Shown here in pieces: positions 1 to 64,000 of a stretch of 64,000 nt of DNA. The DNA lies in contig NZ_LDPE01000001.1 in NCBI RefSeq assembly GCF_001447995.1, positions 930,001 to 994,000 of the forward strand, given 5' to 3'. The stretch comes from Maribacter dokdonensis DSW-8 (GTDB lineage Bacteria; Bacteroidota; Bacteroidia; Flavobacteriales; Flavobacteriaceae). The notes beneath the pieces were generated by a model. The model searched no databases. It was not told the DNA's origin and worked only from the letters and a program-made list of their open reading frames with translations. The first letter of the stretch is position 1. The number at the start of each line of letters is the position of its first letter. The translations under genes were made by a program, and so were the position numbers.

Positions 1-39
1 TGGGCTAATTTCGGTAAGTTCTAGAATTATCTCGTTCAA
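1..39 (-). CDS. phoH: PhoH family protein, N-terminal 13 codons only
   Basis: Reading the minus strand from 39 gives 13 codons, starting at TTG (39-37), that translate as MNEIILELTEISP. This is how flavobacterial PhoH-like ATPases usually begin; the rest lies outside the window. PhoH-like proteins are P-loop ATPases linked to RNA metabolism. The gene is divergent from the SAM hydrolase gene, an arrangement I know from related genomes. Only the extreme N terminus is visible and the start is a TTG, so the identification rests on a short match plus context. Confidence 0.6.
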   Translation of the reverse strand, partial: MNEIILELTEISP

Positions 40-102
40 ACAGTCGTTTTTATAATGATTTATAGTTAGCGAATATTAATTTCTAATCGCTGTTTTTTTG
101 TT

Positions 103-110
103 TAGTTTTG
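103..110 (+). promoter_or_regulatory. Candidate -7 box (TAGTTTTG) for the SAM hydrolase gene
   Basis: TAGTTTTG fits the Bacteroidota -7 consensus TAnnTTTG and lies about 60 nt before the ATG at 170. No TTG lies at the expected -33 distance, so it is weaker than the opposing box at 116-123. Confidence 0.35.
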
Positions 111-115
111 TATAT

Positions 116-149
116 CAAATTTAAGCAAATTTTAAGTTTGACTAACCAA
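116..149 (-). promoter_or_regulatory. Candidate phoH promoter
   Basis: On the minus strand TAAATTTG (123-116) matches the -7 consensus TAnnTTTG. A TTG (149-147) lies 23 nt upstream of it, within the usual -33 spacing. It points at the phoH start at 39 and would leave a leader of roughly 70 nt. It abuts the opposing -7 box at 103-110. Confidence 0.45.
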
Positions 150-169
150 AAACATATCAACATTGCTGT

Positions 170-1000
170 ATGGCAATAATTACCCTCACAACAGATTTTG
201 GACTTAAAGATCACTTTGTAGCTGTATTGAAAGGCTCCATATATACCGAATTGCCCGATGCTAAAATTGTTGATATTTCGCATGACATCATGCCATTCAA
301 TATTCAAGAATGTGCCTACGTGCTATCTAATTCATACAATAGTTTTCCCAAAGGCACTATACATATAGTTGGTGTAGACTCAGAAGAAACCCCAGACAAT
401 AAACATATTGTAGCATTGGTAAACGGTCATTATTTTATAAGTGCAAATACCGGTGTTATAGGGTTGATCACTTCTGAAATGACACCGGAAAAAGTGTTTG
501 AAATAAATTTACCGGATTCCATTGCAAATTCTTTTCCCGTGCTCAATGTCTTTATACAAGTTGCCTGTCATATAGCCCGTGGAGGTACTTTAGAATTGGT
601 AGGCAAGCCATTTACCGAACTAAGGGACCTAAGGGAGTTTTCACCTAGAATTACTGAAGAAGGCAAAAAAATTATTGGCAGTGTCATTTATATAGACAAC
701 TATGGCAATGTGGTAACTAATATTAGAAAAAATCTATTTGACGCTTATCGCAAAGATAGACCGTATACGCTATTGGTTCGTAACCATAAAATAAACACGA
801 TCCATAAAGCATATAATGATTTTATAGATTACAGTTTAGAGAAGAGCCAGAGAAAAAGTGCAGGTGATTTATTGGCGATATTTAATTCATCTAACTATAT
901 AGAATTGGCAATATTTAAAAGTAACCTTACTACCGTAGGCGGAGCCTCTACCCTATTAGGATTAGATTACAGGGATACGATCATGGTAGATTTTGAGTAG
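170..1000 (+). CDS. SAM hydroxide adenosyltransferase (DUF62 family)
   Basis: This 276-residue protein belongs to the DUF62 / SAM hydroxide adenosyltransferase family, which hydrolyses S-adenosylmethionine to adenosine and methionine and is related to the fluorinase and chlorinase. The N-terminal ITLTTDFGLKDHF (residues 4-16) is the family signature and contains the conserved Asp9. The C-terminal half begins near residue 166 and carries YIDNYGNVVTNI, typical of the small beta-barrel domain that helps bind the nucleoside. Length and both domains are complete. It is probably cytosolic and transcribed alone, divergently from phoH. Nothing points to a halogenase, because the few flanking genes visible are housekeeping genes. 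The family assignment is firm; the physiological role of these enzymes is poorly understood. Confidence 0.88.
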   Translation: MAIITLTTDFGLKDHFVAVLKGSIYTELPDAKIVDISHDIMPFNIQECAYVLSNSYNSFPKGTIHIVGVDSEETPDNKHIVALVNGHYFISANTGVIGLITSEMTPEKVFEINLPDSIANSFPVLNVFIQVACHIARGGTLELVGKPFTELRDLREFSPRITEEGKKIIGSVIYIDNYGNVVTNIRKNLFDAYRKDRPYTLLVRNHKINTIHKAYNDFIDYSLEKSQRKSAGDLLAIFNSSNYIELAIFKSNLTTVGGASTLLGLDYRDTIMVDFE

Positions 1001-1159
1001 CCTTACAAACAGAAATATTTTGTTTTAACAGGTGTACTTTTAATAAAACTCAAAACGGTAAAAGTTAATAACTAATGTACTTATGAAAATTATATGAGCA
1101 TAATGCCGTAAAAACTAGTAGTATACCGTACCTTGAACAACAACAAACTGTTAATAAGT

Positions 1160-1194
1160 TTGTTTCCTTAAAAAGGGCAATTAAAATATCTTTG
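1160..1194 (+). promoter_or_regulatory. Candidate dnaN promoter
   Basis: TATCTTTG at 1187-1194 is a perfect match to the Bacteroidota -7 box TAnnTTTG. A TTG at 1160-1162 lies 24 nt upstream, slightly longer than the usual 17-23. It is 83 nt before the dnaN ATG. Called by eye only. Confidence 0.45.
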
Positions 1195-1277
1195 TTGATA
1201 ATGAAAACTGCCAACATTAAGGATTAAAACCTATTTTTCTTGATGATTTCAGGAACAATATCAATAAAATTTAAAGA

Positions 1278-2396
1278 ATGAAATTTATAGTTTCAAGTAC
1301 CTATTTGCTAAAACAACTCCAAATATTAGGAGGTGTAATCAACAACAGTAATACATTACCAATACTGGATAATTTCCTGTTCGACTTGCAAAAGGACAAA
1401 CTAACTGTATCAGCGTCTGACCTAGAAACCACTATGAGTTCCGTTATAACGGTAGATTCGGATAACGAGGGAACCATTGCAGTACCTGCCAGATTACTTT
1501 TAGAAACGTTGAAAACTTTTCCGGAACAACCTTTGACATTTGTTGTTGAAGATAACAATACCGTAGAAATTAGTTCTAATCACGGTAAATATGCCTTAGC
1601 ATATGCCGATGGAGCAGAATTTCCAAAAGCTGTGGAATTAACTAGCCCTAGTTCAACAACGTTACTTGGAGATATTCTTGCCACTGCTATCAACAAAACC
1701 ATTTTTGCTGCCGGTAATGATGACCTAAGACCTGTAATGAGCGGTGTTTTCTTTCAATTTTCACCAGAGAATTTAACTTTTGTAGCAACAGATGCTCACA
1801 AATTGGTAAAATATCAACGTACAGATGTTAGAGCCTCACAGGTAGCAGAATTCATTATGCCCAAAAAACCTTTAACCTTATTAAAGGGAATTTTGGCGGG
1901 CAGCGAATCTGACGTTCTTATAGAATACAATGAAAGTAATGCCAAGTTTAGTTTTGAAGACACAGAGCTTATCTGTAGATTGATCGATGGTAAGTATCCA
2001 AACTATGAAGCGGTAATACCTAAAGAGAATCCAAACAAACTTACAATAGCCAGAAATCAATTCTTAAGTTCAGTAAGAAGGGTTTCTATTTTCTCAAATA
2101 AAACAACGCACCAGATCAGATTAAAAATTGCCGGTGCTGAATTGAACATTTCCGCAGAAGATATTGATTACTCTAACAAGGCAGAAGAAAGATTAACGTG
2201 TTCTTACCAAGGTGATGATATGCAAATAGGATTTAACTCAAGATTTTTAACTGAAATGCTGAACAACTTAAGTTCTGACGAAGTTTCTTTAGAAATGAGT
2301 TTACCTAACCGTGCCGGTATACTTACTCCTTCAGACGGTTTGGATGAAGGTGAATATGTAACCATGTTGGTAATGCCTGTTATGTTGAACAGTTAA
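1278..2396 (+). CDS. dnaN: DNA polymerase III subunit beta (sliding clamp)
   Basis: The 372-residue protein is the replicative sliding clamp, which forms a dimeric ring that tethers DNA polymerase III and other partners to DNA. The N terminus (MKFIVSSTYLLKQL...) and the C-terminal TMLVMPVML, which contributes to the protein-binding cleft, are typical. Three clamp folds of about 120 residues account for the whole length, so it is full length. It is not next to dnaA in this window, which is common in Bacteroidota. A clear intrinsic terminator follows 20 nt after the stop, and a TAnnTTTG box lies upstream, so it seems to be a single-gene transcript. Identification is secure. Confidence 0.96.
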   Translation: MKFIVSSTYLLKQLQILGGVINNSNTLPILDNFLFDLQKDKLTVSASDLETTMSSVITVDSDNEGTIAVPARLLLETLKTFPEQPLTFVVEDNNTVEISSNHGKYALAYADGAEFPKAVELTSPSSTTLLGDILATAINKTIFAAGNDDLRPVMSGVFFQFSPENLTFVATDAHKLVKYQRTDVRASQVAEFIMPKKPLTLLKGILAGSESDVLIEYNESNAKFSFEDTELICRLIDGKYPNYEAVIPKENPNKLTIARNQFLSSVRRVSIFSNKTTHQIRLKIAGAELNISAEDIDYSNKAEERLTCSYQGDDMQIGFNSRFLTEMLNNLSSDEVSLEMSLPNRAGILTPSDGLDEGEYVTMLVMPVMLNS

Positions 2397-2416
2397 TTTC
2401 CTAAGTTTAAAATAGT

Positions 2417-2450
2417 AAAAAGGGTCAGTTTAAAAACTGACCCTTTTTTT
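2417..2450 (+). terminator. Intrinsic terminator after dnaN
   Basis: A 10-bp perfect stem (GGGTCAGTTT with AAACTGACCC, loop AA) is extended by five A-T pairs and ends in a run of T. The A tract on the 5' side means it could also serve the opposing gene that ends at 2469. Confidence 0.9.
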
Positions 2451-2468
2451 ATTGCTTTATAAATTAGC

Positions 2469-2837
2469 TTATGAGATAAAACGTATGGTACCAAAATAAC
2501 TTGGCGATTCTCCGTTACTAGCTCTTATGGCGTTAATAGCAGGCATTACCAAAGATAAAATTCCTGCAAAAACCAACAATAAGATTCCAAGTCCAAATAA
2601 TAAAATACCAGGAATACCAATTATAAGATACAAAATCAATGATAATTGAAAATTAATTACAGACTTACCATGTTCATTCATTCCTATAACCGTGTCTTTG
2701 GTGGTTAACCAAATTACCAACGGCACAAGAAGTCCGCCAAAGCCTGTTACAAAATCTAAATATTGAGATAAATGCGTTATGACCAATAGATTTCGGTCTT
2801 CACGTACTGCGACTGCGTTTTTATTTACTAGTTCCAT
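2469..2837 (-). CDS. DUF4870-type small membrane protein
   Basis: A 122-residue protein with a short soluble N terminus and three hydrophobic segments (about residues 27-47, 62-80 and 82-102). The pattern FGGLLVPLVIWLTTKD followed by HGKSVINFQLSLILYLII is characteristic of DUF4870 membrane proteins, small integral inner-membrane proteins widespread in Bacteroidota and Firmicutes with no established function. It converges with dnaN across the shared terminator. ATG start at 2837. I recognise the family, not a role. Confidence 0.75.
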   Translation of the reverse strand: MELVNKNAVAVREDRNLLVITHLSQYLDFVTGFGGLLVPLVIWLTTKDTVIGMNEHGKSVINFQLSLILYLIIGIPGILLFGLGILLLVFAGILSLVMPAINAIRASNGESPSYFGTIRFIS

Positions 2838-2909
2838 TTTTGATTGATTTAATGATGAATTCTATAAATAAGACGCACAACCCCCGTAATTGTTACAAAA
2901 AAGAATAAA

Positions 2910-3317
2910 TTATAATTTTCTATTCAGTTTTTTTAATTTTTCTTGCTCTTTCATGATCTTCATTTGACCCTTAGCTATCTTATCTTCTTTTTTCTGAATA
3001 TCCACCGGAGAGAGCGTACCTTTTAACTTTCCTTTCTCTAATTGAGACTGTAACTTTTCAATTTGCTTCTTTTCACTTGAAATAGACTTCTCTTTCGATT
3101 TGATCTGCTTTTGAAGTTTCTCCTGCTTTTTTTTCTCAGCAGCTTCTTTCTTTTCTTTCTTGGCTTTCGCCTCCGCTTTTTCTACTTTCTTTTGAACCTC
3201 TTCCATTTCTTTCTGTTCCTCTATAGTAATCTCGGTAGAAGAACCATCAGTATCACTTTGAGCAACACCTGTAATAGAAACAAACATAAATACAACTAAA
3301 ACAAATACTTTTTTCAT
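2910..3317 (-). CDS. Exported lysine/glutamate-rich coiled-coil protein
   Basis: From the ATG at 3317 the protein has 135 residues and starts with a clean signal peptide (MKKVFVLVVFMFVSITGVAQ). The open frame extends upstream to 3374, but the extra 19 residues would bury the signal peptide, so 3317 is preferred. The mature part is almost entirely charged: long runs of K, E and Q in heptad-like order predict a continuous coiled coil, with no cysteines or catalytic motif. Such small periplasmic coiled-coil proteins are common and uncharacterised in Flavobacteriaceae. It is divergent from mnmE. Function unknown. Confidence 0.6.
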   Translation of the reverse strand: MKKVFVLVVFMFVSITGVAQSDTDGSSTEITIEEQKEMEEVQKKVEKAEAKAKKEKKEAAEKKKQEKLQKQIKSKEKSISSEKKQIEKLQSQLEKGKLKGTLSPVDIQKKEDKIAKGQMKIMKEQEKLKKLNRKL

Positions 3318-3416
3318 TTTCTGATTAAAATTTAAACCGTGTAAAATTACTATATAAATGAATACTGAAAACAAAATACCAGTAAAATAAGAAAAGAAGA
3401 ACAGTTATTAAATGAT

Positions 3417-3424
3417 TATTTTTG
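3417..3424 (+). promoter_or_regulatory. Candidate -7 box directly before mnmE
   Basis: TATTTTTG fits TAnnTTTG exactly and ends only 4 nt before the mnmE ATG at 3429. If used, transcription would start at or within a few bases of the start codon, giving a leaderless or nearly leaderless mRNA. AT-rich sequence can produce such matches by chance. Confidence 0.4.
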
Positions 3425-3428
3425 CACG

Positions 3429-4826
3429 ATGATTAAAACGGAAACTATCATAGCATTGGCCACTCCTGCAGGCGCAGGGGCAATTGCGGTCATAAGACTT
3501 TCTGGTCCAGATGCCATCACAATTGCGTCTAAGCACTTTAAGTCTGCATCAGGGAAAATTCTTAAAGACCAAAAAACCCATACCATTCATTTAGGTTATA
3601 TCATGGATGGTGAAAATGTTATGGACCAAGCCCTTGTTTCTATTTTTAAAGATCCGCATTCATACACAGGCGAAAACGTCATAGAAATATCTTGTCACGG
3701 CTCGCCATATATTCAGCAGCAGATCATTCAGTTGTTTCTTAGAAATGGTTGTAGAACCGCAGACCCTGGAGAGTTTACGTTACGTGCCTTTCTTAACGGA
3801 AAAATGGATCTAAGTCAGGCAGAAGCAGTAGCCGATCTTATTTCTAGTGATAATGCAGCAAGCCATCAAATAGCCATGCAACAAATGCGTGGGGGTTTCA
3901 GTAATGAAATAAAACATTTACGCACAGAGCTTCTCAATTTTGCCTCATTAATAGAATTAGAACTCGATTTTTCAGAGGAAGATGTAGAATTTGCCGATCG
4001 TACCGCGTTCAAAGAATTATTGGCCAGAATTCAAAAGGTACTTCAAGGATTAATTGACTCTTTTGCTGTTGGCAATGTGATAAAAAACGGAATACCTGTT
4101 GCAATTGTAGGTGAGCCAAATGTGGGTAAATCTACACTATTGAATGCATTTTTAAATGAAGAGCGTGCATTGGTATCCGATATAGCAGGAACCACCAGGG
4201 ACACCATAGAAGACGAAATTTCTATTGGCGGCATAGGATTTCGATTTATTGATACTGCCGGAATTAGGGAAACCGAAGATGTTGTGGAAGGAATGGGGAT
4301 TAAAAAAACCTTTGAAAAAATTGAACAAGCACAAGTTATTTTATTGCTCGTTGATGGATCAAAACTTCTGGTAAATGACCAAAAGTTAAAAAACACAGTA
4401 ATCGATTTTGAGAAAATAAAAAATAAGAATCCATTAAAGCCCTTGGTTCTTCTAGTAAATAAAGCCGATACCCTTTCTGAAACGGATAAGGAAAAAATTG
4501 CATCTCAATTAGACGAAGTAAAATACCTATCCGCAAAAACAGGTGAAGGTGTAGAAGATTTACAAAACAGCCTTTTGGAATTTGTAAATACAGGAGCACT
4601 CAGAAATAATGAAACCATTGTCACCAATACCCGCCATTACAACTCCCTTTTAAAAGCTTTAGAAGAAATAGAAAAAGTGCAGTTTGGTATGAAAGCAGAA
4701 ATTTCTAGTGATTTAATGGCCATTGACGTTCGCGAAGCACTTTATCATTTAGGTGAGATTACCGGTCAAGTAACTAATGATGAGTTGTTAGGAAATATTT
4801 TCGCTAATTTTTGTATCGGGAAGTAA
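3429..4826 (+). CDS. mnmE: tRNA modification GTPase MnmE
   Basis: The 465-residue protein is MnmE (TrmE), which with MnmG installs the (carboxymethyl)aminomethyl group on U34 of certain tRNAs. The N-terminal tetrahydrofolate-binding domain spans about residues 1-120. A G domain is inserted in the helical region: G1 GEPNVGKS (228-235), G2 AGTTRDT (253-259), G3 DTAG (275-278), G4 NKAD (344-347). The C terminus is the invariant CIGK (462-465) with the catalytic cysteine. All motifs and the length are normal. MnmG is not in the window. It appears to be transcribed alone from a promoter very close to its ATG. Confidence 0.97.
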   Translation: MIKTETIIALATPAGAGAIAVIRLSGPDAITIASKHFKSASGKILKDQKTHTIHLGYIMDGENVMDQALVSIFKDPHSYTGENVIEISCHGSPYIQQQIIQLFLRNGCRTADPGEFTLRAFLNGKMDLSQAEAVADLISSDNAASHQIAMQQMRGGFSNEIKHLRTELLNFASLIELELDFSEEDVEFADRTAFKELLARIQKVLQGLIDSFAVGNVIKNGIPVAIVGEPNVGKSTLLNAFLNEERALVSDIAGTTRDTIEDEISIGGIGFRFIDTAGIRETEDVVEGMGIKKTFEKIEQAQVILLLVDGSKLLVNDQKLKNTVIDFEKIKNKNPLKPLVLLVNKADTLSETDKEKIASQLDEVKYLSAKTGEGVEDLQNSLLEFVNTGALRNNETIVTNTRHYNSLLKALEEIEKVQFGMKAEISSDLMAIDVREALYHLGEITGQVTNDELLGNIFANFCIGK

Positions 4827-4939
4827 AAGAAGTTCACATTTATATAACTACGATTAAATTGTTAAGCTTATGAAAATCCTAAATTTATTACAATTACTAT
4901 AGATTTTATTATTCCCCAGCGTTGCTTAATTCCAATTTA

Positions 4940-5695
4940 TTAAACCAGATTAACCCCTTTACTCGTGTAGGATTCCAAAATCTTGGCAGAGGGCTCTAGC
5001 TCTGTGACTAAATCAGTTAGTGTATTAATTTCACATATTTTATAACGACTTACAGTATTTAACTTTTTACTGATGGTTAAAGCCACCAATCTTTTAGACG
5101 AATCTATCATAGCCTTCTTTAACTGCGCAATTTCCAAATCGGTTTCAGTAATTCCTTTTTCACTATCTAAATATCCCGTGCCTAAAAAACAGACATCCAC
5201 AGAAATATCCGTTAAACTATTAATAGACACTCCCCCAGTAACCAATTGGGATTCCTTTGACAGCTTACCTCCTATTATGTATACTTCATGATGATGAGTT
5301 TTATTATTCAAAAGTTCAATTGCCATAGGTAAACTTGGCGTAAAAAAGGTAAGGTCCATTTTTCTAGGAATAAGTTTAGCTAGCTCCAAGTTGGTAGACC
5401 CGCCACTTATAAGAACAACATCACCATTTTTTAAAAGAGAGATGCCTTTTTTTGCAATCTTCACTTTACTATCCTGTTCAAAAATCTCCTTAGACCGATC
5501 GGAATAGGTATTGAATCCATTAGAGATTGCTCCTCCATGAACTTTTCGCAATTTCTTTAATTCATCAAGCTCTTTTATATCTCGCCTAACGGTATCCATT
5601 GACACATTTAGAATGTTGGCTAAATCTGTCAATAACACCCTATTATGTAATTGAACCTCTTCTACTATAACTTGATGTCTATCGGTTTTTTGCAA
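4940..5695 (-). CDS. DeoR/GlpR-type sugar-responsive repressor
   Basis: A 251-residue DeoR-family regulator. Residues 1-57 form the winged helix-turn-helix (RHQVIVEEVQ... with VSMDTVRRDIKEL as recognition region). The rest is the DeoRC sensor domain, with ISGGSTNLELAKLI near residue 95 typical of its sugar-phosphate pocket. The start is TTG at 5695: the upstream frame has no ATG or GTG before a stop, and the family begins close to this point. It is divergent from susC, and two TTGCA-N9-TGCAA palindromes lie between them. A half-site TTGCA (5690-5694) overlaps its own start. I infer repression of the susC-murQ operon, relieved by a phosphorylated sugar such as MurNAc-6-phosphate; the ligand is not shown by sequence. 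Confidence 0.85.
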   Translation of the reverse strand: MQKTDRHQVIVEEVQLHNRVLLTDLANILNVSMDTVRRDIKELDELKKLRKVHGGAISNGFNTYSDRSKEIFEQDSKVKIAKKGISLLKNGDVVLISGGSTNLELAKLIPRKMDLTFFTPSLPMAIELLNNKTHHHEVYIIGGKLSKESQLVTGGVSINSLTDISVDVCFLGTGYLDSEKGITETDLEIAQLKKAMIDSSKRLVALTISKKLNTVSRYKICEINTLTDLVTELEPSAKILESYTSKGVNLV

Positions 5696-5752
5696 AATAT
5701 ATTCTTTAAAAACTATTACAAGGATATCAAATTAATAATAAACAACTAGCAT

Positions 5753-5771
5753 TTGCAACAAAATACTGCAA
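5753..5771. promoter_or_regulatory. Palindromic operator copy 1 (TTGCA-N9-TGCAA)
   Basis: TTGCA (5753-5757) and TGCAA (5767-5771) are inverted arms with a 9-nt spacer. Within a 24-nt block (5754-5777) it differs from copy 2 at only two positions. It lies 58 nt upstream of the DeoR start, where it could control that gene or act as a second site for looping. Confidence 0.65.
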
Positions 5772-5824
5772 AACATATACTTCATTTTAGAATACAATAA
5801 ATATTTCTAGATTTAATTGCTTTG

Positions 5825-5843
5825 TTGCAATAAAATATTGCAA
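5825..5843. promoter_or_regulatory. Palindromic operator copy 2, overlapping the susC -33 element
   Basis: TTGCA (5825-5829) and TGCAA (5839-5843), again with a 9-nt spacer. Its right arm covers the TTG (5838-5840) that would be the -33 element of the susC promoter, so a bound repressor would exclude RNA polymerase. It lies 72 bp after copy 1. Confidence 0.7.
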
Positions 5844-5868
5844 AACATAAAATATTCTGCTAGGTTTG
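5838..5868 (+). promoter_or_regulatory. susC promoter
   Basis: TTG at 5838-5840, a 20-nt spacer, then TAGGTTTG at 5861-5868, a full match to the Bacteroidota consensus TTG-N17-23-TAnnTTTG. It is 27 nt before the chosen susC ATG at 5896. Confidence 0.65.
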
Positions 5869-5895
5869 TTAGCACAACTACTTAAAACTAATATT

Positions 5896-8800
5896 ATGAA
5901 GAAAACCTATCATGTTCTCTCGGTGCTCTTGCTGATGCTATTTTCACTCAGTACTTATGCACAAACTTCAACAGTCTCAGGTACTGTTATTGCCGAAGAC
6001 GGTCTTCCGTTGCCAGGCGCTACCATCTTATTAAAAGGAACCACTACGGGGGCTTCCACTGATTTTGATGGTAATTTCAGCATACAGCTTTCTAATGCTA
6101 ATAGCAAAACACTAGTTATTAGTTACATTGGTTACAAAACAGAGGAAATTGCTCTAACGGGCATGAATCAAACTATCAATGTTACCTTGATGGAAGATTC
6201 AAATGCTTTAGACGAAGTAGTCCTAGTGGGTTCATCTGTTACCCAATCTAGAAAAAAATTGGGTAATGCCATTACTACCGTAAAGTCGGTAGAGCTAGTA
6301 AAAGCTTCACCTGCAAATATCACGACATCCTTACAAGGTAAAGTTCCTGGTGCACAAATAACACAAAATTCAGGTGATCCCGCCGGTGGTTTTTCTATTA
6401 GACTTAGAGGACCAAGTACGATCAAAGGATCTTCAGAACCTTTATACGTAGTTGACGGAGTAATTACGAGTAACTTAACTACCAATGTTACCAACTTAAA
6501 TGTTGATGCGGGCGATGCTGCCCCAGGACAAAATAGAATGGTAGACATTAACCCCAACGATATTGAAAATGTCAACATCTTAAATGGTGCTGCCGCTGCT
6601 GCAATTTACGGTTCTAGAGCATCCAACGGTGTTGTGGTAATAACAACAAAAAAAGGTGGCAATTATGAAGACGGACCAGAATTTTATTTTAAATCTACTT
6701 TCAGCGTAAATACAATTCGTAAGAAACTAGATTTAAACCTCATAGGTGAAGAATTTGAAACTGTACCTAACAGTGATCTTTCTGGTAGGTTATGGCCAAT
6801 TTTTGGTTTTGACCCAAATGACGGAAATGCCCTTACCACATATAGAAATTTATCAACCGATAAGTTTGAAACTACTAGATATGATTATCAAGATGAGATT
6901 TTTCAAACAGGTTTTGGTAGCGACAATTATTTCTCAACAAAAGGAGGTAATGAAAAAATGGGCTATATGGCTTCTATTGGCTATTTGACCAATGAAGGTA
7001 TCATCAAAAACACCAAGTTCGATAGATTTTCTGCAAGAGTTAATTTTAATCATAAAGTAACCGATTGGATGTCTTATGACCTAGGGTTATACTATGCCAA
7101 TAGTAAATCTGATGAAAAACCAGATGGTAATGTTTTTTGGAGTCCAATCAACTCCATAAATATAACCAACAACACATTCGACATCACTCAAAGAGATGCC
7201 AATGGAAATTTAATGGCTGTTGAAAATACCAGAGTAAATCCATTGACTATTATTGAAACTTTTGATATTACTCAAGATGTAAATCACTTTATCCCTAATC
7301 TACATCTTAAAATTAAGCCCACGGAAAAGTTATCCATAGATCAAATTATTGGTGTTGACACTTACAATCAAAAAGGTAACATCTATATACCAGTTTATCC
7401 TTATGAAAATGTAAACCCTGCGTATTATGACGATGGTTATATAGGTAGTGCCGAGGCGAAGGTATTTAACTGGAACTATGACATTAACATGGCATACAAC
7501 ACCAATATTACAGACAAATTAAACTCGGTTACAACTGCAGGATATAGTTTTCAAAGTAGTGAACTTTCTTTTGAAGGTACTCAAGGAAGAGGGTTGGATA
7601 GCAATAATGAACCTACTATTCCATTACAAACACAACCCATTGACACCAACTTGGATATTTACGGATTCTTTTTACAAGAGACCTTATCATGGGATAACAA
7701 ATTGTTTTTAACACTTGCCGGTAGAATTGATGGTGCTACCAATTTTGATGTTGACGAAAGATCTAATTTCTATCCAAAAGTTTCTGGATCATACGTTCTT
7801 TCAAATGAGCCATTTTGGAATACGGAAAGTTTCTTGAATTCCGCAAGGTTAAGAGCATCATACGGTGAAGCCGGTAACTTAACTGCAATAAGCCCTTACG
7901 AAAGATATGGTAGCTATACCTCAAATGATTTCTTAGGCTCCTCAACATTACAACAAAATACCAGATTGGGTAACGAAGGATTAAAGCCTGAGCGCACCAA
8001 AGAATTTGAAATAGGTACAGACTTAAGTTTCTTTAACAACAGGGCATCATTATTATTTACCTATTACCGTCAAAACATTGAAGACTTAATTGTAAGTCGT
8101 GTATTGGCACCTTCATTAGGTGGTTCAACAAGAACAGAAAATGTTGGTACAATGCGTAATAACGGTATTGAGCTTTATGCAAAAATAACACCTATTAAAA
8201 CTGATGATTTAACATGGGATCTTAATTTCAACTATAGTAGTAATAGAAACAAGGTACTAAGCACGGTAGGTGGCGATATTACTATTGAAAGTGTAACCGG
8301 TGCTCCGCCAATTGTAAGAGAAGGTGAAGCTCTGGGCGTATTCTATGGTACTTACTATGCTACAGATGACAATGGCGAATTAATATTAACAGGTGAATCT
8401 ACAGATGGTAGTCCGGTTGGGGTTCCTCAACAAGAAAGAGGTGACCTTACAACCAATACACCACAGCGTGATGCAGACGGACAACCGACTGGAGATGTTT
8501 TAAGAAAAGTTATTGGTGACCCTAATCCAGACTACATCCTTGGAATTGGGACTGACCTTACATACAAGAATTTCAATTTCAGTATGCTTTGGGAAGCGGT
8601 ACAGGGCTTTGATGTCTTTGATGCTGACAAAAGAACCAGACAAGGTGTAGGTGTTGGTCAATTAGCAGCGCAAGAATTAACAGGAGAGTTACCTAGAGGA
8701 TATATCGCTGGTATTTATCCTATTGAAGAATTCAGAATTGAAGATGGTTCTTTTGTTAAACTTAGAGAAGTTTCTTTAGGTTATGAATTTCCGTCATTGT

Positions 8801-8985
8801 TCAACTCTAGTTTAGAAAATGTAAGACTTTCATTGATTGGAAGAAACCTTGTTTCTTTTGACAAATTCTTTAGCTATGACCCTGAAACAAATGCTGGAGG
8901 GCAATCAAACTTATTGCGCTCAGTGAATTTTGGTAACGTGCCAATTCCAATGACAATCTCATTATCACTAAGCGCTAACTTCTAA
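5896..8985 (+). CDS. SusC/RagA-type TonB-linked outer-membrane transporter
   Basis: From the ATG at 5896 the protein has 1029 residues. An upstream TTG at 5866 would lie inside the -7 box, and the signal peptide (MKKTYHVLSVLLLMLFSLSTYAQ) begins at 5896, so the shorter start is chosen. After cleavage comes a carboxypeptidase-D-like repeat (SGTVIAEDGLPLPGATILL...). Next is the plug, with LYVVDGV and IENVNILNGAAAAAIYGSRA followed by NGVVVITTKKG, and then a beta-barrel ending in the aromatic C terminus LSLSLSANF. It forms the outer-membrane import channel capped by the SusD protein 10 bp downstream. The operon with MurQ suggests a muropeptide or amino-sugar ligand, which is inference. Full length. 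Confidence 0.93.
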   Translation: MKKTYHVLSVLLLMLFSLSTYAQTSTVSGTVIAEDGLPLPGATILLKGTTTGASTDFDGNFSIQLSNANSKTLVISYIGYKTEEIALTGMNQTINVTLMEDSNALDEVVLVGSSVTQSRKKLGNAITTVKSVELVKASPANITTSLQGKVPGAQITQNSGDPAGGFSIRLRGPSTIKGSSEPLYVVDGVITSNLTTNVTNLNVDAGDAAPGQNRMVDINPNDIENVNILNGAAAAAIYGSRASNGVVVITTKKGGNYEDGPEFYFKSTFSVNTIRKKLDLNLIGEEFETVPNSDLSGRLWPIFGFDPNDGNALTTYRNLSTDKFETTRYDYQDEIFQTGFGSDNYFSTKGGNEKMGYMASIGYLTNEGIIKNTKFDRFSARVNFNHKVTDWMSYDLGLYYANSKSDEKPDGNVFWSPINSINITNNTFDITQRDANGNLMAVENTRVNPLTIIETFDITQDVNHFIPNLHLKIKPTEKLSIDQIIGVDTYNQKGNIYIPVYPYENVNPAYYDDGYIGSAEAKVFNWNYDINMAYNTNITDKLNSVTTAGYSFQSSELSFEGTQGRGLDSNNEPTIPLQTQPIDTNLDIYGFFLQETLSWDNKLFLTLAGRIDGATNFDVDERSNFYPKVSGSYVLSNEPFWNTESFLNSARLRASYGEAGNLTAISPYERYGSYTSNDFLGSSTLQQNTRLGNEGLKPERTKEFEIGTDLSFFNNRASLLFTYYRQNIEDLIVSRVLAPSLGGSTRTENVGTMRNNGIELYAKITPIKTDDLTWDLNFNYSSNRNKVLSTVGGDITIESVTGAPPIVREGEALGVFYGTYYATDDNGELILTGESTDGSPVGVPQQERGDLTTNTPQRDADGQPTGDVLRKVIGDPNPDYILGIGTDLTYKNFNFSMLWEAVQGFDVFDADKRTRQGVGVGQLAAQELTGELPRGYIAGIYPIEEFRIEDGSFVKLREVSLGYEFPSLFNSSLENVRLSLIGRNLVSFDKFFSYDPETNAGGQSNLLRSVNFGNVPIPMTISLSLSANF

Positions 8986-8995
8986 AAAGACAGAT

Positions 8996-10300
8996 ATGAA
9001 AAATATAGTAAAAACAATAACTATCACATTGCTCATTGCAACCACGTCTTGTAATACTGAATATTTGGATCCTAATTCTACATTAGAACCAGATGTAGTC
9101 AACAACACAGATAATCTGGTACGCCTTATCAATGGTGTTCAGCAAAGATGGAGTACAGAAAGAACCGGATTAATTTACACAGGCACACATATTTCTGGAT
9201 TAAATACTGATGAATTAAGATTATTGAATCCTGGAAATCTTGGTGAAAATGAAATCTTACTTGGAGGAGATGATGTTAGCGGAAGCAATGAATTATTAAT
9301 TAACACTTGGACCAATGCATTATTAACCCGAAAGGAAGCTACTACAGTGATCGATGCTGCTGATAATGTTAGCGAAAGTACTTCTGTTTCGGGTTCTTTA
9401 AAAGCCTACGGTCTATTCTATAGAGCGCTGGCTCACGGTACACTAATTCAATATTTTGAAAGCATACCACTAGAAATTGTTGAGGATGCCGATTTTATTG
9501 AACGTTCAGCTGTTTTAGATGATGTATTAGCTGACTTAAACGAAGCTAAGGGATATATTGATGCTGGTTTAGATACATCCATTACTGCAGATATCTTTAC
9601 TTCTGTTGATATTGAAAATTCTGTAAATGCGCTATTAGCAAGGTTTAATTTAATGGCAGGGAATTATGACGCGGCAATTACAGCTGCCAATAATGTTGAT
9701 CTTTCAGTAAAATCTACTTGGGAGTATGATGCATCTATCCCTAATCCTTTAGCATTTTGGTTTGGCTCACAAAATGTGACCCAAGCCAAAGATTTAACAT
9801 TCGGTCTACCAACAGATTTATTACCCGATGAAAATGACGAGAGAATACCATTCTATATAACCGCTGAAGATTTAGAAGCCGAAACACCAAATTACCAGGT
9901 TGTAGGTTTTTGGAGTGACAATGTAGATGAAATACCAGTATATCTTCCGGGAGAAATAATGCTGATAAAAGCTGAAGCATATGCTAGAAGTAATGATTTA
10001 ACAAGTGCTGTAACAGAATTGAATGCTGTGTTAACCAAAACATCCAGTTCTGACATTTATGGTTTAGGTGCAAATCTACCCGAGTATGATGGTGCTTTGG
10101 AACAATCTGCAATTCTAGATGAAATTTATAAAAATAGAAGAGTAGAATTATACTTGACCGGACTCTCTTTAGAGGACAGCAGAAGGTTTGATAGACCAGG
10201 TGCAACGGAAACGGATGCCGAAAGAAACAGGGACTATTACCCCTACCCTAATTCTGAAAGAGACAACAACACAAATACCCCCGCAAACCCTACTTCTTAG
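8996..10300 (+). CDS. SusD/RagB-type surface glycan-binding lipoprotein
   Basis: A 434-residue SusD-like lipoprotein. The N terminus (MKNIVKTITITLLIATTSC) is a lipoprotein signal with lipobox TTSC, so Cys19 would be acylated. The sequence is all-helical with TPR-like segments. The stretch IMLIKAEAYARSNDLTSAV, and further on RRVELYLTGLSLEDSRRF near the C terminus, are typical of SusD_RagB. It would sit as a lid on SusC and capture ligand. It is somewhat short for the family, which often exceeds 480 residues, as seen in members for small ligands. A strong hairpin follows, before the symporter gene. Confidence 0.92.
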   Translation: MKNIVKTITITLLIATTSCNTEYLDPNSTLEPDVVNNTDNLVRLINGVQQRWSTERTGLIYTGTHISGLNTDELRLLNPGNLGENEILLGGDDVSGSNELLINTWTNALLTRKEATTVIDAADNVSESTSVSGSLKAYGLFYRALAHGTLIQYFESIPLEIVEDADFIERSAVLDDVLADLNEAKGYIDAGLDTSITADIFTSVDIENSVNALLARFNLMAGNYDAAITAANNVDLSVKSTWEYDASIPNPLAFWFGSQNVTQAKDLTFGLPTDLLPDENDERIPFYITAEDLEAETPNYQVVGFWSDNVDEIPVYLPGEIMLIKAEAYARSNDLTSAVTELNAVLTKTSSSDIYGLGANLPEYDGALEQSAILDEIYKNRRVELYLTGLSLEDSRRFDRPGATETDAERNRDYYPYPNSERDNNTNTPANPTS

Positions 10301-10327
10301 TAAGTTTAAATTCAACAACCACTATCT

Positions 10328-10363
10328 AAATTAGGGCAGTTTAATAACTGCCCTAATTTTTAA
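10328..10363 (+). terminator. Hairpin terminator or attenuator between susD and the symporter gene
   Basis: A perfect 14-bp stem (AAATTAGGGCAGTT with AACTGCCCTAATTT, loop TAAT) ends in a T-rich run. It lies inside what otherwise looks like one operon, 14 nt before the next start, so it probably reduces expression of the symporter and murQ relative to susCD. Confidence 0.8.
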
Positions 10364-10376
10364 TTAAAATTACCAA

Positions 10377-11825
10377 TTGAAACCTACAACAATCATTCTA
10401 ATTATTGCCTTTTACTTTGCTGTACTTATGATTATATCATATTTCACCTCAAAGAAAAACAGTGATGATACATTTTTTACTGGCGACAAAAAATCACCAT
10501 GGTATTTAGTAGCATTCGGTATGGTGGGTGCTGGTTTATCCGGTGTCACCTTTGTGTCCTTACCTGGTATGGTGGCAAACAATAACTTCTATTTTTATCA
10601 ATTTATACTCGGAAACATTGTAGGCTATTTCTTTATAGCCTTTGTATTAACTCCTTTATACTACAAACTTCAACTCGTTTCCATTTACACCTTTCTCAAA
10701 GTGAGGTTTGGAAACAATACATACAAGACAGGTTCATTGTTTTTTCTGGTATCTCAATCTTTCGGTGCGGCATTACGTTTAATGTTAGCCGCCAAAATTC
10801 TACAATATGCAGTTTTTGACTATTTCAATATTCCTTTTTATGTAACCATAATCATTATTTTGATTTTGGTGTGGCTTTACACAAACAAGTCAGGCATTAA
10901 AACAATTGTATGGACAGATACTATGCAAACTATATTTTTAATACTTGGTGCCTCAATAACCATTTATACAATAATAAACACGTTAGACTTAAGTATTACC
11001 GAATCCTTTGAACATATAACTTCCCACGAATATTTTAAAATATTCAATTGGGAATCTGATTCTGGAAATAACTTCTACAAACAATTTATAGCAGGTATTT
11101 TAGTAGCGATTGCTATGATTGGACTTGATCAAAACATGATGCAAAAAACACTCACTTGCAAAAATGTTTGGGATGCTCAAAAAAACACATTGACCTACAG
11201 TATTATTTTAGCAATGACACAATTTCTATTTATGGGTCTTGGAGTGTTAATGTATGTCTATGCAAACGAAATGGGCATACTATTACCCAAGGGCGAAAAT
11301 GGATTGTTTTTAAATACCGACAACCTTTTTCCTAACCTTGCACTGAACCATCTTGGTACTTTAGCGGGTATATTCTTTATACTAGGCATCATAGCAGCTT
11401 CTTTCTCTAGTGTAGATTCCGCACTTACCGCATTGACTACTTCTTTTACCTATGATTTTTTAGATATTTCAAACAAATCAAGTAAAACAAAAAAGCAGTT
11501 AAAGAATCTAGTCATAATACTTTTCTCCTGCATAATATTCGTAATTATACTTTCCTTTTCTAATAGCAAGGGAGATGTTATTTCCTTAATATTTAAAGTT
11601 GCAGGTTACACCTATGGTCCACTGTTAGGATTATACCTTCTTGGCATGTTTTCAAAAATAAAATTAAAAGATAAATGGGTTCCTGTAATATGCTTATCCG
11701 CACCGATAATAACTTATCTACTAGGACAATTCTCAATAAACACATTCAACTTTGATTTCGGATTTATAAACATAGCAGTCAATGCAAGCTTAACCGTAAT
11801 AGGGTTATTGCTTATTAAAAAATAA
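10377..11825 (+). CDS. Sodium:solute symporter (SSS family), probable MurNAc/amino-sugar permease
   Basis: A 482-residue inner-membrane protein with about 13 hydrophobic helices. GMVGAGLSGVTFVSLPGMV (about residues 49-67) and the later SSVDSALTALTTSFTYDF are typical of SSS transporters, which use the sodium gradient to import sugars and other solutes. The start is TTG: the only upstream in-frame codons run into a stop, and the internal ATG at residue 18 would cut into the first helix. It is 4 bp upstream of murQ and follows SusCD. The simplest reading is that it carries the substrate delivered by SusCD across the inner membrane without phosphorylating it. The substrate is inferred from context. 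Confidence 0.85.
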   Translation: MKPTTIILIIAFYFAVLMIISYFTSKKNSDDTFFTGDKKSPWYLVAFGMVGAGLSGVTFVSLPGMVANNNFYFYQFILGNIVGYFFIAFVLTPLYYKLQLVSIYTFLKVRFGNNTYKTGSLFFLVSQSFGAALRLMLAAKILQYAVFDYFNIPFYVTIIIILILVWLYTNKSGIKTIVWTDTMQTIFLILGASITIYTIINTLDLSITESFEHITSHEYFKIFNWESDSGNNFYKQFIAGILVAIAMIGLDQNMMQKTLTCKNVWDAQKNTLTYSIILAMTQFLFMGLGVLMYVYANEMGILLPKGENGLFLNTDNLFPNLALNHLGTLAGIFFILGIIAASFSSVDSALTALTTSFTYDFLDISNKSSKTKKQLKNLVIILFSCIIFVIILSFSNSKGDVISLIFKVAGYTYGPLLGLYLLGMFSKIKLKDKWVPVICLSAPIITYLLGQFSINTFNFDFGFINIAVNASLTVIGLLLIKK

Positions 11826-11829
11826 TACT

Positions 11830-12645
11830 ATGAATACACTTAAACCCACTACAGAACAGTCATCAAATTACGATGATTTAGAAAAAATGACCGTTAACGA
11901 ATTGCTAGTTAACATGAATCAAGAAGACAAGGCCGTTCCGTTGGCCATAGAAAGAGCTATCCCTAGCATTGAACATTTTGTAGAGCAGACATTAGTTAGA
12001 ATGAAAAAAGGTGGTAGACTATTCTATATAGGAGCAGGCACCAGCGGCAGATTAGGCGTTCTAGACGCCTCCGAATGTCCTCCAACATTTGGAGTTTCAG
12101 ATGATTGGATTATTGGCCTTATAGCCGGTGGAGATAAGGCATTAAGAAAAGCCGTTGAAAATGCAGAAGATAATGAAGCCATGGCATGGAAAGATCTTGA
12201 GATCCATAAAATAAATGAAAACGATGTTTTGTTAGGTATAGCAGCATCTGGATCTACACCTTATGTTATTGGAGGACTTAAAGCAGCTAAAGACAATAAC
12301 GTGCTTACAGGGAGTATTTCATGCAATCAAAATTCTTTAGTATCAGAAATTGCAACCTGCCCTATGGAACTAGTTGTAGGTCCAGAGTTTGTTACTGGCA
12401 GCACGAGAATGAAAGCAGGTACAGCCCAAAAGCTGGCTTTGAATATGATTTCTACTTCAATTATGATTAACCTTGGTAGAGTTAAAGGAAATAAAATGGT
12501 AGACATGCAACTATCAAACAAAAAACTAGTAGATCGCGGAACTAAAATGATAATGGAAGAATTAGGGATAAATGAAAGCCTTGCAAAATCATTATTACTA
12601 AAGCATGGTAGTGTTAGAAAGTCTATTGAGTTCTATAAACAATAA
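11830..12645 (+). CDS. murQ: N-acetylmuramic acid 6-phosphate etherase
   Basis: This 271-residue SIS-domain enzyme cleaves the lactyl ether of MurNAc-6-phosphate, giving GlcNAc-6-phosphate and D-lactate. The signature IGAGTSGRLGVLDASECPPTF spans residues 67-87, with Glu82 matching the catalytic acid. The second signature VTGSTRMKAGTAQKLALN is also present, and Glu113 lies in the conserved helix KAVENAEDN. It is slightly shorter than the E. coli protein (about 298), mainly at the C terminus. Its substrate must be phosphorylated, but neither a PTS component nor a sugar kinase is encoded nearby, and the upstream permease is not a PTS. It is the last gene of the susC operon. Confidence 0.95.
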   Translation: MNTLKPTTEQSSNYDDLEKMTVNELLVNMNQEDKAVPLAIERAIPSIEHFVEQTLVRMKKGGRLFYIGAGTSGRLGVLDASECPPTFGVSDDWIIGLIAGGDKALRKAVENAEDNEAMAWKDLEIHKINENDVLLGIAASGSTPYVIGGLKAAKDNNVLTGSISCNQNSLVSEIATCPMELVVGPEFVTGSTRMKAGTAQKLALNMISTSIMINLGRVKGNKMVDMQLSNKKLVDRGTKMIMEELGINESLAKSLLLKHGSVRKSIEFYKQ

Positions 12646-12907
12646 AAAGATTATGATTAATCTTAGAATAGTACTTGGAATGATATCATAGATAAAGATA
12701 TTCACTTGATTATGTTTGAACGAAAGATGATTAGTACATACATTTTTTAAAACTTATTGCTTCTCTATAAGTCAAAAACGCAATAGGAATTAAGCTTCCG
12801 CTCTGTACAAAGCGAATAATCAATAACAGATTATATTTAAGACATTATTTTAGAAGTAAATTCCAAATTAAAATCAGATGAAGCATTATTATATAAAACG
12901 TAATTAA

Positions 12908-13300
12908 CTATTTAGTATCAGAAAACTTAAACGCACTAAATCGATTTATCCAGCCATTTTCAACAATTGGTTCTGCTTTTAACATCTCACTAATTTCAAC
13001 TAAATCCACTTGCGTGTTTTCGTTTTGAAACTTTATTTTAAAAGCCTCGTGTTCTTCAAATATTTTAAGAAAATCAAATAAAGCACCTTCTAAAACTTCT
13101 TTAGTATATTTTTCAATTTCACTTTTTTGACTTTTAGTCATATTACAAAAGAGATTCTCATAACCTTTTGTTTCCGCAAGATCTGATACGTCATTTTTGA
13201 TAAATCCATATTGTTTATCAAATACCTCGGATATTAATATTCTTCCAAATTCATCTAAAATTTCTTGATTCGTCTTCATAATTTTATTTTTACTTTCCAT
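12908..13300 (-). CDS. Hypothetical protein, 130 residues
   Basis: I do not recognise this protein. It starts at an ATG (13300), with a second possible ATG at codon 8 (MKTNQEILDEF). It is acidic and mostly helical, with no signal peptide, membrane segment or cysteine cluster, and it resembles small cytosolic proteins that occur singly in Bacteroidota. It lies alone between murQ and the hipBST locus and is divergent from the latter. Codon use looks like that of its neighbours, so it is probably a real gene; function unknown. Confidence 0.55.
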   Translation of the reverse strand: MESKNKIMKTNQEILDEFGRILISEVFDKQYGFIKNDVSDLAETKGYENLFCNMTKSQKSEIEKYTKEVLEGALFDFLKIFEEHEAFKIKFQNENTQVDLVEISEMLKAEPIVENGWINRFSAFKFSDTK

Positions 13301-13451
13301 GATACAGACTTCCTTCCAAACATAATACTGTCTCCTAAATTAACACCTTAAAACATAAGGATTAATTTACCGGTTTTTTCTGAAGCGAAGAATTCAAATC
13401 CAAAATTGATAACCTAAAAATAGAATTTCCTTAATTCTATCAATTCTAGAT

Positions 13452-13473
13452 AAAGTGTACTATAATGCACTTT
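13452..13473. promoter_or_regulatory. HipB operator candidate 1
   Basis: AAAGTG (13452-13457) and CACTTT (13468-13473) are inverted arms with a 10-nt spacer. Its right part, TATAATGCACTTT (13461-13473), recurs exactly at 13582-13594 over the hipB start codon. Confidence 0.6.
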
Positions 13474-13508
13474 AAATGATTATTTCAAATAAACAAAATT
13501 TAGAATTC

Positions 13509-13536
13509 CAAATAGTGCATTTTAAAGCACTATTTG
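13509..13536. promoter_or_regulatory. HipB operator candidate 2, perfect 10-bp inverted repeat
   Basis: CAAATAGTGC (13509-13518) and GCACTATTTG (13527-13536), separated by 8 nt. It shares the AGTGC/GCACT core with candidate 1. It lies about 50 nt before the hipB ATG, where promoter elements would be expected. Confidence 0.7.
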
Positions 13537-13581
13537 TTGTTAAATTGAAATATATAACTATATTTACATAAAAAAGAGCCA

Positions 13582-13594
13582 TATAATGCACTTT
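13582..13594. promoter_or_regulatory. Operator half-site overlapping the hipB start codon
   Basis: TATAATGCACTTT is identical to 13461-13473 and contains the hipB ATG (13586-13588). The start codon is therefore embedded in a putative binding site. Confidence 0.55.
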
Positions 13595-13804
13595 GAAAGT
13601 CTAATAAATAGTATAAAAGAACGCAGAGAAATACTAAATGTAACTCAAGAAACATTAGCAGATCTTTCAGGAGTAGGATTGCGTACGCTTAAACAGTTTG
13701 AAAGTGGGAAAGGTAACCCAACAGCAGAAACTTTGAATAAGTTGGGTAATGCCCTGGGTATGGAATTGACATTCCAAATAAAAACAACAACATCTGAAGA
13801 ATGA
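13586..13804 (+). CDS. hipB: HipB-like antitoxin / XRE-type DNA-binding protein
   Basis: A 72-residue Cro/C1-type helix-turn-helix protein. The HTH covers about residues 10-62 (RREILNVTQETLADLSGVG then RTLKQFESGKGNPTAETLNKL), the fold used by HipB to bind operators and the kinase complex. It is followed by a short C-terminal strand (LTFQIK) of the kind HipB uses to dimerise. Its TGA overlaps the hipS ATG (ATGA at 13801-13804), so the two are translationally coupled. Repeated GTGC/GCAC operators lie upstream, one covering its own ATG, which argues for autoregulation. Confidence 0.85.
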   Translation: MHFESLINSIKERREILNVTQETLADLSGVGLRTLKQFESGKGNPTAETLNKLGNALGMELTFQIKTTTSEE

Positions 13805-14130
13805 GACAAGCATTGATATTATACAAGAAAGAAGAAGCGGGCAGATTAACTCAACTTAATGATGGAAGTTTCAAATTCAGATATCTAGACGTATGGTTTC
13901 AATCAAATGACAAACCAGCTATTAGTCTTACGCTACCTAAAAATAAGCAAGAGTATAATTCAGAACATCTGTTTCCATTTTTTTATAATATGTTACCTGA
14001 AGGATCGAACAAACAAAATATATGTTTTGAATTACGTATTGATCCTGAAGACTATTTTGGTCTGTTATTGACTACAGCAAAATATGATACCATTGGAGCC
14101 ATACAAATTAAAGAAATTAAACTTAACTAA
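13801..14130 (+). CDS. hipS: HipS-like protein: free-standing HipA N-terminal subdomain
   Basis: A 109-residue protein equivalent to the N-terminal subdomain 1 of HipA (the couple_hipA domain), with the usual LFPFFYNMLPEGSNKQ segment near residues 62-77. In single-chain HipA this domain is fused to the kinase; here it ends at a TAA at 14128-14130 and the kinase starts at the next base. In the E. coli O127 HipBST system the separate HipS is the antitoxin that inhibits HipT, while HipB mainly represses and augments. The same split, gene order and size are seen here. I infer that HipS neutralises the kinase at 14131. Confidence 0.85.
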   Translation: MRQALILYKKEEAGRLTQLNDGSFKFRYLDVWFQSNDKPAISLTLPKNKQEYNSEHLFPFFYNMLPEGSNKQNICFELRIDPEDYFGLLLTTAKYDTIGAIQIKEIKLN

Positions 14131-15108
14131 ATGATTATAAACAACTGTCCAAGTACTTTAAAGAAAGGTCTTGATACATACAGCAAGACCGCCTTAAATC
14201 GTTTATTCAATGGAAGAAAGGTAGGCCCTACCCTACCTTATGAATCACCTATATCAAATACCGATACCGAAGAACTTTTCAAAGAAAACAAAAAACGGTT
14301 GTCCATTTCTGGTGTACAAGAAAAATTCTCTGTATTACTAGAAAGGAACAAACTACGCCTGATAAATGAAGGAGAACAAGGTCAGTACATTTTAAAACCT
14401 ATTCCCAATGTGGGAAGCAAAACAGAACAGATGCCTGCAAATGAACATCTGAGCATGCAAATAGCAAGACAAGTTTTTGGAATTGAAACAGCTGAAAATG
14501 GTTTAGTATTTTTTCAAAACGGGGACCCAGCCTATATAACCAAACGTTTTGATCTAAATGAAGACGGAACAAAATTGGCTGTAGAAGATTTTGCAACATT
14601 AGCCAAAAGGACACCACAAACCCATGGAACAGATTTTAAATATTCAGGTAACTATTTAGAAATGTTCGATCTTTTAAAACAGTATGTTCCCGCTTATCCA
14701 ATAGAAGCTTTAAAATTATTTAAATTAATCCTTTTTAATTATCTCATCTCTAACGGCGATGCCCATTTTAAGAATTTCTCAATAATAGAAACATCTATGG
14801 GAGATTTTAAACTGAGTCCGGCATATGATTTGTTAAATAGTAGAATACATATTGAGGATAGAGATTTTGCTCTAGAGGATGGACTTTTACCCCTAGATAA
14901 GACAACAGGAAAAATTACTGAACAGTTTTTAAAGCTTGCAGAACTTGTAGGTATTTCAGAAAAGCAAAACAGTAAAATATTAAACGAGATCACCTCTCAT
15001 GAGGATAAAGTTCTGGACTTAATTGAACTTTCATATCTTCATGAAAAAACGAAAAGAAACTATGCTCAAGCTTATCAAACAAGACTTAAAAAACTACTTA
15101 GAACCTAA
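14131..15108 (+). CDS. hipT: HipT-like serine/threonine kinase toxin
   Basis: A 325-residue HipA-family kinase lacking the N-terminal subdomain. The Gly-rich loop region reads RLSISGVQEKF, with Ser58-Ile-Ser60 forming the two-serine S-aliphatic-S motif reported for HipT autophosphorylation sites. The catalytic loop is NGDAHFKN (Asp210), and the metal-binding aspartate is in SPAYDLL (Asp233). The length and these positions are very close to those I recall for E. coli HipT, whose target is tryptophanyl-tRNA synthetase; the target here is unknown. All catalytic residues are present, so it should be active. It starts immediately after the hipS stop. No terminator is evident downstream. Confidence 0.88.
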   Translation: MIINNCPSTLKKGLDTYSKTALNRLFNGRKVGPTLPYESPISNTDTEELFKENKKRLSISGVQEKFSVLLERNKLRLINEGEQGQYILKPIPNVGSKTEQMPANEHLSMQIARQVFGIETAENGLVFFQNGDPAYITKRFDLNEDGTKLAVEDFATLAKRTPQTHGTDFKYSGNYLEMFDLLKQYVPAYPIEALKLFKLILFNYLISNGDAHFKNFSIIETSMGDFKLSPAYDLLNSRIHIEDRDFALEDGLLPLDKTTGKITEQFLKLAELVGISEKQNSKILNEITSHEDKVLDLIELSYLHEKTKRNYAQAYQTRLKKLLRT

Positions 15109-15354
15109 GAAATAAGAATTAAAACAATTCAGCTAGTAAAACCCATTAGTCACTAAAAATGAAACAGAGTTAAAAGTATTTTTAAATTTCTCAGTGAAAT
15201 TATGGAAGAATAGTTAATTTCATTTCTTGTTAAACTCAAAACGCTAATTTCCGTACACTTTTCAATACTTATTGTACCCCAATTCACCTGAGACACTATA
15301 TTTATTGACATTACAATTCCTGTATCGGCAAATAACTAAATTTTAATTTTAACC

Positions 15355-16095
15355 ATGTTCAACTTTTTTTCTAAAAAACATTTTTTAATTGATCATCTTG
15401 AAGGTTTTATTGATATACACAATCATATTTTACCAGGCATTGATGATGGCGCAAAAACTGTTGAAGATTCCATTGAATTAATAAAAGGTTTTAATGAATT
15501 TGGGGTAAATGATTTTATTTGCACCCCACATATTATGGAGAATTATTATCCTAATAATCCATCTACAATTCAAAGTTCTTTATCGTTATTGAAAAATGCT
15601 TTAAAGATGAATAATCTTGAGCACATCAATATAGAAGCTGCTGCAGAACATATGATCGATTCAGGATTTGAAACAATTTTAAATGAACATAAAGTAATGT
15701 CGGTTGCAAAAAGTTACCTTTTAATAGAGATGTCTTATTTACAAGCTTCCATTAATTTTGATAGCTCCGTTCAAAAAATTAAAACAAATGGCTTATTTCC
15801 AATTTTAGCACATCCTGAGCGATACATGTATCTTCATAATAAAATGGATAAGTATAAACATTTTAAAACCGATGGTGTGCTTCTTCAATTAAATTTGTTA
15901 TCACTTGGTGATTATTACGGAAGTGAAGTGCAGAAAGTTGCATACTGGCTATTAAAGAACAATTTAATTGATTTTGCAGCCAGTGACGTCCATAAAACAT
16001 CTCAGTTAAACACATTAAAAAAAATAAGCATCAAAGAAAAAACTTTGATGCTTATAAAGCCTATAATTGAAAAAACGATTTATAATTTCAGATAA
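15355..16095 (+). CDS. CpsB/CapC-family protein-tyrosine phosphatase (PHP domain)
   Basis: A 246-residue PHP-fold metallophosphatase. The metal ligands are visible in order: DIHNHILPGIDDG (residues 21-33), TPHI (about 60-63), the glutamate of EAAAEH, HPERY, and the closing AASDVHK. CpsB proteins dephosphorylate the tyrosine cluster of the cognate Wzc kinase and so control capsule chain length and export. The gene converges on wzc with only 6 bp between the stops, unlike the co-directional arrangement in streptococci. It is probably transcribed alone from the preceding 246-bp gap, which holds no other recognisable gene. Confidence 0.88.
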   Translation: MFNFFSKKHFLIDHLEGFIDIHNHILPGIDDGAKTVEDSIELIKGFNEFGVNDFICTPHIMENYYPNNPSTIQSSLSLLKNALKMNNLEHINIEAAAEHMIDSGFETILNEHKVMSVAKSYLLIEMSYLQASINFDSSVQKIKTNGLFPILAHPERYMYLHNKMDKYKHFKTDGVLLQLNLLSLGDYYGSEVQKVAYWLLKNNLIDFAASDVHKTSQLNTLKKISIKEKTLMLIKPIIEKTIYNFR

Positions 16096-16101
16096 AGTGG
16101 T

Positions 16102-18477
16102 TTAAAATTTCCACCATTTTTTAGTTGTTTTACTGTAACCATAGCCGTATTTTCCACCATATCCTAATTCATCTAGAGTAACATCATTAACTACAAAAGA
16201 TATTCCTTTGAGCTTACCTTCATCGCGTAGACCTAGTGGAAACTTTACTGCAGCTTCATCAGTTACACCTGCTCTTGTAACATAAACAATATGATTAGCA
16301 TATGGAGCAATCAATAAAGTATCACTTACCACCATCATTGGTGCGGTATCCACAATCACATAATCATATAATTCCGAAACCTCATCCAACAAACCTTCAA
16401 CTTTAGAACTCATTAGAAGTTCTGCCGGGTTTGGTGGTATTTTACCTGAATAAATCACATCTATAGTATTATGATGTACTAGCATAGGCCTAATGATATC
16501 TTTAACCTGTATAGAATCATCCAACAAGAACTCTGTTAAACCCGCATCTTTATTTCTTGAAGTAGTTTTTAATTTATCCACTGAATCCCCTGAGAAAAAT
16601 GAATACAATTTCGGATTTCTAATATCCGCACCTACCAATAAGACTTTTTTATCAGTACTGGCTAAAATCATAGATAAATTGGTAGACACAAATGTTTTAC
16701 CCTCACCAGGTGTGCTTGATGTTATAAAAACAATATTATTCTTATTACTATTCGTTGCATTTTTAGTCCTAATTAAAAAATCAAGATTTGTTCTAATAAT
16801 ACGTAAAGCCTCTGCTAACACCGACCTATCATCATTAATAATAATTTTATTGTCTTTCTTGGTCAATCTAGGCAGCTCTCCTAAAACAGGAACATCACTA
16901 GTATAAGCTTCCAAACTATGTTTGTTATGAATTTTTGTATCCAATAAATCCTTTCCATAAATAATACCAAAAGGAACGAGTAACCCTAAAATAAATGACG
17001 CAAGATAAACGATACCATTCTTTGGCTTTACTGGCTCTTGCTGAATCAAATGAGCACTATCAATGACTTTAGATTTAGGCGCACTGGAAGCCATTGCAAT
17101 TTGAGATTCTTCTCGTTTCTGCAAGAGATATAAAAATAAAGACTCTGTTGTTTGTTGCTGTCTTTCAATATCTCTTAATTGTCGAGAGTTACTAGGAGCC
17201 GAATATATTTTTGAATTTATTCGTGAAAGTTGTCCACTTAAATTATTCACCTGCATACCAAGATTCCTCTCCATACCAGACAAACTACTTTTAATTGTTC
17301 CTTTTAGACCTGCAAGTTGTTCATCCAAATTTACGATTATTGGGTTTTGCTCATCAGCACTTTTCAACAAACGTTTACGCTCTAAAGCTAATTCATTATA
17401 CTTTGCCGTAGTATTTGCAATACTGGGATCTGAAAGCCCAACATTGGCAGGTAAAACTTCATAACCGTTTTCCTCAGATATAATCTGATTCATTCCACTA
17501 GCAATATTCAACTGAGTTCTAGCATTTTCTAACTCCTGTCTATTTGCTGCACTTAAATTTAATGCGATATTCGATTCATTTGCAATATCAGTAACACCCT
17601 TTGAAGTCTTAAAATCTTGAGCGTCTTGGTCTACTGAACTTAATTCTCCTGAAATCTCTTTAATTCGTTCATCAATAAAATTAGAAGTTCTATCTGCAAT
17701 TATCTTTTTGTCTTCTATCCCGTTTTGATTATATTCAGATATTAATCCATTCAATATATCTAAACTTTTTTGAGGTATGGGATCAATAAGCTCTATATTT
17801 ATAATATTTGACAACTCACCAGTTGTGGTTATAAGTGTATTAGTTTGATAAGCCTCTGCCATTTTAAAAACAGGGATTAGTTCAATATGAAACCTTTTCC
17901 CTACAAATTGTTTAAGAAACTCTGTTTTTGGTGTCAGAACCATATCACCAATTGGTGTCTCTATATTCTTACCGTAAGAATATATTTTTACAGGACCATC
18001 TTCCGTGAAATTAAACCCAAAGTTATTAGTATCGTGAATATCTACATAAAAATCCAATTGTGAATTGTTGACTATAGAATCATTAGCAATAAAATTAACA
18101 TTGAAAGGTCTTCTTCTATATATTTCAGAAGTCTTGACATTACCTAAGACATTATATTTTATATTTAACTTCAAATCCCTTACTACTTCAATAAAATTAG
18201 ATCTAGAATTCAAAATTTCAATTTCATCTTCAACTTTATTTTTACCACCAATACCCAAAATATCCAAATCACTAAAAGCAGCTAACTCGGATGATGCATT
18301 TTTTTCCTCAATTATATGAATTTTTGCTTGTCCAGCATATTGTGGCGTAGCATATCTTAAATATATGGAAGCCAATAAAATTGCGATTACCGCACCGATT
18401 AAAAACCATTTCCACTTTTTGGTATAAATATTAAGTATTTCACTTAAATTTTGACCATTATTCAAACTTTCATTCAT
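16102..18477 (-). CDS. wzc: Wzc-type polysaccharide co-polymerase / tyrosine autokinase
   Basis: A 791-residue inner-membrane protein. An N-terminal Wzz domain is flanked by a membrane helix near residues 18-37 and a second near 495-515, with a long periplasmic coiled-coil region between. The cytoplasmic BY-kinase domain has Walker A STPGEGKT (588-595), Walker A' at Asp618 in VGADIRNP, and Walker B VIVDTAP (707-713). The C terminus carries a tyrosine cluster (Tyr773, 777, 779, 781) that would be autophosphorylated. It works with Wza to polymerise and export polysaccharide and is the target of CpsB, encoded in the opposite direction just after its stop. Last gene of a four-gene minus-strand operon. 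Confidence 0.93.
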   Translation of the reverse strand: MNESLNNGQNLSEILNIYTKKWKWFLIGAVIAILLASIYLRYATPQYAGQAKIHIIEEKNASSELAAFSDLDILGIGGKNKVEDEIEILNSRSNFIEVVRDLKLNIKYNVLGNVKTSEIYRRRPFNVNFIANDSIVNNSQLDFYVDIHDTNNFGFNFTEDGPVKIYSYGKNIETPIGDMVLTPKTEFLKQFVGKRFHIELIPVFKMAEAYQTNTLITTTGELSNIINIELIDPIPQKSLDILNGLISEYNQNGIEDKKIIADRTSNFIDERIKEISGELSSVDQDAQDFKTSKGVTDIANESNIALNLSAANRQELENARTQLNIASGMNQIISEENGYEVLPANVGLSDPSIANTTAKYNELALERKRLLKSADEQNPIIVNLDEQLAGLKGTIKSSLSGMERNLGMQVNNLSGQLSRINSKIYSAPSNSRQLRDIERQQQTTESLFLYLLQKREESQIAMASSAPKSKVIDSAHLIQQEPVKPKNGIVYLASFILGLLVPFGIIYGKDLLDTKIHNKHSLEAYTSDVPVLGELPRLTKKDNKIIINDDRSVLAEALRIIRTNLDFLIRTKNATNSNKNNIVFITSSTPGEGKTFVSTNLSMILASTDKKVLLVGADIRNPKLYSFFSGDSVDKLKTTSRNKDAGLTEFLLDDSIQVKDIIRPMLVHHNTIDVIYSGKIPPNPAELLMSSKVEGLLDEVSELYDYVIVDTAPMMVVSDTLLIAPYANHIVYVTRAGVTDEAAVKFPLGLRDEGKLKGISFVVNDVTLDELGYGGKYGYGYSKTTKKWWKF

Positions 18478-18511
18478 AAGACAATTGTAAAATTGAAATT
18501 ATTAAACACTA

Positions 18512-19288
18512 TTAGTTTCTAGTTAAAACTAAAACAGTAGATGTAATTAGAACAGAGGCTATAGATACCCAAATGGTGGCTCTATTGTCCAAGGCAGATG
18601 CTGTGATTGCTGACTTATTTGGTTCAACATAAACTACATCGTTCTGCGTTAAATAATAAACAGGTGAATCCAATGCTTCCTTACTAGTAAGATTTATCCT
18701 ATGATAGACTTTAGTTCCGTCAAAATCACGTATGACCAAAATATTATCCCTTTTACCTTTTATGGTTAAATCATTTGCAAGCCCTAATGCTTCCAAAATT
18801 GTTATCTGTTCCCCTATTACAGGGTAAGTACCTGGAGATTTAACTTCTCCTAAAATAGTTACAGTAAAATTCTTAAGTCGAATATTAATGATTGGATCTT
18901 TTAAGTAATTGCTTAATTTCTCTTTCAACAATTCCTTTGTTTTCTCAGCCGTTAGCCCAGCAATTTTCACCTGACCAATTACCGGAAAATCAATATTACC
19001 ACTTTTATCAACAATATAATCTAACTGTTCTGCTCTCATACCGCCCTCATCAATTCCTCCAACTAAATTGAATGGCATACTTGCCTGCGGGTCTAATGTA
19101 GAAACATTAATCGATACCACATCGTCCACCTTAAATGTTTGTGAATGATTATTTTCACCAACCTTAGTCTCGTAATCTCCTACCCCTTGAAAATAAACAA
19201 CATCTTTATGAGAAGCACAAGAGTGCAGCATAACAATAGATATTGATAATAAAAAAAATTTAAATAAGTTTACTTTTAAATGTTTCAT
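18512..19288 (-). CDS. wza: Wza-type outer-membrane polysaccharide export lipoprotein
   Basis: A 258-residue lipoprotein whose signal ends in the lipobox LHSC (Cys24). The mature part has the Poly_export domain (VVSINVSTLDP and YIVDKSGNIDFPVIGQVKIAG), then a SLBB-type repeat (FTVTILGEVKSPGTYPV). A hydrophobic helix sits at the C terminus (about residues 236-253), the place where Wza spans the outer membrane. It is shorter than E. coli Wza (379 residues), which is normal for Bacteroidota. It lies 34 bp upstream of wzc in the same operon. It would form the export channel for the capsule. Confidence 0.9.
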   Translation of the reverse strand: MKHLKVNLFKFFLLSISIVMLHSCASHKDVVYFQGVGDYETKVGENNHSQTFKVDDVVSINVSTLDPQASMPFNLVGGIDEGGMRAEQLDYIVDKSGNIDFPVIGQVKIAGLTAEKTKELLKEKLSNYLKDPIINIRLKNFTVTILGEVKSPGTYPVIGEQITILEALGLANDLTIKGKRDNILVIRDFDGTKVYHRINLTSKEALDSPVYYLTQNDVVYVEPNKSAITASALDNRATIWVSIASVLITSTVLVLTRN

Positions 19289-19311
19289 TAATGTCTAATT
19301 TAAGATGGAGT

Positions 19312-21243
19312 TTATGATTTTACTACTTTTAGTTTTTGTTCTGGACTTTGATTAGAATCAACTTTATCAAAATCGCATAATTCAGAGTTTTTTGATATGT
19401 ATTCAGGAACTATTTCCTTCATTAATTTTACCGTATTACCACTAAAAAACATATTCGTTATACACAATTCATCAATTTTCGATCTCACTTTCGCGTATTC
19501 CACATCACGAACTTTACTAATCTTTATTTTTTGATGATACGTTGGCAATGTATTCTCCCCGTTGGCTAAAAGCTCTTCATATAACTTTTCTCCTGGTCTC
19601 AAACCAGTAATTTTAATATCAATATCTTCTGGGTATCGTAAACCAGAAAGTTTTATCATGTTTTTGGCTAAATCATAAATCTTAACGGATTCACCCATAT
19701 CAAAAATAAAAATTTCACCACCTTCTCCCATGGCTCCAGCTTCTAGTACTAACTGAGAAGCTTCGGGAATCGTCATAAAATATCGGGTAATATCCTTATG
19801 CGTCAGAGTTAAAGGCCCTCCTTTTTCAATTTGTTTTCTAAATAAAGGAATCACGGATCCATTAGAGCCTAAAACATTTCCAAATCTGGTTGTAATAAAT
19901 TTAGTTTTATTTTCCTTTTGCATGCAACTAATATACATCTCGGCAATGCGCTTTGTTGCCCCCATTACATTGGTCGGGTTAACCGCTTTGTCCGTGGATA
20001 CAAAAACAAATTTCTCCACGTTATGCAAAATGGATAAGTCCGCAACATTCTTTGTTCCTCCAACATTTATTTTAATTGCCTCGTATGAATTGTATTCCAT
20101 TAAGGGTACATGCTTGTAAGCAGCTGCATGAAATACTACATTAGGTTTATGCTCACCGAACAAGGCATTCATTCTATTTTTATCTCTTATATCCGTAACA
20201 ATTGGAATAAAATTATGAAAACCGTTTTGTTTTAATTCCTGTTGTAAATCATATAAGGCAGATTCTGCCGAATCAATAACAATTAAAGATTTATAATCGT
20301 AGTTACAAATCTGGCGTACAATTTCACTTCCAATAGACCCAGCACCACCAGTCACCATTACCGATTTATTCATCAGCTCCATGGCAATTTTACTATTTTT
20401 AATTGTAATTGGAGCACGATCCAACAAATCTTCAATCTGAACTTGTTTAATTTGCGAAACTTTTAATTCTCCGTTTATCCAATCTTCTATCGGAGGCACT
20501 ATTTTTACCACTATAGGTAAATCAACCAAGCCTTCTACCGTCTTTCTTAATTTCACAGAATCAATATTCTGTATTGAAAATATAATTTCAGATATATTAT
20601 TCTTGACAATAAATGCTTCTGTCAAAGTTCTTCTTGCAAATACGGGAACTCCATTTATATTCTTTCCAATTTTTTTCGCATCTCTATCAATATAACCTAT
20701 AACCTTATATCTACTTTTAGCATTGTTAGCTATTGCTCCATGGGTTAATACACCAGAATCACCGGCTCCATAAATTAATATATTCTTAGATACCTTAATA
20801 TTACTATTCATTTTGTTGTAAAATGATTTAAAAACAAAACGTGAAGCTGCAAGACCTACGAACGTAATTAAACTGTTAATAATAATAATGGATAATGGAA
20901 TTGTAAATTGGCTTAGAATATTCATTTGCCCATTAACCATTACAACAAATATGACCAAAATACTAAAAAGACAAACCGCATTAAAAATATTATAAACATC
21001 TCTGACTCCCGTATGACGGACAACTCCTTTATATGAGCCAACAATCAAAAATGCTAATAATGAAGTAACAGCTACAAGTGGTATTTGCACTAATAAGTTC
21101 TTAACTTCAAAATTCAAGGTTAAATTAAATCGTATAAAATAAGATAAGATAAAAGAAAAAATTACCGTTATCAGGTCAATACATAACACAAGCCATTTAG
21201 AAGCATATCGCTGTGCACTATAATTAAGATATTTCTGTATCAT
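19312..21243 (-). CDS. Membrane-bound nucleotide-sugar 4,6-dehydratase (CapD/WbpM/PglF type)
   Basis: A 643-residue enzyme with four N-terminal membrane helices (about residues 15-135). A CoA-binding-like Rossmann domain follows (YGAGDSG, 158-164), then the SDR catalytic domain (TGGAGSIGSE, 298-307; STDK, 416-419; MGATK, 427-431). Such enzymes convert UDP-GlcNAc to the 4-keto-6-deoxy sugar, the first step to bacillosamine-, QuiNAc- and FucNAc-type sugars. Its ATG overlaps the stop of the upstream DegT aminotransferase by 4 nt. The pair probably makes a UDP-4-amino-4,6-dideoxy sugar, perhaps the first sugar loaded by the PglC-like transferase at 41820. Which C5 epimer is made cannot be told from sequence. 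Confidence 0.88.
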   Translation of the reverse strand: MIQKYLNYSAQRYASKWLVLCIDLITVIFSFILSYFIRFNLTLNFEVKNLLVQIPLVAVTSLLAFLIVGSYKGVVRHTGVRDVYNIFNAVCLFSILVIFVVMVNGQMNILSQFTIPLSIIIINSLITFVGLAASRFVFKSFYNKMNSNIKVSKNILIYGAGDSGVLTHGAIANNAKSRYKVIGYIDRDAKKIGKNINGVPVFARRTLTEAFIVKNNISEIIFSIQNIDSVKLRKTVEGLVDLPIVVKIVPPIEDWINGELKVSQIKQVQIEDLLDRAPITIKNSKIAMELMNKSVMVTGGAGSIGSEIVRQICNYDYKSLIVIDSAESALYDLQQELKQNGFHNFIPIVTDIRDKNRMNALFGEHKPNVVFHAAAYKHVPLMEYNSYEAIKINVGGTKNVADLSILHNVEKFVFVSTDKAVNPTNVMGATKRIAEMYISCMQKENKTKFITTRFGNVLGSNGSVIPLFRKQIEKGGPLTLTHKDITRYFMTIPEASQLVLEAGAMGEGGEIFIFDMGESVKIYDLAKNMIKLSGLRYPEDIDIKITGLRPGEKLYEELLANGENTLPTYHQKIKISKVRDVEYAKVRSKIDELCITNMFFSGNTVKLMKEIVPEYISKNSELCDFDKVDSNQSPEQKLKVVKS

Positions 21244-22376
21244 GATAAAACGTTTTTGATAGTTGTTACTACGCGATCCAAATCTTCTTTAGTTAAGTTA
21301 GACCCGCTAGGTAAACAAAGCCCTCTTTCAAACAATGATTCTGAAGTACCATCTACATAATGTTGATTTCCATTAAAAATAGGTTGCAAATGTAAAGGTT
21401 TCCATAAAGGTCTAGATTCTATATTCTCATCTAAAAGGCTCATTCTAAGCTTTTCCCTAATTTCAAATGATGGCGTTAAGATACAACTTAACCACCTATT
21501 CGAAAAATAACCCTCCGGTTCCCCTAGAAATTCTAATTGAGAAAATTCCTCAAGAGAATCCGTGTAAAATTGATAATTAGCCCTACGAGCATTTACTCGA
21601 TCATCCAAAACTTCCATTTGACCTCTTCCTATACCAGCTAAAACATTACTCATCCTATAATTATAACCTATATTAGAATGCTGATAATGAGGTGCATCGT
21701 CCCTAGCTTGCGTTGCTAAAAACACAGCTCTCTCTACAAACTCTTTATTTTTAGAAACTAATGCTCCTCCTCCTGATGTTGTAATAATTTTATTACCGTT
21801 AAAAGATAGAATACCTATATCTCCGAAAGTGCCACAAGGTATTCCTTTATAAATACTTCCCAATGCCTCTGCACTATCTTCTAGAATAGGAATCTGAAAT
21901 TCATCCGCCACCGTCCGTATTTCGGCAATTTTATACGGCATCCCGTATAAGTGAACAGCTATTATTGCTTTAGGCTTTTTACCTTTTTCAATTCCATTTT
22001 CTATAGCCTTACGCAATAAAGCAGGCGATATATTCCAAGTTTCCAATTCACTATCAACAAAAACAGGAGAAGCTCCTACATAAGTAATTGGATTTGCAGA
22101 TGCCGAAAAAGTAAAGCTTTGACAAATGACATCGTCTCCTTTACCAACACCTAAAAGCTCAAGACCTAAATGAATTGCTGCTGTACCTGCACTTAATGCA
22201 GCTACATGAACATCATTTCCTAGTGTATTCCCAATAGATTGCTCAAAAGCATTTACATTGGGACCCAAAGGAGCTATCCAGTTAGTCTCAAATGCTTCAT
22301 TTACATATTTTTGCTCAGAACCTCCCATATGCGGAGAAGAAAGCCAAATTTTAGTAGGTGTAGATACGGTTTTCAA
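21240..22376 (-). CDS. DegT/DnrJ/EryC1/StrS-family sugar aminotransferase (PglE-like)
   Basis: A 378-residue PLP-dependent aminotransferase. Residues forming the cofactor site are clear: SAGTAAIHLGL (62-72), EDSAEALGS (166-174, Asp167 contacting the pyridine nitrogen) and the Schiff-base lysine Lys196 in FNGNKIITTSGGGAL. It would transfer the amino group of glutamate to the 4-keto sugar made by the dehydratase whose gene overlaps its stop. First gene of the minus-strand operon that continues to wzc; the 241-bp gap upstream is shared with the divergent ugd gene. Family sure, exact sugar inferred. Confidence 0.9.
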   Translation of the reverse strand: MKTVSTPTKIWLSSPHMGGSEQKYVNEAFETNWIAPLGPNVNAFEQSIGNTLGNDVHVAALSAGTAAIHLGLELLGVGKGDDVICQSFTFSASANPITYVGASPVFVDSELETWNISPALLRKAIENGIEKGKKPKAIIAVHLYGMPYKIAEIRTVADEFQIPILEDSAEALGSIYKGIPCGTFGDIGILSFNGNKIITTSGGGALVSKNKEFVERAVFLATQARDDAPHYQHSNIGYNYRMSNVLAGIGRGQMEVLDDRVNARRANYQFYTDSLEEFSQLEFLGEPEGYFSNRWLSCILTPSFEIREKLRMSLLDENIESRPLWKPLHLQPIFNGNQHYVDGTSESLFERGLCLPSGSNLTKEDLDRVVTTIKNVLS

Positions 22377-22617
22377 TAGTTGTCAATTTAGGGTTACAAA
22401 TTTTAGAAGTCAAAATTAACTATACATTTTCTGAAAACAACGAATAATATATATATTTCGTTTAATATGTGTAAATTATCGGTCAAAGTAAAAATGTTCA
22501 TCCTTTAATCGTAGCTAAAGGTTTTTGAACCCTGTAAATAACGAGTTCATCTAAAATATATTTCTTTATAGCGCGTTATTTTTTAATCTTTGCTTTTTTA
22601 AATCCTATATACAATTA

Positions 22618-24015
22618 ATGAAAAAGATTACAAAAATATGTTGTATTGGTGCCGGCTATGTGGGCGGACCTACTATGTCGGTTATTGCCAAACAATGCCC
22701 AGAAATAAAAGTAACGGTTGTTGATATTAACAAAGCTCGTATTGACCAATGGAATACAGATGACTTAGACCAACTTCCAATTTACGAGCCCGGGTTAAAA
22801 GAGATTGTAAAAGAAACAAGAGGTAAAAACCTTTTCTTTTCTACAGAAGTAGACAAGGCAATTGATGAAGCAGAAATGATTTTCATCTCTGTAAACACTC
22901 CTACAAAGACATATGGTAAAGGGAAAGGGCAGGCTGCTGACCTTAAATTTATTGAGCTTTGCGCTCGCAATATTGCCAAGGTTGCAAAAGATGATAAAAT
23001 CGTTGTGGAAAAATCAACATTACCAGTTAGAACTGCACAAGCTATTCAAAATATTTTAGACAATACTGGAAATTCCGTCAAATTTGAAATATTATCAAAT
23101 CCTGAGTTCTTAGCTGAAGGTACAGCCATAGAGGACCTTTTGAATGCTGACCGAGTACTTATTGGAGGTAACGACACTGCAGCTGGACAAGCTGCCAAAG
23201 ATGCACTTAGTGCTGTTTATGAACATTGGCTTCCAAAAGAACGCATTTTACAAACAAACGTTTGGTCATCAGAGTTATCAAAGCTTGTTGCCAATGCATT
23301 TTTAGCCCAACGAGTTTCTTCTATTAACACAATATCTGCACTTTGCGAAAAAACAGATGCCAACATTCAGGAAATATCAAGAGCTATAGGCTTTGATAGC
23401 CGTATAGGTTCTAAATTCCTAAATGCATCTGTTGGCTTTGGTGGATCTTGTTTTCAAAAAGATATTTTAAACCTAGTATATATTGCAAGGTCTTACGGAT
23501 TAGATGAAGTCGCCGATTATTGGGAGCAAGTTATTATCGCTAATGATTATCAAAAGAGTCGTTTTGCAGAAAATATCATATCAACCCTTTACAACACTAT
23601 ATCTGGTAAAAAAATCATCATATACGGTTGGGCGTTTAAAAAAGACACCAATGACACTAGGGAGTCCGCTGCCATTGCAATAGCAGATGCTTTATTAGAA
23701 GAGCGTGCAGAAATTATCGTCTATGACCCAAAAGTATCGGAAGAACGTATCTATGCTGATTTAGATTATTTAGGCACTAGATCTCCAGAGGAAAACAGAC
23801 GTTTATTGAAAGTCACTAAAAATCCAATGGAAGCTACTCAAGATGCCCATGCCATTGCAATTTTAACCGAATGGGATGAATTTAAAAGTTATGATTGGAA
23901 AACCATCTACGAACAAATGTTAAAGCCGGCATTTGTTTTTGATGGCAGACGTTTATTGGATACTAATAATATGGAATCCATTGGCTTTAATTATTATAAA
24001 ATAGGCCAATCATGA
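22618..24015 (+). CDS. ugd: UDP-glucose 6-dehydrogenase
   Basis: A 465-residue UDP-glucose dehydrogenase that oxidises UDP-glucose to UDP-glucuronate with two NAD. It belongs to the longer, eukaryote-like branch: the N terminus is [18 protein letters not shown], the NAD site includes [14 protein letters not shown], and the catalytic Cys278 lies in [10 protein letters not shown], close to Cys276 of the human enzyme. [14 protein letters not shown] closes the C-terminal UDP-binding domain. Its TGA overlaps the ATG of the next gene, a UDP-glucuronate 4-epimerase, so the product is evidently passed on. First gene of a plus-strand run within the capsule locus. Confidence 0.92.
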
Positions 24016-25037
24016 AAATTTTAGTAACCGGTGCCGCTGGCTTTATCGGCTTTTTTGTTGCAAAATCGCTAGTAGAGAAAGGGCATACGGTGGTTGGCTT
24101 AGATAATATTAATGACTATTATGATGTCAACCTTAAATATGCTAGATTAAACGAACTTGGTATAACCAAAGAAAAAGCCGAAATTTTTAATGCTTTAAGC
24201 CCAAGTAATACTACTAAATCATTTTCTTTTATACGACTGACACTTGAAGATAGAGACAATTTACCTCGACTCTTCAATGCTCAAAATTTTGATGTGGTAT
24301 GTAATTTAGCCGCCCAAGCAGGGGTTCGTTACAGTTTAGAAAATCCAGAAGCTTATGTAGATAGTAATTTGGTTGGATTTCTAAACATTTTAGAATGTTG
24401 TCGTAATTTTAAAATTAAACATCTAGTATACGCCAGTAGTTCAAGTGTTTATGGTTTAAATGAAAAAATTCCATTCGAAACAACCGATACTGTGGACAAC
24501 CCCGTAAGTTTATATGCTGCCACAAAAAAAAGTAATGAATTAATGGCTCATGCATACAGTCATTTGTACGGATTTAAAACGACTGGTTTACGATTTTTTA
24601 CCGTTTATGGCCCTTGGGGAAGACCAGATATGGCTATGTTTCTATTTACCGATGCTATTGTTAACAACAAACCCATTAAAGTTTTTAATAACGGAAAATT
24701 AGAACGCGATTTTACTTATATAGACGATATTACGGAAGGTGTTGTCCGCATAATACAAAAGCCGGTTGTAGAAAAATCAGGAATTAAAGGTGAATTTAAA
24801 ATTTACAATATTGGCAATAGCAAATCTGTAAAATTAATGGATTTTATCACTGCTATTGAAGAAAGTTTAGGTGGTGTAGCAAAAAAAGACATGTACCCCA
24901 TGCAACCGGGTGATGTTGAAAAAACCTGGGCCAATGTAGACGATTTGATTAAAGATTATGACTATCGCCCCAATACACCTATTAAAAAAGGTGTTCAGCA
25001 ATTTGTAGAGTGGTATAAGAATTTTTACATCTCTTAG
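24012..25037 (+). CDS. UDP-glucuronate 4-epimerase
   Basis: A 341-residue extended SDR enzyme. The NAD motif is TGAAGFIG (6-13), followed by [17 protein letters not shown], a stretch characteristic of UDP-glucuronate 4-epimerases (CapI, LpsL, plant GAE). Catalytic residues are in ASSSSVYG and YAATKKSNE. It interconverts UDP-GlcA and UDP-GalA. The 4-nt overlap with ugd indicates translational coupling, so UDP-galacturonate is the likely end product of the pair. Full length; no membrane anchor, unlike the plant enzymes. Confidence 0.9.
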
Positions 25038-25118
25038 CACAATATTGGTACAACTTGCTTGTTATTGATGTAACAAAGTATTTCTCTAAAAAAGAACTGA
25101 AAAACACAAAAACCATAC

Positions 25119-26111
25119 ATGAGTTTATATAACCTTAAATCAAATTTTCACATCTTAGTAACAGGTGGTGCCGGCTTTATTGGTTCCAACTTGTGCAACG
25201 AGTTAATTCAAAACGGAAACCAAGTAATTTGTTTAGATAATTTTGCAACTGGAAAGCGCAAAAACTTGGCTTCAATAGTAAATCATCAAAATTTCACTTT
25301 AATTGAAGGTGACATCAGAAACTTGAGCGATTGTCAAAAGGCTTGTGACGGAGTAGACTATATTTTACACCAAGCAGCTTTAGGATCCGTTCCAAGGTCT
25401 ATTAATGACCCTATAACCAGTAATAACGTTAACGTTTCAGGATTTTTAAATATGCTAGTGGCTGCTAGAGATGCTAAAGTAAAGCGTTTTATTTATGCCG
25501 CTAGTTCTTCAACTTATGGAGATTCTACCAATATGCCCAAAGTAGAGGATATTATAGGCAAACCACTCTCCCCGTATGCCATAACAAAATATGTAAATGA
25601 ATTATATGCCGATGTCTTTAGCAAAACTTATGGTATGGAAACCATTGGTTTACGCTATTTTAATGTCTTCGGAAGAAAGCAAGACCCTAAGGGTGCCTAT
25701 GCAGCAGTAATTCCAAAATTTGTAATGCAATTGATGAAACATGAATCTCCCGTTATTAATGGCGATGGTTCATTTTCCAGAGACTTCACCTATATAGACA
25801 ATGTCATACAAATGAATATTCGCGCAATTGTCTGCGACAACCAAAATGCAATGAATACCGTATATAATACAGCTTATGGTGAACGTACAGACTTAAATGA
25901 ACTTACCGAACTGTTAAAAGAGTACTTAGGTGAATTTGACCCTAAAATAAAAGAAGTAAAAAATGTGTATGGACCAACAAGAGCAGGAGATGTACCACAT
26001 TCTTTAGCCTCAGTTGACAAAGCCAAAGCGTTATTACATTATGACCCTCAGTATGACATTAAAACCGGATTAAAAGAAGCGGTGAAGTGGTATTGGGAAA
26101 ATTTGAAATAA
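25119..26111 (+). CDS. UDP-N-acetylglucosamine (or GlcNAcA) 4-epimerase, WbpP/TviC type
   Basis: A 330-residue SDR enzyme with TGGAGFIGSN near residue 14, ASSSTYGD and YAITKYVNE. FSRDFTYIDNVIQMN matches the WbpP/TviC subgroup, which epimerises UDP-GlcNAc or UDP-GlcNAcA at C4. It precedes a TviB/WbpO-type dehydrogenase, reproducing the Vi-antigen pair that makes UDP-GalNAcA. The 15 residues before the Rossmann strand are normal for WbpP. The gap to the next gene (95 nt) contains a small hairpin (26144-26161) but no obvious terminator. Confidence 0.85.
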   Translation: MSLYNLKSNFHILVTGGAGFIGSNLCNELIQNGNQVICLDNFATGKRKNLASIVNHQNFTLIEGDIRNLSDCQKACDGVDYILHQAALGSVPRSINDPITSNNVNVSGFLNMLVAARDAKVKRFIYAASSSTYGDSTNMPKVEDIIGKPLSPYAITKYVNELYADVFSKTYGMETIGLRYFNVFGRKQDPKGAYAAVIPKFVMQLMKHESPVINGDGSFSRDFTYIDNVIQMNIRAIVCDNQNAMNTVYNTAYGERTDLNELTELLKEYLGEFDPKIKEVKNVYGPTRAGDVPHSLASVDKAKALLHYDPQYDIKTGLKEAVKWYWENLK

Positions 26112-26206
26112 AATACGCTAGGAGTTAAAAATATAAATACTATGGTTGCTTTTCGCAACCTTACTAATAAATTTAGGTTACTGATAATAACCGAAGTAAT
26201 AAGAAT

Positions 26207-27487
26207 ATGAAAGATATAAAAATTGCCATTATTGGTTTAGGGTATGTAGGCTTGCCACTTGCTAGATTATTTGCAACAAAATATCCTGTTATCGGTTTTG
26301 ATATTAATAAAGACCGTATAGCTGAACTTAGAAAAGGTCATGATAGTACCTTAGAAGTAGAAGATGACATTTTACAAGCTGTACTCAAAGATGGACCAAA
26401 AATGGAGACCGGTCTATTTTGCAGTAATCAATTAGAAGATATTGCAGACTGTAATTATTATATTGTTACCGTACCTACACCAGTAGACAGCACCAATAGA
26501 CCAATTTTGACCCCACTGTATAAAGCTTCTGAAACTGTTAGTAAAGTATTAAAGAAAGGAGATACCGTTATTTATGAATCTACAGTATATCCTGGGGTTA
26601 CAGAAGATGAATGTATCCCTGTCTTGGAAAAAGAAAGTGGTCTGGTATATAACAAAGATTTTTTTGCCGGTTATTCCCCGGAACGGATCAATCCTGGCGA
26701 CAAAGAACATACCGTAGAAAAAATATTAAAAGTCACCTCTGGTTCCACACCGGAAATTGGCAAAAAAGTAGATGAGCTATATGCCTCGGTAATTACCGCC
26801 GGCACCCATTTGGCACCGACCATTAAAGTAGCGGAAGCTGCTAAGGTTATTGAAAACTCACAACGTGATATTAATATCGCCTTTGTCAACGAATTGGCTA
26901 AAATTTTCAATCTTATGGGAATTGACACCCACGATGTCTTAGAAGCCGCAGGTACAAAATGGAACTTTTTACCTTTTAAACCAGGTTTGGTAGGTGGTCA
27001 CTGTATTGGTGTTGACCCTTATTACTTAGCCCAAAAAGCACAAGAATTTGGTTACCATCCAGAAATTATCTTGGCCGGTAGACGTATGAATGATACTATG
27101 GGTAAATATGTATCTTCAGAAGTTGTAAAATTAATGGTACAAAAAGACATCAAAATTAAAGGAAGTAAAATATTGGTACTAGGAATAACCTTTAAAGAAA
27201 ATTGTCCTGACGTTAGAAACACAAAAGCGGTAGACGTTATAAACAATCTAAAATCTTATGGCACCGCTGTTACTATTTATGATCCTTGGGCCTCAAAAGC
27301 CGAAGTTGAACATGAGTACAAAATGAACATTGTCAATGATATTCCTTCTGAAAAGTTTGATGCTATAGTATTGACCGTGGCCCACCAACAATTTCTAAAT
27401 ATTGATTTCACCAACTTATTGACTGACAACGGAATTATATATGACGTTAAAGGAATACTAACCGGTAAGGTTGACGGTAGATTGTAA
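26207..27487 (+). CDS. UDP-N-acetyl-hexosamine 6-dehydrogenase (TviB/WbpO type)
   Basis: A 426-residue nucleotide-sugar dehydrogenase. The NAD motif is IGLGYVGLPLA (9-19). The catalytic Cys266 lies in GLVGGHCIGVDPYYLAQKA, and FKENCPDVRNTKAVDV marks the C-terminal domain; both are diagnostic of TviB/WbpO/WbpA-type enzymes rather than UDP-glucose dehydrogenase. It would oxidise UDP-GlcNAc (or UDP-GalNAc) to the uronic acid, and with the preceding epimerase give UDP-GalNAcA. A strong terminator follows at 27521, ending the nucleotide-sugar segment of the locus. Confidence 0.9.
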   Translation: MKDIKIAIIGLGYVGLPLARLFATKYPVIGFDINKDRIAELRKGHDSTLEVEDDILQAVLKDGPKMETGLFCSNQLEDIADCNYYIVTVPTPVDSTNRPILTPLYKASETVSKVLKKGDTVIYESTVYPGVTEDECIPVLEKESGLVYNKDFFAGYSPERINPGDKEHTVEKILKVTSGSTPEIGKKVDELYASVITAGTHLAPTIKVAEAAKVIENSQRDINIAFVNELAKIFNLMGIDTHDVLEAAGTKWNFLPFKPGLVGGHCIGVDPYYLAQKAQEFGYHPEIILAGRRMNDTMGKYVSSEVVKLMVQKDIKIKGSKILVLGITFKENCPDVRNTKAVDVINNLKSYGTAVTIYDPWASKAEVEHEYKMNIVNDIPSEKFDAIVLTVAHQQFLNIDFTNLLTDNGIIYDVKGILTGKVDGRL

Positions 27488-27520
27488 ACTCCATTTTATT
27501 AACAACGCTGCAAAAAATCA

Positions 27521-27560
27521 AGCAATGCTATAGTATTTAACATAGCATTGCTTTTTTTTT
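27521..27560 (+). terminator. Intrinsic terminator after the TviB-type gene
   Basis: An 11-bp perfect stem (AGCAATGCTAT with ATAGCATTGCT) and a 10-nt loop, followed directly by nine T. Confidence 0.92.
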
Positions 27561-27745
27561 AATACAAAAGCACACCACCATATATTTTACCTTTCAAAAT
27601 CCCCCCTCACTTCTAATCATCTGCTTTTATTGCTGTTGAACTAATTTTTATTTTCGTATTAAAATTACTACATAGTTTTACGTAAAATTTGAATAGTTTA
27701 AAAGAAAATAGTTTTTTTTAAAGTTAGAGTTCCAGCTCGCTAAAA

Positions 27746-28954
27746 ATGTTATATCACACTAAACCAATATCCATGAACAATGTAAAAATATCTGAAACAT
27801 TGATTTCAACCCCATCAGAATTGGCTAAAGAAATTTGCTCTACGGCAATTAGCAACAGAGACGTTACAGAGTCCGAGAGAAAATTAGCACCATCAATTAT
27901 AGAAGAACTCAAAAGCCACCAGTTATTTAAAATGGCCCTTTCTAAACATCTGGGAGGATGGGAAGGCAACCCTGTTGAAACTTTAAAAGTGTATGAAACT
28001 TTGGCTAGTGCAGAAACGTCTGTTGCTTGGATTGTATGGAACAATCATTTGGCTTGTACCTTTGGACGATTTCTAAATTCTGAAAGTTTGAATGAAATCT
28101 ACAAAAATCCAAATGATGTTTATGCTAATTCTACTAGACCAGAAGGTGTTGCAAAAATAATTGAAGGTGGTTACATGGTATCTGGCAGGTGGAGCTTAGT
28201 TTCCGGATGTGAACTTGCAGATTGGTTTGTATTGCGCTGTTTGGTAACCGGCGGGGATCTCCCTAACCAATTAGGACCCGGTGCAAAATTAAAGCTAATG
28301 TATGTCCCTAAAGATAAAGTAAAGGTAATAGACACTTGGAACGTTGGCGGATTAAGAGGTACCGGAAGTCATGATATCGAAATTGAAGAAACATTTGTAA
28401 AAGACAGCTACGCTGTTGATTTTGAAAGTCATGTTGAAAATGATAGTGCTTACAATAGACTTCCTATTGGGGCAATCAATTCCTCGGGATGTGCAGCTAT
28501 GGCCTTAGGTCTGTTAAAGGGCGCCATAGATGAACTTACCAAAATGTGTTTAGAAAGGGTTACTCCGGGTAAAAACCCAGACTTACGTGATAGACTTACG
28601 GTACAAATGGCGTTAGCTAAGGCAAAAACAATTTTAGCTGCTCATAGAACACAGTTACATCATGCGGTCAATATAATATGGGAAGAATCTTTAAAAGAAA
28701 ACTCCTTTACTGATGTACAATTAGCAGATGTGTGGGCTGCATCTTATGAAGCGGCAACCGCAGCAAGAACTATGGTTTCTGAAATTTATGCCGTAGCGGG
28801 TACATCCTCATTGTATTCCAAATTCAGGATAGAAAGAATTCACAGGGATATTTATGCGGTTTTACAACATGGCATTATCCAACCTCATTGGATGAACCAA
28901 GCCGGTATGGCTTATGTAGGCTTAAAACCTACAGCGGCAATGTTTAGGATTTAA
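27746..28954 (+). CDS. Acyl-CoA-dehydrogenase-fold protein, probable flavin-dependent monooxygenase
   Basis: A 402-residue protein with the acyl-CoA dehydrogenase fold. SGRWSLVSGCELADWFVL and the later NVGGLRGTGSHDIEI are closer to the group-D flavin monooxygenases (HpaB/HsaA and the amino-sugar N-oxygenases) than to true fatty-acyl dehydrogenases. The C-terminal four-helix bundle is complete (AARTMVSEIYAVAGTSSLY). Translation may start at the ATG of codon 10 (27773) instead. It lies between a terminator and a FemAB-like transferase, inside a polysaccharide locus that makes amino sugars. A role in N-oxidising an amino sugar is possible but is inference; an ordinary acyl-CoA dehydrogenase is the alternative. 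Confidence 0.7.
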   Translation: MLYHTKPISMNNVKISETLISTPSELAKEICSTAISNRDVTESERKLAPSIIEELKSHQLFKMALSKHLGGWEGNPVETLKVYETLASAETSVAWIVWNNHLACTFGRFLNSESLNEIYKNPNDVYANSTRPEGVAKIIEGGYMVSGRWSLVSGCELADWFVLRCLVTGGDLPNQLGPGAKLKLMYVPKDKVKVIDTWNVGGLRGTGSHDIEIEETFVKDSYAVDFESHVENDSAYNRLPIGAINSSGCAAMALGLLKGAIDELTKMCLERVTPGKNPDLRDRLTVQMALAKAKTILAAHRTQLHHAVNIIWEESLKENSFTDVQLADVWAASYEAATAARTMVSEIYAVAGTSSLYSKFRIERIHRDIYAVLQHGIIQPHWMNQAGMAYVGLKPTAAMFRI

Positions 28955-29058
28955 CACCATACTAAAGACCGATTTTCTAAATAAAAAATTGTGATTTTAA
29001 GGTTTATCTATATTCAATTAAAAAACCTAGACTCAAATTAATTAAAAACACACATCTT

Positions 29059-30120
29059 ATGATAGAGACAATTGAACACAAAGAAAAATGGGTTGAACAA
29101 TTGGCCAAAATCGGCAATACTGATTTTTACTTTACATATGATTATCATCATTTATCTAAAAGCGAAGGTGAACAGCCAATTCTGTTGAAATACACTCAAG
29201 GCAACCAAAGTATCTTGTTACCCCTACTCTTAAGAAATATTTCAGGTACCGAATATAAAGACGCCATTTCCGTTTATGGCTATGCTGGTATATTAACTAA
29301 TGATAATAGTTCAAATATCAATGCATCAGAATTTCAAAAGAGCCTTAAAGCATTTTTTGTCGAGAAAAACATAGTATCAGTATTTTCTAGGTTACATCCT
29401 TTTATGGACGCTCAAGAAGATTTACTAGAAGGTTTAGGAGAAATTACAGAGCAAGGGATGGTAGTTTATTTAGATCTTACATTACCTATTGATGTTCAGA
29501 GAGCTAATTTTAACAGAAGGCTAAAAACGTACTTAAACAAGGCTAGAAAAGTTTGTACCGTTATTGAAGGCAATCACAAAGAAGATTTAAAAAAATTCAT
29601 AGAATTGTATCATGAAAACATGAGGCGTGTAGATGCCACCGATAGTTACTTTTTTAATGAAGAATATTTTGAGCGTATTATGGCCAGTAAAGACTATACC
29701 CCTCAACTAATGATCTGTAAGGACAATGAGACCCAGAAAACTATAGGTGGTGCAATTTTTATTAAAAAGGACAATATTGTACAATATCACCTATCTGGTT
29801 TAGATGCTGACTTTTTTGATTTAAATCCCATAAAACTTATTATAGATGAAATGCGGCTAAAATCAGTTGAAGAAGGATACACTTATTTAAACCTTGGTGG
29901 AGGAAGAGGCGGCAGCAATGAAGATTCTCTTTTCAGATTTAAAAGCGGATTTTCCAAAGATTTCAAAAACTTTAAATTATGGAAATTTGTAGTCAATGAA
30001 GAAGCATACGAAAAACTAACTATAGACCATTTAAATAAGTATCCTGGAATTGACAAAAATGACATTTCATTTTTTCCAAAATATAGAGCAGTAATCCAAA
30101 ATATGGACATTGCAGTATAA
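29059..30120 (+). CDS. FemAB/GNAT-fold acyl- or aminoacyl-transferase
   Basis: A 353-residue protein with two tandem GNAT-like halves, as in the FemABX and BioF2-like families. The first half has YKDAISVYGYAGILTND and the second ends in YTYLNLGGGRGGSNEDSLF then RFKSGFS, the acyl-donor binding part typical of the group. FemABX enzymes move amino acids from tRNA, and related proteins in polysaccharide loci are thought to N-acylate sugars. A related protein with the same YGYSG/LGGGR framework is encoded at 56314, 27 kb away. It is 104 nt downstream of the flavin-monooxygenase-like gene, with a terminator after it, so the two may form one operon. Substrate unknown. Confidence 0.75.
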   Translation: MIETIEHKEKWVEQLAKIGNTDFYFTYDYHHLSKSEGEQPILLKYTQGNQSILLPLLLRNISGTEYKDAISVYGYAGILTNDNSSNINASEFQKSLKAFFVEKNIVSVFSRLHPFMDAQEDLLEGLGEITEQGMVVYLDLTLPIDVQRANFNRRLKTYLNKARKVCTVIEGNHKEDLKKFIELYHENMRRVDATDSYFFNEEYFERIMASKDYTPQLMICKDNETQKTIGGAIFIKKDNIVQYHLSGLDADFFDLNPIKLIIDEMRLKSVEEGYTYLNLGGGRGGSNEDSLFRFKSGFSKDFKNFKLWKFVVNEEAYEKLTIDHLNKYPGIDKNDISFFPKYRAVIQNMDIAV

Positions 30121-30138
30121 TCTTATTATTTTTAACAT

Positions 30139-30170
30139 AAAGGCGTTTCTATTTTTAGGGACGCCTTTTT
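30139..30170 (+). terminator. Intrinsic terminator after the FemAB-like gene
   Basis: An 8-bp stem (AAAGGCGT with ACGCCTTT), a 14-nt loop and a T run. The rest of the 306-nt gap up to 30426 is very AT-rich and shows no gene. Confidence 0.75.
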
Positions 30171-30426
30171 ATTTATACAGATTTTGGTGTTAAAATAGCT
30201 CCACTACAAGTTTACGATAAATTTACATACTGGAATAAAATGTTAAAAAAAACTGCTTTTTATCGATTTTGAATATTTTTTTAATCCAAAAGATAAACTT
30301 CGTCCGTATAATTGAGGAACAATTGATGTATTTCAACGAATAAAATGTTTATTTCATCGTTATTCTAAAAAAAAGAAATATTTTTAAATTCCTAAATCTT
30401 AAGTAATTAAACACTTTTAACCCATT

Positions 30427-31953
30427 ATGCGAAACCTACAAATTACTACACGCATGGCAGCCCTACTGTGTCTTGTTTTCATTTTTCACTCTTGCAGTAA
30501 AGATGCCGATTTATTATCTGAGTATGTTATTACTAAAAGTGATAACGCTACTAACCTACAAACCTATGTTGTTAATGATGTATTTTACATTGAAAATAGC
30601 ACCCATATTGTTTTAGATGTCTTAAACAATGACAATTTTGATGAATTAAGCCATGTATCTATCACTAATACTTCCACAGCCCAGAACGGAACTATTGTAA
30701 TTAATAGTGATAATACCCTAACGTATACTCCTAAGGAAGAAGTAACCGCAACAGAAGAGTTTGAAGACACTTTTACATATACTGCAGAAGAAGTTGATGA
30801 AGAAGGTACGGTTACAGAAGAAGAGGCAATAGTTACGGTAAGTAATGATGACTCTATTTTTGAAGACACCCATAGAAACCCCACTCAAATAAGTGAAGAT
30901 GTTAAAGAATGGCAGGAAAAATTTGATGTAGAATGGAATCGAGCAAAAAGTTTTTATACCAGCCAAACGAGTGGTCCAGAAGTTAGTGGTCAAAGGCGAT
31001 ATTACGATTTTAGGGTTATTGATGGATTAATTTATATGTTTCAAGCAACTGGAGACATTAAATATATCGAGAATTTTTTCTGGTATGTTGACCGCATAAA
31101 AGGATTAGCTCAACCCAGCACTTCTCATAATGACGGATATTATGATTGGGAAGTTCCTAGCGGAAATGATAAAATTGCAAATCAATTATACGACGGACAT
31201 GGATTGCGAAATATCTTCAAAATGCTATGGCTATTAAAAAAATATCCCGAAATAAGAAGTAAATCAAATTTTCAGGAAAAATACGATGAATATGTTCCAT
31301 GGTTCACTCGTAATCTTTGGGAAAAATGGGCGTCTAGGGGTGTAAATAAAATTATCCGAAGTAAAACACATATGGCATCACATATGTCATCAAATACAGC
31401 TCTATATCTTTATCTGTTGGAAGACGATGTTGAAAAAAGCAATGAATATTTAGGTTGGGTACAAGCCTTCAATAATAATTTATCATCAAAGTCTAATAGC
31501 TATAATGGCGGCTTTAGAAATCAATTAAGGTTAAATGATCCACATGACGGGTATGTTTGGTCTGGAACTTGGGGCAACATGAATGGAGCAAATGATTTAA
31601 CCCATGCCAATGCTGAAATACAGGCCGTAATAAATCAATACGAACATAGTATTGAGTGGAGTGACGCTGATATTGATTTGTTTGTAAAAACTGTTAATCA
31701 TATTATCGATAAAGCAACTACTGATGATTTAATTGATGTTCCATTCTATATTGATTTGAGCGATAATAATGAAAATGTAAGAACCTTTTCTTACGGTTGG
31801 GCAATGTTAGGTCGATTTGATGAGGCTACACAGTTAAAATTAAAGAAGTTTTCTATTAAAAAAAATCAAGATAGCTATTATTATAATGTTTACTTAGGAA
31901 TTATGGCTTTTAATAGGTCTTATTTAAATGAATCAGTTGTTTATCCAGAATAG
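30427..31953 (+). CDS. Surface lipoprotein with Ig-like domain and putative (alpha/alpha)-toroid domain
   Basis: A 508-residue lipoprotein: the signal ends in the lipobox FHSC (Cys23). Residues about 45-140 look like a cadherin/Big-type beta domain (LDVLNNDNFDEL, NGTIVINSDNTLTYTP). The larger C-terminal part, from about residue 150, is helical and rich in W, Y, H and N, with YDGHGLRNIFKMLWLLKKY, KTHMASHMSSNTALYLYLL and DDLTHAN-like stretches, reminiscent of (alpha/alpha)6-toroid polysaccharide lyases or glycosidases. I cannot assign a family. Its place in the capsule locus suggests it binds or trims the polymer at the surface. The IS3 remnant follows it. Confidence 0.55.
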   Translation: MRNLQITTRMAALLCLVFIFHSCSKDADLLSEYVITKSDNATNLQTYVVNDVFYIENSTHIVLDVLNNDNFDELSHVSITNTSTAQNGTIVINSDNTLTYTPKEEVTATEEFEDTFTYTAEEVDEEGTVTEEEAIVTVSNDDSIFEDTHRNPTQISEDVKEWQEKFDVEWNRAKSFYTSQTSGPEVSGQRRYYDFRVIDGLIYMFQATGDIKYIENFFWYVDRIKGLAQPSTSHNDGYYDWEVPSGNDKIANQLYDGHGLRNIFKMLWLLKKYPEIRSKSNFQEKYDEYVPWFTRNLWEKWASRGVNKIIRSKTHMASHMSSNTALYLYLLEDDVEKSNEYLGWVQAFNNNLSSKSNSYNGGFRNQLRLNDPHDGYVWSGTWGNMNGANDLTHANAEIQAVINQYEHSIEWSDADIDLFVKTVNHIIDKATTDDLIDVPFYIDLSDNNENVRTFSYGWAMLGRFDEATQLKLKKFSIKKNQDSYYYNVYLGIMAFNRSYLNESVVYPE

Positions 31954-32138
31954 AAATTGGATTATATAACCTATTAGATCGTAATTTAAAATCCTTGGGT
32001 AATATATGTACAGATTTGATGAAGAATTTAAATTATTCATCAAATCTGACCTAAATGACCTCATCCCTTTAAACTAGACAGTTTAGAAGTAGAGAATGTT
32101 GGGCAAATAAATGTTTAACTTCAGACAAGTATTTGCTT

Positions 32139-32406
32139 ATGAAACAATCAAAGTATTCGGCAGCGCATATACGATTTGCGATTAAAAAGGTAGAGACGGG
32201 CACCCATATCCAATAGGTGTGCCGTAAGATATGAATCAGGGAGATCATTTTTTTTCAATTGGAAAAAGAAATATAGAGGGCTCGGTATTTCTAAACTACG
32301 TAGGTTGAAGAGCCTCGAGAAAGATAATTCACAGTTGAATAAACTGGTCGTCGACCTTAGCCTGGACAAACAGATTTTGCAGAACGTACTGAAAAAAAAG
32401 TTCTGA
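32139..32406 (+). pseudogene. IS3-family transposase orfA remnant
   Basis: The ATG at 32139 opens MKQSKYSAAHIRFAIKKVE, the helix-turn-helix start of an IS3 OrfA, but the frame stops at a TAG at 32214-32216. After a frame change the conserved NWKKKYRGLGISKLRRLKSL segment and the leucine zipper LNKLVVDLSLDKQIL continue to a TGA at 32404. OrfA normally binds the element ends; here it is disrupted. Confidence 0.85.
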
Positions 32407-33220
32407 GACCATCCGGAAAACGCGGGATGGTCAATAACATCAGGACGGAGTACAACATCTGCATCCAGAATTGCTGCAAGCTTGTCTTTCTGCACAAAAG
32501 CGTGTTCTATTGCAAGACCAAGGGGAGAAACGATTAACTGTGGCGCAAGTAGATTAATGAAATAGCTTCCGTAAGGGTACGTTATGGGTTCTAGCGCATC
32601 CATGTTCTTTTAAAAAGGAAAGGTTTTGAACAACCACAAGCGCATTTACAGGGTCTATTTCAAGGTAGTATTGAACTTGAGTAATAAGCAGCACAGGCAT
32701 AACCCTTCTGCCACAAATAGGCAAACAAATGAAGGCAATTCCTGCAGTTTAATCGAGTACATCCTGGAGTATGGATTTTGGCTCTAACCAGCTTTACAAC
32801 GGCAGTAAGCTCCAGGGCTTGACCGTAGTGGATAATCATAGTAGAAAATGCCTTGCCATCCATGCAGGCAAATTCTTTAATGGAAGTGATGTATTACATA
32901 CAGGTCATAGAAATCGTTACCTTTGGAGGCGAAGTGCTTCCAAAACGCATAAAAGTGGACCTCGGAAGCGAGTTAATCAGCAAGGTATTGGATAGATGGG
33001 CTTATGAAAATAAAGTGGAACTGGATTTCTCAGGACCTGGAAAACCTAAGAATAATCGGTTTACCGAAAGTTTCAACGGTTCGTTCAGGGACGAATGCCT
33101 GAACGCCAATTGATTTTTTTCCTCGGAAGATACACAGGAAAAGTTAGATATTTGGAGAGAAGACTATAATGGATTTAGACCGTACAGCTCGTTGGGGGAC
33201 ATGTCCCCCGACGAGTAATC
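32403..33220 (+). pseudogene. IS3-family transposase orfB (DDE integrase) remnant
   Basis: Fragments in several frames rebuild an IS3 OrfB. KRGMVNNIRTEYNICIQ lies near 32420. MDFGSNQLYNGSKLQGLTVVDN (first catalytic Asp region) begins near 32771. LPKRIKVDLGSELISKVLDR (second Asp) and FTESFNGSFRDECLNAN (catalytic Glu) lie at about 32935-33113, and a final WREDYNGFRPYSSLGDMSPDE at about 33152-33217. Stops and frame changes occur in at least four places, including a TGA at 33114-33116. No functional transposase can be made. Confidence 0.85.
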
Positions 33221-33371
33221 GAAATGATTGAAAATAGCCCGGATTCTCTAGTTACGACCACTACCTAATTATGGGAGGAGGTCAGAAGCCTATAAAAAGG
33301 GGAAGCCTGCAATACAATCTATTTTAGGTCAATTTAATAATAAAATTTCTAGTTAAAAATATAACCATATC

Positions 33372-34673
33372 TTATTGGTTTATTTTAAATATCTTATTGA
33401 TCATCTGAAATATAGGGTCAAAATCGTTTATTTTAAAATTGAAAATTTGTCTCAAAGGAATATCAACTTCCTTGCTATATATAATTATAAAGATTATTGC
33501 AGCAAAAGAATAGCTAATTGTTGACGACATTGCTGCACCGTCACTACCAAATTTTGGAATAAGGTAAAGATTTAACAAGACATTGATAATCAAACCTGGA
33601 AGCATTGCTTTAATAGCAACCCAAGGTTTCCCTTTCCCATGTAAATCAGTATTGAGAATTTTATAAAATGTAAGTAATAATACACCCGGCACTAAAATCA
33701 TTAAAACACTTGAACTTTCCGCAAAAGCCTTACCGTAAAATAACGTAACAATGAAGTTCGATAGTAATTCCAACACTAATCCTGCAACACCAATAATTAC
33801 CAAAGAAATTCTTAATAGTTGTACTACTTTAAGGGAGAAAACTTTATCATCTTTTGAAATGGCACTTCTAGCAAAAACAACTGTATTAAACAACATGGGT
33901 ATTTGCCATAAATATTCTGTTATCACCGCGCCTTTTGTATAAATACCTACCTCAAAAGAAGTGCTTAATTGATTTAGCAAAATAATATCAATTTGATAAT
34001 GTAATTTAACAATCACCAATGAAATAGCATAGACAGAACCTAATTGTAACATTTGTTTAATTACAGACCAATTAGGGATACCTTTAAAATATTTAAAAAG
34101 ATCACTTTTAAATAAAAGAACAATAAAAATAAAAACTGGACCTCCTAAATAAGCATAAAAGAATCCTTTAATACCAAAATCAAAAATTACTAAAAAAACA
34201 ACTGTCAATAATAAAGTTATAACATAAGGTATCCAGCTGATTTTATTAAAAATATCAATTTGATTTTTACCTAAATAGACACCTGAATTATAAGTATTTA
34301 ACAACGTAAATGGTATAGGAAGTATCGCTAAAAGAATCAACCAATAATCCTTTTCTAGATTTGAAAAATAATATAATAGTATAAAACAAGAAATAACACT
34401 AAACATAGTTGTAAAACACCAAATAAAACCAATAGCTTTTTTAATTTGATTTTCTGCTATTAACCCCTTGCCTAAAAAATAAGTTGAAGCATTTGAAATC
34501 CCTAAAGAACTAAAAATTAAAAACATAGAAGGATACACTAATATGGATGCTATGATACCATTATTTTCTGGCCCTAAGGTTCGAGCAACAATTACTGAAT
34601 TCAATACTCCACTAATGATAATTAGGAATTTTGAAAAACCAACTTTAGATATATCCTTTAAAAATGTTGCCAT
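33372..34673 (-). CDS. wzx: Oligosaccharide flippase, Wzx type
   Basis: A 433-residue integral membrane protein with about 12 hydrophobic helices spread over its length and few conserved polar motifs, as expected for the polysaccharide-export (PST/MOP) superfamily. The N terminus has GFSKFLIIISGVLNSVIVARTLGP, a form of the RxLGPxxxG signature of Wzx proteins. It would flip undecaprenyl-linked repeat units across the inner membrane. It is the last gene of a minus-strand set (wzy, acetyltransferase, two glycosyltransferases) and lies 38 nt after wzy. The IS3 remnant is just beyond its stop. Confidence 0.85.
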   Translation of the reverse strand: MATFLKDISKVGFSKFLIIISGVLNSVIVARTLGPENNGIIASILVYPSMFLIFSSLGISNASTYFLGKGLIAENQIKKAIGFIWCFTTMFSVISCFILLYYFSNLEKDYWLILLAILPIPFTLLNTYNSGVYLGKNQIDIFNKISWIPYVITLLLTVVFLVIFDFGIKGFFYAYLGGPVFIFIVLLFKSDLFKYFKGIPNWSVIKQMLQLGSVYAISLVIVKLHYQIDIILLNQLSTSFEVGIYTKGAVITEYLWQIPMLFNTVVFARSAISKDDKVFSLKVVQLLRISLVIIGVAGLVLELLSNFIVTLFYGKAFAESSSVLMILVPGVLLLTFYKILNTDLHGKGKPWVAIKAMLPGLIINVLLNLYLIPKFGSDGAAMSSTISYSFAAIIFIIIYSKEVDIPLRQIFNFKINDFDPIFQMINKIFKINQ

Positions 34674-34711
34674 ATAATATTTCAGCTCTGTTGTAAAATA
34701 ACAGATAAGTT

Positions 34712-35908
34712 TTAGTGTACTTTTATACTATTGTTTTTTGAAACAGGATTGTTCACAACCAATGCAGAACTCAATAATAATGCAAAGAAAAACCAAAAGA
34801 GCATCATATTTATACCGCCACCGACTTTCATTAAATTAATAACAATCATAAAGAATAATATAAGATATGTAACATTACGTGTCTCCTTATATGAATTATA
34901 CAAGCCCAAAAATACTCTATAAATGAAAAGAATATAAAATAAAAAACCTATAACTCCAGTCGTGACTAATACATATAGAAATATATTGTGTGGGTATAAA
35001 AAATGCCCTGTATGCTTATACATTTCCGGAAAAATACCCGTAAATCCTACACCAATTATAGGATGTTTTTGAAATATTTCAAAAGCTCCTTCCCACAATT
35101 CATTACGACCAATATCACCACTCTCCAAACTATTCTCTAATCTTTTCTGAAGTAATTCATTACTTTGAAGTACTAAATTATATAGAAGTCCTGATAAAAA
35201 TATACCAATAACAAATATGCTTATTTTTTTCAAAGGTGTCATTTTCTTGAATGCTAAAATCAATATAAATCCTATAAAAATAGATAAAAAAGCACCTCTC
35301 GATCCAGATGCTAATATCAAAGTTATCGAAGCAGGAATCACTAAATTAAATGGATTAAATAATTTTTTTGTTGAAAAAGGTCCCGAAAAAAGCCGTCCAA
35401 GAACTACAATTAAGGCCATAATTGCCTTAATACCAATAATATTAGGATTTTCTTTAAAAATTAAAACACGACCTTGAAAAAAAGTAACTCCTATACCAAG
35501 TGTAAATAAAACAAACATTACTATAATACTTAATAAATAAGTATTAAAAGCAATTTTTATTAATTCCGGTTTATTATATAAATGATTTGTTATTAATAGC
35601 ATGAGAAAAATAAGCAATAACACTCTAAAATTATACGCTTGACTTATATCGATTAAATGTTCTGGTCTTAATGAAGTTGATAATAATCCGGTTATTATAA
35701 ATAAAACTAATAAAGATGTATACTTTCTGAAAATGAATAAATTTAAATTGGTTTTTAAAAAAGGAATCCAAGATGATATATAAATTATACTCACAATAAA
35801 TGCTACTGAAAGAGAACCTGCAGTATTTAAGGGGTCCCATTTCTCAAATGTGATTGAAAATATCAAAAGATATAGAGCATAATTATTCACTCTTTTTAAA
35901 AATTCCAT
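34712..35908 (-). CDS. wzy: O-antigen/capsule polymerase, Wzy (Wzy_C/WaaL type)
   Basis: A 398-residue membrane protein with about 11 helices. The large periplasmic loop in the second half contains ENSLESGDIGRNELWEGAF followed by HPIIGVGFTGIFPEMYKHTG and PHNIFLYVL, matching the Wzy_C/O-antigen-ligase pattern (R-x-x-x-W, HP..G.G, H-N). It would polymerise flipped repeat units in the periplasm together with Wzc. Low sequence conservation is normal for polymerases. Downstream wzx is 38 nt away; upstream a 221-nt AT-rich gap separates it from the acetyltransferase gene and holds no recognisable feature. Confidence 0.83.
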   Translation of the reverse strand: MEFLKRVNNYALYLLIFSITFEKWDPLNTAGSLSVAFIVSIIYISSWIPFLKTNLNLFIFRKYTSLLVLFIITGLLSTSLRPEHLIDISQAYNFRVLLLIFLMLLITNHLYNKPELIKIAFNTYLLSIIVMFVLFTLGIGVTFFQGRVLIFKENPNIIGIKAIMALIVVLGRLFSGPFSTKKLFNPFNLVIPASITLILASGSRGAFLSIFIGFILILAFKKMTPLKKISIFVIGIFLSGLLYNLVLQSNELLQKRLENSLESGDIGRNELWEGAFEIFQKHPIIGVGFTGIFPEMYKHTGHFLYPHNIFLYVLVTTGVIGFLFYILFIYRVFLGLYNSYKETRNVTYLILFFMIVINLMKVGGGINMMLFWFFFALLLSSALVVNNPVSKNNSIKVH

Positions 35909-36129
35909 GATTTCCCCTAATTTAACGGTTGTATGAAAATTGTGTTTTTAATTTTCCTGATTATTAATAAAAAAAATTAAGCATTCTAATTAAATTAAGA
36001 ATCGAAGATAATTCTATATTTAATCATAAAATAGAATTATAAGACCATTAACTAAAAAATCAGTCTTAAATATTTTAATTCATTTTTTTAAATGTTATTA
36101 AAATAGTTCTTTAAAAAAGGATTATATAA

Positions 36130-36711
36130 CTAATCCGCATTTGGAATTACTCTTTTTATGTCAATTGTTTTAATCTTAACAGCAGGAGAACCTGCCAACA
36201 CAACATTAGATTCAATAAAAGATTTATTCACACTTGAGTTAGCTCCTATAACAATGTTATTAGCAAGGGTTATATCGCCAAAAATTTTTGCGCCAGGACC
36301 TATATATATATTATCTCCTAATTGTGGAGCTTTACTACTTCCACCCGAAGCCCCAATATTTGTACAGGCATGTATTCGGCAATTTTTACCGATTTTCGCG
36401 TTCGCACTAACTATAATAGTTCCATAATGAACTATTGCTAAACCGGGACCAAAGGTATTAATAGGAATTGAAAAACCTAGCAATAAAGACTGTTTTCTAA
36501 ACTTTATTCTATGTAAGCCATACATTATTTTACCAACTACATCTGGTCTACAGTTTTTATAATATTCTAATTTTCTAAGCCTTTTTTGATAGGCCCATAT
36601 GTAATCTGGAAAAAATATTTGACGTAAGCGATTACCAACATTATTCGATTTATTAAGAGCAATGCGATCTGCTTCTACAAACTTTTTATAATCTAATTTA
36701 GATTTTATCAT
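36130..36711 (-). CDS. Serine-acetyltransferase-like hexapeptide-repeat O-acetyltransferase
   Basis: A left-handed beta-helix acyltransferase. The start is placed at the second ATG (36711), where MIKSKLDYKKFVEADRIAL matches the usual N terminus of WcaB/CysE-like capsule acetyltransferases; the frame opens five codons earlier at 36726. The helical N-terminal part is followed by hexapeptide coils (IGKNCRIHACTNIG, LGDNIYIGPGAKIFGDI, NIVIGANSSVNKSF) and a catalytic His in GLAIVHYGTIIV. It probably O-acetylates a sugar of the repeat unit, using acetyl-CoA. The upstream glycosyltransferase gene ends about 25 nt away. Confidence 0.82.
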   Translation of the reverse strand: MIKSKLDYKKFVEADRIALNKSNNVGNRLRQIFFPDYIWAYQKRLRKLEYYKNCRPDVVGKIMYGLHRIKFRKQSLLLGFSIPINTFGPGLAIVHYGTIIVSANAKIGKNCRIHACTNIGASGGSSKAPQLGDNIYIGPGAKIFGDITLANNIVIGANSSVNKSFIESNVVLAGSPAVKIKTIDIKRVIPNAD

Positions 36712-36736
36712 AATCCTACCTTCCATAAATTATAAG

Positions 36737-37864
36737 TTACAAGCCCAAAATAGAAACATATACATTTTTCGTTTTACTTCCTATAGTTGACCAATTGTAA
36801 AACATCTCAATCTCATTCCATACAGTCTCTATGGGATATTCCTTAGCTGTTTCACTGGCTTTTAGAATAGCTGATTTTAATTCACTAACGCTGTATTCCT
36901 TTAACACATACCCAATCTTTCCAAATTTGAAAGGATCTTTTAGACCTCCAACATCTGTTACAATAACCCGCTTATGTTCACTTAATGCGGACAATAAAAC
37001 TCCACTTTGCGATATTGCTTTATATGGTAGTAAGACAAAATCCGAAATACGTAAAAAAGCTAAAAATTCCACATCTGTCAAATACCTATTTTCTATATGT
37101 ACGTTGTCAGTTTTAGCAAGTTCTGAAACTTTTTCTACACTACCTGAACCAGCAATTAACAATTGAATATTTTTATTTTCTGACAATGTTTTGTCTTTCC
37201 AAGTATCAACTATTAGATTAATACCTTTGTATTCATTTAAACCACCGAGAACAGAAAAAACAATTTTATTTTTAATTTTTAATTCTTTCCTAGTTTCAGT
37301 AACCTTTACACGCACAAATTCATGATCTATTTCATTAGATAAATCTAAAACTCCATGAGGGATAACCACTATTTTGTTGGATGAAATACTAAATTTTTCT
37401 ATTAGTTCCTGCTTGGTATTCTCTGCATGAACTATAATAGTATTCACTGTATGGTAAATTTTAGCGTAGCTTTTAAAATAGATTTCACCAGAATTATGTG
37501 GTAGCACGTTATGAGCTGTTAAGATTAGATGATTACTAAATCGTCTTAAAACCTTTAAAACATAATAATCCATTGATGGAATTTTTAACCATTGAAAATG
37601 AATTATGGCTGGCGGATTTTTAACACAAAAAAAAATCAATTGCAGCTGCGATAAAAAATAACTTATTATTTTAATAATTCCTTTTTTATTGCTATAGGAA
37701 TAAAATCTATATGTTTTATTAGGTAATTTTTTTTGATTATAAAGCAAATTACAGAAATAACTAACATTTACATTTTTAATATTAGATAGTAATGAGTAAT
37801 CATATAAGCCTAAGTTATTGTAACTCATTGGGTTTACATAATATATTTTATTTCTTCTTTTCAT
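36737..37864 (-). CDS. Glycosyltransferase, GT4-like (GT-B fold)
   Basis: A 375-residue GT-B glycosyltransferase. The acceptor domain has LILTAHNVLPHNSGE near residue 122, as in many capsule GT4 enzymes. The donor half has FSVLGGLNEYKGINLIVDTW, IQLLIAGSGS and FVLLPYKAISQSGVLLSAL, the last taking the place of the E-x7-E region with the first glutamate replaced. No membrane helix is evident, so it is probably a peripheral cytoplasmic enzyme. It adds one sugar of the repeat unit; donor and linkage unknown. Confidence 0.8.
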   Translation of the reverse strand: MKRRNKIYYVNPMSYNNLGLYDYSLLSNIKNVNVSYFCNLLYNQKKLPNKTYRFYSYSNKKGIIKIISYFLSQLQLIFFCVKNPPAIIHFQWLKIPSMDYYVLKVLRRFSNHLILTAHNVLPHNSGEIYFKSYAKIYHTVNTIIVHAENTKQELIEKFSISSNKIVVIPHGVLDLSNEIDHEFVRVKVTETRKELKIKNKIVFSVLGGLNEYKGINLIVDTWKDKTLSENKNIQLLIAGSGSVEKVSELAKTDNVHIENRYLTDVEFLAFLRISDFVLLPYKAISQSGVLLSALSEHKRVIVTDVGGLKDPFKFGKIGYVLKEYSVSELKSAILKASETAKEYPIETVWNEIEMFYNWSTIGSKTKNVYVSILGL

Positions 37865-37933
37865 ATAACTTTAACCGCAACTTTGATTTATCAATTACAA
37901 CATTATTTACCTGAACAGCAGTTGAATACGACA

Positions 37934-39049
37934 CTACGAAATAAAGTCAAGGATATCTTTAGCACGGTTCGTAATTTCAAACTTTTTAGCATATGCAATA
38001 GCATTAGTACTCATTTCCTTTCTTTTGTCCTCATTGTCTAAAATAGTATTTACGGCTACACGTATTTTCCGTTCATCCATTGGATCTACAAGTATAGAAG
38101 AATCAGGTTTACATTGAAACTGTATTTCAGGTATATCTGAAGAAACAATGGGAAGACCACATGCCATTGCTTCTATAATTGCATTACAAGACCCCTCATG
38201 TAAAGTTGGTAACACAAAGACATCGGCAGCAGATAAATAGTCAGGCACCAAATCTGTAGGCACTTTACCTTTAAAAGCAATTTTATCACTTATTAATTCT
38301 TGCTCACCTTTACCCACAAACATAAGTGCTACACCAGGTTTATCTTCAAGTGCCTTTAAAACCCTTAACGGACCTTTATCATGTACAAAACGTCCCACAA
38401 AAATAACTAATTTCTTATCTAATGGTAAGCCTAATTTTTCTCTAACCCAACGTTTATCTTTTGGATTAAACTTTGTTAAATCTACCGCATTAGGTTTGAT
38501 AATAATTTTTTCTTCTTCTATACCAACTTCTATTAAATTATCTTTTATTTGAGGAGATACTGCAACAAAACCTTTAATTTTAGATATTAGCTTATGGTAG
38601 GTAACTGCCTTGTAATATTTTTTACGTAAATTAATATTCTTCAACTCTCCCTCTGCTACATAAATAGGCTTACCATAATCGTGTAGTGCTTTAACAGCAA
38701 TTATTCCGTTTACTAGAAAATGTGCATAAACCACATCAAACTTTATTCTATTTTCTTCTACTGTTTTTTTAACCGCGCGAACAGAAAAATACTCTCCAAT
38801 TAAATGGGTATTATAACCCAGAATCCATTTATTAGATGCTGTTATTATTTTAGGATAATGAATGGAGGCGTTTTCTGAACCATAATTAGGAGCACTTGTA
38901 TCCCCCCCCCCTTTAACTATGTTAGAACATGCAATTACATTTACCTCATGCCCTAATGCAACAAATTTTTGAATTAAGTTATAAACAAAAACACCATAGG
39001 TTGGTGCAGCATTTGATGGGTAATTATTTGATATTACTAATATTCTCAT
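37934..39049 (-). CDS. Glycosyltransferase GT4 with an internal G10 tract
   Basis: A 371-residue GT4 enzyme. The N-terminal half starts ILVISNNYPSNAAPTYGVFV; the donor half has KLVIFVGRFVHDKGPLRVL and the E-x7-E region HEGSCNAIIEAMACGLPIVS. Residues 47-50 (Gly-Gly-Gly-Asp) are encoded by ten consecutive G on the coding strand (38911-38902), very unusual in such AT-rich DNA. In the form sequenced the gene is in frame and complete; gain or loss of one G would truncate it after about 50 residues. First gene of the minus-strand set, with a 468-nt gap upstream. Confidence 0.85.
   Translation of the reverse strand: MRILVISNNYPSNAAPTYGVFVYNLIQKFVALGHEVNVIACSNIVKGGGDTSAPNYGSENASIHYPKIITASNKWILGYNTHLIGEYFSVRAVKKTVEENRIKFDVVYAHFLVNGIIAVKALHDYGKPIYVAEGELKNINLRKKYYKAVTYHKLISKIKGFVAVSPQIKDNLIEVGIEEEKIIIKPNAVDLTKFNPKDKRWVREKLGLPLDKKLVIFVGRFVHDKGPLRVLKALEDKPGVALMFVGKGEQELISDKIAFKGKVPTDLVPDYLSAADVFVLPTLHEGSCNAIIEAMACGLPIVSSDIPEIQFQCKPDSSILVDPMDERKIRVAVNTILDNEDKRKEMSTNAIAYAKKFEITNRAKDILDFIS
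38902..38911 (-). repeat. Homopolymeric G10 tract within a glycosyltransferase gene
   Basis: Ten consecutive C on the plus strand (G on the coding strand) at codons 47-50. It is the longest G/C run I see in the window; others reach 5-6. Tracts of this kind are classic slipped-strand phase-variation switches. Confidence 0.9.
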
Positions 39050-39517
39050 ATAAATCTGGTAAATTATAAAAGCTTAAAATCCAAAAAAAAAATCTTTACT
39101 TATCTCAAATAGAAATTACATAAATAAAAAAATCAAAGTAACATTTAAACTATAACGCAAAAACTGAACTATATTGTTATTTAATCTTATTTTCCAATTT
39201 TATTAAGTTATTATAATATTGCATTTTTTGTTGTACTGATTTACTGAATTTTTAACATATAAAATCATATTACATTAACAATACAAAACTAAAATACTTT
39301 ATATAAATATTTTAATTAGCCAAGAAACTTAATTACACAAAATCATACCGATGTACTTTAATATATATCGAATAGAGTAAATATTTTTTATTAATGATGG
39401 TAATAATTATAAGTTTATAAATAATCTCTATGACATAAAATTTATTTCAACAATCCAATAATTAAATTGATATGCCGTTTCATTAAATAGTTTCCATACT
39501 AACTTTTAAAATACTAG
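39050..39517. other. 468-nt AT-rich intergenic gap, no gene seen
   Basis: The gap separates the divergent glycosyltransferase and acyltransferase genes and must hold promoters for both. A minus-strand TAGTTTTG (39291-39284) fits TAnnTTTG, but no TTG lies at proper -33 spacing. No ORF, RNA or repeat structure was recognised. Confidence 0.5.
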
Positions 39518-40585
39518 ATGTCTTTATCTAAGAATAACAAAAGAATTTATCAAATAGATTTATTCCGATTTATTGCAGCATTATCAGTTGTCTTTTTTCA
39601 TTATTTTTTTAATGGCTATTTATCTGGTTTATCAAATCTCAACTTTGGTCAAATAGGTGAAATTTTCAAATATGGCTATCTTGGAGTTAATTTATTCTTT
39701 ATAATTAGTGGTTTTGTAATTCCTCTATCAATCAGTCAAAGATCATTAAAAAAGTTTGTAGTTTCAAGGTTTGTTAGACTATATCCAACTTATTGGTTAT
39801 GTGTAACAATTACTTTTCTAGCTATTCTATTTTTCGGCTACCCAAAATTCTCAGTAAACCCAACACAATTCCTGGTCAATCTTACCATGTTTCAAAACTA
39901 TGTGAAAATTGAAAGTATTGACGGCGTTTATTGGACATTGTTTATAGAAATGAAATTTTACATATTTATTATAGGTATTTATTTAATTCTAAATAAAATT
40001 AGAACTTTCAAGATAGACTATGTCATCTATATATGGTTAGTACTTACAATTTTGAATTTGCTATTTACTGATTTATTTCTCTTTAAAATTTTAAATTACT
40101 TCTTGGTTCTTGAATGGAGTTCCTATTTTATTTCTGGAATAATCTTTCATGAAATTTATAAGTTTGGATTGAAGAAAAAATTCGCTTTCCTTTTGACTAT
40201 TTCTATGATAATTTCAATATTTAAAGCAGCTTCTAATGCTCAAAATTTAGAATCTATATACTCAACCAATTTTTCACCAGTAATAATCGCTGCTATAATA
40301 TTTTTCTTCTATTTACAAATGTTTCTAGTTTCAATTGGGAAACTAAATAATATAAATTCAAATAAACTTACAAAAATAGGTATGCTTACGTATCCCCTTT
40401 ATCTGATTCATCAAAACGTGGGTTTTATATTAATCAATAATTTAGAGAATTATTTTCCTAAAAAAATTTTAATGTTTTTTGTAATCTCAATTATGCTAGT
40501 TTTATCTTATATCATAAGTGAATTTTACGACCCAAAGATATCCTCAAAATTAAAATATCAAATTGAAAAATTTATTAAAAAATAA
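39518..40585 (+). CDS. Acyltransferase 3 family membrane O-acyltransferase (OafA-like)
   Basis: A 355-residue membrane protein with about 10 helices. The N-terminal RIYQIDLFRFIAALSVVFFH carries the family R-x10-H-type signature, with the histidine near the end of the first helix. GYLGVNLFFIISGFVIPLS follows, then the conserved RFVRLYPTYWL motif. Such enzymes transfer acetyl or other acyl groups to exported saccharides. It would decorate the repeat unit at the inner membrane. First gene of the plus-strand segment; 20 nt before the next glycosyltransferase gene. Confidence 0.88.
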   Translation: MSLSKNNKRIYQIDLFRFIAALSVVFFHYFFNGYLSGLSNLNFGQIGEIFKYGYLGVNLFFIISGFVIPLSISQRSLKKFVVSRFVRLYPTYWLCVTITFLAILFFGYPKFSVNPTQFLVNLTMFQNYVKIESIDGVYWTLFIEMKFYIFIIGIYLILNKIRTFKIDYVIYIWLVLTILNLLFTDLFLFKILNYFLVLEWSSYFISGIIFHEIYKFGLKKKFAFLLTISMIISIFKAASNAQNLESIYSTNFSPVIIAAIIFFFYLQMFLVSIGKLNNINSNKLTKIGMLTYPLYLIHQNVGFILINNLENYFPKKILMFFVISIMLVLSYIISEFYDPKISSKLKYQIEKFIKK

Positions 40586-40605
40586 GTAATCATATATTAT
40601 AAATA

Positions 40606-41799
40606 ATGAACATTTTATACTTACATCAATACTTCACAACACCTGACAAACCGGGTGGAACACGTTCTTATTGGAATAGCTTAGAGTTATTAAAAAATGG
40701 TCATAAAGTAACAGTAATTTCGTTAGGGAAAGAAAATACGAAAAGATTTGAACGCAAGACGGTAGATGGTATAGACGTTATCTATGTTAGAGTACCATAT
40801 TCTCAAACTATGAGTATAGCGTCGCGTTTAAAATCTTTTTTACATTTTATGATATTTTCTACGTACTTAGCACTAAAAGAAAAAAATATTGATTTTGTAA
40901 TAGCAACCTCTACCCCATTAACCATTGGTTTTCCAGCATTGGTTTTAAAAAAAATTAAAAACATTCCTTATCTATTCGAAGTAAGAGATCTTTGGCCAGA
41001 AGTACCCATTCAAATGGGCGGGCTAAACAATAATACAGCCATTAAACTTGCTAAATGGTTTGAACGTACCATCTATAAAAATGCCAGTCATATCATTGCA
41101 CTTTCACCAGGTATGCAAGATGGTGTTTTGAAAGAAAACACACCTAAGCATAAGGTTACCATGATTCCTAACATGGCAAAAATAGATGCCTTTTGGTCAA
41201 GAGAACCAGATTTTGCATTAATGAAAGAATTGAACATTTCACAAGGTACCTTTAAAGTAATTTATTTTGGTGCTTTAGGTAAAGCCAATGCTATAGAATA
41301 TGTATTAGAAAGTGCAGCGTTATTGAAAGAAAACAAAACCATTGAATTTCTATTTATAGGCAGTGGACCAGGTAAAGCATTAATAGAAGCCTACAACGCA
41401 AAAGAAGGCTATAACAATGTAAGATACTTAGGCTTTTTTAATATGGAAAAAACGTCTGAAGTTGTTAACTTTTGCGATGTTTCCTTAGTTACTTTCAAGA
41501 ATTTACCTATTCTAGCCACTAACTCTCCAAACAAATTATTTGATTCCTTATCTGCAGAGAAACCAATCATTGTTAATTCCGCCGGTTGGACGAAAGATTT
41601 AGTTGAAAATAATAAATGTGGCATATTTGTAGATCCAGAATCTCCTCAAGACTTTGCAGATAAATTGACTTTACTTTCGCAAAATCAAGAAAACCTAAAA
41701 GTAATGGGCAAAAATTCAAGAAAACTTGCAGAAACCGTTTATGACAAAACGTTACTATGCAAACAATTTGCAGAAGTTGTAAACAAAGTCAAAATTTAA
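40606..41799 (+). CDS. Glycosyltransferase GT4, WbuB-like
   Basis: A 397-residue GT4 enzyme of the WbuB type. The N terminus LHQYFTTPDKPGGTRSYWN and the mid-region EVRDLWPEVPIQMG are diagnostic. The donor domain has IYFGALGKANAIEYVLES, FLFIGSGPGK and the loop NSPNKLFDSLSAEKPIIV in place of the classical E-x7-E. WbuB homologues transfer N-acetyl amino sugars such as FucNAc as the second step of repeat-unit assembly. It directly precedes the initiating sugar transferase gene (20-nt gap), in keeping with that step. Confidence 0.88.
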   Translation: MNILYLHQYFTTPDKPGGTRSYWNSLELLKNGHKVTVISLGKENTKRFERKTVDGIDVIYVRVPYSQTMSIASRLKSFLHFMIFSTYLALKEKNIDFVIATSTPLTIGFPALVLKKIKNIPYLFEVRDLWPEVPIQMGGLNNNTAIKLAKWFERTIYKNASHIIALSPGMQDGVLKENTPKHKVTMIPNMAKIDAFWSREPDFALMKELNISQGTFKVIYFGALGKANAIEYVLESAALLKENKTIEFLFIGSGPGKALIEAYNAKEGYNNVRYLGFFNMEKTSEVVNFCDVSLVTFKNLPILATNSPNKLFDSLSAEKPIIVNSAGWTKDLVENNKCGIFVDPESPQDFADKLTLLSQNQENLKVMGKNSRKLAETVYDKTLLCKQFAEVVNKVKI

Positions 41800-41819
41800 C
41801 TTAAATAGTCCCCTTAATC

Positions 41820-42443
41820 ATGTATATATACTTAAAACGATTATTTGATATTGTTCTTTCCTTATTTGGTCTACTGGTATTATCTCCAATTTTACTAGTA
41901 GTAGCTATAATTTTAGCTTTAGACTTTAAGGACACCCCATTTTTTACACAAAGTAGGCCTGGTAAAAATGAAAAAATATTCAAGGTTTTAAAATTCAAGA
42001 CCATGAACAATAAAAAAGATAAAAATGGAGAGCTATTAAGTGATACTGAACGGTTAACTTCTCTTGGAATTTTCATAAGAAAAACATCTATAGACGAGCT
42101 ACCACAATTGTTCAACGTATTAATTGGAGATATGAGTTTAATTGGTCCAAGACCATTACTAGTTAAATACCTACCCTATTATAAGCCCGAAGAACGAATA
42201 CGATTTTCCGTACGCCCAGGCATTACAGGTTTAGCCCAAGTTACCGGGCGAAACTATATGAGCTGGGATGAAAAATTTAGGAAAGACATTTATTATGTCA
42301 AGAATTTAAGCTTTAAACAAGATGCACATATTTTTTACAAAACACTAATTAAAGTATTCCAAACTTCTGATGTGGAGTTAGATCAGAGTTCCTATATGGC
42401 CGATTTGGACATTGAAAGGAAAGATTATACGATTACTTCTTAA
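41820..42443 (+). CDS. Initiating phosphoglycosyl transferase (PglC-like)
   Basis: A 207-residue monotopic phosphoglycosyl transferase. One N-terminal hydrophobic hairpin (about residues 10-35) is followed by FTQSRPGKNEKIFKVLKFKTM, the catalytic Asp92-Glu93 dyad in TSIDELPQLFNV, and DMSLIGPRPLL then RPGITGLAQVTGRN. The size matches PglC rather than the five-helix WcaJ/WbaP. PglC uses a UDP-2,4-diamino-sugar, which agrees with the dehydratase and aminotransferase at 19312-22376. It loads the first sugar-1-phosphate onto undecaprenyl phosphate, starting each repeat unit. 101 nt follow before the next gene. Confidence 0.92.
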   Translation: MYIYLKRLFDIVLSLFGLLVLSPILLVVAIILALDFKDTPFFTQSRPGKNEKIFKVLKFKTMNNKKDKNGELLSDTERLTSLGIFIRKTSIDELPQLFNVLIGDMSLIGPRPLLVKYLPYYKPEERIRFSVRPGITGLAQVTGRNYMSWDEKFRKDIYYVKNLSFKQDAHIFYKTLIKVFQTSDVELDQSSYMADLDIERKDYTITS

Positions 42444-42543
42444 AATAAACCTTATTTTTGACCAACTGTTAAAGTTAACTTAAAACAGTCATTAAAACTT
42501 TTCAGTAAGTTATACTAGTATATCAGCCAACATAATTCTTTAA

Positions 42544-43515
42544 ATGAACAATATATTAATTACTTCAATAGGTAGGAGAGTATCCTTAGCGAAATTTTTT
42601 AAAAATGAATTGAAGTCTATTTTCCCCAATGCAAAGGTATATGGCTCAGACATGAACCCCAAATTATCCGCTGCATGTAGAGTTGCCGATGGAAGTTTTA
42701 CTATGCCAAAAGCAAGTGATAATAATTATATTACATTGTTAATTGAAAAATGTACCAATTTAGGTATTAGCTTAATAATACCTACTATAGACCCCTCTTT
42801 ATTACCATTGTCACAGCATAAAGAATTATTAAAAAAGAATGGAATAACCGTAGTGGTACCCGATGAAGATTTTGTTGCAAAATGTAGGGATAAACGAATG
42901 ATCCATGATTTTTTTGAATCCAAAGGGGTTAATGTAGCGGAAGAGTATTGTAAAAATACTTTTCAGTTACCACTTTATATTAAACCCTACGACGGTAGTA
43001 GCAGTATTGACAACTTCGTCATAAAAAATAAGGATGAATTGACCGAATATCATTATGAAAATAAAAAGCTAATGTTTTTAGAATACTTGGACCACGACCT
43101 TTATGATGAATTCACGTGTGATCTTTATTATACTAAAAATGGTCATTTAAGATGTGCGGTACCAAGACAGCGACTTTATGTAAGAGCAGGTGAAGTAAAT
43201 AAGGGAATTACCAAAAAGAATGAATTAGTACCCTTTATTAAAAAACAGTTAGGACACCTAGATGGCATAAGAGGCTGCTTAACGGTTCAATTTTTTATGC
43301 ACAAAGAAACCAAAGACATTTATGGTATAGAAGTGAACCCAAGATTTGGAGGTGGCTACCCTTTAACGCATAGTGCTGGTGCAAACTATGTAAAATGGAT
43401 TTTACAAGAATACTTATTAGGAGAAGAATTAACAGGTTATTTCGATGATTGGAAAGAAGATTTACTTATGCTTCGATATGACGGTGAAGTTTTAGTGCAT
43501 GGATATAAAGATTGA
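42544..43515 (+). CDS. ATP-grasp ligase (carbamoyl-phosphate-synthase-like)
   Basis: A 323-residue ATP-grasp enzyme. The N-terminal Rossmann-like part (ILITSIGRRVSLAKFF, VYGSDMNPKLSAACRVAD) and the middle LYIKPYDGSSSIDNFVI are typical of the CarB-like ATP-grasp proteins in cell-surface saccharide loci. GIEVNPRFGGGYPLTHSAG holds the metal-binding Glu and Asn near the C terminus. It probably forms an amide between an amino group and a carboxylate, perhaps adding an amino acid to a uronic or amino sugar. It overlaps the next gene by 17 nt, so the two are coupled. Substrate not determinable. Confidence 0.82.
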   Translation: MNNILITSIGRRVSLAKFFKNELKSIFPNAKVYGSDMNPKLSAACRVADGSFTMPKASDNNYITLLIEKCTNLGISLIIPTIDPSLLPLSQHKELLKKNGITVVVPDEDFVAKCRDKRMIHDFFESKGVNVAEEYCKNTFQLPLYIKPYDGSSSIDNFVIKNKDELTEYHYENKKLMFLEYLDHDLYDEFTCDLYYTKNGHLRCAVPRQRLYVRAGEVNKGITKKNELVPFIKKQLGHLDGIRGCLTVQFFMHKETKDIYGIEVNPRFGGGYPLTHSAGANYVKWILQEYLLGEELTGYFDDWKEDLLMLRYDGEVLVHGYKD

Positions 43516-44149
43516 TAGATCTACAGCTTTGGTATTTGATTTAGATGATACCTTATATAATGAAATAGAATATTTAAAATCTGCCTATTGGTATATTTGT
43601 TCAGAGCTTACTGAAAAAGATACTGAAATTCTCTATAATCATGTATTTTCAATTTATAGAAATGGTAATAATCCCTTTTTATATTTAGCTGAAAAATACG
43701 ATGTATCAATAGACCATCTGATATTTCAGTATAGGAACCATTTCCCTACAATTAAACCTTTTCCTGGCGTTTTGGAACTCCTTCAAGGCATTAAGAAAAG
43801 ACAGGGGAAAATTGGTATTGTTACTGACGGCAGAACCGTTACACAATCCAATAAATTAAAGGCGTTAGGTATATGGAACCTTATTGATTGCTGTATTATT
43901 TCCGAAAGTGTTGGTACCGAAAAACCAAGTAAAAGAAACTTCAAATTAATAGAGAAAGATTTAAAGGTTTCGAAATATTATTATTTTGGAGATAATTTTA
44001 AAAAAGACTTTATAGCACCTGCGTATTTAGGTTGGCATACTGTTGGTCTTATTGACAATGGATTAAACATACACCCTAACAGTTGTTACAACGCATTAAA
44101 CTCACCAGAAAGCTTAATAAGGTCATTTAATGAAATAAGTGTCGTATAA
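43499..44149 (+). CDS. HAD-superfamily phosphatase
   Basis: A 216-residue HAD-IA hydrolase. Motif I is LVFDLDDTLY (nucleophile Asp14, acid/base Asp16). A helical cap follows, motif II is IVTDGRT, motif III has Lys in GTEKPSKRNF, and motif IV is YFGDNFKKDF. It dephosphorylates a small molecule, probably an intermediate of the reaction catalysed by the ATP-grasp enzyme whose 3' end it overlaps by 17 nt in another frame. ATP-grasp/HAD pairs recur in surface-saccharide loci. Last plus-strand gene of the capsule locus, followed by a terminator hairpin. Confidence 0.85.
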   Translation: MDIKIDRSTALVFDLDDTLYNEIEYLKSAYWYICSELTEKDTEILYNHVFSIYRNGNNPFLYLAEKYDVSIDHLIFQYRNHFPTIKPFPGVLELLQGIKKRQGKIGIVTDGRTVTQSNKLKALGIWNLIDCCIISESVGTEKPSKRNFKLIEKDLKVSKYYYFGDNFKKDFIAPAYLGWHTVGLIDNGLNIHPNSCYNALNSPESLIRSFNEISVV

Positions 44150-44163
44150 TACGTATTAAGAAT

Positions 44164-44204
44164 AAAAAACCGCATTGTAGAATAACAACACGGTTTATTT
44201 TTTG
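44164..44204. terminator. Bidirectional terminator between convergent HAD genes
   Basis: AAACCG (44167-44172) pairs with CGGTTT (44191-44196), with extra pairing inside (TTGT/ACAA). A runs lie on the left and T runs on the right, so it suits both the HAD gene ending at 44149 and the opposing gene ending at 44211. Confidence 0.65.
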
Positions 44205-44210
44205 TGATAT

Positions 44211-46259
44211 CTAACTAATTAGATCTTTAGTAAACATTCTACTTTTCATGTATCTATTAAACTTAATATAATAGTACGAACTACTCACTGTCCACCCCAT
44301 CCAAGCCATTTTTTTATCATATAATAATGGTTTAACCTTTACCAAGTATCTAAATGTCTTTTCCGGACTCCAAATAAATTCTTTTAAAAGCTGTATTTTG
44401 GATTGAGACAATTGACTTGGATCATAAACCATACCTACTTTATTTCCCCCAACATTTTGATAAAAACCTTTAGAGATCAGTTGTATAAATTTCAACTTCT
44501 TCCTATTAGTAAACAATCCCAACCTCAACGCAAGTCCTGTTATGTAATTTTGAACCATAGTATCAGAATAAGTAAGTCCATTTAATGATTTCATCAAATC
44601 ATCGAATTGCGTATCCATAAACTTTTGAATAGGCGATATAAATTCATCAAATACCTTTTTTTCATTAGGCTCATGGTATTCTATAGTAGGAAATTCGGGA
44701 TTATTCTTATAACCTAAGGTACTTCCGTGTGGGGCTGCCAATAATTGCTCATACAATTGACCATTTGCTTGAAGAATATGGTCAGAATAACCTTTTTTAG
44801 GATACACCGTAAAATTTAGGCCGTATCTTTTTGTTTTACTTTCTATAGTATAAATTTCGCGCAAACCTATGTAATATCCGGTAACCGGTACTTCGCAATT
44901 TAAGTATTGATAAATGCATTCTTGCATGGTACCTCCCCAACCCACATCAACTAAAGTCATACCATCTGACTTAAAGTCAACGTTAAATGAATTTAAATAA
45001 TTATTAAAAGCATCGCGTTGCCCTACCCTATGTAACTCATAGGCTTCTTTAAAAGCGTCATTAGCTCGTAACTTAATAACAACGTCCGATGCACTGAAAT
45101 TTTCAATTTCTTCATCTTTATCTACACCAACCGCCGAAGCAATTGTTAATATATCTTTTTCTTCAATATTAAAAGATTCCAGAAACTGGGCAGTTGTCAT
45201 GACATCATAGTTCTTTTTTATAGGAGCAAATTTTTCTTCTTCAATAGGTTTTAGAGAAACTTGTTTAGCAGAATGCCTTGAAGCTTTGAAATAATGTGTT
45301 TTTATTTGATTCTCTGAACTTATTCCATTAAATTTCTGATAAGCATCAAATAAATGCTTTAAATAATGACCTTCACGTGCCAAAAAGAATAAATCCTTTA
45401 TACCTTTCTTTTTTGCTTCAGTATACAATCTTTCGGTAAAAAAATAAAAATGAATGATATATTCACTAAATGGATAATCACTTTTCTTACAATTCTTTTC
45501 TACCTTTTTACAAGCCTTAACGAACTCCTTTTCTACATTACCGAATAAATTCTTTTTATTTCTAAATTTATGTGAATAATGCTTTAAGAAGTTTCCTGAA
45601 ATACCGTGTTTAACGGAATTAATAACATCACTGGTTTTATTATCTCCCATCATGGCTGTTTCCGCTGCAACAGAACCTGTTGCTTCTAAAACTAAAGGGT
45701 ACAAATTACCTGCACTTTCTTTACTCTTTTTATAATCACATGAAATAAAAACTTCATTGAAAATATCAGTGATACCATGAAAATCTAACAATCTTAAAAT
45801 AATACTTTTAGGCAAGTGATAATCTGAAACTATATAAATACTATAATTTTCAGACTTCAAAAATTTTAGACCATCTACCAATGAAGCGTTTATAAACTGT
45901 ACAGAAGTTTCACTTCTATAATCTGCTTCCATAGTAATATTATAAAATTCTAACCATTCTACGTTATCCATAATATTAGAATTTATCAATCTATAGTACA
46001 CTTCCTTCATTACTAGCTCATAAGGCACCTCAACCTTACTTAATTTCATATCGGCAGCTAGCTTAGATACAACATTTGCTCTAATCTTAAATAAAACCCC
46101 AACATCTAATGTTAATCCCAAATCTCTAATGAGAAATTTAGCCCAAATTCTATATACATAATTTGGATGAACTGTTCTATGTATTAAAGTATCAAACAAA
46201 TCTGTAAAAACGACATTTATACTAGAATCGTTCTTTATCTTTTGTATTGTATTATTCAA
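44211..46259 (-). CDS. Large HAD-domain protein of the COG5610 type
   Basis: A 682-residue protein. The N-terminal third is a HAD domain with motif I VVFTDLFDTLI (Asp20 and Asp23), motif II YIVSDYHLPK and motif IV MGDNKTSD. The rest is an uncharacterised region with DLFFLAREGHYLKHLF near residue 295 and VDVGWGGTMQECIYQYL further on, the pattern of COG5610-type proteins found in capsule and O-antigen loci. The second half resembles no enzyme I can name; a glycosyl- or phospho-transferase role has been suggested only by context. It is convergent with the capsule genes and lies 216 nt downstream of the giant surface protein gene. Confidence 0.7.
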   Translation of the reverse strand: MNNTIQKIKNDSSINVVFTDLFDTLIHRTVHPNYVYRIWAKFLIRDLGLTLDVGVLFKIRANVVSKLAADMKLSKVEVPYELVMKEVYYRLINSNIMDNVEWLEFYNITMEADYRSETSVQFINASLVDGLKFLKSENYSIYIVSDYHLPKSIILRLLDFHGITDIFNEVFISCDYKKSKESAGNLYPLVLEATGSVAAETAMMGDNKTSDVINSVKHGISGNFLKHYSHKFRNKKNLFGNVEKEFVKACKKVEKNCKKSDYPFSEYIIHFYFFTERLYTEAKKKGIKDLFFLAREGHYLKHLFDAYQKFNGISSENQIKTHYFKASRHSAKQVSLKPIEEEKFAPIKKNYDVMTTAQFLESFNIEEKDILTIASAVGVDKDEEIENFSASDVVIKLRANDAFKEAYELHRVGQRDAFNNYLNSFNVDFKSDGMTLVDVGWGGTMQECIYQYLNCEVPVTGYYIGLREIYTIESKTKRYGLNFTVYPKKGYSDHILQANGQLYEQLLAAPHGSTLGYKNNPEFPTIEYHEPNEKKVFDEFISPIQKFMDTQFDDLMKSLNGLTYSDTMVQNYITGLALRLGLFTNRKKLKFIQLISKGFYQNVGGNKVGMVYDPSQLSQSKIQLLKEFIWSPEKTFRYLVKVKPLLYDKKMAWMGWTVSSSYYYIKFNRYMKSRMFTKDLIS

Positions 46260-46423
46260 TTTGAATTGTTTTAATGGCTACTAATAAATATAATTTATAA
46301 AGCTGGTTAAGATCTAAACATAAATACCTATGCCTGCTGACAAATTAAACCTTAAATAATAAGTTTTATTATAATTATTCGATAAAACTATATAATTAAC
46401 AGCATAACATGATTGAAACAAGA

Positions 46424-46458
46424 AAGTCGTGCTAAAGTAAAAAACTTTAACACGACTT
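46424..46458 (-). terminator. Hairpin after the giant surface protein gene
   Basis: AAGTCGTG pairs with CACGACTT and, inside, TAAAGT with ACTTTA, giving 14 bp with one mismatch and a 5-nt loop. The T run after it on the minus strand is weak. Confidence 0.6.
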
Positions 46459-46475
46459 AAATTATAAAACAAATG

Positions 46476-46735
46476 TTACCTTCTTAAAATTAGTCTCTTA
46501 GAAACAGGTTCATCATTATTCAATACAACAGTAACAACATATACATCTGCGGTTAAAATTTCTAATGATATTCTATACGTGCCACTTACAAAAATTTCAT
46601 TAGGGGTGTACTGCTTAATTAATCTACCCGCGGAATCATGGAGCATAAAACCGATGATATCTTCATCATCAACAATACCATTTAAAGTTATTTCAACAAA
46701 ATCTACAGACGGATTAGGTGATAATACCATATCCA
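46476..46735 (-). other. T9SS type A sorting domain of the giant protein
   Basis: The last 80 or so residues have the typical pattern SPNPSVDFVEITLNG, then DSAGRLIKQYTPN, and end with KRLILRR. Such domains direct proteins through the type IX system to the cell surface in Bacteroidota. Confidence 0.85.
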
Positions 46736-49700
46736 ACGCTACTTCTTCAAGTACTTCATTTTCTTCTACCACAATGGACAATGAAGTTGAGTCCGTTAAA
46801 CCTTCCTCATCTGTTACCGTTAAAACAACTTCATATGTACCAGCTGTTTCAAATTCAAATTCAGTATCAGCCTCAAATACTATGTTACCATCACCAAAAT
46901 TCCATTCATAAGAAACAATACCGTTATCATCAGTTGAATTACTTCCTATAAATGATACCGTAAGCGGAGCTTCACCTGTAGCCACATCTGAACTAGCCAC
47001 AGCAACTGGTGCTTCGTTGAATTCATTTTCAACAACCACCGTAATCACTAGAGATGCTTCATCTGTTAAGCCTTCATCATCGGTCACGGTCAATACCACC
47101 GTAAAATCACCGGCAGTTTCAAAAACATGCTCTGGATCAACTTCCATAGAAGTTCCACCATCACCAAAGTCCCATGAATAAGTAACAATGTTATTATCAT
47201 CTGTAGAATTACTACCTACAAACGATACTGAAAGCGGTGCTTCACCTGTTGTTATATCTGAACTAGCTATGGCAACTGGTGCTTCATTTACAACTATACC
47301 CTCTTCAACCGTTATAGTCAGCGTTGTGGTATTGGACAATCCTTCTTCATCCGTAACGGTTAAGGCTACCTCAAATACACCTGCAGTTTCAAAAACATAC
47401 TCTGGATCTGCTAAATTTGATGTACCGCCATCAATAAAATCCCAAGTATAGCTAGCTATACCATCATCATCTGTGGAGTTACTACCTACAAAAGACACAG
47501 TAAGTGGCGCTTCACCAGAAACAATATCTGAACTAGCTATGGCTACTGGTGCCACGTTTGGTTCATTTACGGTTATGGTCAATGAAGTATTATTGGTTTG
47601 ACCTTCAGCATCGCTTACCGTTAATATCACCTCATAAACATTAACATCTTCAAAAGTATATACAGGATTCATTTCATTTGAAGTTTCACCATTTCCAAAA
47701 TCCCATAAATAGGATACTACACCATTATCATCAGAAGACCCACTACCATTAAAGGAAACCGTTAGCGGAGCATCACCTTCCAATACATCTGCGGTAGCAA
47801 GCGCTATAGGAATACCATTTCCAGCCACAGAAATATTAGCGGCAGAAGTATCTACTTTACCATCTGCATCCGTAACCGTTAAGGAAACATTATAGGTATC
47901 AGAGGCAGCGTATACATGAATTGGATTTGGTTCGTCAGAGGTGTTTCCATCTCCAAAATCCCAAAAATAAGATACAATTCCGTTATCATCCGTACTTGAC
48001 GAAGAATCAAAACTTACCTGAAGTTCATCTATGGTATAATCAAAAGCACTTTCAGGTGCAGTGGTATCAGGTAAATATTGTATTAATGTAGCTTTTGTCT
48101 CAGTAGCACTATCATCTATAGAATTTGACACGCCACCTCTTCCACGTAAATGAATACTTACCAAATCATTAACTCCATCACTATAGACTTGAACCCTTAA
48201 TCCGTCCATTTGAATAGGTGCTTGTTCCGTACCACCCCATTCGTAAATACCAGCATCGATCCAGCCACCTGCTCCTTCATCCAAAACAATCCAATCATTA
48301 CCTACACGGTAACTAATTCTCCATAAAGAATTTGGCTGTGGTTGATTATCATATGCACCACCAAAGGTGATATAATTCACTAATTTACGTGAGGCCCAAT
48401 CTACTTGCCATCTAAAACCATTGTCAACATCCGGTGTTCCTAAATTAGCACCAAACGGCTCTCCATATTCATTATAATCCGTACGAACAAAATAATCATC
48501 TCTTGCCGGATCGTATAATATAGACTGTACTGTTCCCCTAGGATTCGTGGCCGATCCAGTTACCGTTGCATCTGGTAATAAGGCAATATTAATACCTGCA
48601 TTAGGTCCATTATCTGGTTGATCACTGGTTACAATAATATCTACAGATGCTTGATCCGTTAACCCTTGCTCATCTGTTACCGTTAAAGTAGCGGTATAGT
48701 TGCCAGGTTGAGTATAAACATATGTAGGATCTGCTTCCGTAGATGAATTGCCATCTCCAAAATCCCATGTATAGGTCACTACAGCAACATCATCACTTGA
48801 ATTTCTACCTACAAAATCTTCCGTAAGTGGTGCTGCCCCCGTAATTAGACTTGTTTCTATTACGGCAACTGGCGCTTCATTTGCTGGTGCACCCAAGTTA
48901 ATGACTTGAGTAGAGGTGTCGCTTAAACCGTCTGCATCGGTTACTGTTAACATAACGCTGTAAGAACCTGAAGTTGCAAACACGTTTGTTGGGTTTTGGT
49001 CAGTTGACGTATTACCATCTCCAAAATCCCATTCATAAGATATAATACCCATATCGTCAGTACTTAAAGTAGCATCAAAATCGACTTCAAGATCATTAAT
49101 AACATATTCAAAACTGCTTTCAGGAGCTCCTGTGTCCGGCAAATATTGAATCAACGTAGCCTTTGTCTCCGTAGCACTATCATTTACTTTGTTGGACACA
49201 CCGCCTCTACCTCTTAAGTGGATACTAATTAAATCATTAATACCGTCACTATATACTTGCACACGAAGTCCATCTATAGCCATTGGTGCCTGAGCTTGAC
49301 CTCCCCATTCAAATATACCAGCATTGATCCAACCTCCTGTACCTTCTTCTAAGATAGACCAGCTATTTCCAACTCTATAACTAACTCTCCACAACGAATT
49401 TGGTTGTGGTTGGTTATCAAAAACACCACCGATGGTAATGTAATTCACATTTTTTCTATTGGCCCAGTCTACCTGCCATACAAATGCATTATCAACGTCA
49501 GGTGTTCCAAGGTTTTCACCTTTTGCAACCCCATACTCATTGAAATCTGTTATTTCATAATAATTATCTCTTGATGGGTCAAAAAGAATAGCTTGCGGTG
49601 TTCCTCTACCATTTAAAACAGATCCATTTAATACTGCATCTGGAAGTAATGCCAAATTTAAACCGGCATTTGGATTGTTGTCCACAGCTCCTCCATTAGC

Positions 49701-52700
49701 TAAAATAGTGAGTTCGTCTATATTGGTGTTACCATCTGCATCGGTAACCGTTAAAGTAACCGTATAGTTGCCAGATGCCGAGTAAGTATAATTTGGATTA
49801 GCCACATTGGCAGTTTCTCCATTTCCAAAATCCCATAAATAAGAGACCACACCAGCATCGTCACTAGAATCACTACCTCTAAACTGTACATTTAAAGGTG
49901 CAGGACCTACGGACACATCTGAAGTAGCAACCGCCACCGGTATAGAATTATCTTCCATTACAGTAATTTCTTGAACCGAAATATCACTTAAACCATTGCC
50001 ATCCGTAACTGTTAAAGTAACATCATATGTACCAGAAGTTTCGTAAGTATGTACAGGGTTTGCACTGGTAGAACCGTTACCATCTCCAAAATCCCATGTA
50101 TAGGAAACAATGCCAACATTATCTGTGCTTTCAGAAGAATCAAAAGTTACTTCCAAATTATTTATAGTGTAATCAAAAGCACTTTCTGGCGCACCGGTAT
50201 CTGGTAAAAATTGTATTAAGGTAGCTTTTGTTAGGGTATCACTATCATCTAATCTATTAGAAATCCCACCTCGACCTCTTAGATGAATACTTACTACTTC
50301 ATTTACACCATTACTATACACTTGAACCCTAAGACCGTCCATCTGAATGGGTGTTGTAGTTGCACCACCCCATTCAAAGATTCCAGCATCGATCCACCCA
50401 CCAGTTCCTTCTTCTAAGATAGTCCAATCATTACCAATTCTATAACTAATTCTCCATTCAGAATTTGGTTGTGGTTGATTAGGATATACTCCACCAAAGG
50501 TGATATAATTAACTTCCTTTCTATTAGCCCAATCTACCTGCCATTTAAAACCGTTATCTACATCTGGAGTTCCTAAGTTTTCACCATTGGCAACACCATA
50601 TTCATTAAAATCAGTGACAACAAAGTAATTATCCTGTAATGGATCATATAATATAGCTTCAGGTGTACCTCGACCATTTTCTACCGAACCGCTTAATACA
50701 GCATCTGACAACAAGGCTAAATTCACATTAGCGTTTGCATTATTATCCACTGCACCTCCATTTGCAACAATTTTTATCGTTGATTCATCAGCGTTACCAT
50801 CTGCATCAGTAACCGTTAATGTAGCATTATAAGTACCAGGTACCGTATATTCATATATTGGATCTTCTTCTGAAGACGTAGAACCATCTCCAAAATCCCA
50901 AGCGTAGGAAACTATGCTAACATCATCTGTAGAACCACTGCCCGTGAATTCAACAGTCAAAGGCGCAGGACCCGATTGAACATTGGAAGAGGCATTGGCC
51001 ACCGGTATAACAGGAACTCCATCAACAGTTATACTTTGCGTAAAACTATCACTTAATCCATCAGCATCCGTTACCGTCAAAGTAACATCATAAGTTCCTG
51101 GACCTACAAAATCATAAACTGGGTTTTGTTCATCTGATGTCTCACCATCTCCAAAGTCCCAATCAAAGGTCACAATACCAACATCATCAGTACTTTCGGA
51201 AGTATCAAAAGTTACCTCCAGATCATTAGTTGTATAATCAAATCTTGCAGTTGGAGCACCATCATCTTCCAAATATTGAAACAAGGTTGCTTTTATAGGT
51301 TGGTCAGTGTCGTCAATTCTTAAAGAGTTACCTCCTCTTGCCCTTAAATGCGTACTTTCAATATCATTTACGCCATCACTATATAATTGCATACGGAAAG
51401 CATCAGCTTCAATAGGCTCTTGAGATTTACCTCCCCATTCATAAATTCCAGAATCGATCCAACCACCAACTCCTTCTTCTATTAATATCCAGTTGTCTCC
51501 TTGACGATAACTAAGTCTCCAAGCCGTATTGGGTTGAGGTTGATTAGGATAAGTACCCCCAAAAGTAATATAGTTGACTAACTTTTTATTCAACCAATCT
51601 ACTCTCCAAGTAATCGCTTCATCTATAGGTAATGTACCCGCATCATGATATTGAAGAACTCCAAATTCATTCCAATCCGTTGCTACAACGTAATCATTGA
51701 TTGAAGGGTCATATAATATATCCTGGGCTACCCCACGCCCCTCTTCACCATGTATTTGACTAGATAATATTGCATCACCAGCCAAGGCTACATTAATATT
51801 CTCATCTGCTGTATTATTAACAGCGCCACCAGTTACAGTAATTTCAATTGATTTTGATTCTGTTTGACCATCATTATCTGTAACTGCCAAAGTAGCGGTA
51901 TAAACACCTGGTACTGTATACGTATGACTAGGATCTATTTCTGAAGATGTTCCACCGTCACCAAAAGTCCATTCATATGAATCAACAGACTCGTCATCGG
52001 TAGATTCATTACCTGTAAAATTGACTATCAAATCTATATTACCAAGCGTTTTATCTGCCGAAATTACCGGTGTGGGTGGAATTGATAAGTTAGTAATCCA
52101 CTCCTCCAATAAGGCCACACCTGCTTCATCTACCTGACCTTTGGCTAACCACGGCATCATTACACCTGGTGTAGTACTATTAGCTCTATGATAAATTTGA
52201 GATTTAGATGGATCACCTACAAAAATAATCTGCTGATCCGATGGCATTTCTTCCACAGGTTCCGCAATTGATGCTGTCAATAAATTAGTTTCTATTAAAC
52301 TTTTTGATAATCTTAAATCAAAATCTGCGCGAAGGTTATTATCCGATCGATGACAATAAGCACAATTTAAATCTAAGTATGATCTTGCTTTGTCATCAAT
52401 ACTCGCATTAATATCATTAATGGATGCATGGGTCAAAAAGTTTTGTGTATCGCCATCAGTTATGGTTTCCTCTATAAAACCAAGCTCACTTAATGTTACT
52501 AATTGATTACCAGAAACACCGCCAACACCAGTATAATCATAGTCACTATTCAAATTCCGAGTTCTTGGCCCTAAAGTTCCTTTTGATATTTCATTGTGAC
52601 AACTTAAACATTCACTTGTGGATGGATATTGCCACGTAATTGTTTTGCTACCCCCACCTTCTAAAGCAACTTGAACATCTTGTGCATCACCAGAACTCAT

Positions 52701-54503
52701 ATCAATAAGAGTTGCATCGGTTTGTGCAGCATTCCACTTATATGATAAGAAAGTCCAATTTCCATTGCTATTTTTTATAGAAAATCTCGTCTCAACTTTT
52801 TGCGTCACCTCTGGGTTATTTTCATCTATAGGGTAATCAAAATGCTTTATCATTACCGAACCCACGGGAAATTCCCATATTCCATTTTCTGAATAATTAA
52901 TTTGTTCATCAACTGTATCTGGATTTCCATCATTGGGAATAGCCATCCAACGTTTTTTCAATGCACCATCGGACCAAAAAGGATCAATTAGTTCGTACGG
53001 TAAAAAACCATCTTTAACCACCAAATTTTCAACATCAGTAAAAGCTCCAGTTGCTGTCAAGGTTTGAGGTACACCAGTAACAACTCCTGGTTCAACAAAC
53101 CTTAGTAATTGTATATTATTACCTGCAGTAAGGTAAAATATGTCTCCATCAGCATCTTCTCCAAATGAAATAGGTCTTCTAGGCATAGAACCCAAAGTGG
53201 AAACCTCTCCCGAAGATATATCAACAGACAATATCTTTTCAGTAATGTAGTCCGCAGTAATATACTTTCCATTAAAAGACGTGAATTCCGAACCTCTATA
53301 TACATGACCGCCAATGATAGAACCAGCATCCTCCCTTGAGAATGCAGTTAATGGTAATTCATGAGGCATGTCATTTAACAAACTAGTAATTCCGCAACCA
53401 TTTTCAGGTCCCTGAACCTCACCTTCATATACAGGCCAACCATAATTTCCACCATATGTAAGTACATTTATTTCATCATGAGTACTTAGCCCTACATCAC
53501 CTATATATATTGAACCGGTATCCGAATCTTTACTCATACGATGTGGACTCCGTATTCCAATAGCATAAAACTCTTCAAAATTATTACCTGATGGATCTAA
53601 AAAAGGATTATCATTAGGAATAAAATAATTCTGACCTGTAACTTCTTCGGGTGCCCCTATGTCTTCAGGCATTTTTCTTATTGCCGGATGACTTTTAGTA
53701 ATGTCCATATCCACATCTATACGTAAAATACTTCCATCAATATTTTCAGATATATCTTGAGAGCTAATTGCACGTCCTTGTTCCCCTATTGCTACATATA
53801 AAAAACCATCATCTCCAAATACCAAAGCCCCACCTCGGTGTGCAGTGTTTAACATTCTACGTCTTATTAGCCTAATTCTAGAACCTTCAACAAAGGAAAG
53901 ATCAACAGGGTCAATTTCAAAACGCTCTAAATGAATGTAATTTCCATGAAAATTATTGAAATCACATCCAAAGGTTCCATTTCCTCCATCATTTAAGGTA
54001 TCATCACCTGTTTCTGATTCTGTAGTATAATATATAAACACATAATTATTACCACTTGTCCCAAAATCAGGGTGTAATTCTAGTCCTAATAGACCACCGT
54101 CCCAAACTTCAATATTTCCATCAGTTCTAGTACCCGCAGCAGAACCGACTTCTTCAGAAAAATCAACAATTAAGTTTTTAACATTTGCATTTTGATCATC
54201 TTGAAACCAAAAAATCTCCCCGTTTAGTTGACCAACTATTATCCGGTCCTGTAATGGCACAGGATTAAAGGTTAATGGATAATCAAAGGTTAAATTCTCA
54301 AATGCAACTTCATAAGGCTGAGTACTAATATTAAGATCTGGAAAGTTTGTATCCGAAAATGCTACATAAGGAGTAGCCTCAGTTAAACCAGGTCCAAAAA
54401 ACATTGGACTAAAACTCATAAAAACCGCTACTGAACCTACAACACTTGTTGCTAGCAGTAATTTTTTTACATTACGAAAAGATGAAGTAATTTTTTTAAT
54501 CAT
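46476..54503 (-). CDS. Giant T9SS-secreted protein: sugar-dehydrogenase-like head, dihaem motifs, jelly-roll and PKD repeats
   Basis: About 2675 residues from the preferred ATG at 54503; the frame is open to 54554 (2692), but the basic/hydrophobic signal follows 54503. A beta-propeller domain resembling glucose/sorbosone dehydrogenases covers the first 480 or so residues (LGLELHPDFG, HRGGALVFGDDGFLYVAIGE, NYGWPVYEGE). Two CxxCH haem motifs follow, CLSCH (52610-52596) and CAYCH (52364-52350), in a dihaem-cytochrome-like region. Then come 12 PKD domains and four jelly-roll-like modules, ending in a T9SS sorting domain (LSPNPSVDFVEITLNG...VSKRLILRR). I infer a cell-surface or released sugar oxidase bound to polysaccharide. 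No close named relative is known to me. Confidence 0.8.
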   Translation of the reverse strand: MIKKITSSFRNVKKLLLATSVVGSVAVFMSFSPMFFGPGLTEATPYVAFSDTNFPDLNISTQPYEVAFENLTFDYPLTFNPVPLQDRIIVGQLNGEIFWFQDDQNANVKNLIVDFSEEVGSAAGTRTDGNIEVWDGGLLGLELHPDFGTSGNNYVFIYYTTESETGDDTLNDGGNGTFGCDFNNFHGNYIHLERFEIDPVDLSFVEGSRIRLIRRRMLNTAHRGGALVFGDDGFLYVAIGEQGRAISSQDISENIDGSILRIDVDMDITKSHPAIRKMPEDIGAPEEVTGQNYFIPNDNPFLDPSGNNFEEFYAIGIRSPHRMSKDSDTGSIYIGDVGLSTHDEINVLTYGGNYGWPVYEGEVQGPENGCGITSLLNDMPHELPLTAFSREDAGSIIGGHVYRGSEFTSFNGKYITADYITEKILSVDISSGEVSTLGSMPRRPISFGEDADGDIFYLTAGNNIQLLRFVEPGVVTGVPQTLTATGAFTDVENLVVKDGFLPYELIDPFWSDGALKKRWMAIPNDGNPDTVDEQINYSENGIWEFPVGSVMIKHFDYPIDENNPEVTQKVETRFSIKNSNGNWTFLSYKWNAAQTDATLIDMSSGDAQDVQVALEGGGSKTITWQYPSTSECLSCHNEISKGTLGPRTRNLNSDYDYTGVGGVSGNQLVTLSELGFIEETITDGDTQNFLTHASINDINASIDDKARSYLDLNCAYCHRSDNNLRADFDLRLSKSLIETNLLTASIAEPVEEMPSDQQIIFVGDPSKSQIYHRANSTTPGVMMPWLAKGQVDEAGVALLEEWITNLSIPPTPVISADKTLGNIDLIVNFTGNESTDDESVDSYEWTFGDGGTSSEIDPSHTYTVPGVYTATLAVTDNDGQTESKSIEITVTGGAVNNTADENINVALAGDAILSSQIHGEEGRGVAQDILYDPSINDYVVATDWNEFGVLQYHDAGTLPIDEAITWRVDWLNKKLVNYITFGGTYPNQPQPNTAWRLSYRQGDNWILIEEGVGGWIDSGIYEWGGKSQEPIEADAFRMQLYSDGVNDIESTHLRARGGNSLRIDDTDQPIKATLFQYLEDDGAPTARFDYTTNDLEVTFDTSESTDDVGIVTFDWDFGDGETSDEQNPVYDFVGPGTYDVTLTVTDADGLSDSFTQSITVDGVPVIPVANASSNVQSGPAPLTVEFTGSGSTDDVSIVSYAWDFGDGSTSSEEDPIYEYTVPGTYNATLTVTDADGNADESTIKIVANGGAVDNNANANVNLALLSDAVLSGSVENGRGTPEAILYDPLQDNYFVVTDFNEYGVANGENLGTPDVDNGFKWQVDWANRKEVNYITFGGVYPNQPQPNSEWRISYRIGNDWTILEEGTGGWIDAGIFEWGGATTTPIQMDGLRVQVYSNGVNEVVSIHLRGRGGISNRLDDSDTLTKATLIQFLPDTGAPESAFDYTINNLEVTFDSSESTDNVGIVSYTWDFGDGNGSTSANPVHTYETSGTYDVTLTVTDGNGLSDISVQEITVMEDNSIPVAVATSDVSVGPAPLNVQFRGSDSSDDAGVVSYLWDFGNGETANVANPNYTYSASGNYTVTLTVTDADGNTNIDELTILANGGAVDNNPNAGLNLALLPDAVLNGSVLNGRGTPQAILFDPSRDNYYEITDFNEYGVAKGENLGTPDVDNAFVWQVDWANRKNVNYITIGGVFDNQPQPNSLWRVSYRVGNSWSILEEGTGGWINAGIFEWGGQAQAPMAIDGLRVQVYSDGINDLISIHLRGRGGVSNKVNDSATETKATLIQYLPDTGAPESSFEYVINDLEVDFDATLSTDDMGIISYEWDFGDGNTSTDQNPTNVFATSGSYSVMLTVTDADGLSDTSTQVINLGAPANEAPVAVIETSLITGAAPLTEDFVGRNSSDDVAVVTYTWDFGDGNSSTEADPTYVYTQPGNYTATLTVTDEQGLTDQASVDIIVTSDQPDNGPNAGINIALLPDATVTGSATNPRGTVQSILYDPARDDYFVRTDYNEYGEPFGANLGTPDVDNGFRWQVDWASRKLVNYITFGGAYDNQPQPNSLWRISYRVGNDWIVLDEGAGGWIDAGIYEWGGTEQAPIQMDGLRVQVYSDGVNDLVSIHLRGRGGVSNSIDDSATETKATLIQYLPDTTAPESAFDYTIDELQVSFDSSSSTDDNGIVSYFWDFGDGNTSDEPNPIHVYAASDTYNVSLTVTDADGKVDTSAANISVAGNGIPIALATADVLEGDAPLTVSFNGSGSSDDNGVVSYLWDFGNGETSNEMNPVYTFEDVNVYEVILTVSDAEGQTNNTSLTITVNEPNVAPVAIASSDIVSGEAPLTVSFVGSNSTDDDGIASYTWDFIDGGTSNLADPEYVFETAGVFEVALTVTDEEGLSNTTTLTITVEEGIVVNEAPVAIASSDITTGEAPLSVSFVGSNSTDDNNIVTYSWDFGDGGTSMEVDPEHVFETAGDFTVVLTVTDDEGLTDEASLVITVVVENEFNEAPVAVASSDVATGEAPLTVSFIGSNSTDDNGIVSYEWNFGDGNIVFEADTEFEFETAGTYEVVLTVTDEEGLTDSTSLSIVVEENEVLEEVALDMVLSPNPSVDFVEITLNGIVDDEDIIGFMLHDSAGRLIKQYTPNEIFVSGTYRISLEILTADVYVVTVVLNNDEPVSKRLILRR
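46770..47830 (-). repeat. Four tandem PKD domains (PKD9-PKD12)
   Basis: Four successive domains of about 84-90 residues each carry a WDFGDG-type core and the phrases GEAPLTVSF, GSNSTDD and LTVTDEEGL. They are more alike to each other than to the earlier PKD copies and appear to be a recent tandem expansion. Confidence 0.85.
48065..48617 (-). repeat. Jelly-roll-like module 4
   Basis: A copy of about 180 residues beginning GPNAGINIALLPDATVTGS and containing NYITFGGAYDNQPQPNS, EGAGGWIDAGIYEWGG and VSIHLRGRGG. It looks like an F5/8 type C (discoidin/CBM32-like) beta sandwich, but the fold is inferred by eye. Confidence 0.65.
49135..49685 (-). repeat. Jelly-roll-like module 3
   Basis: Begins NPNAGLNLALLPDAVLNGS and holds the same NYITIGGVFDNQPQPNS, GWINAGIFEWGG and ISIHLRGRGG framework. 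Followed by PKD6 and PKD7. Confidence 0.65.
50205..50750 (-). repeat. Jelly-roll-like module 2
   Basis: Begins NANANVNLALLSDAVLSGS, with NYITFGGVYPNQPQPNS and VSIHLRGRGGISNR. Followed by PKD4 and PKD5. Confidence 0.65.
51280..51820 (-). repeat. Jelly-roll-like module 1 (most divergent copy)
   Basis: Begins TADENINVALAGDAILSSQ, with NYITFGGTYPNQPQPNT and LRARGGNSLR. It diverges more than modules 2-4. PKD1 precedes it and PKD2-PKD3 follow. Confidence 0.65.
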
Positions 54504-54554
54504 AATTCTAATTAATATAGAGATGGGTATAATTATAAAACAAAAAAAAAGCAA

Positions 54555-54901
54555 TATTAACGAACACTCGATTAATATCGTTCAACGCCATATAAAAACG
54601 TTTAATTTCAATATATAAAGCTTATTTAGGGGGATTCAAAAACAACGATTTAACCGAATAATTCTTACAAAATAATTACATTTATCTACTATTGTTTACA
54701 AGTCAACAACTACTATATGAACTAGTTACTTGCAACTTTGTCAAAATATGCATTGTTAACTTATTTTCTTTGAATTAATTAAACCATTTAAATCAATTAA
54801 CATGAAATAGTTACATTTACAATCAATACTTAGAGCGTTGAACATATAATCTTTAATTTTGGACTTTTTGCACTTTTACCAACCTCACTCTATTAGTTAA
54901 A
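54555..54901. other. 347-nt divergent intergenic region, no gene seen
   Basis: AT-rich DNA between the giant surface protein gene and the divergent lipoprotein gene. It must carry promoters for both, but no TAnnTTTG box with a properly spaced TTG was found on either strand. No RNA or repeat recognised. Confidence 0.5.
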
Positions 54902-55588
54902 ATGAGAAAAACGACAATAATCTTCATATTTTTAATTTTCATAGGAATATATTCATGTGGTGTTGATGCTGAAGTTCTTGAGTACCAAAAAAACACCATT
55001 TACTTATTATATCCAGAAGACAATTCTGAGGTTAACGAAGGAATAATACTTACAGATACAACCAATACACTTGAATTCAAATGGGAATCTTCAACTGAAG
55101 ATGAAAACCAAATATTTTACCTAGAGCTGACCAACCTCGACAACAAAATTGTTCAAGTGTATGAAAGTACTGGTAATAAAGCTTCAATTCCACTTAAACG
55201 AAACAACTCTTATTCATGGGCAGTAAGTGATTCTATAAATCACGGAAGTTCCCTTTGGACTTTTAAAAACATAGGCCCCTGGGGTACATCTACGGCGCCT
55301 TTGGCTGCAATTGCAATATCACCAGTATCAGGAGCATCAATATCGCAAACCAGTACCACCGTAAATTTAATATGGAAGGGCGAAGATGAAGACAATGACA
55401 TTTTGAACTATGATCTGTATTTTGGGGAATCTGAAATTCCCGAAATTTTTATCGAGAATATTGAAACAACTAGATATAACGATATTCCCGTTGAAGCCGG
55501 CAATACATATTATTGGAAAATAGTAACAAGAGACTATGTTGGAAATGAAACTTCCTCATCGGTTTTCAATTTCAATGTTGGAAATTAA
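54902..55588 (+). CDS. Lipoprotein with two fibronectin-III-like domains
   Basis: A 228-residue lipoprotein. The signal ends in the lipobox IYSC (Cys19). Two beta-sandwich repeats follow (about residues 33-125 and 130-228). Each has the pattern of an Asp-rich strand, a W (FKWESSTEDENQ and LIWKGEDEDNDIL) and a final YYWKI/YSWAV strand typical of the FN3-like domains in Bacteroidota surface proteins. No catalytic motif. It is divergent from the giant T9SS protein, which it may accompany at the cell surface, and lies 114 nt before the formyltransferase gene. Role unknown. Confidence 0.65.
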   Translation: MRKTTIIFIFLIFIGIYSCGVDAEVLEYQKNTIYLLYPEDNSEVNEGIILTDTTNTLEFKWESSTEDENQIFYLELTNLDNKIVQVYESTGNKASIPLKRNNSYSWAVSDSINHGSSLWTFKNIGPWGTSTAPLAAIAISPVSGASISQTSTTVNLIWKGEDEDNDILNYDLYFGESEIPEIFIENIETTRYNDIPVEAGNTYYWKIVTRDYVGNETSSSVFNFNVGN

Positions 55589-55702
55589 ATTCTCCCTTAA
55601 AATATTCTTAATGAGAGAATAGAATGTATTTAATTAAATATACATTTACTATAAAATCTAACTCTTTGTAATCATAGATTAAACTTACTTCAATGAGATT
55701 AC

Positions 55703-56314
55703 ATGAAGAATTCCGATAAAGTAAAATGGGCATTATTGTGTAGCGGAAAAGGTAATAATGTATATGACATCATTAATTATTATCAAAAAAATCCTCAACA
55801 AAACTCCTTTGATATTTCTCTAATCATTTACGAATCAAGCGATTTTAGTGCGATTAAAATAGCAAAGAGTAACCGTATTGATGTTTTGCAAATATCAAGA
55901 AACACATTTAAAGATTCTATTGAACATCAAAAAAAACTAATCCACGAAATACTATCAAGAAGAATAGATTTTATATTTCTCCTGAACTATAAATACTTAA
56001 TTAAACAAGAAATGTTAAGTACGTTTCCAAACAGAATAATAAATATTCATCCGTCTCTATTTCCTAGTTTTTTAGGAACAAAGACAGCTATTCAAGATGC
56101 CTTGGCTTATGGAGTTAAAATTACAGGAATTACCACTCACATTATAAACCATGAATATGACAAAGGAATTATATTAAATCAAGTAGCTATTAAAATAAAT
56201 GACAATGATAATTTTGAATTACTTTACACAAAATTTCGTAAAAAAGGATTCAAAATAATTGTCAAAACAATTAATAAATTAACAGATGAATTTCAAGCAA
56301 TTAAAATTGAATAA
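55703..56314 (+). CDS. Formyltransferase family protein (PurN/Fmt-like)
   Basis: A 203-residue folate-dependent formyltransferase-fold enzyme. The N-terminal WALLCSGKGNNVYDII corresponds to the SGxGSN loop of PurN. The catalytic triad is present: Asn114 and His116 in NIHPSLFPSFLG, and Asp153 in NHEYDKGIIL. It formylates an amino group using 10-formyl-tetrahydrofolate. It is coupled by a TAATG overlap to a FemAB-like transferase, so it is more likely a sugar-amine N-formyltransferase or similar than the purine enzyme. It is slightly divergent from PurN in the cofactor region. Substrate inferred from context only. Confidence 0.8.
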   Translation: MKNSDKVKWALLCSGKGNNVYDIINYYQKNPQQNSFDISLIIYESSDFSAIKIAKSNRIDVLQISRNTFKDSIEHQKKLIHEILSRRIDFIFLLNYKYLIKQEMLSTFPNRIINIHPSLFPSFLGTKTAIQDALAYGVKITGITTHIINHEYDKGIILNQVAIKINDNDNFELLYTKFRKKGFKIIVKTINKLTDEFQAIKIE

Positions 56315-57417
56315 TGAAATCCAACACTTTTAAAGTTTTCAATATAGACACACCAAAGAACTTTAGCTCTTACCTAAAAGAGTGTGCAAAAATTAATGAT
56401 GACAACCCTTTTTTCAAATTTGATTTAAACCTTAACAATAAATTTTCAAAAAACTCAATCCATTGTTTTGTATTGCGTAAAGCCAACGAGCCCATAATAC
56501 TAATGCCAATAGTTCTTCGACCTATTTTAATCAACAACAAACAAACCACTTTTAATGATGTTATTAGTCCATATGGATATAGCGGTCCACTAATATCAAA
56601 AGAGGCCAACGAAAAAGACATGAATGAATTTTGGCAACTTGCTGACCTGTGGTATAAGGAAAATAATGTTATTACAGAATTTATAAGGTTTAGCCTTAAC
56701 AATAACACCTTAGGCTATAATGGTAAAATAATACCGACCTTAAAAAATGTTTGTGGGGAACTTACAGACCCAAATACAATATGGAATAAGTTTGATAAAA
56801 AGGTTCGAAATAACTTCAGAAAGTCTGTAGAAAATCAATTAACATTTCATGTATATTCAGGTAACATGGAACCTAAAATCGTTTCTCAATTTTATGACAT
56901 ATACAAAAACACAATGATTAGACGCAATGCGGATATTGATTTATACTTTTCTTTAAACTATTTCCAAAATTATGTAAAATTGAATCCACAACATTGCGCT
57001 ATCGCTATAGTCTCTAAAGGTAACACCCCTATTTCCACGGAATTTTTATTATTATCAAAAGATACAATATACTCATACCTTGGCGGTACCAATGCAGAAT
57101 TTTTTAATTGTCGTCCAAATGATTTTTTAAAAGTAAATATTATTAATTGGGCAATAGAAAACGGCTATAAAACCTATGTTCTAGGAGGTGGCAGAATTAA
57201 CAATGACAATCTTTATGCATATAAAAAATCATTTTTCCCAAAAGAAAATGATATTACATTCTATACCGGAAGAAAAATCGTTAACCAAGAAATATACGAG
57301 TATTTGAATGAAGAAATTAAAAATTCACTTACAATGAACTCCATTAATTATTCAGACCCAAATACAAACGATTTTTTCCCTATGTATAGAAAACCAATTA
57401 ATTCAATTTCTATATAA
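56314..57417 (+). CDS. FemAB/GNAT-fold acyl- or aminoacyl-transferase, second copy
   Basis: A 367-residue relative of the protein at 29059. The first half has NDVISPYGYSGPLIS, the middle VRNNFRKSVENQLTFHV (compare LKTYLNKARK in the other), and the end TYVLGGGRINNDNLYAYKKS. The two share architecture and the YGYxG and LGGGR landmarks but are clearly divergent. Its ATG overlaps the TAA of the formyltransferase gene (TAATG at 56312-56316), so both are made together. The pair might N-acylate or N-formylate the same amino sugar or peptide. Convergent with the OmpA-family gene; no terminator seen in the 47-nt gap. Confidence 0.75.
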   Translation: MKSNTFKVFNIDTPKNFSSYLKECAKINDDNPFFKFDLNLNNKFSKNSIHCFVLRKANEPIILMPIVLRPILINNKQTTFNDVISPYGYSGPLISKEANEKDMNEFWQLADLWYKENNVITEFIRFSLNNNTLGYNGKIIPTLKNVCGELTDPNTIWNKFDKKVRNNFRKSVENQLTFHVYSGNMEPKIVSQFYDIYKNTMIRRNADIDLYFSLNYFQNYVKLNPQHCAIAIVSKGNTPISTEFLLLSKDTIYSYLGGTNAEFFNCRPNDFLKVNIINWAIENGYKTYVLGGGRINNDNLYAYKKSFFPKENDITFYTGRKIVNQEIYEYLNEEIKNSLTMNSINYSDPNTNDFFPMYRKPINSISI

Positions 57418-57464
57418 AACAGAAATGTAAATAAAACACGGAGAACGACTATTTAGATTAACAT

Positions 57465-58646
57465 TTAAAACTCTAGAATAACAAACTCAGAACGTCTGTT
57501 CACAGCATGTTTATCTTCTGGACAATATGTATTATCATCACATTCGTTTAATAACATAGTTTCTCCGTAAGCTTCTGCAACCAATTTATCTTCAGATATA
57601 CCCTTTGAGACCAAATAAGCCTTTGTTTTATCCACTCTACGTTGAGATAACCAATCATTATATTTAGAGGTTCCCCTTGAATCTGTATGAGAAGTAATCT
57701 TTAATTTTAATGTTGGTATTTCATCTAGAACATTTGCCAAAGAATCTAAAACTTTCTTAGAACTAGTATTTACGACGGAAGAATTTAAGGCAAAATAAAC
57801 ATTACCCAAGCTTTCTATTCGTGATTTAATTTCTTCCTTTTTCTTATTTAACGCATCTATTTTCGCCTTTTTAGCAGCTGCCAATGCATCCGCTTCTTGC
57901 TGCTTCTTAAGCCTTTCTGCCAATAAGGCTTCATCCTTTAATCGATTTACTTCATTGATTGAATCTTGCTGACGTTGTTTTTCTTTTTCAATTGCCGCTA
58001 ACAACTCTAATTTTTCTTCACCTCGTTTAGAAAGACCTTTCTCGATACCAAATTGATAAACAACACCCGCTGCATGTTGTATGTGATTTGTAGCACCATC
58101 AGCTTGACTCATTGCCCATTTTCCACTTGAATTAAAATCTAAACCCCAACGATCCGAAAACCAAGTTCTGAATCCAACAACTGCGCTATACGTACCTCTA
58201 CCCTTATTGTTAGCATCTGTATAACCAGCCCCTATACCAACATAAGGATCGAACCAACCAGTCTGACCAATAATTTTATTGAGATCATATGTTATTCTAC
58301 CATCAAAGCTATAGTAATTGATATCTTCTGATATTACATTTCCATCAATTATATTACCCTCCATATAAGTGTTATAAGCTCCAATAGCTTCTAAACCCAA
58401 TCCATTTTTAAAGTACCTACCAATACTTACCCTTGAAGGAAATGGAACTATGTTCCATTCTTTACCAACATTGAAAATACCATCAAAGACATTACCAGAA
58501 TCATCAACGGCATTTAAACCTACACCAAAAATCCATGAACTTTGTACAATACTATCTTTAGCCGTTATCTGAAGCTCATCTTGAGCAAATGTGACAGACG
58601 ATAGCATGAGCAGAAATATAAAACTAAAAATTTTAGTAGTTTTCAT
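57465..58646 (-). CDS. OmpA-family outer-membrane protein with beta-barrel and coiled coil
   Basis: A 393-residue protein with a signal peptide ending in TFAQ (about residue 22), then an eight-stranded-barrel-like region to about residue 205 (GYTDANNKGRGTYSAVVGFR). A KEQR-rich coiled coil follows (about 210-275), then a C-terminal OmpA domain (LKITSHTDSRGTSKYNDWLSQRR ... NRRSEFVI). The OmpA domain binds peptidoglycan through the conserved Asp and Arg, tethering the outer membrane to the cell wall. ATG start at 58646. Probably a single-gene transcript; role structural or in stress response. Confidence 0.88.
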   Translation of the reverse strand: MKTTKIFSFIFLLMLSSVTFAQDELQITAKDSIVQSSWIFGVGLNAVDDSGNVFDGIFNVGKEWNIVPFPSRVSIGRYFKNGLGLEAIGAYNTYMEGNIIDGNVISEDINYYSFDGRITYDLNKIIGQTGWFDPYVGIGAGYTDANNKGRGTYSAVVGFRTWFSDRWGLDFNSSGKWAMSQADGATNHIQHAAGVVYQFGIEKGLSKRGEEKLELLAAIEKEKQRQQDSINEVNRLKDEALLAERLKKQQEADALAAAKKAKIDALNKKKEEIKSRIESLGNVYFALNSSVVNTSSKKVLDSLANVLDEIPTLKLKITSHTDSRGTSKYNDWLSQRRVDKTKAYLVSKGISEDKLVAEAYGETMLLNECDDNTYCPEDKHAVNRRSEFVILEF

Positions 58647-58765
58647 AATTAATAATTTGGGTTATAAAATGTAAAAATAATTGTAAATGAGGTCGTTAAA
58701 AAATAATTACTGTATACAGCAGTTAAAATCGTTTGATAGTTGAATGTAGAAATATTATCGATTAA

Positions 58766-59212
58766 TTACTTTTTAATTTTAAGACTTTTTGTGCTTAATG
58801 GTAATTTATACATACTAAAAGGGCTTACCGCCAATTTACTTTCTTCTTTGAAAGTTTTGCTTTTAAGTTTATGAAGCTCTATAAATTTATCCTTTTCATT
58901 CAACTCGAAATTAGCATAGTTTGTTGCTGAACTATCGCCACACCAAACCAAAATCATTTCTGTTTCAAAGTCTATTATTGGCGGAGTCAACCCCGGCTTT
59001 CTGGTTCTATTTATTTTTCCGTAAAAAGCACTTAACTCTTTTTCGTTTTTTATCAAAAAATACTCCTCTTGTTCAAATCCGCTATAATTCTCATTTAAAA
59101 TAAGTTTCATACCAACATCATCAGATTCTTGCAAACTACTTTGAGCAGTACTTTTACAAGAATTTAATTGCATTATGGCGACTAATAGTAAACAAATAGA
59201 ATATTTAAACAT
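58766..59212 (-). CDS. Small lipoprotein, PrcB-like
   Basis: A 148-residue lipoprotein with lipobox LNSC (Cys19). The middle ELSAFYGKINRTRKPGLTPP and EMILVWCGDSSATNYANFEL are the pattern of the PrcB C-terminal domain, whose name comes from a protease-complex subunit of oral treponemes; the function here is unknown. Its start overlaps the 3' end of bshA by 8 nt, so it is co-transcribed and probably translationally coupled with bshA. Assigned on two stretches only. Confidence 0.55.
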   Translation of the reverse strand: MFKYSICLLLVAIMQLNSCKSTAQSSLQESDDVGMKLILNENYSGFEQEEYFLIKNEKELSAFYGKINRTRKPGLTPPIIDFETEMILVWCGDSSATNYANFELNEKDKFIELHKLKSKTFKEESKLAVSPFSMYKLPLSTKSLKIKK

Positions 59213-60344
59213 TTTTCAATCTTCCATTATAAGCTCGCACATAAACTTCTTCGTATAGCGGCACCACTTTCTGAATATCAAATCGCTGGGCTTCCTTAAG
59301 TGCATTTAACTTAAACCTTTCCAGAACATTATCATTTTTCAAAATGGTAATTGCCTTAGAAGCCATGTCGTTAATATCACCCACATCACTTAAAAACCCA
59401 CTAACACCTTCTGTGTTGACCTCTGGTATACCACCCGCATTACTAGAAATAACAGGCACCTTATTGATCATTGCCTCAAGTGCCGCAAGACCAAAGCTCT
59501 CCGATTGGGATGGCAAAAGAAACAAATCTGAAAAACACAGAATTTTATCTATCTCATTACTATTACCTAGAAATATAACTTTATCGGAAATACCCAATTC
59601 TTCGCATAAACGTTCTGCACCAGCTTTCTCAGGTCCTTCACCAACCATAATCAATTTAGAAGGAATTTCTAACTGAATTTTACTGAAAATTTTAATTACG
59701 TCCGGTATACGTTTTACCTTTCTAAAATTACTAATATGAGTTACAATACGTTCCTCCTCTGTTGCCATGTTAGACCTTTGGCAGTCGGTAAAAGAGGTAC
59801 TATACTTTTTTGCATCTATAAAATTAGGAATGACTTCGATGTCACCTTGTATATCAAAAGTTTCTAAAGTTCCTTGTTTTAAACTTTCCGACACTGAAGT
59901 AACTACGTCAGATTGGTTTATTGAGAACGTTACGGCAGGCTTATAAAAGGGGTGTTTACCCACCAAGGTTATATCTGTTCCATGTAATGTTGTTATCATT
60001 GGCACATAGATACCTTCTTCCTCTAACATTTTCTTGGCCATATAGCCAGCATAGGCATGTGGTATGGCATAATGCACATGTAAAAGGTCTATTTTATGAA
60101 GCTTAATGGTGTCAACCAATTTACTGGATAAGGCAAGTTCATATGGTTGGTAATGAAATAACGGATACTCTGGAACATGCACTTCATGAAAGAAAATCTT
60201 ATTGCTCAGCAACTCCAAACGAACTGGTTGCTTATATGTAATAAAATGAATTTCATGACCTCTATTGGCCAATGCTATACCTAACTCCGTTGCTACTACA
60301 CCACTACCTCCAAAGGTAGGGTAACATACTATTGCTATTTTCAT
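59205..60344 (-). CDS. bshA: N-acetyl-alpha-D-glucosaminyl L-malate synthase
   Basis: A 379-residue GT4-fold enzyme that makes GlcNAc-malate from UDP-GlcNAc and L-malate, the first step to bacillithiol. The N terminus MKIAIVCYPTFGGSGVVATE is almost invariant in BshA. GTDITLVGKHPFYKP and VTSVSESLKQ follow, and SESFGLAALEAMINKVPVI holds the E-x7-E pair. Length is standard. It lies 19 nt downstream of the NagZ-type gene and overlaps the small lipoprotein gene. The other bacillithiol genes (bshB, bshC) are not in the window. Confidence 0.94.
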   Translation of the reverse strand: MKIAIVCYPTFGGSGVVATELGIALANRGHEIHFITYKQPVRLELLSNKIFFHEVHVPEYPLFHYQPYELALSSKLVDTIKLHKIDLLHVHYAIPHAYAGYMAKKMLEEEGIYVPMITTLHGTDITLVGKHPFYKPAVTFSINQSDVVTSVSESLKQGTLETFDIQGDIEVIPNFIDAKKYSTSFTDCQRSNMATEEERIVTHISNFRKVKRIPDVIKIFSKIQLEIPSKLIMVGEGPEKAGAERLCEELGISDKVIFLGNSNEIDKILCFSDLFLLPSQSESFGLAALEAMINKVPVISSNAGGIPEVNTEGVSGFLSDVGDINDMASKAITILKNDNVLERFKLNALKEAQRFDIQKVVPLYEEVYVRAYNGRLKNV

Positions 60345-60363
60345 TACAACAAAATTACCTTTT

Positions 60364-63273
60364 TTAATTCAGAATTGAATCGTAAATGGCTTGTTGAATT
60401 CTAGTTCTTAACCCAGATTTAACTAAAAGTGTATTAGATGCGGACGGATAAGTTCTGTTAGATAAAAATACATATACAATTTCCTCTTCAGGATCTGCCC
60501 ACGTATAAGTTCCCGTAAAACCACTATGCCCAAAACTTTTTCGAGAAACACAACCACATGTTGGTCCGCTGTGCTGTAATTGAGGCTTATCAAAGCCTAC
60601 TCCTCTTCTTACATTGTTTTCACAGAAATAACAAGTGTTGAATTTCTTAACCGTTCTAGAATCAAAAAATTTTGTACCGCCGTAATAACCATCTTGAAGG
60701 TACATCTGCATAATTTTTGCAATATCATTGGCATTGCTGAACAAACCTGCATGACCACCAACACCTGCTTGCATGGCCGCTCCCATATCATGAACATATC
60801 CTTGAACCGTGCCGTACCTATAATAATCATCCTCTTCTGAAGGCACTATACTATTTTTATCAAATTTCTCTAAAGGATTGTAAGTTGTATGGTTTGCTCC
60901 TATTCTTTGGTATAAAAAATTATTGGTTAAATAATCTAACCTTTGTCCATAGCTATCCTCAATTACCTTTTTCATTACGTAGTAAGGAACATCACTATAC
61001 CTATACCGGTTAGATTTTAAATCTTGCCTCCCTATTCTATTGTAAATGGAATCTTGGTAGGCATCTGTTAAATACAGATTATCATAAACTTTGGTAGAGA
61101 AACCTGGCAAAGGTGAATTTCTATAAAATTCACTTGAAGGTTTTTTGTTATCATCCAATGTTCTAATATAAAAAGGAATCCATGCCGGCAAACGTCCGTA
61201 ATGGGACAATGCTTTAAGCACTGTTACGTTCTTAATTTCTGTATTGGAGTAATTAGGAACCAACTCCTCAAAGGTATTATTAAGCCCAATTCTACCCTCT
61301 TCCTCCATCTTCATGACCATAGGCAAGGTTGCCAATATTTTGGTAAGGGAAGCTAAATCATAAATATAATCGTTAGTAATGTTCTCTTTAGAATCATAGG
61401 TAGGTTTACCAAATCCTTTTTGATAGATTACCTTACCTTTTCTAGCCACTAGCACTTGTGCCCCCGGAAACATTAAACTATCAAGGCCGTCGTGCATTAA
61501 TTCATCAATTCGTTTTAGTCCTTGTGAACTCATACCCACACGTTCTGGTATACTATAGCCCAATCTACTTAAGGACTTAACTTCTACTCCTGTATGCACC
61601 GGAAACTCTTCATGCGCCGTAACGGGCAATTTACCTGAAGCGCCTACGGCACCAAATAGTATTTCTGCAGTTTTTTCTTGGGCGATATCACTATTTTGAT
61701 ATGCCATTACCACAGCATCTATATTATTGAACGAATCGATATCCGATAGTGCGTATGGTTTTGCAAATACACATAATATAAGATTAGAAGTACGCTCATT
61801 AGCAATTTCCTGCAGCCATTCCAATTCGGAATTCGAGAACTTGTAAGACTTCCAAGGACTCTCATTATTCATATGATGACCAACAATAATCAAATTGAAT
61901 TCTTTTAGTCTTGTTATTAAAGTAGTAATATCACTTGCCTCAATTACGGTAACTTCTGCATAATTCTTTAACCCTTGGACAAATGCCTCGTTGTCCGAAT
62001 TCCCCATTTTAACATAGGCAATTTTTTTATTGTCCAAGTTCTTAATGGATAGAAGATCCAGTTTATTTTTAACTACGGTAATAGCATTTTCAATAGCTTG
62101 CTCATAAACAATATCATCTTCAAGGCCATTTAAATCGCTATATAAGTTTTCAAGCTTAATGGGTTTGTAATGATGTAAACCTGCCTTGTATTTTGCCATT
62201 AGAATTTTCTTAACCGAATAGGCTAAACGATCCTCTGTCAATTTACCTTTTTCATAAGCCTTAGTCAATTTCTCTTTGGCACTTACAATATTCTCTGGCA
62301 TTAATAGCATATCATTACCTGCCATAAAAGCTGCAAGTTCTACACTACCCTCTTTACCGGTTGTGGATACTCCTTTCATATTAAGGGCATCTGTAAAAAT
62401 CAAGCCATTATACCCTAATTCCTCTTTTAAAATTCCTGTAATTATTTGTTCTGAGATTGAAGAAGGCAGTTCTTTCTTCATTTCAAGAGCTGGCACCTCT
62501 AAATGGGCAACCATAATACTGCTTAAACCTGAACCTATTAATTTTTTAAACGGATACAATTCTAGACTATCCAACCTTTTTTTGGAAAAAGGAATTATGG
62601 GTAAATTATGATGAGAATCTACCTCGGTATCTCCGTGACCGGGAAAATGCTTCCCATTGGCCAACACACCAGCCCTTTCCATTCCTTTTATAAAAGCAAT
62701 TCCTTTTTGAACTACATTATCCCTGTTTTCACCAAAAGAACGATTTCCTATAATAGGATTCTTTGGGTTGGTATTAATATCTAAATCTGGAGCAAAATTT
62801 ATATGCACCCCTAAACGTTTGGCATGTTTACCTATTTGATAACCTACTCTTTCAACAATGGAACTGTCTTGTATAGCACCTAGTGTCATATTCCACGGAA
62901 AAGCATAAGTAGAATCCAATCTCATGGAAAGTCCCCACTCGGCATCCATCCCGATCAATAAAGGGATTTTAGATACGGCTTGATAATTATTGGTAAGTTT
63001 TGCTTGACGTACCGGCCCGCCCTTGGAAAAAATAACACCGCCCAAGTGCTCCTGAACAATCAGGTTTTTAATTTTATCGGTAGCCTGTTTGCTTTGGTTA
63101 GATGCTACACTGACCATAAACAATTGCCCCAGTTTTTCATCCAAGCTCATTTGAGCATATTGGCTATTCACCCACGCTTGTTGTGCTAAGCTGTCACCGG
63201 TAACTAACGGATTTTGGGCTGATAGTACCGAATAGCAAAACAACCCACAAATAATAATAAAAATATGGCGCAT
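60364..63273 (-). CDS. GH3 beta-N-acetylglucosaminidase (NagZ type) fused to a serine hydrolase
   Basis: A 969-residue secreted protein with a signal peptide ending LSAQ (residue 20). Residues about 35-365 are a GH3 domain with the NagZ signature KHFPGHGDTEVDSHH (208-222; His213/Asp215 dyad) and the nucleophile Asp295 in LIFTDALNMKG. A GH3 C-terminal domain (about 390-560) follows. Residues about 580-965 are a class-C beta-lactamase-like domain with Ser642 and Lys645 in DLASLTK and a late HSGFTGTY motif. It would cleave GlcNAc-MurNAc muropeptides and perhaps their peptides. This fusion occurs in Bacteroidota. It could feed the MurQ pathway at 5.9-12.6 kb. Confidence 0.9.
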   Translation of the reverse strand: MRHIFIIICGLFCYSVLSAQNPLVTGDSLAQQAWVNSQYAQMSLDEKLGQLFMVSVASNQSKQATDKIKNLIVQEHLGGVIFSKGGPVRQAKLTNNYQAVSKIPLLIGMDAEWGLSMRLDSTYAFPWNMTLGAIQDSSIVERVGYQIGKHAKRLGVHINFAPDLDINTNPKNPIIGNRSFGENRDNVVQKGIAFIKGMERAGVLANGKHFPGHGDTEVDSHHNLPIIPFSKKRLDSLELYPFKKLIGSGLSSIMVAHLEVPALEMKKELPSSISEQIITGILKEELGYNGLIFTDALNMKGVSTTGKEGSVELAAFMAGNDMLLMPENIVSAKEKLTKAYEKGKLTEDRLAYSVKKILMAKYKAGLHHYKPIKLENLYSDLNGLEDDIVYEQAIENAITVVKNKLDLLSIKNLDNKKIAYVKMGNSDNEAFVQGLKNYAEVTVIEASDITTLITRLKEFNLIIVGHHMNNESPWKSYKFSNSELEWLQEIANERTSNLILCVFAKPYALSDIDSFNNIDAVVMAYQNSDIAQEKTAEILFGAVGASGKLPVTAHEEFPVHTGVEVKSLSRLGYSIPERVGMSSQGLKRIDELMHDGLDSLMFPGAQVLVARKGKVIYQKGFGKPTYDSKENITNDYIYDLASLTKILATLPMVMKMEEEGRIGLNNTFEELVPNYSNTEIKNVTVLKALSHYGRLPAWIPFYIRTLDDNKKPSSEFYRNSPLPGFSTKVYDNLYLTDAYQDSIYNRIGRQDLKSNRYRYSDVPYYVMKKVIEDSYGQRLDYLTNNFLYQRIGANHTTYNPLEKFDKNSIVPSEEDDYYRYGTVQGYVHDMGAAMQAGVGGHAGLFSNANDIAKIMQMYLQDGYYGGTKFFDSRTVKKFNTCYFCENNVRRGVGFDKPQLQHSGPTCGCVSRKSFGHSGFTGTYTWADPEEEIVYVFLSNRTYPSASNTLLVKSGLRTRIQQAIYDSILN

Positions 63274-63367
63274 AAAATAATATGTACTGAGATAACTAAT
63301 ACAGGTTGAAATTATTGCATTTCATCGATAAAACCCAATAAATTCTAATACTTAAGAAGAAATTATG

Positions 63368-63850
63368 TTAAAGAAAACGAGCGTGCCAACTTTCGGAAGC
63401 AGGTACTTCCCAATGCTCTAAATACTCTCCTTTATTGGCAACCAGATTGTTAAATACAATAGTATTTTTAGAAATGGCTTTTTGTTTCGCCATTGCCTTA
63501 AAATCCAATAGACTTTTATAGGCTACGAACTCCCCCTGCTTATAAGAAACATTCATTTTATCCAAGAGCATAACATTGTACTTTCTTTCCAATTCTTGAA
63601 TAAAACGCACAGATGCATCTATTGAACACCCTGTGGCACCTTGTGTAGATTGATCAAGTGCAATTACAATAAAGCGTTTATACTTTATTTCATAGCCGGC
63701 ATTTAAATCATTACCATGCGCAGTCCAAGAAGTTAGAAAAGCATCTAAATCTGAACTGATCTCAGTTATTTCCACATCAGAAAATGAACGGTTGCACTGA
63801 TAAATCCAAACTCTGGAAGTTTCCGGTAATGTTTTAAAGTCTACTAGCAA
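63368..63850 (-). CDS. Conserved 160-residue protein, often labelled ABC transporter ATPase
   Basis: A 160-residue protein conserved in Flavobacteriaceae and often annotated as an ABC transporter ATPase, although I see no Walker A, signature or Walker B motif, so that label is doubtful. Recognisable stretches are LPETSRVWIYQCNRSFSD at the N terminus, TGCSIDASVRFIQELER in the middle and WEVPASESWHARFL at the C terminus. The start is TTG at 63850: an in-frame stop lies just upstream and the family starts here. It begins 17 nt after the Fe-S protein gene, so they are co-transcribed. Function unknown. Confidence 0.7.
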   Translation of the reverse strand: MLVDFKTLPETSRVWIYQCNRSFSDVEITEISSDLDAFLTSWTAHGNDLNAGYEIKYKRFIVIALDQSTQGATGCSIDASVRFIQELERKYNVMLLDKMNVSYKQGEFVAYKSLLDFKAMAKQKAISKNTIVFNNLVANKGEYLEHWEVPASESWHARFL

Positions 63851-63867
63851 TTTCTATACTTTTATAT

Positions 63868-64000
63868 TTATAAATCTTCTGCGGTAGCAATTAATTCGGC
63901 AATATCCATTACCGCAACAGCACCTTCTTTTTCCTTGTTCTTAACACCATCGGTCATCATGGTGTTACAAAACGGACAACCTGCAGCAATTATTTCCGGC
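63868..64000 (-). CDS. Fe-S-binding/heterodisulfide-reductase-like protein, C-terminal fragment
   Basis: The last 44 codons of a gene running in from the right edge. The reading frame gives IIAAGCPFCNTMMTDGV then MDIAELIATAEDL and stops at TAA (63870-63868). AAGCPFCxxMxxD is the C-terminal cysteine-rich (CCG-like) motif of (Fe-S)-binding proteins of the GlpC/HdrD/LutA type. Most of the gene lies outside the window. It is the visible start of a probable operon running to 58766. Confidence 0.8.
   Translation of the reverse strand, partial: PEIIAAGCPFCNTMMTDGVKNKEKEGAVAVMDIAELIATAEDL

What the first reader, a model, noticed from the sequence alone, without database searches (positions are those of the whole stretch)
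46476..54503. Giant T9SS surface protein joining a sugar-dehydrogenase-like propeller, dihaem motifs and 16 binding-type repeats
One chain combines a glucose/sorbosone-dehydrogenase-like domain, two CxxCH haem motifs (CLSCH, CAYCH), four jelly-roll-like modules, twelve PKD domains and a T9SS tail. This would be an oxidoreductase with its own electron-transfer haems, anchored at the cell surface. How haem is attached to a T9SS cargo and where the electrons go are open questions. I know no described protein of this layout.
Basis: partly seen in the sequence, partly recalled or inferred. Interest (0 to 1): 0.75.

Follow-up and report, generated by a model that had tools for sequence, protein, structure and literature searches.

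The report
Surface sugar-dehydrogenase–dihaem cytochrome giant
A very large bacterial protein, probably on the cell surface, joins a sugar-oxidising-type propeller, two haem-binding sites, sugar-binding-type modules and an export tag; it belongs to a widespread but untested family and may be a bacterial counterpart of a fungal secreted enzyme that oxidises sugars and passes electrons through a haem.

Summary
On the minus strand (54503→46476) one 2675-residue frame encodes, in order: signal region, six-bladed GSDH propeller, TIGR03806-type dihaem cytochrome (CLSCH 632, CAYCH 714), 12 PKD domains interleaved with four CBM32/fucolectin-like beta-sandwiches, and a sub-threshold T9SS tail. It is not unique. 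All 120 listed homologues keep exactly two CxxCH motifs, and 584 of 595 matched genome stretches encode relatives, in several phyla. Databases name some 'PQQ-dependent sugar dehydrogenase'. The exact 12-PKD + 4-module layout occurs in six of these 121 proteins; the two named ones besides the window are Maribacter.

The propeller is Hedgehog-interacting-protein-like. The catalytic His and an active-site Arg are invariant (52/52), but the RxR pair of bacterial PQQ enzymes is lost, and no PqqC was found in 36 of 36 same-genus genomes. PQQ use is possible but unproven. An invariant Met follows haem 2; haem 1 has no invariant Met or extra His.

Best reading: a surface quinohaemoprotein-like carbohydrate dehydrogenase, working like fungal CcPDH (propeller + cytochrome + CBM) but with two c-haems and a T9SS tag. 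No LPMO_10 partner was found in the genus. Nothing was tested at the bench.

The parts
46476..54503 (-). whole gene, 2675 aa (P0001)
   Evidence: open frame
54384..54503 (-). N-terminal signal region (residues 1-40), no lipobox seen
   Evidence: sequence; a lipobox-like pattern in 3 of 121 family proteins; cleavage site not predicted by a tool
53094..54326 (-). six-bladed GSDH / HHIP-like beta-propeller (about residues 60-470)
53838..53840 (-). His222, equivalent of the catalytic His (sGDH His144)
   Evidence: 52 of 52 cores; aligned to the HFGG/HNGG His of solved enzymes
53550..53552 (-). Arg318, equivalent of the active-site Arg (CcPDH Arg430; sGDH Arg228 by recall); the next residue is Ser319 where the solved bacterial enzymes have Asn
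   Evidence: Arg 52 of 52; position 319 Asn 36, Ser 11, other 5 of 52; RNP/RNPQ in solved enzymes
52086..53069 (-). TIGR03806-type domain: beta-rich part (about 479-630) then dihaem cytochrome c
   Evidence: full profile length; 52 of 52 cores match the family at E<=0.001
52596..52610 (-). haem-binding motif 1, CLSCH (632-636)
   Evidence: C, C, H 52 of 52
52350..52364 (-). haem-binding motif 2, CAYCH (714-718)
   Evidence: C, C, H 52 of 52
52155..52157 (-). Met783 (Met-Pro), likely distal ligand of haem 2
   Evidence: Met and Pro 52 of 52; ligation inferred
51834..52076 (-). PKD domain 1
   Evidence: PF18911; WTF at 845; boundaries approximate
51240..51827 (-). binding-type module 1 (residues 893-1088)
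50760..51239 (-). PKD domains 2-3
50175..50759 (-). binding-type module 2 (1249-1443), CBM32/fucolectin-like fold
49695..50174 (-). PKD domains 4-5
49110..49694 (-). binding-type module 3 (1604-1798)
   Evidence: 76% identical to module 2
48642..49109 (-). PKD domains 6-7
48042..48641 (-). binding-type module 4 (1955-2154)
46761..48041 (-). PKD domains 8-12
46476..46760 (-). T9SS type-A-like C-terminal sorting tail
   Evidence: TIGR04183 E 3.8e-4 and PF18962 E 1.5e-4, both under the curated cut-off

Best explanation
A cell-surface quinohaemoprotein-like carbohydrate dehydrogenase. Proposed mechanism: Sec export; a CcsBA-type system attaches haem at CLSCH and CAYCH in the periplasm; the folded protein leaves by T9SS and is held at the surface; the four CBM32/fucolectin-like modules, spaced by PKD domains, hold a surface or algal glycan; the propeller (His222 as base, Arg318) oxidises a sugar, probably with PQQ or another quinone taken from outside; electrons pass through the two c-haems to an acceptor not yet known. 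Shown here: domains and their order, invariance of the haem motifs and of the His/Arg pair, predicted folds, presence of SprA and a CcsB-like frame. Inferred: haem attachment, redox role, cofactor, substrate, surface location.
Against: The RxR pair of bacterial PQQ enzymes is not kept: its columns are mostly Asn/Asp/Gly and Ile in the family (R443 and I445 in the window). The window has Ser where Asn is commonest next to Arg318. The nearest solved relative by profile is HHIP, known as a binding protein. No PqqC in 36 of 36 same-genus genomes or in 12 of 12 genomes of relatives, while the same search rings in 5 of 28 genomes of the order of G047. No LPMO_10 in 36 of 36 same-genus genomes, so the fungal electron sink is not available in that form. 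T9SS tail, TIGR03806 and TIGR03606 all under their cut-offs. No experiment.
Confidence: 0.5

Rival explanations
1. HHIP-like binding protein: the propeller has lost catalysis and, with the CBM32-like modules, is a glycan-binding or adhesive surface protein; the haems are structural or serve redox contact with neighbours.
For: Profile search puts the HHIP entries first (105 bits; the first other entry, 2g8s, has 91.6); the RxR pair is missing; no PQQ synthesis gene found; most of the protein length is PKD and binding-type modules.
Against: His222, Arg318 and also His272 are 52/52, which a dead propeller need not keep; in the alignment HHIP itself has His where the family has this Arg; two haem motifs kept in 121/121 suggest redox work.
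Confidence: 0.22
2. The dihaem unit is the enzyme (peroxidase- or oxygenase-like, one haem with an open or unusual distal site) and the propeller is only a scaffold or substrate holder.
For: Only one invariant Met (783) for two haems; 75 of 121 proteins have no Met at all between the two motifs, and no His there is invariant (position 692 is His in 14 of 52), so haem 1 may be five-coordinate or have an unusual ligand.
Against: No dihaem peroxidase family among the matches listed for the window; His554 (46 of 52, Gln in 6) could reach haem 1; no coordinates were available to measure this.
Confidence: 0.13
3. Extracellular electron conduit: the protein accepts electrons from other donors and passes them to outside acceptors; sugar oxidation is minor.
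For: The name-giving SO_2930 is listed as outer-membrane/extracellular in Shewanella, an organism of extracellular electron transfer (PMC4837345, one passage).
Against: Two haems are few for a conduit; the propeller precedes the haems in 52 of 52 aligned cores.
Confidence: 0.08

Closest known systems
Fungal PQQ-dependent pyranose dehydrogenase CcPDH (CAZy AA8-AA12-CBM1)
   Same: [quoted passage not shown] also lacks part of the canonical bacterial PQQ ligands; no PQQ synthesis reported in eukaryotes (PMC6881789, PMC4133262 passages).
Bacterial aldose sugar dehydrogenase / sGDH (PF07995; 2g8s, 3a9g, 1c9u)
   Different: RxR pair missing; inserts; fused dihaem domain.
Hedgehog-interacting protein (HHIP) propeller
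   Same: Closest solved relative by profile; shares GGxVYRG and xFGED stretches.
   Different: HHIP does not keep the Arg318 equivalent in the alignment; no haem domain is recalled for it.
TIGR03806 / SO2930 family dihaem c-type cytochrome
   Same: Full-length match, two CxxCH.
   Different: 221.9 bits, under the curated cut-off 313.3; fused behind a propeller.
Database entries 'PQQ-dependent sugar dehydrogenase' / 'PKD domain-containing protein' of Maribacter, Winogradskyella and others
   Same: Same core; P0002, P0003, P0004, P0006 and P0007 also have 12 PKD and 4 modules by my profiles.
   Different: Nothing basic; other members carry ricin, malectin, PA14, F5/8 C or Big_2 domains.

Membership tests
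GSDH (Pfam PF07995) | score over the gathering cut-off | tested here: met
   110.5 bits against 25
PQQ-dependent sugar dehydrogenase (sGDH/Asd type) | catalytic His and active-site Arg | tested here: met
   His222 and Arg318, 52 of 52
PQQ-dependent sugar dehydrogenase (sGDH/Asd type) | RxR pair binding PQQ carboxylates | tested here: not met
   R443/I445 in the window by hhalign to a canonical enzyme; family columns N18/D12/G11/R3 and I33 of 52; RIR/RLR/RYR in solved enzymes
PQQ-dependent sugar dehydrogenase (sGDH/Asd type) | NCBIfam TIGR03606 curated cut-off | tested here: not met
   56.2 bits against 434.55
PQQ-dependent sugar dehydrogenase (sGDH/Asd type) | binds PQQ and oxidises sugar | not testable with these tools
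   needs purified protein
TIGR03806 SO2930 dihaem cytochrome | curated score cut-off | tested here: not met
   221.9 against 313.3 bits; 0 of 36 same-genus genomes have a match over it
TIGR03806 SO2930 dihaem cytochrome | full-length alignment with two CxxCH | tested here: met
   profile 2-314 of 314, 1.1e-65; both motifs 52 of 52
T9SS cargo (type A) | C-terminal sorting domain over the cut-off | tested here: not met
   20.4 of 23 bits (TIGR04183, profile 2-71 of 72) and 22.5 of 27 (PF18962, 3-74 of 75); 14 of 16 members, window included in the 16, match TIGR04183 at E<=0.01
T9SS cargo (type A) | host has T9SS | tested here: met
   SprA 2892.3 bits; other parts not searched
AA12 (fungal CcPDH type) | sequence membership in AA12 | tested here: inconclusive
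   [not shown]
CBM32 / F5-8 type C | fold | tested here: met
   [not shown]
CBM32 / F5-8 type C | Pfam sequence match | tested here: not met
   no family at E<=1 for residues 908-1100 (module 1); none among the families of the whole protein

The most novel reading that the evidence does not exclude
Many marine Flavobacteriaceae display on their surface, as T9SS cargo carrying covalently bound haem, a modular bacterial counterpart of the fungal quinohaemoprotein pyranose dehydrogenases. It uses scavenged PQQ (or another cofactor held in a new way) in a Hedgehog-interacting-protein-like propeller, so that polysaccharide binding, oxidation and extracellular electron transfer sit in one chain.
Probability: 0.35. 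Interest if true: 0.75.

Novelty: new variant of a known kind. Interest (0 to 1): 0.5.

Why it matters
If the haems and the propeller work together, it would be a T9SS-exported c-type haem oxidoreductase that joins glycan binding to electron export in a common group of marine bacteria. It would also bear on whether Hedgehog-interacting-protein-like propellers are enzymes in bacteria. The family is large and conserved, so one expressed core could answer for hundreds of genes, some of them now named 'PQQ-dependent sugar dehydrogenase', for which I found no experimental proof in the library searched.

Tried and rejected
Chance CxxCH motifs: rejected, both conserved 52/52 and exactly two in 121/121. 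Singular architecture: rejected. LPMO partner: PF03067 in 0 of 36 same-genus genomes, control rang in Lactococcus lactis; other LPMO families not searched. PQQ synthesis: PqqE gave three matches far under the cut-off in the own genome (best 57.5 of 381.35 bits), as it did in 14 of 14 control genomes; PqqC 0 of 36 and 0 of 12, positive control 5 of 28 genomes of the order of G047, whose record is titled Pseudomonadales. Rapid shuffling of tails: not seen for PKD and the beta-sandwich module; on a FastTree of 121 cores the four labels need 7 changes against a shuffled mean of 57.2, though near-copies make labels cluster; other modules were not labelled. A general tie to polysaccharide-synthesis loci: not borne out; only 8 of 75 genome-contig loci carry OmpA393, FemAB/GNAT or u228 neighbours like the window's (Maribacter, Croceivirga and one Bacteroidia MAG; many loci are cut short by contig ends). 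The cytochrome half got no fold match of its own in the rows shown, because the propeller filled the list; it was not folded alone. Literature: the searches showed no experimental paper on this architecture or on a haem-bearing T9SS cargo; two returned nothing at all for T9SS with multihaem or extracellular electron transfer terms. Of the hits only passages or an abstract and outline were read, the rest as listings; the library lacks most subscription papers. Genus: taken as Maribacter because a same-genus genome (G026) has a contig of 4,783,464 bases, the length of the contig that bears P0004 of Maribacter sp. BPC-D8; inference. Limits: only proteins of 0.55-1.75 times 2675 aa were candidates, only the 7986 sharing most words were scored and only the best 120 of 246 are listed, so shorter or more distant relatives could not appear there.
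Full report
WHAT IS THERE. The gene runs on the minus strand from ATG 54503 to 46476 and encodes 2675 residues. Pfam finds GSDH (110.5 bits) and 12 PKD_4 stretches. NCBIfam finds TIGR03806, a dihaem c-type cytochrome family, over its whole length at residues 479-806 (221.9 bits, below the curated 313.3). CLSCH (632) and CAYCH (714) are the only CxxCH motifs. Order: signal region, propeller, beta-rich domain plus dihaem cytochrome, PKD1, module 1, PKD2-3, module 2, PKD4-5, module 3, PKD6-7, module 4, PKD8-12, T9SS-type tail. The tail scores 20.4 bits with TIGR04183 and 22.5 with PF18962, both under cut-off.

HOW COMMON. A search with residues 40-830 gave 246 proteins; the 120 listed cover 94-100% of that region. 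That search could only return proteins of about 1471-4681 aa, so their great length is partly by construction. All 121 proteins (window included) have exactly two CxxCH; the second is CAYCH in 115. A tblastn of the core against these loci gave 80 segments covering over 700 residues, in 73 loci; I aligned the window with 51 of these 80 (A2). Among 36 genomes of the genus, 33 match TIGR03806 at E<=0.001, some only weakly and in other proteins. Six of 121 proteins have both the PKD domains and the beta-sandwich modules: P0001-P0004, P0006, P0007, each with 12 PKD and 4 modules by my profiles. They fall together on the core tree, with P0005 (three modules, no PKD) among them.

HAEMS. Both CxxCH motifs are 52/52. 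Met783-Pro784 is 52/52, and an MP pair follows motif 2 within 110 residues in 121/121. No Met lies between the motifs in 75 of 121. Beyond the CxxCH histidines, the only His kept in at least 46 of 52 in residues 475-815 is His554 (46, the other six Gln). Haem 1 therefore has no obvious Met ligand: His554 or another group binds it, or it is open. The own genome has a 1080-aa frame matching CcsB at 179.1 bits (cut-off 187.6), so haem attachment before T9SS export is plausible. That T9SS passes folded proteins from the periplasm is recalled knowledge.

SURROUNDINGS. The gene lies beside a likely surface-polysaccharide cluster (acyltransferase, glycosyltransferase, sugar transferase, ATP-grasp) and, on the other side, a lipoprotein-like gene, formyltransferase, FemAB/GNAT, OmpA, BshA and GH3-beta-lactamase. 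By phmmer, 8 of 75 genome loci have OmpA393, FemAB/GNAT or u228 neighbours of this kind, and so do five of five same-genus stretches that I picked because they hold such giants, though the fifth shows one such neighbour only. In L033, L034, L041, L068, L085 and L124 a protein with a haem-less GSDH propeller and a FAD protein lie alongside (the Pfam make-up was checked in L033 only). Among the named loci this tie is limited to Maribacter, Croceivirga and one Bacteroidia MAG.

COFACTOR AND ACCEPTOR. PqqC is not found in 36 of 36 same-genus genomes nor in 12 of 12 others; the positive control rang in 5 of 28. LPMO_10 is not found in 36 of 36. If PQQ is used, it most likely comes from outside; the acceptor is open.

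VERDICT. Observation confirmed; interpretation partly supported. It works most likely like a surface quinohaemoprotein dehydrogenase (0.5), with a binding-protein reading (0.22) and a haem-enzyme reading (0.13) next. Membership in 'PQQ-dependent sugar dehydrogenase' is not established, since the RxR feature and the TIGR03606 cut-off are not met. Novelty: new variant of a known kind, in a large family already named in databases but, as far as the searches of the held library show, without experiment.

Noticed in passing
own genome G000: C6 148596-151045 (L126), C4 start (L127), C10 start (L128): A 63%-identical paralog runs off the end of contig C6 where a beta-sandwich module begins, and contigs C4 and C10 begin with module ends plus T9SS-like tails that are 98.7% alike over 299 bases: the assembly seems to break in these repeats, and at least two more such tails exist. 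Not joined.
   Followed up: partly
L033 44-3532 and 3654-5186; by phmmer also in L034, L035, L041, L068, L085, L124: Beside the haem giants lies a protein with an HHIP-like GSDH propeller but no CxxCH (in L033 with a Rax2 propeller and a T9SS tail), in six of these seven loci with a FAD-NAD(P)-binding-type protein: a haem-less sister.
   Followed up: partly
window 60364-63273: GH3 joined to a beta-lactamase-like domain in one frame, next to BshA of bacillithiol synthesis (59205-60344).
   Followed up: no
window 54902-55588: Divergent 228-aa lipoprotein-like gene without a Pfam match at E<=1e-4, kept near the giant in four named Maribacter or Croceivirga loci and three unnamed same-genus stretches.
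   Followed up: no
L095 (Gammaproteobacteria MAG): The homologue there ends in a hydrophobic stretch and an Arg-rich tail, unlike a T9SS tail, suggesting another anchoring system.
   Followed up: no
G000:C10 16305-17318: Part of a 5927-aa frame with similarity to the PKD region.
   Followed up: no
window 53676-53693, minus strand (residues 271-276): His272 is invariant (52/52) with Ser271 in 51 and Arg276 in 48 of 52, in a stretch that the alignments to L005 and L006 leave mostly as an insert; role unknown.
   Followed up: no
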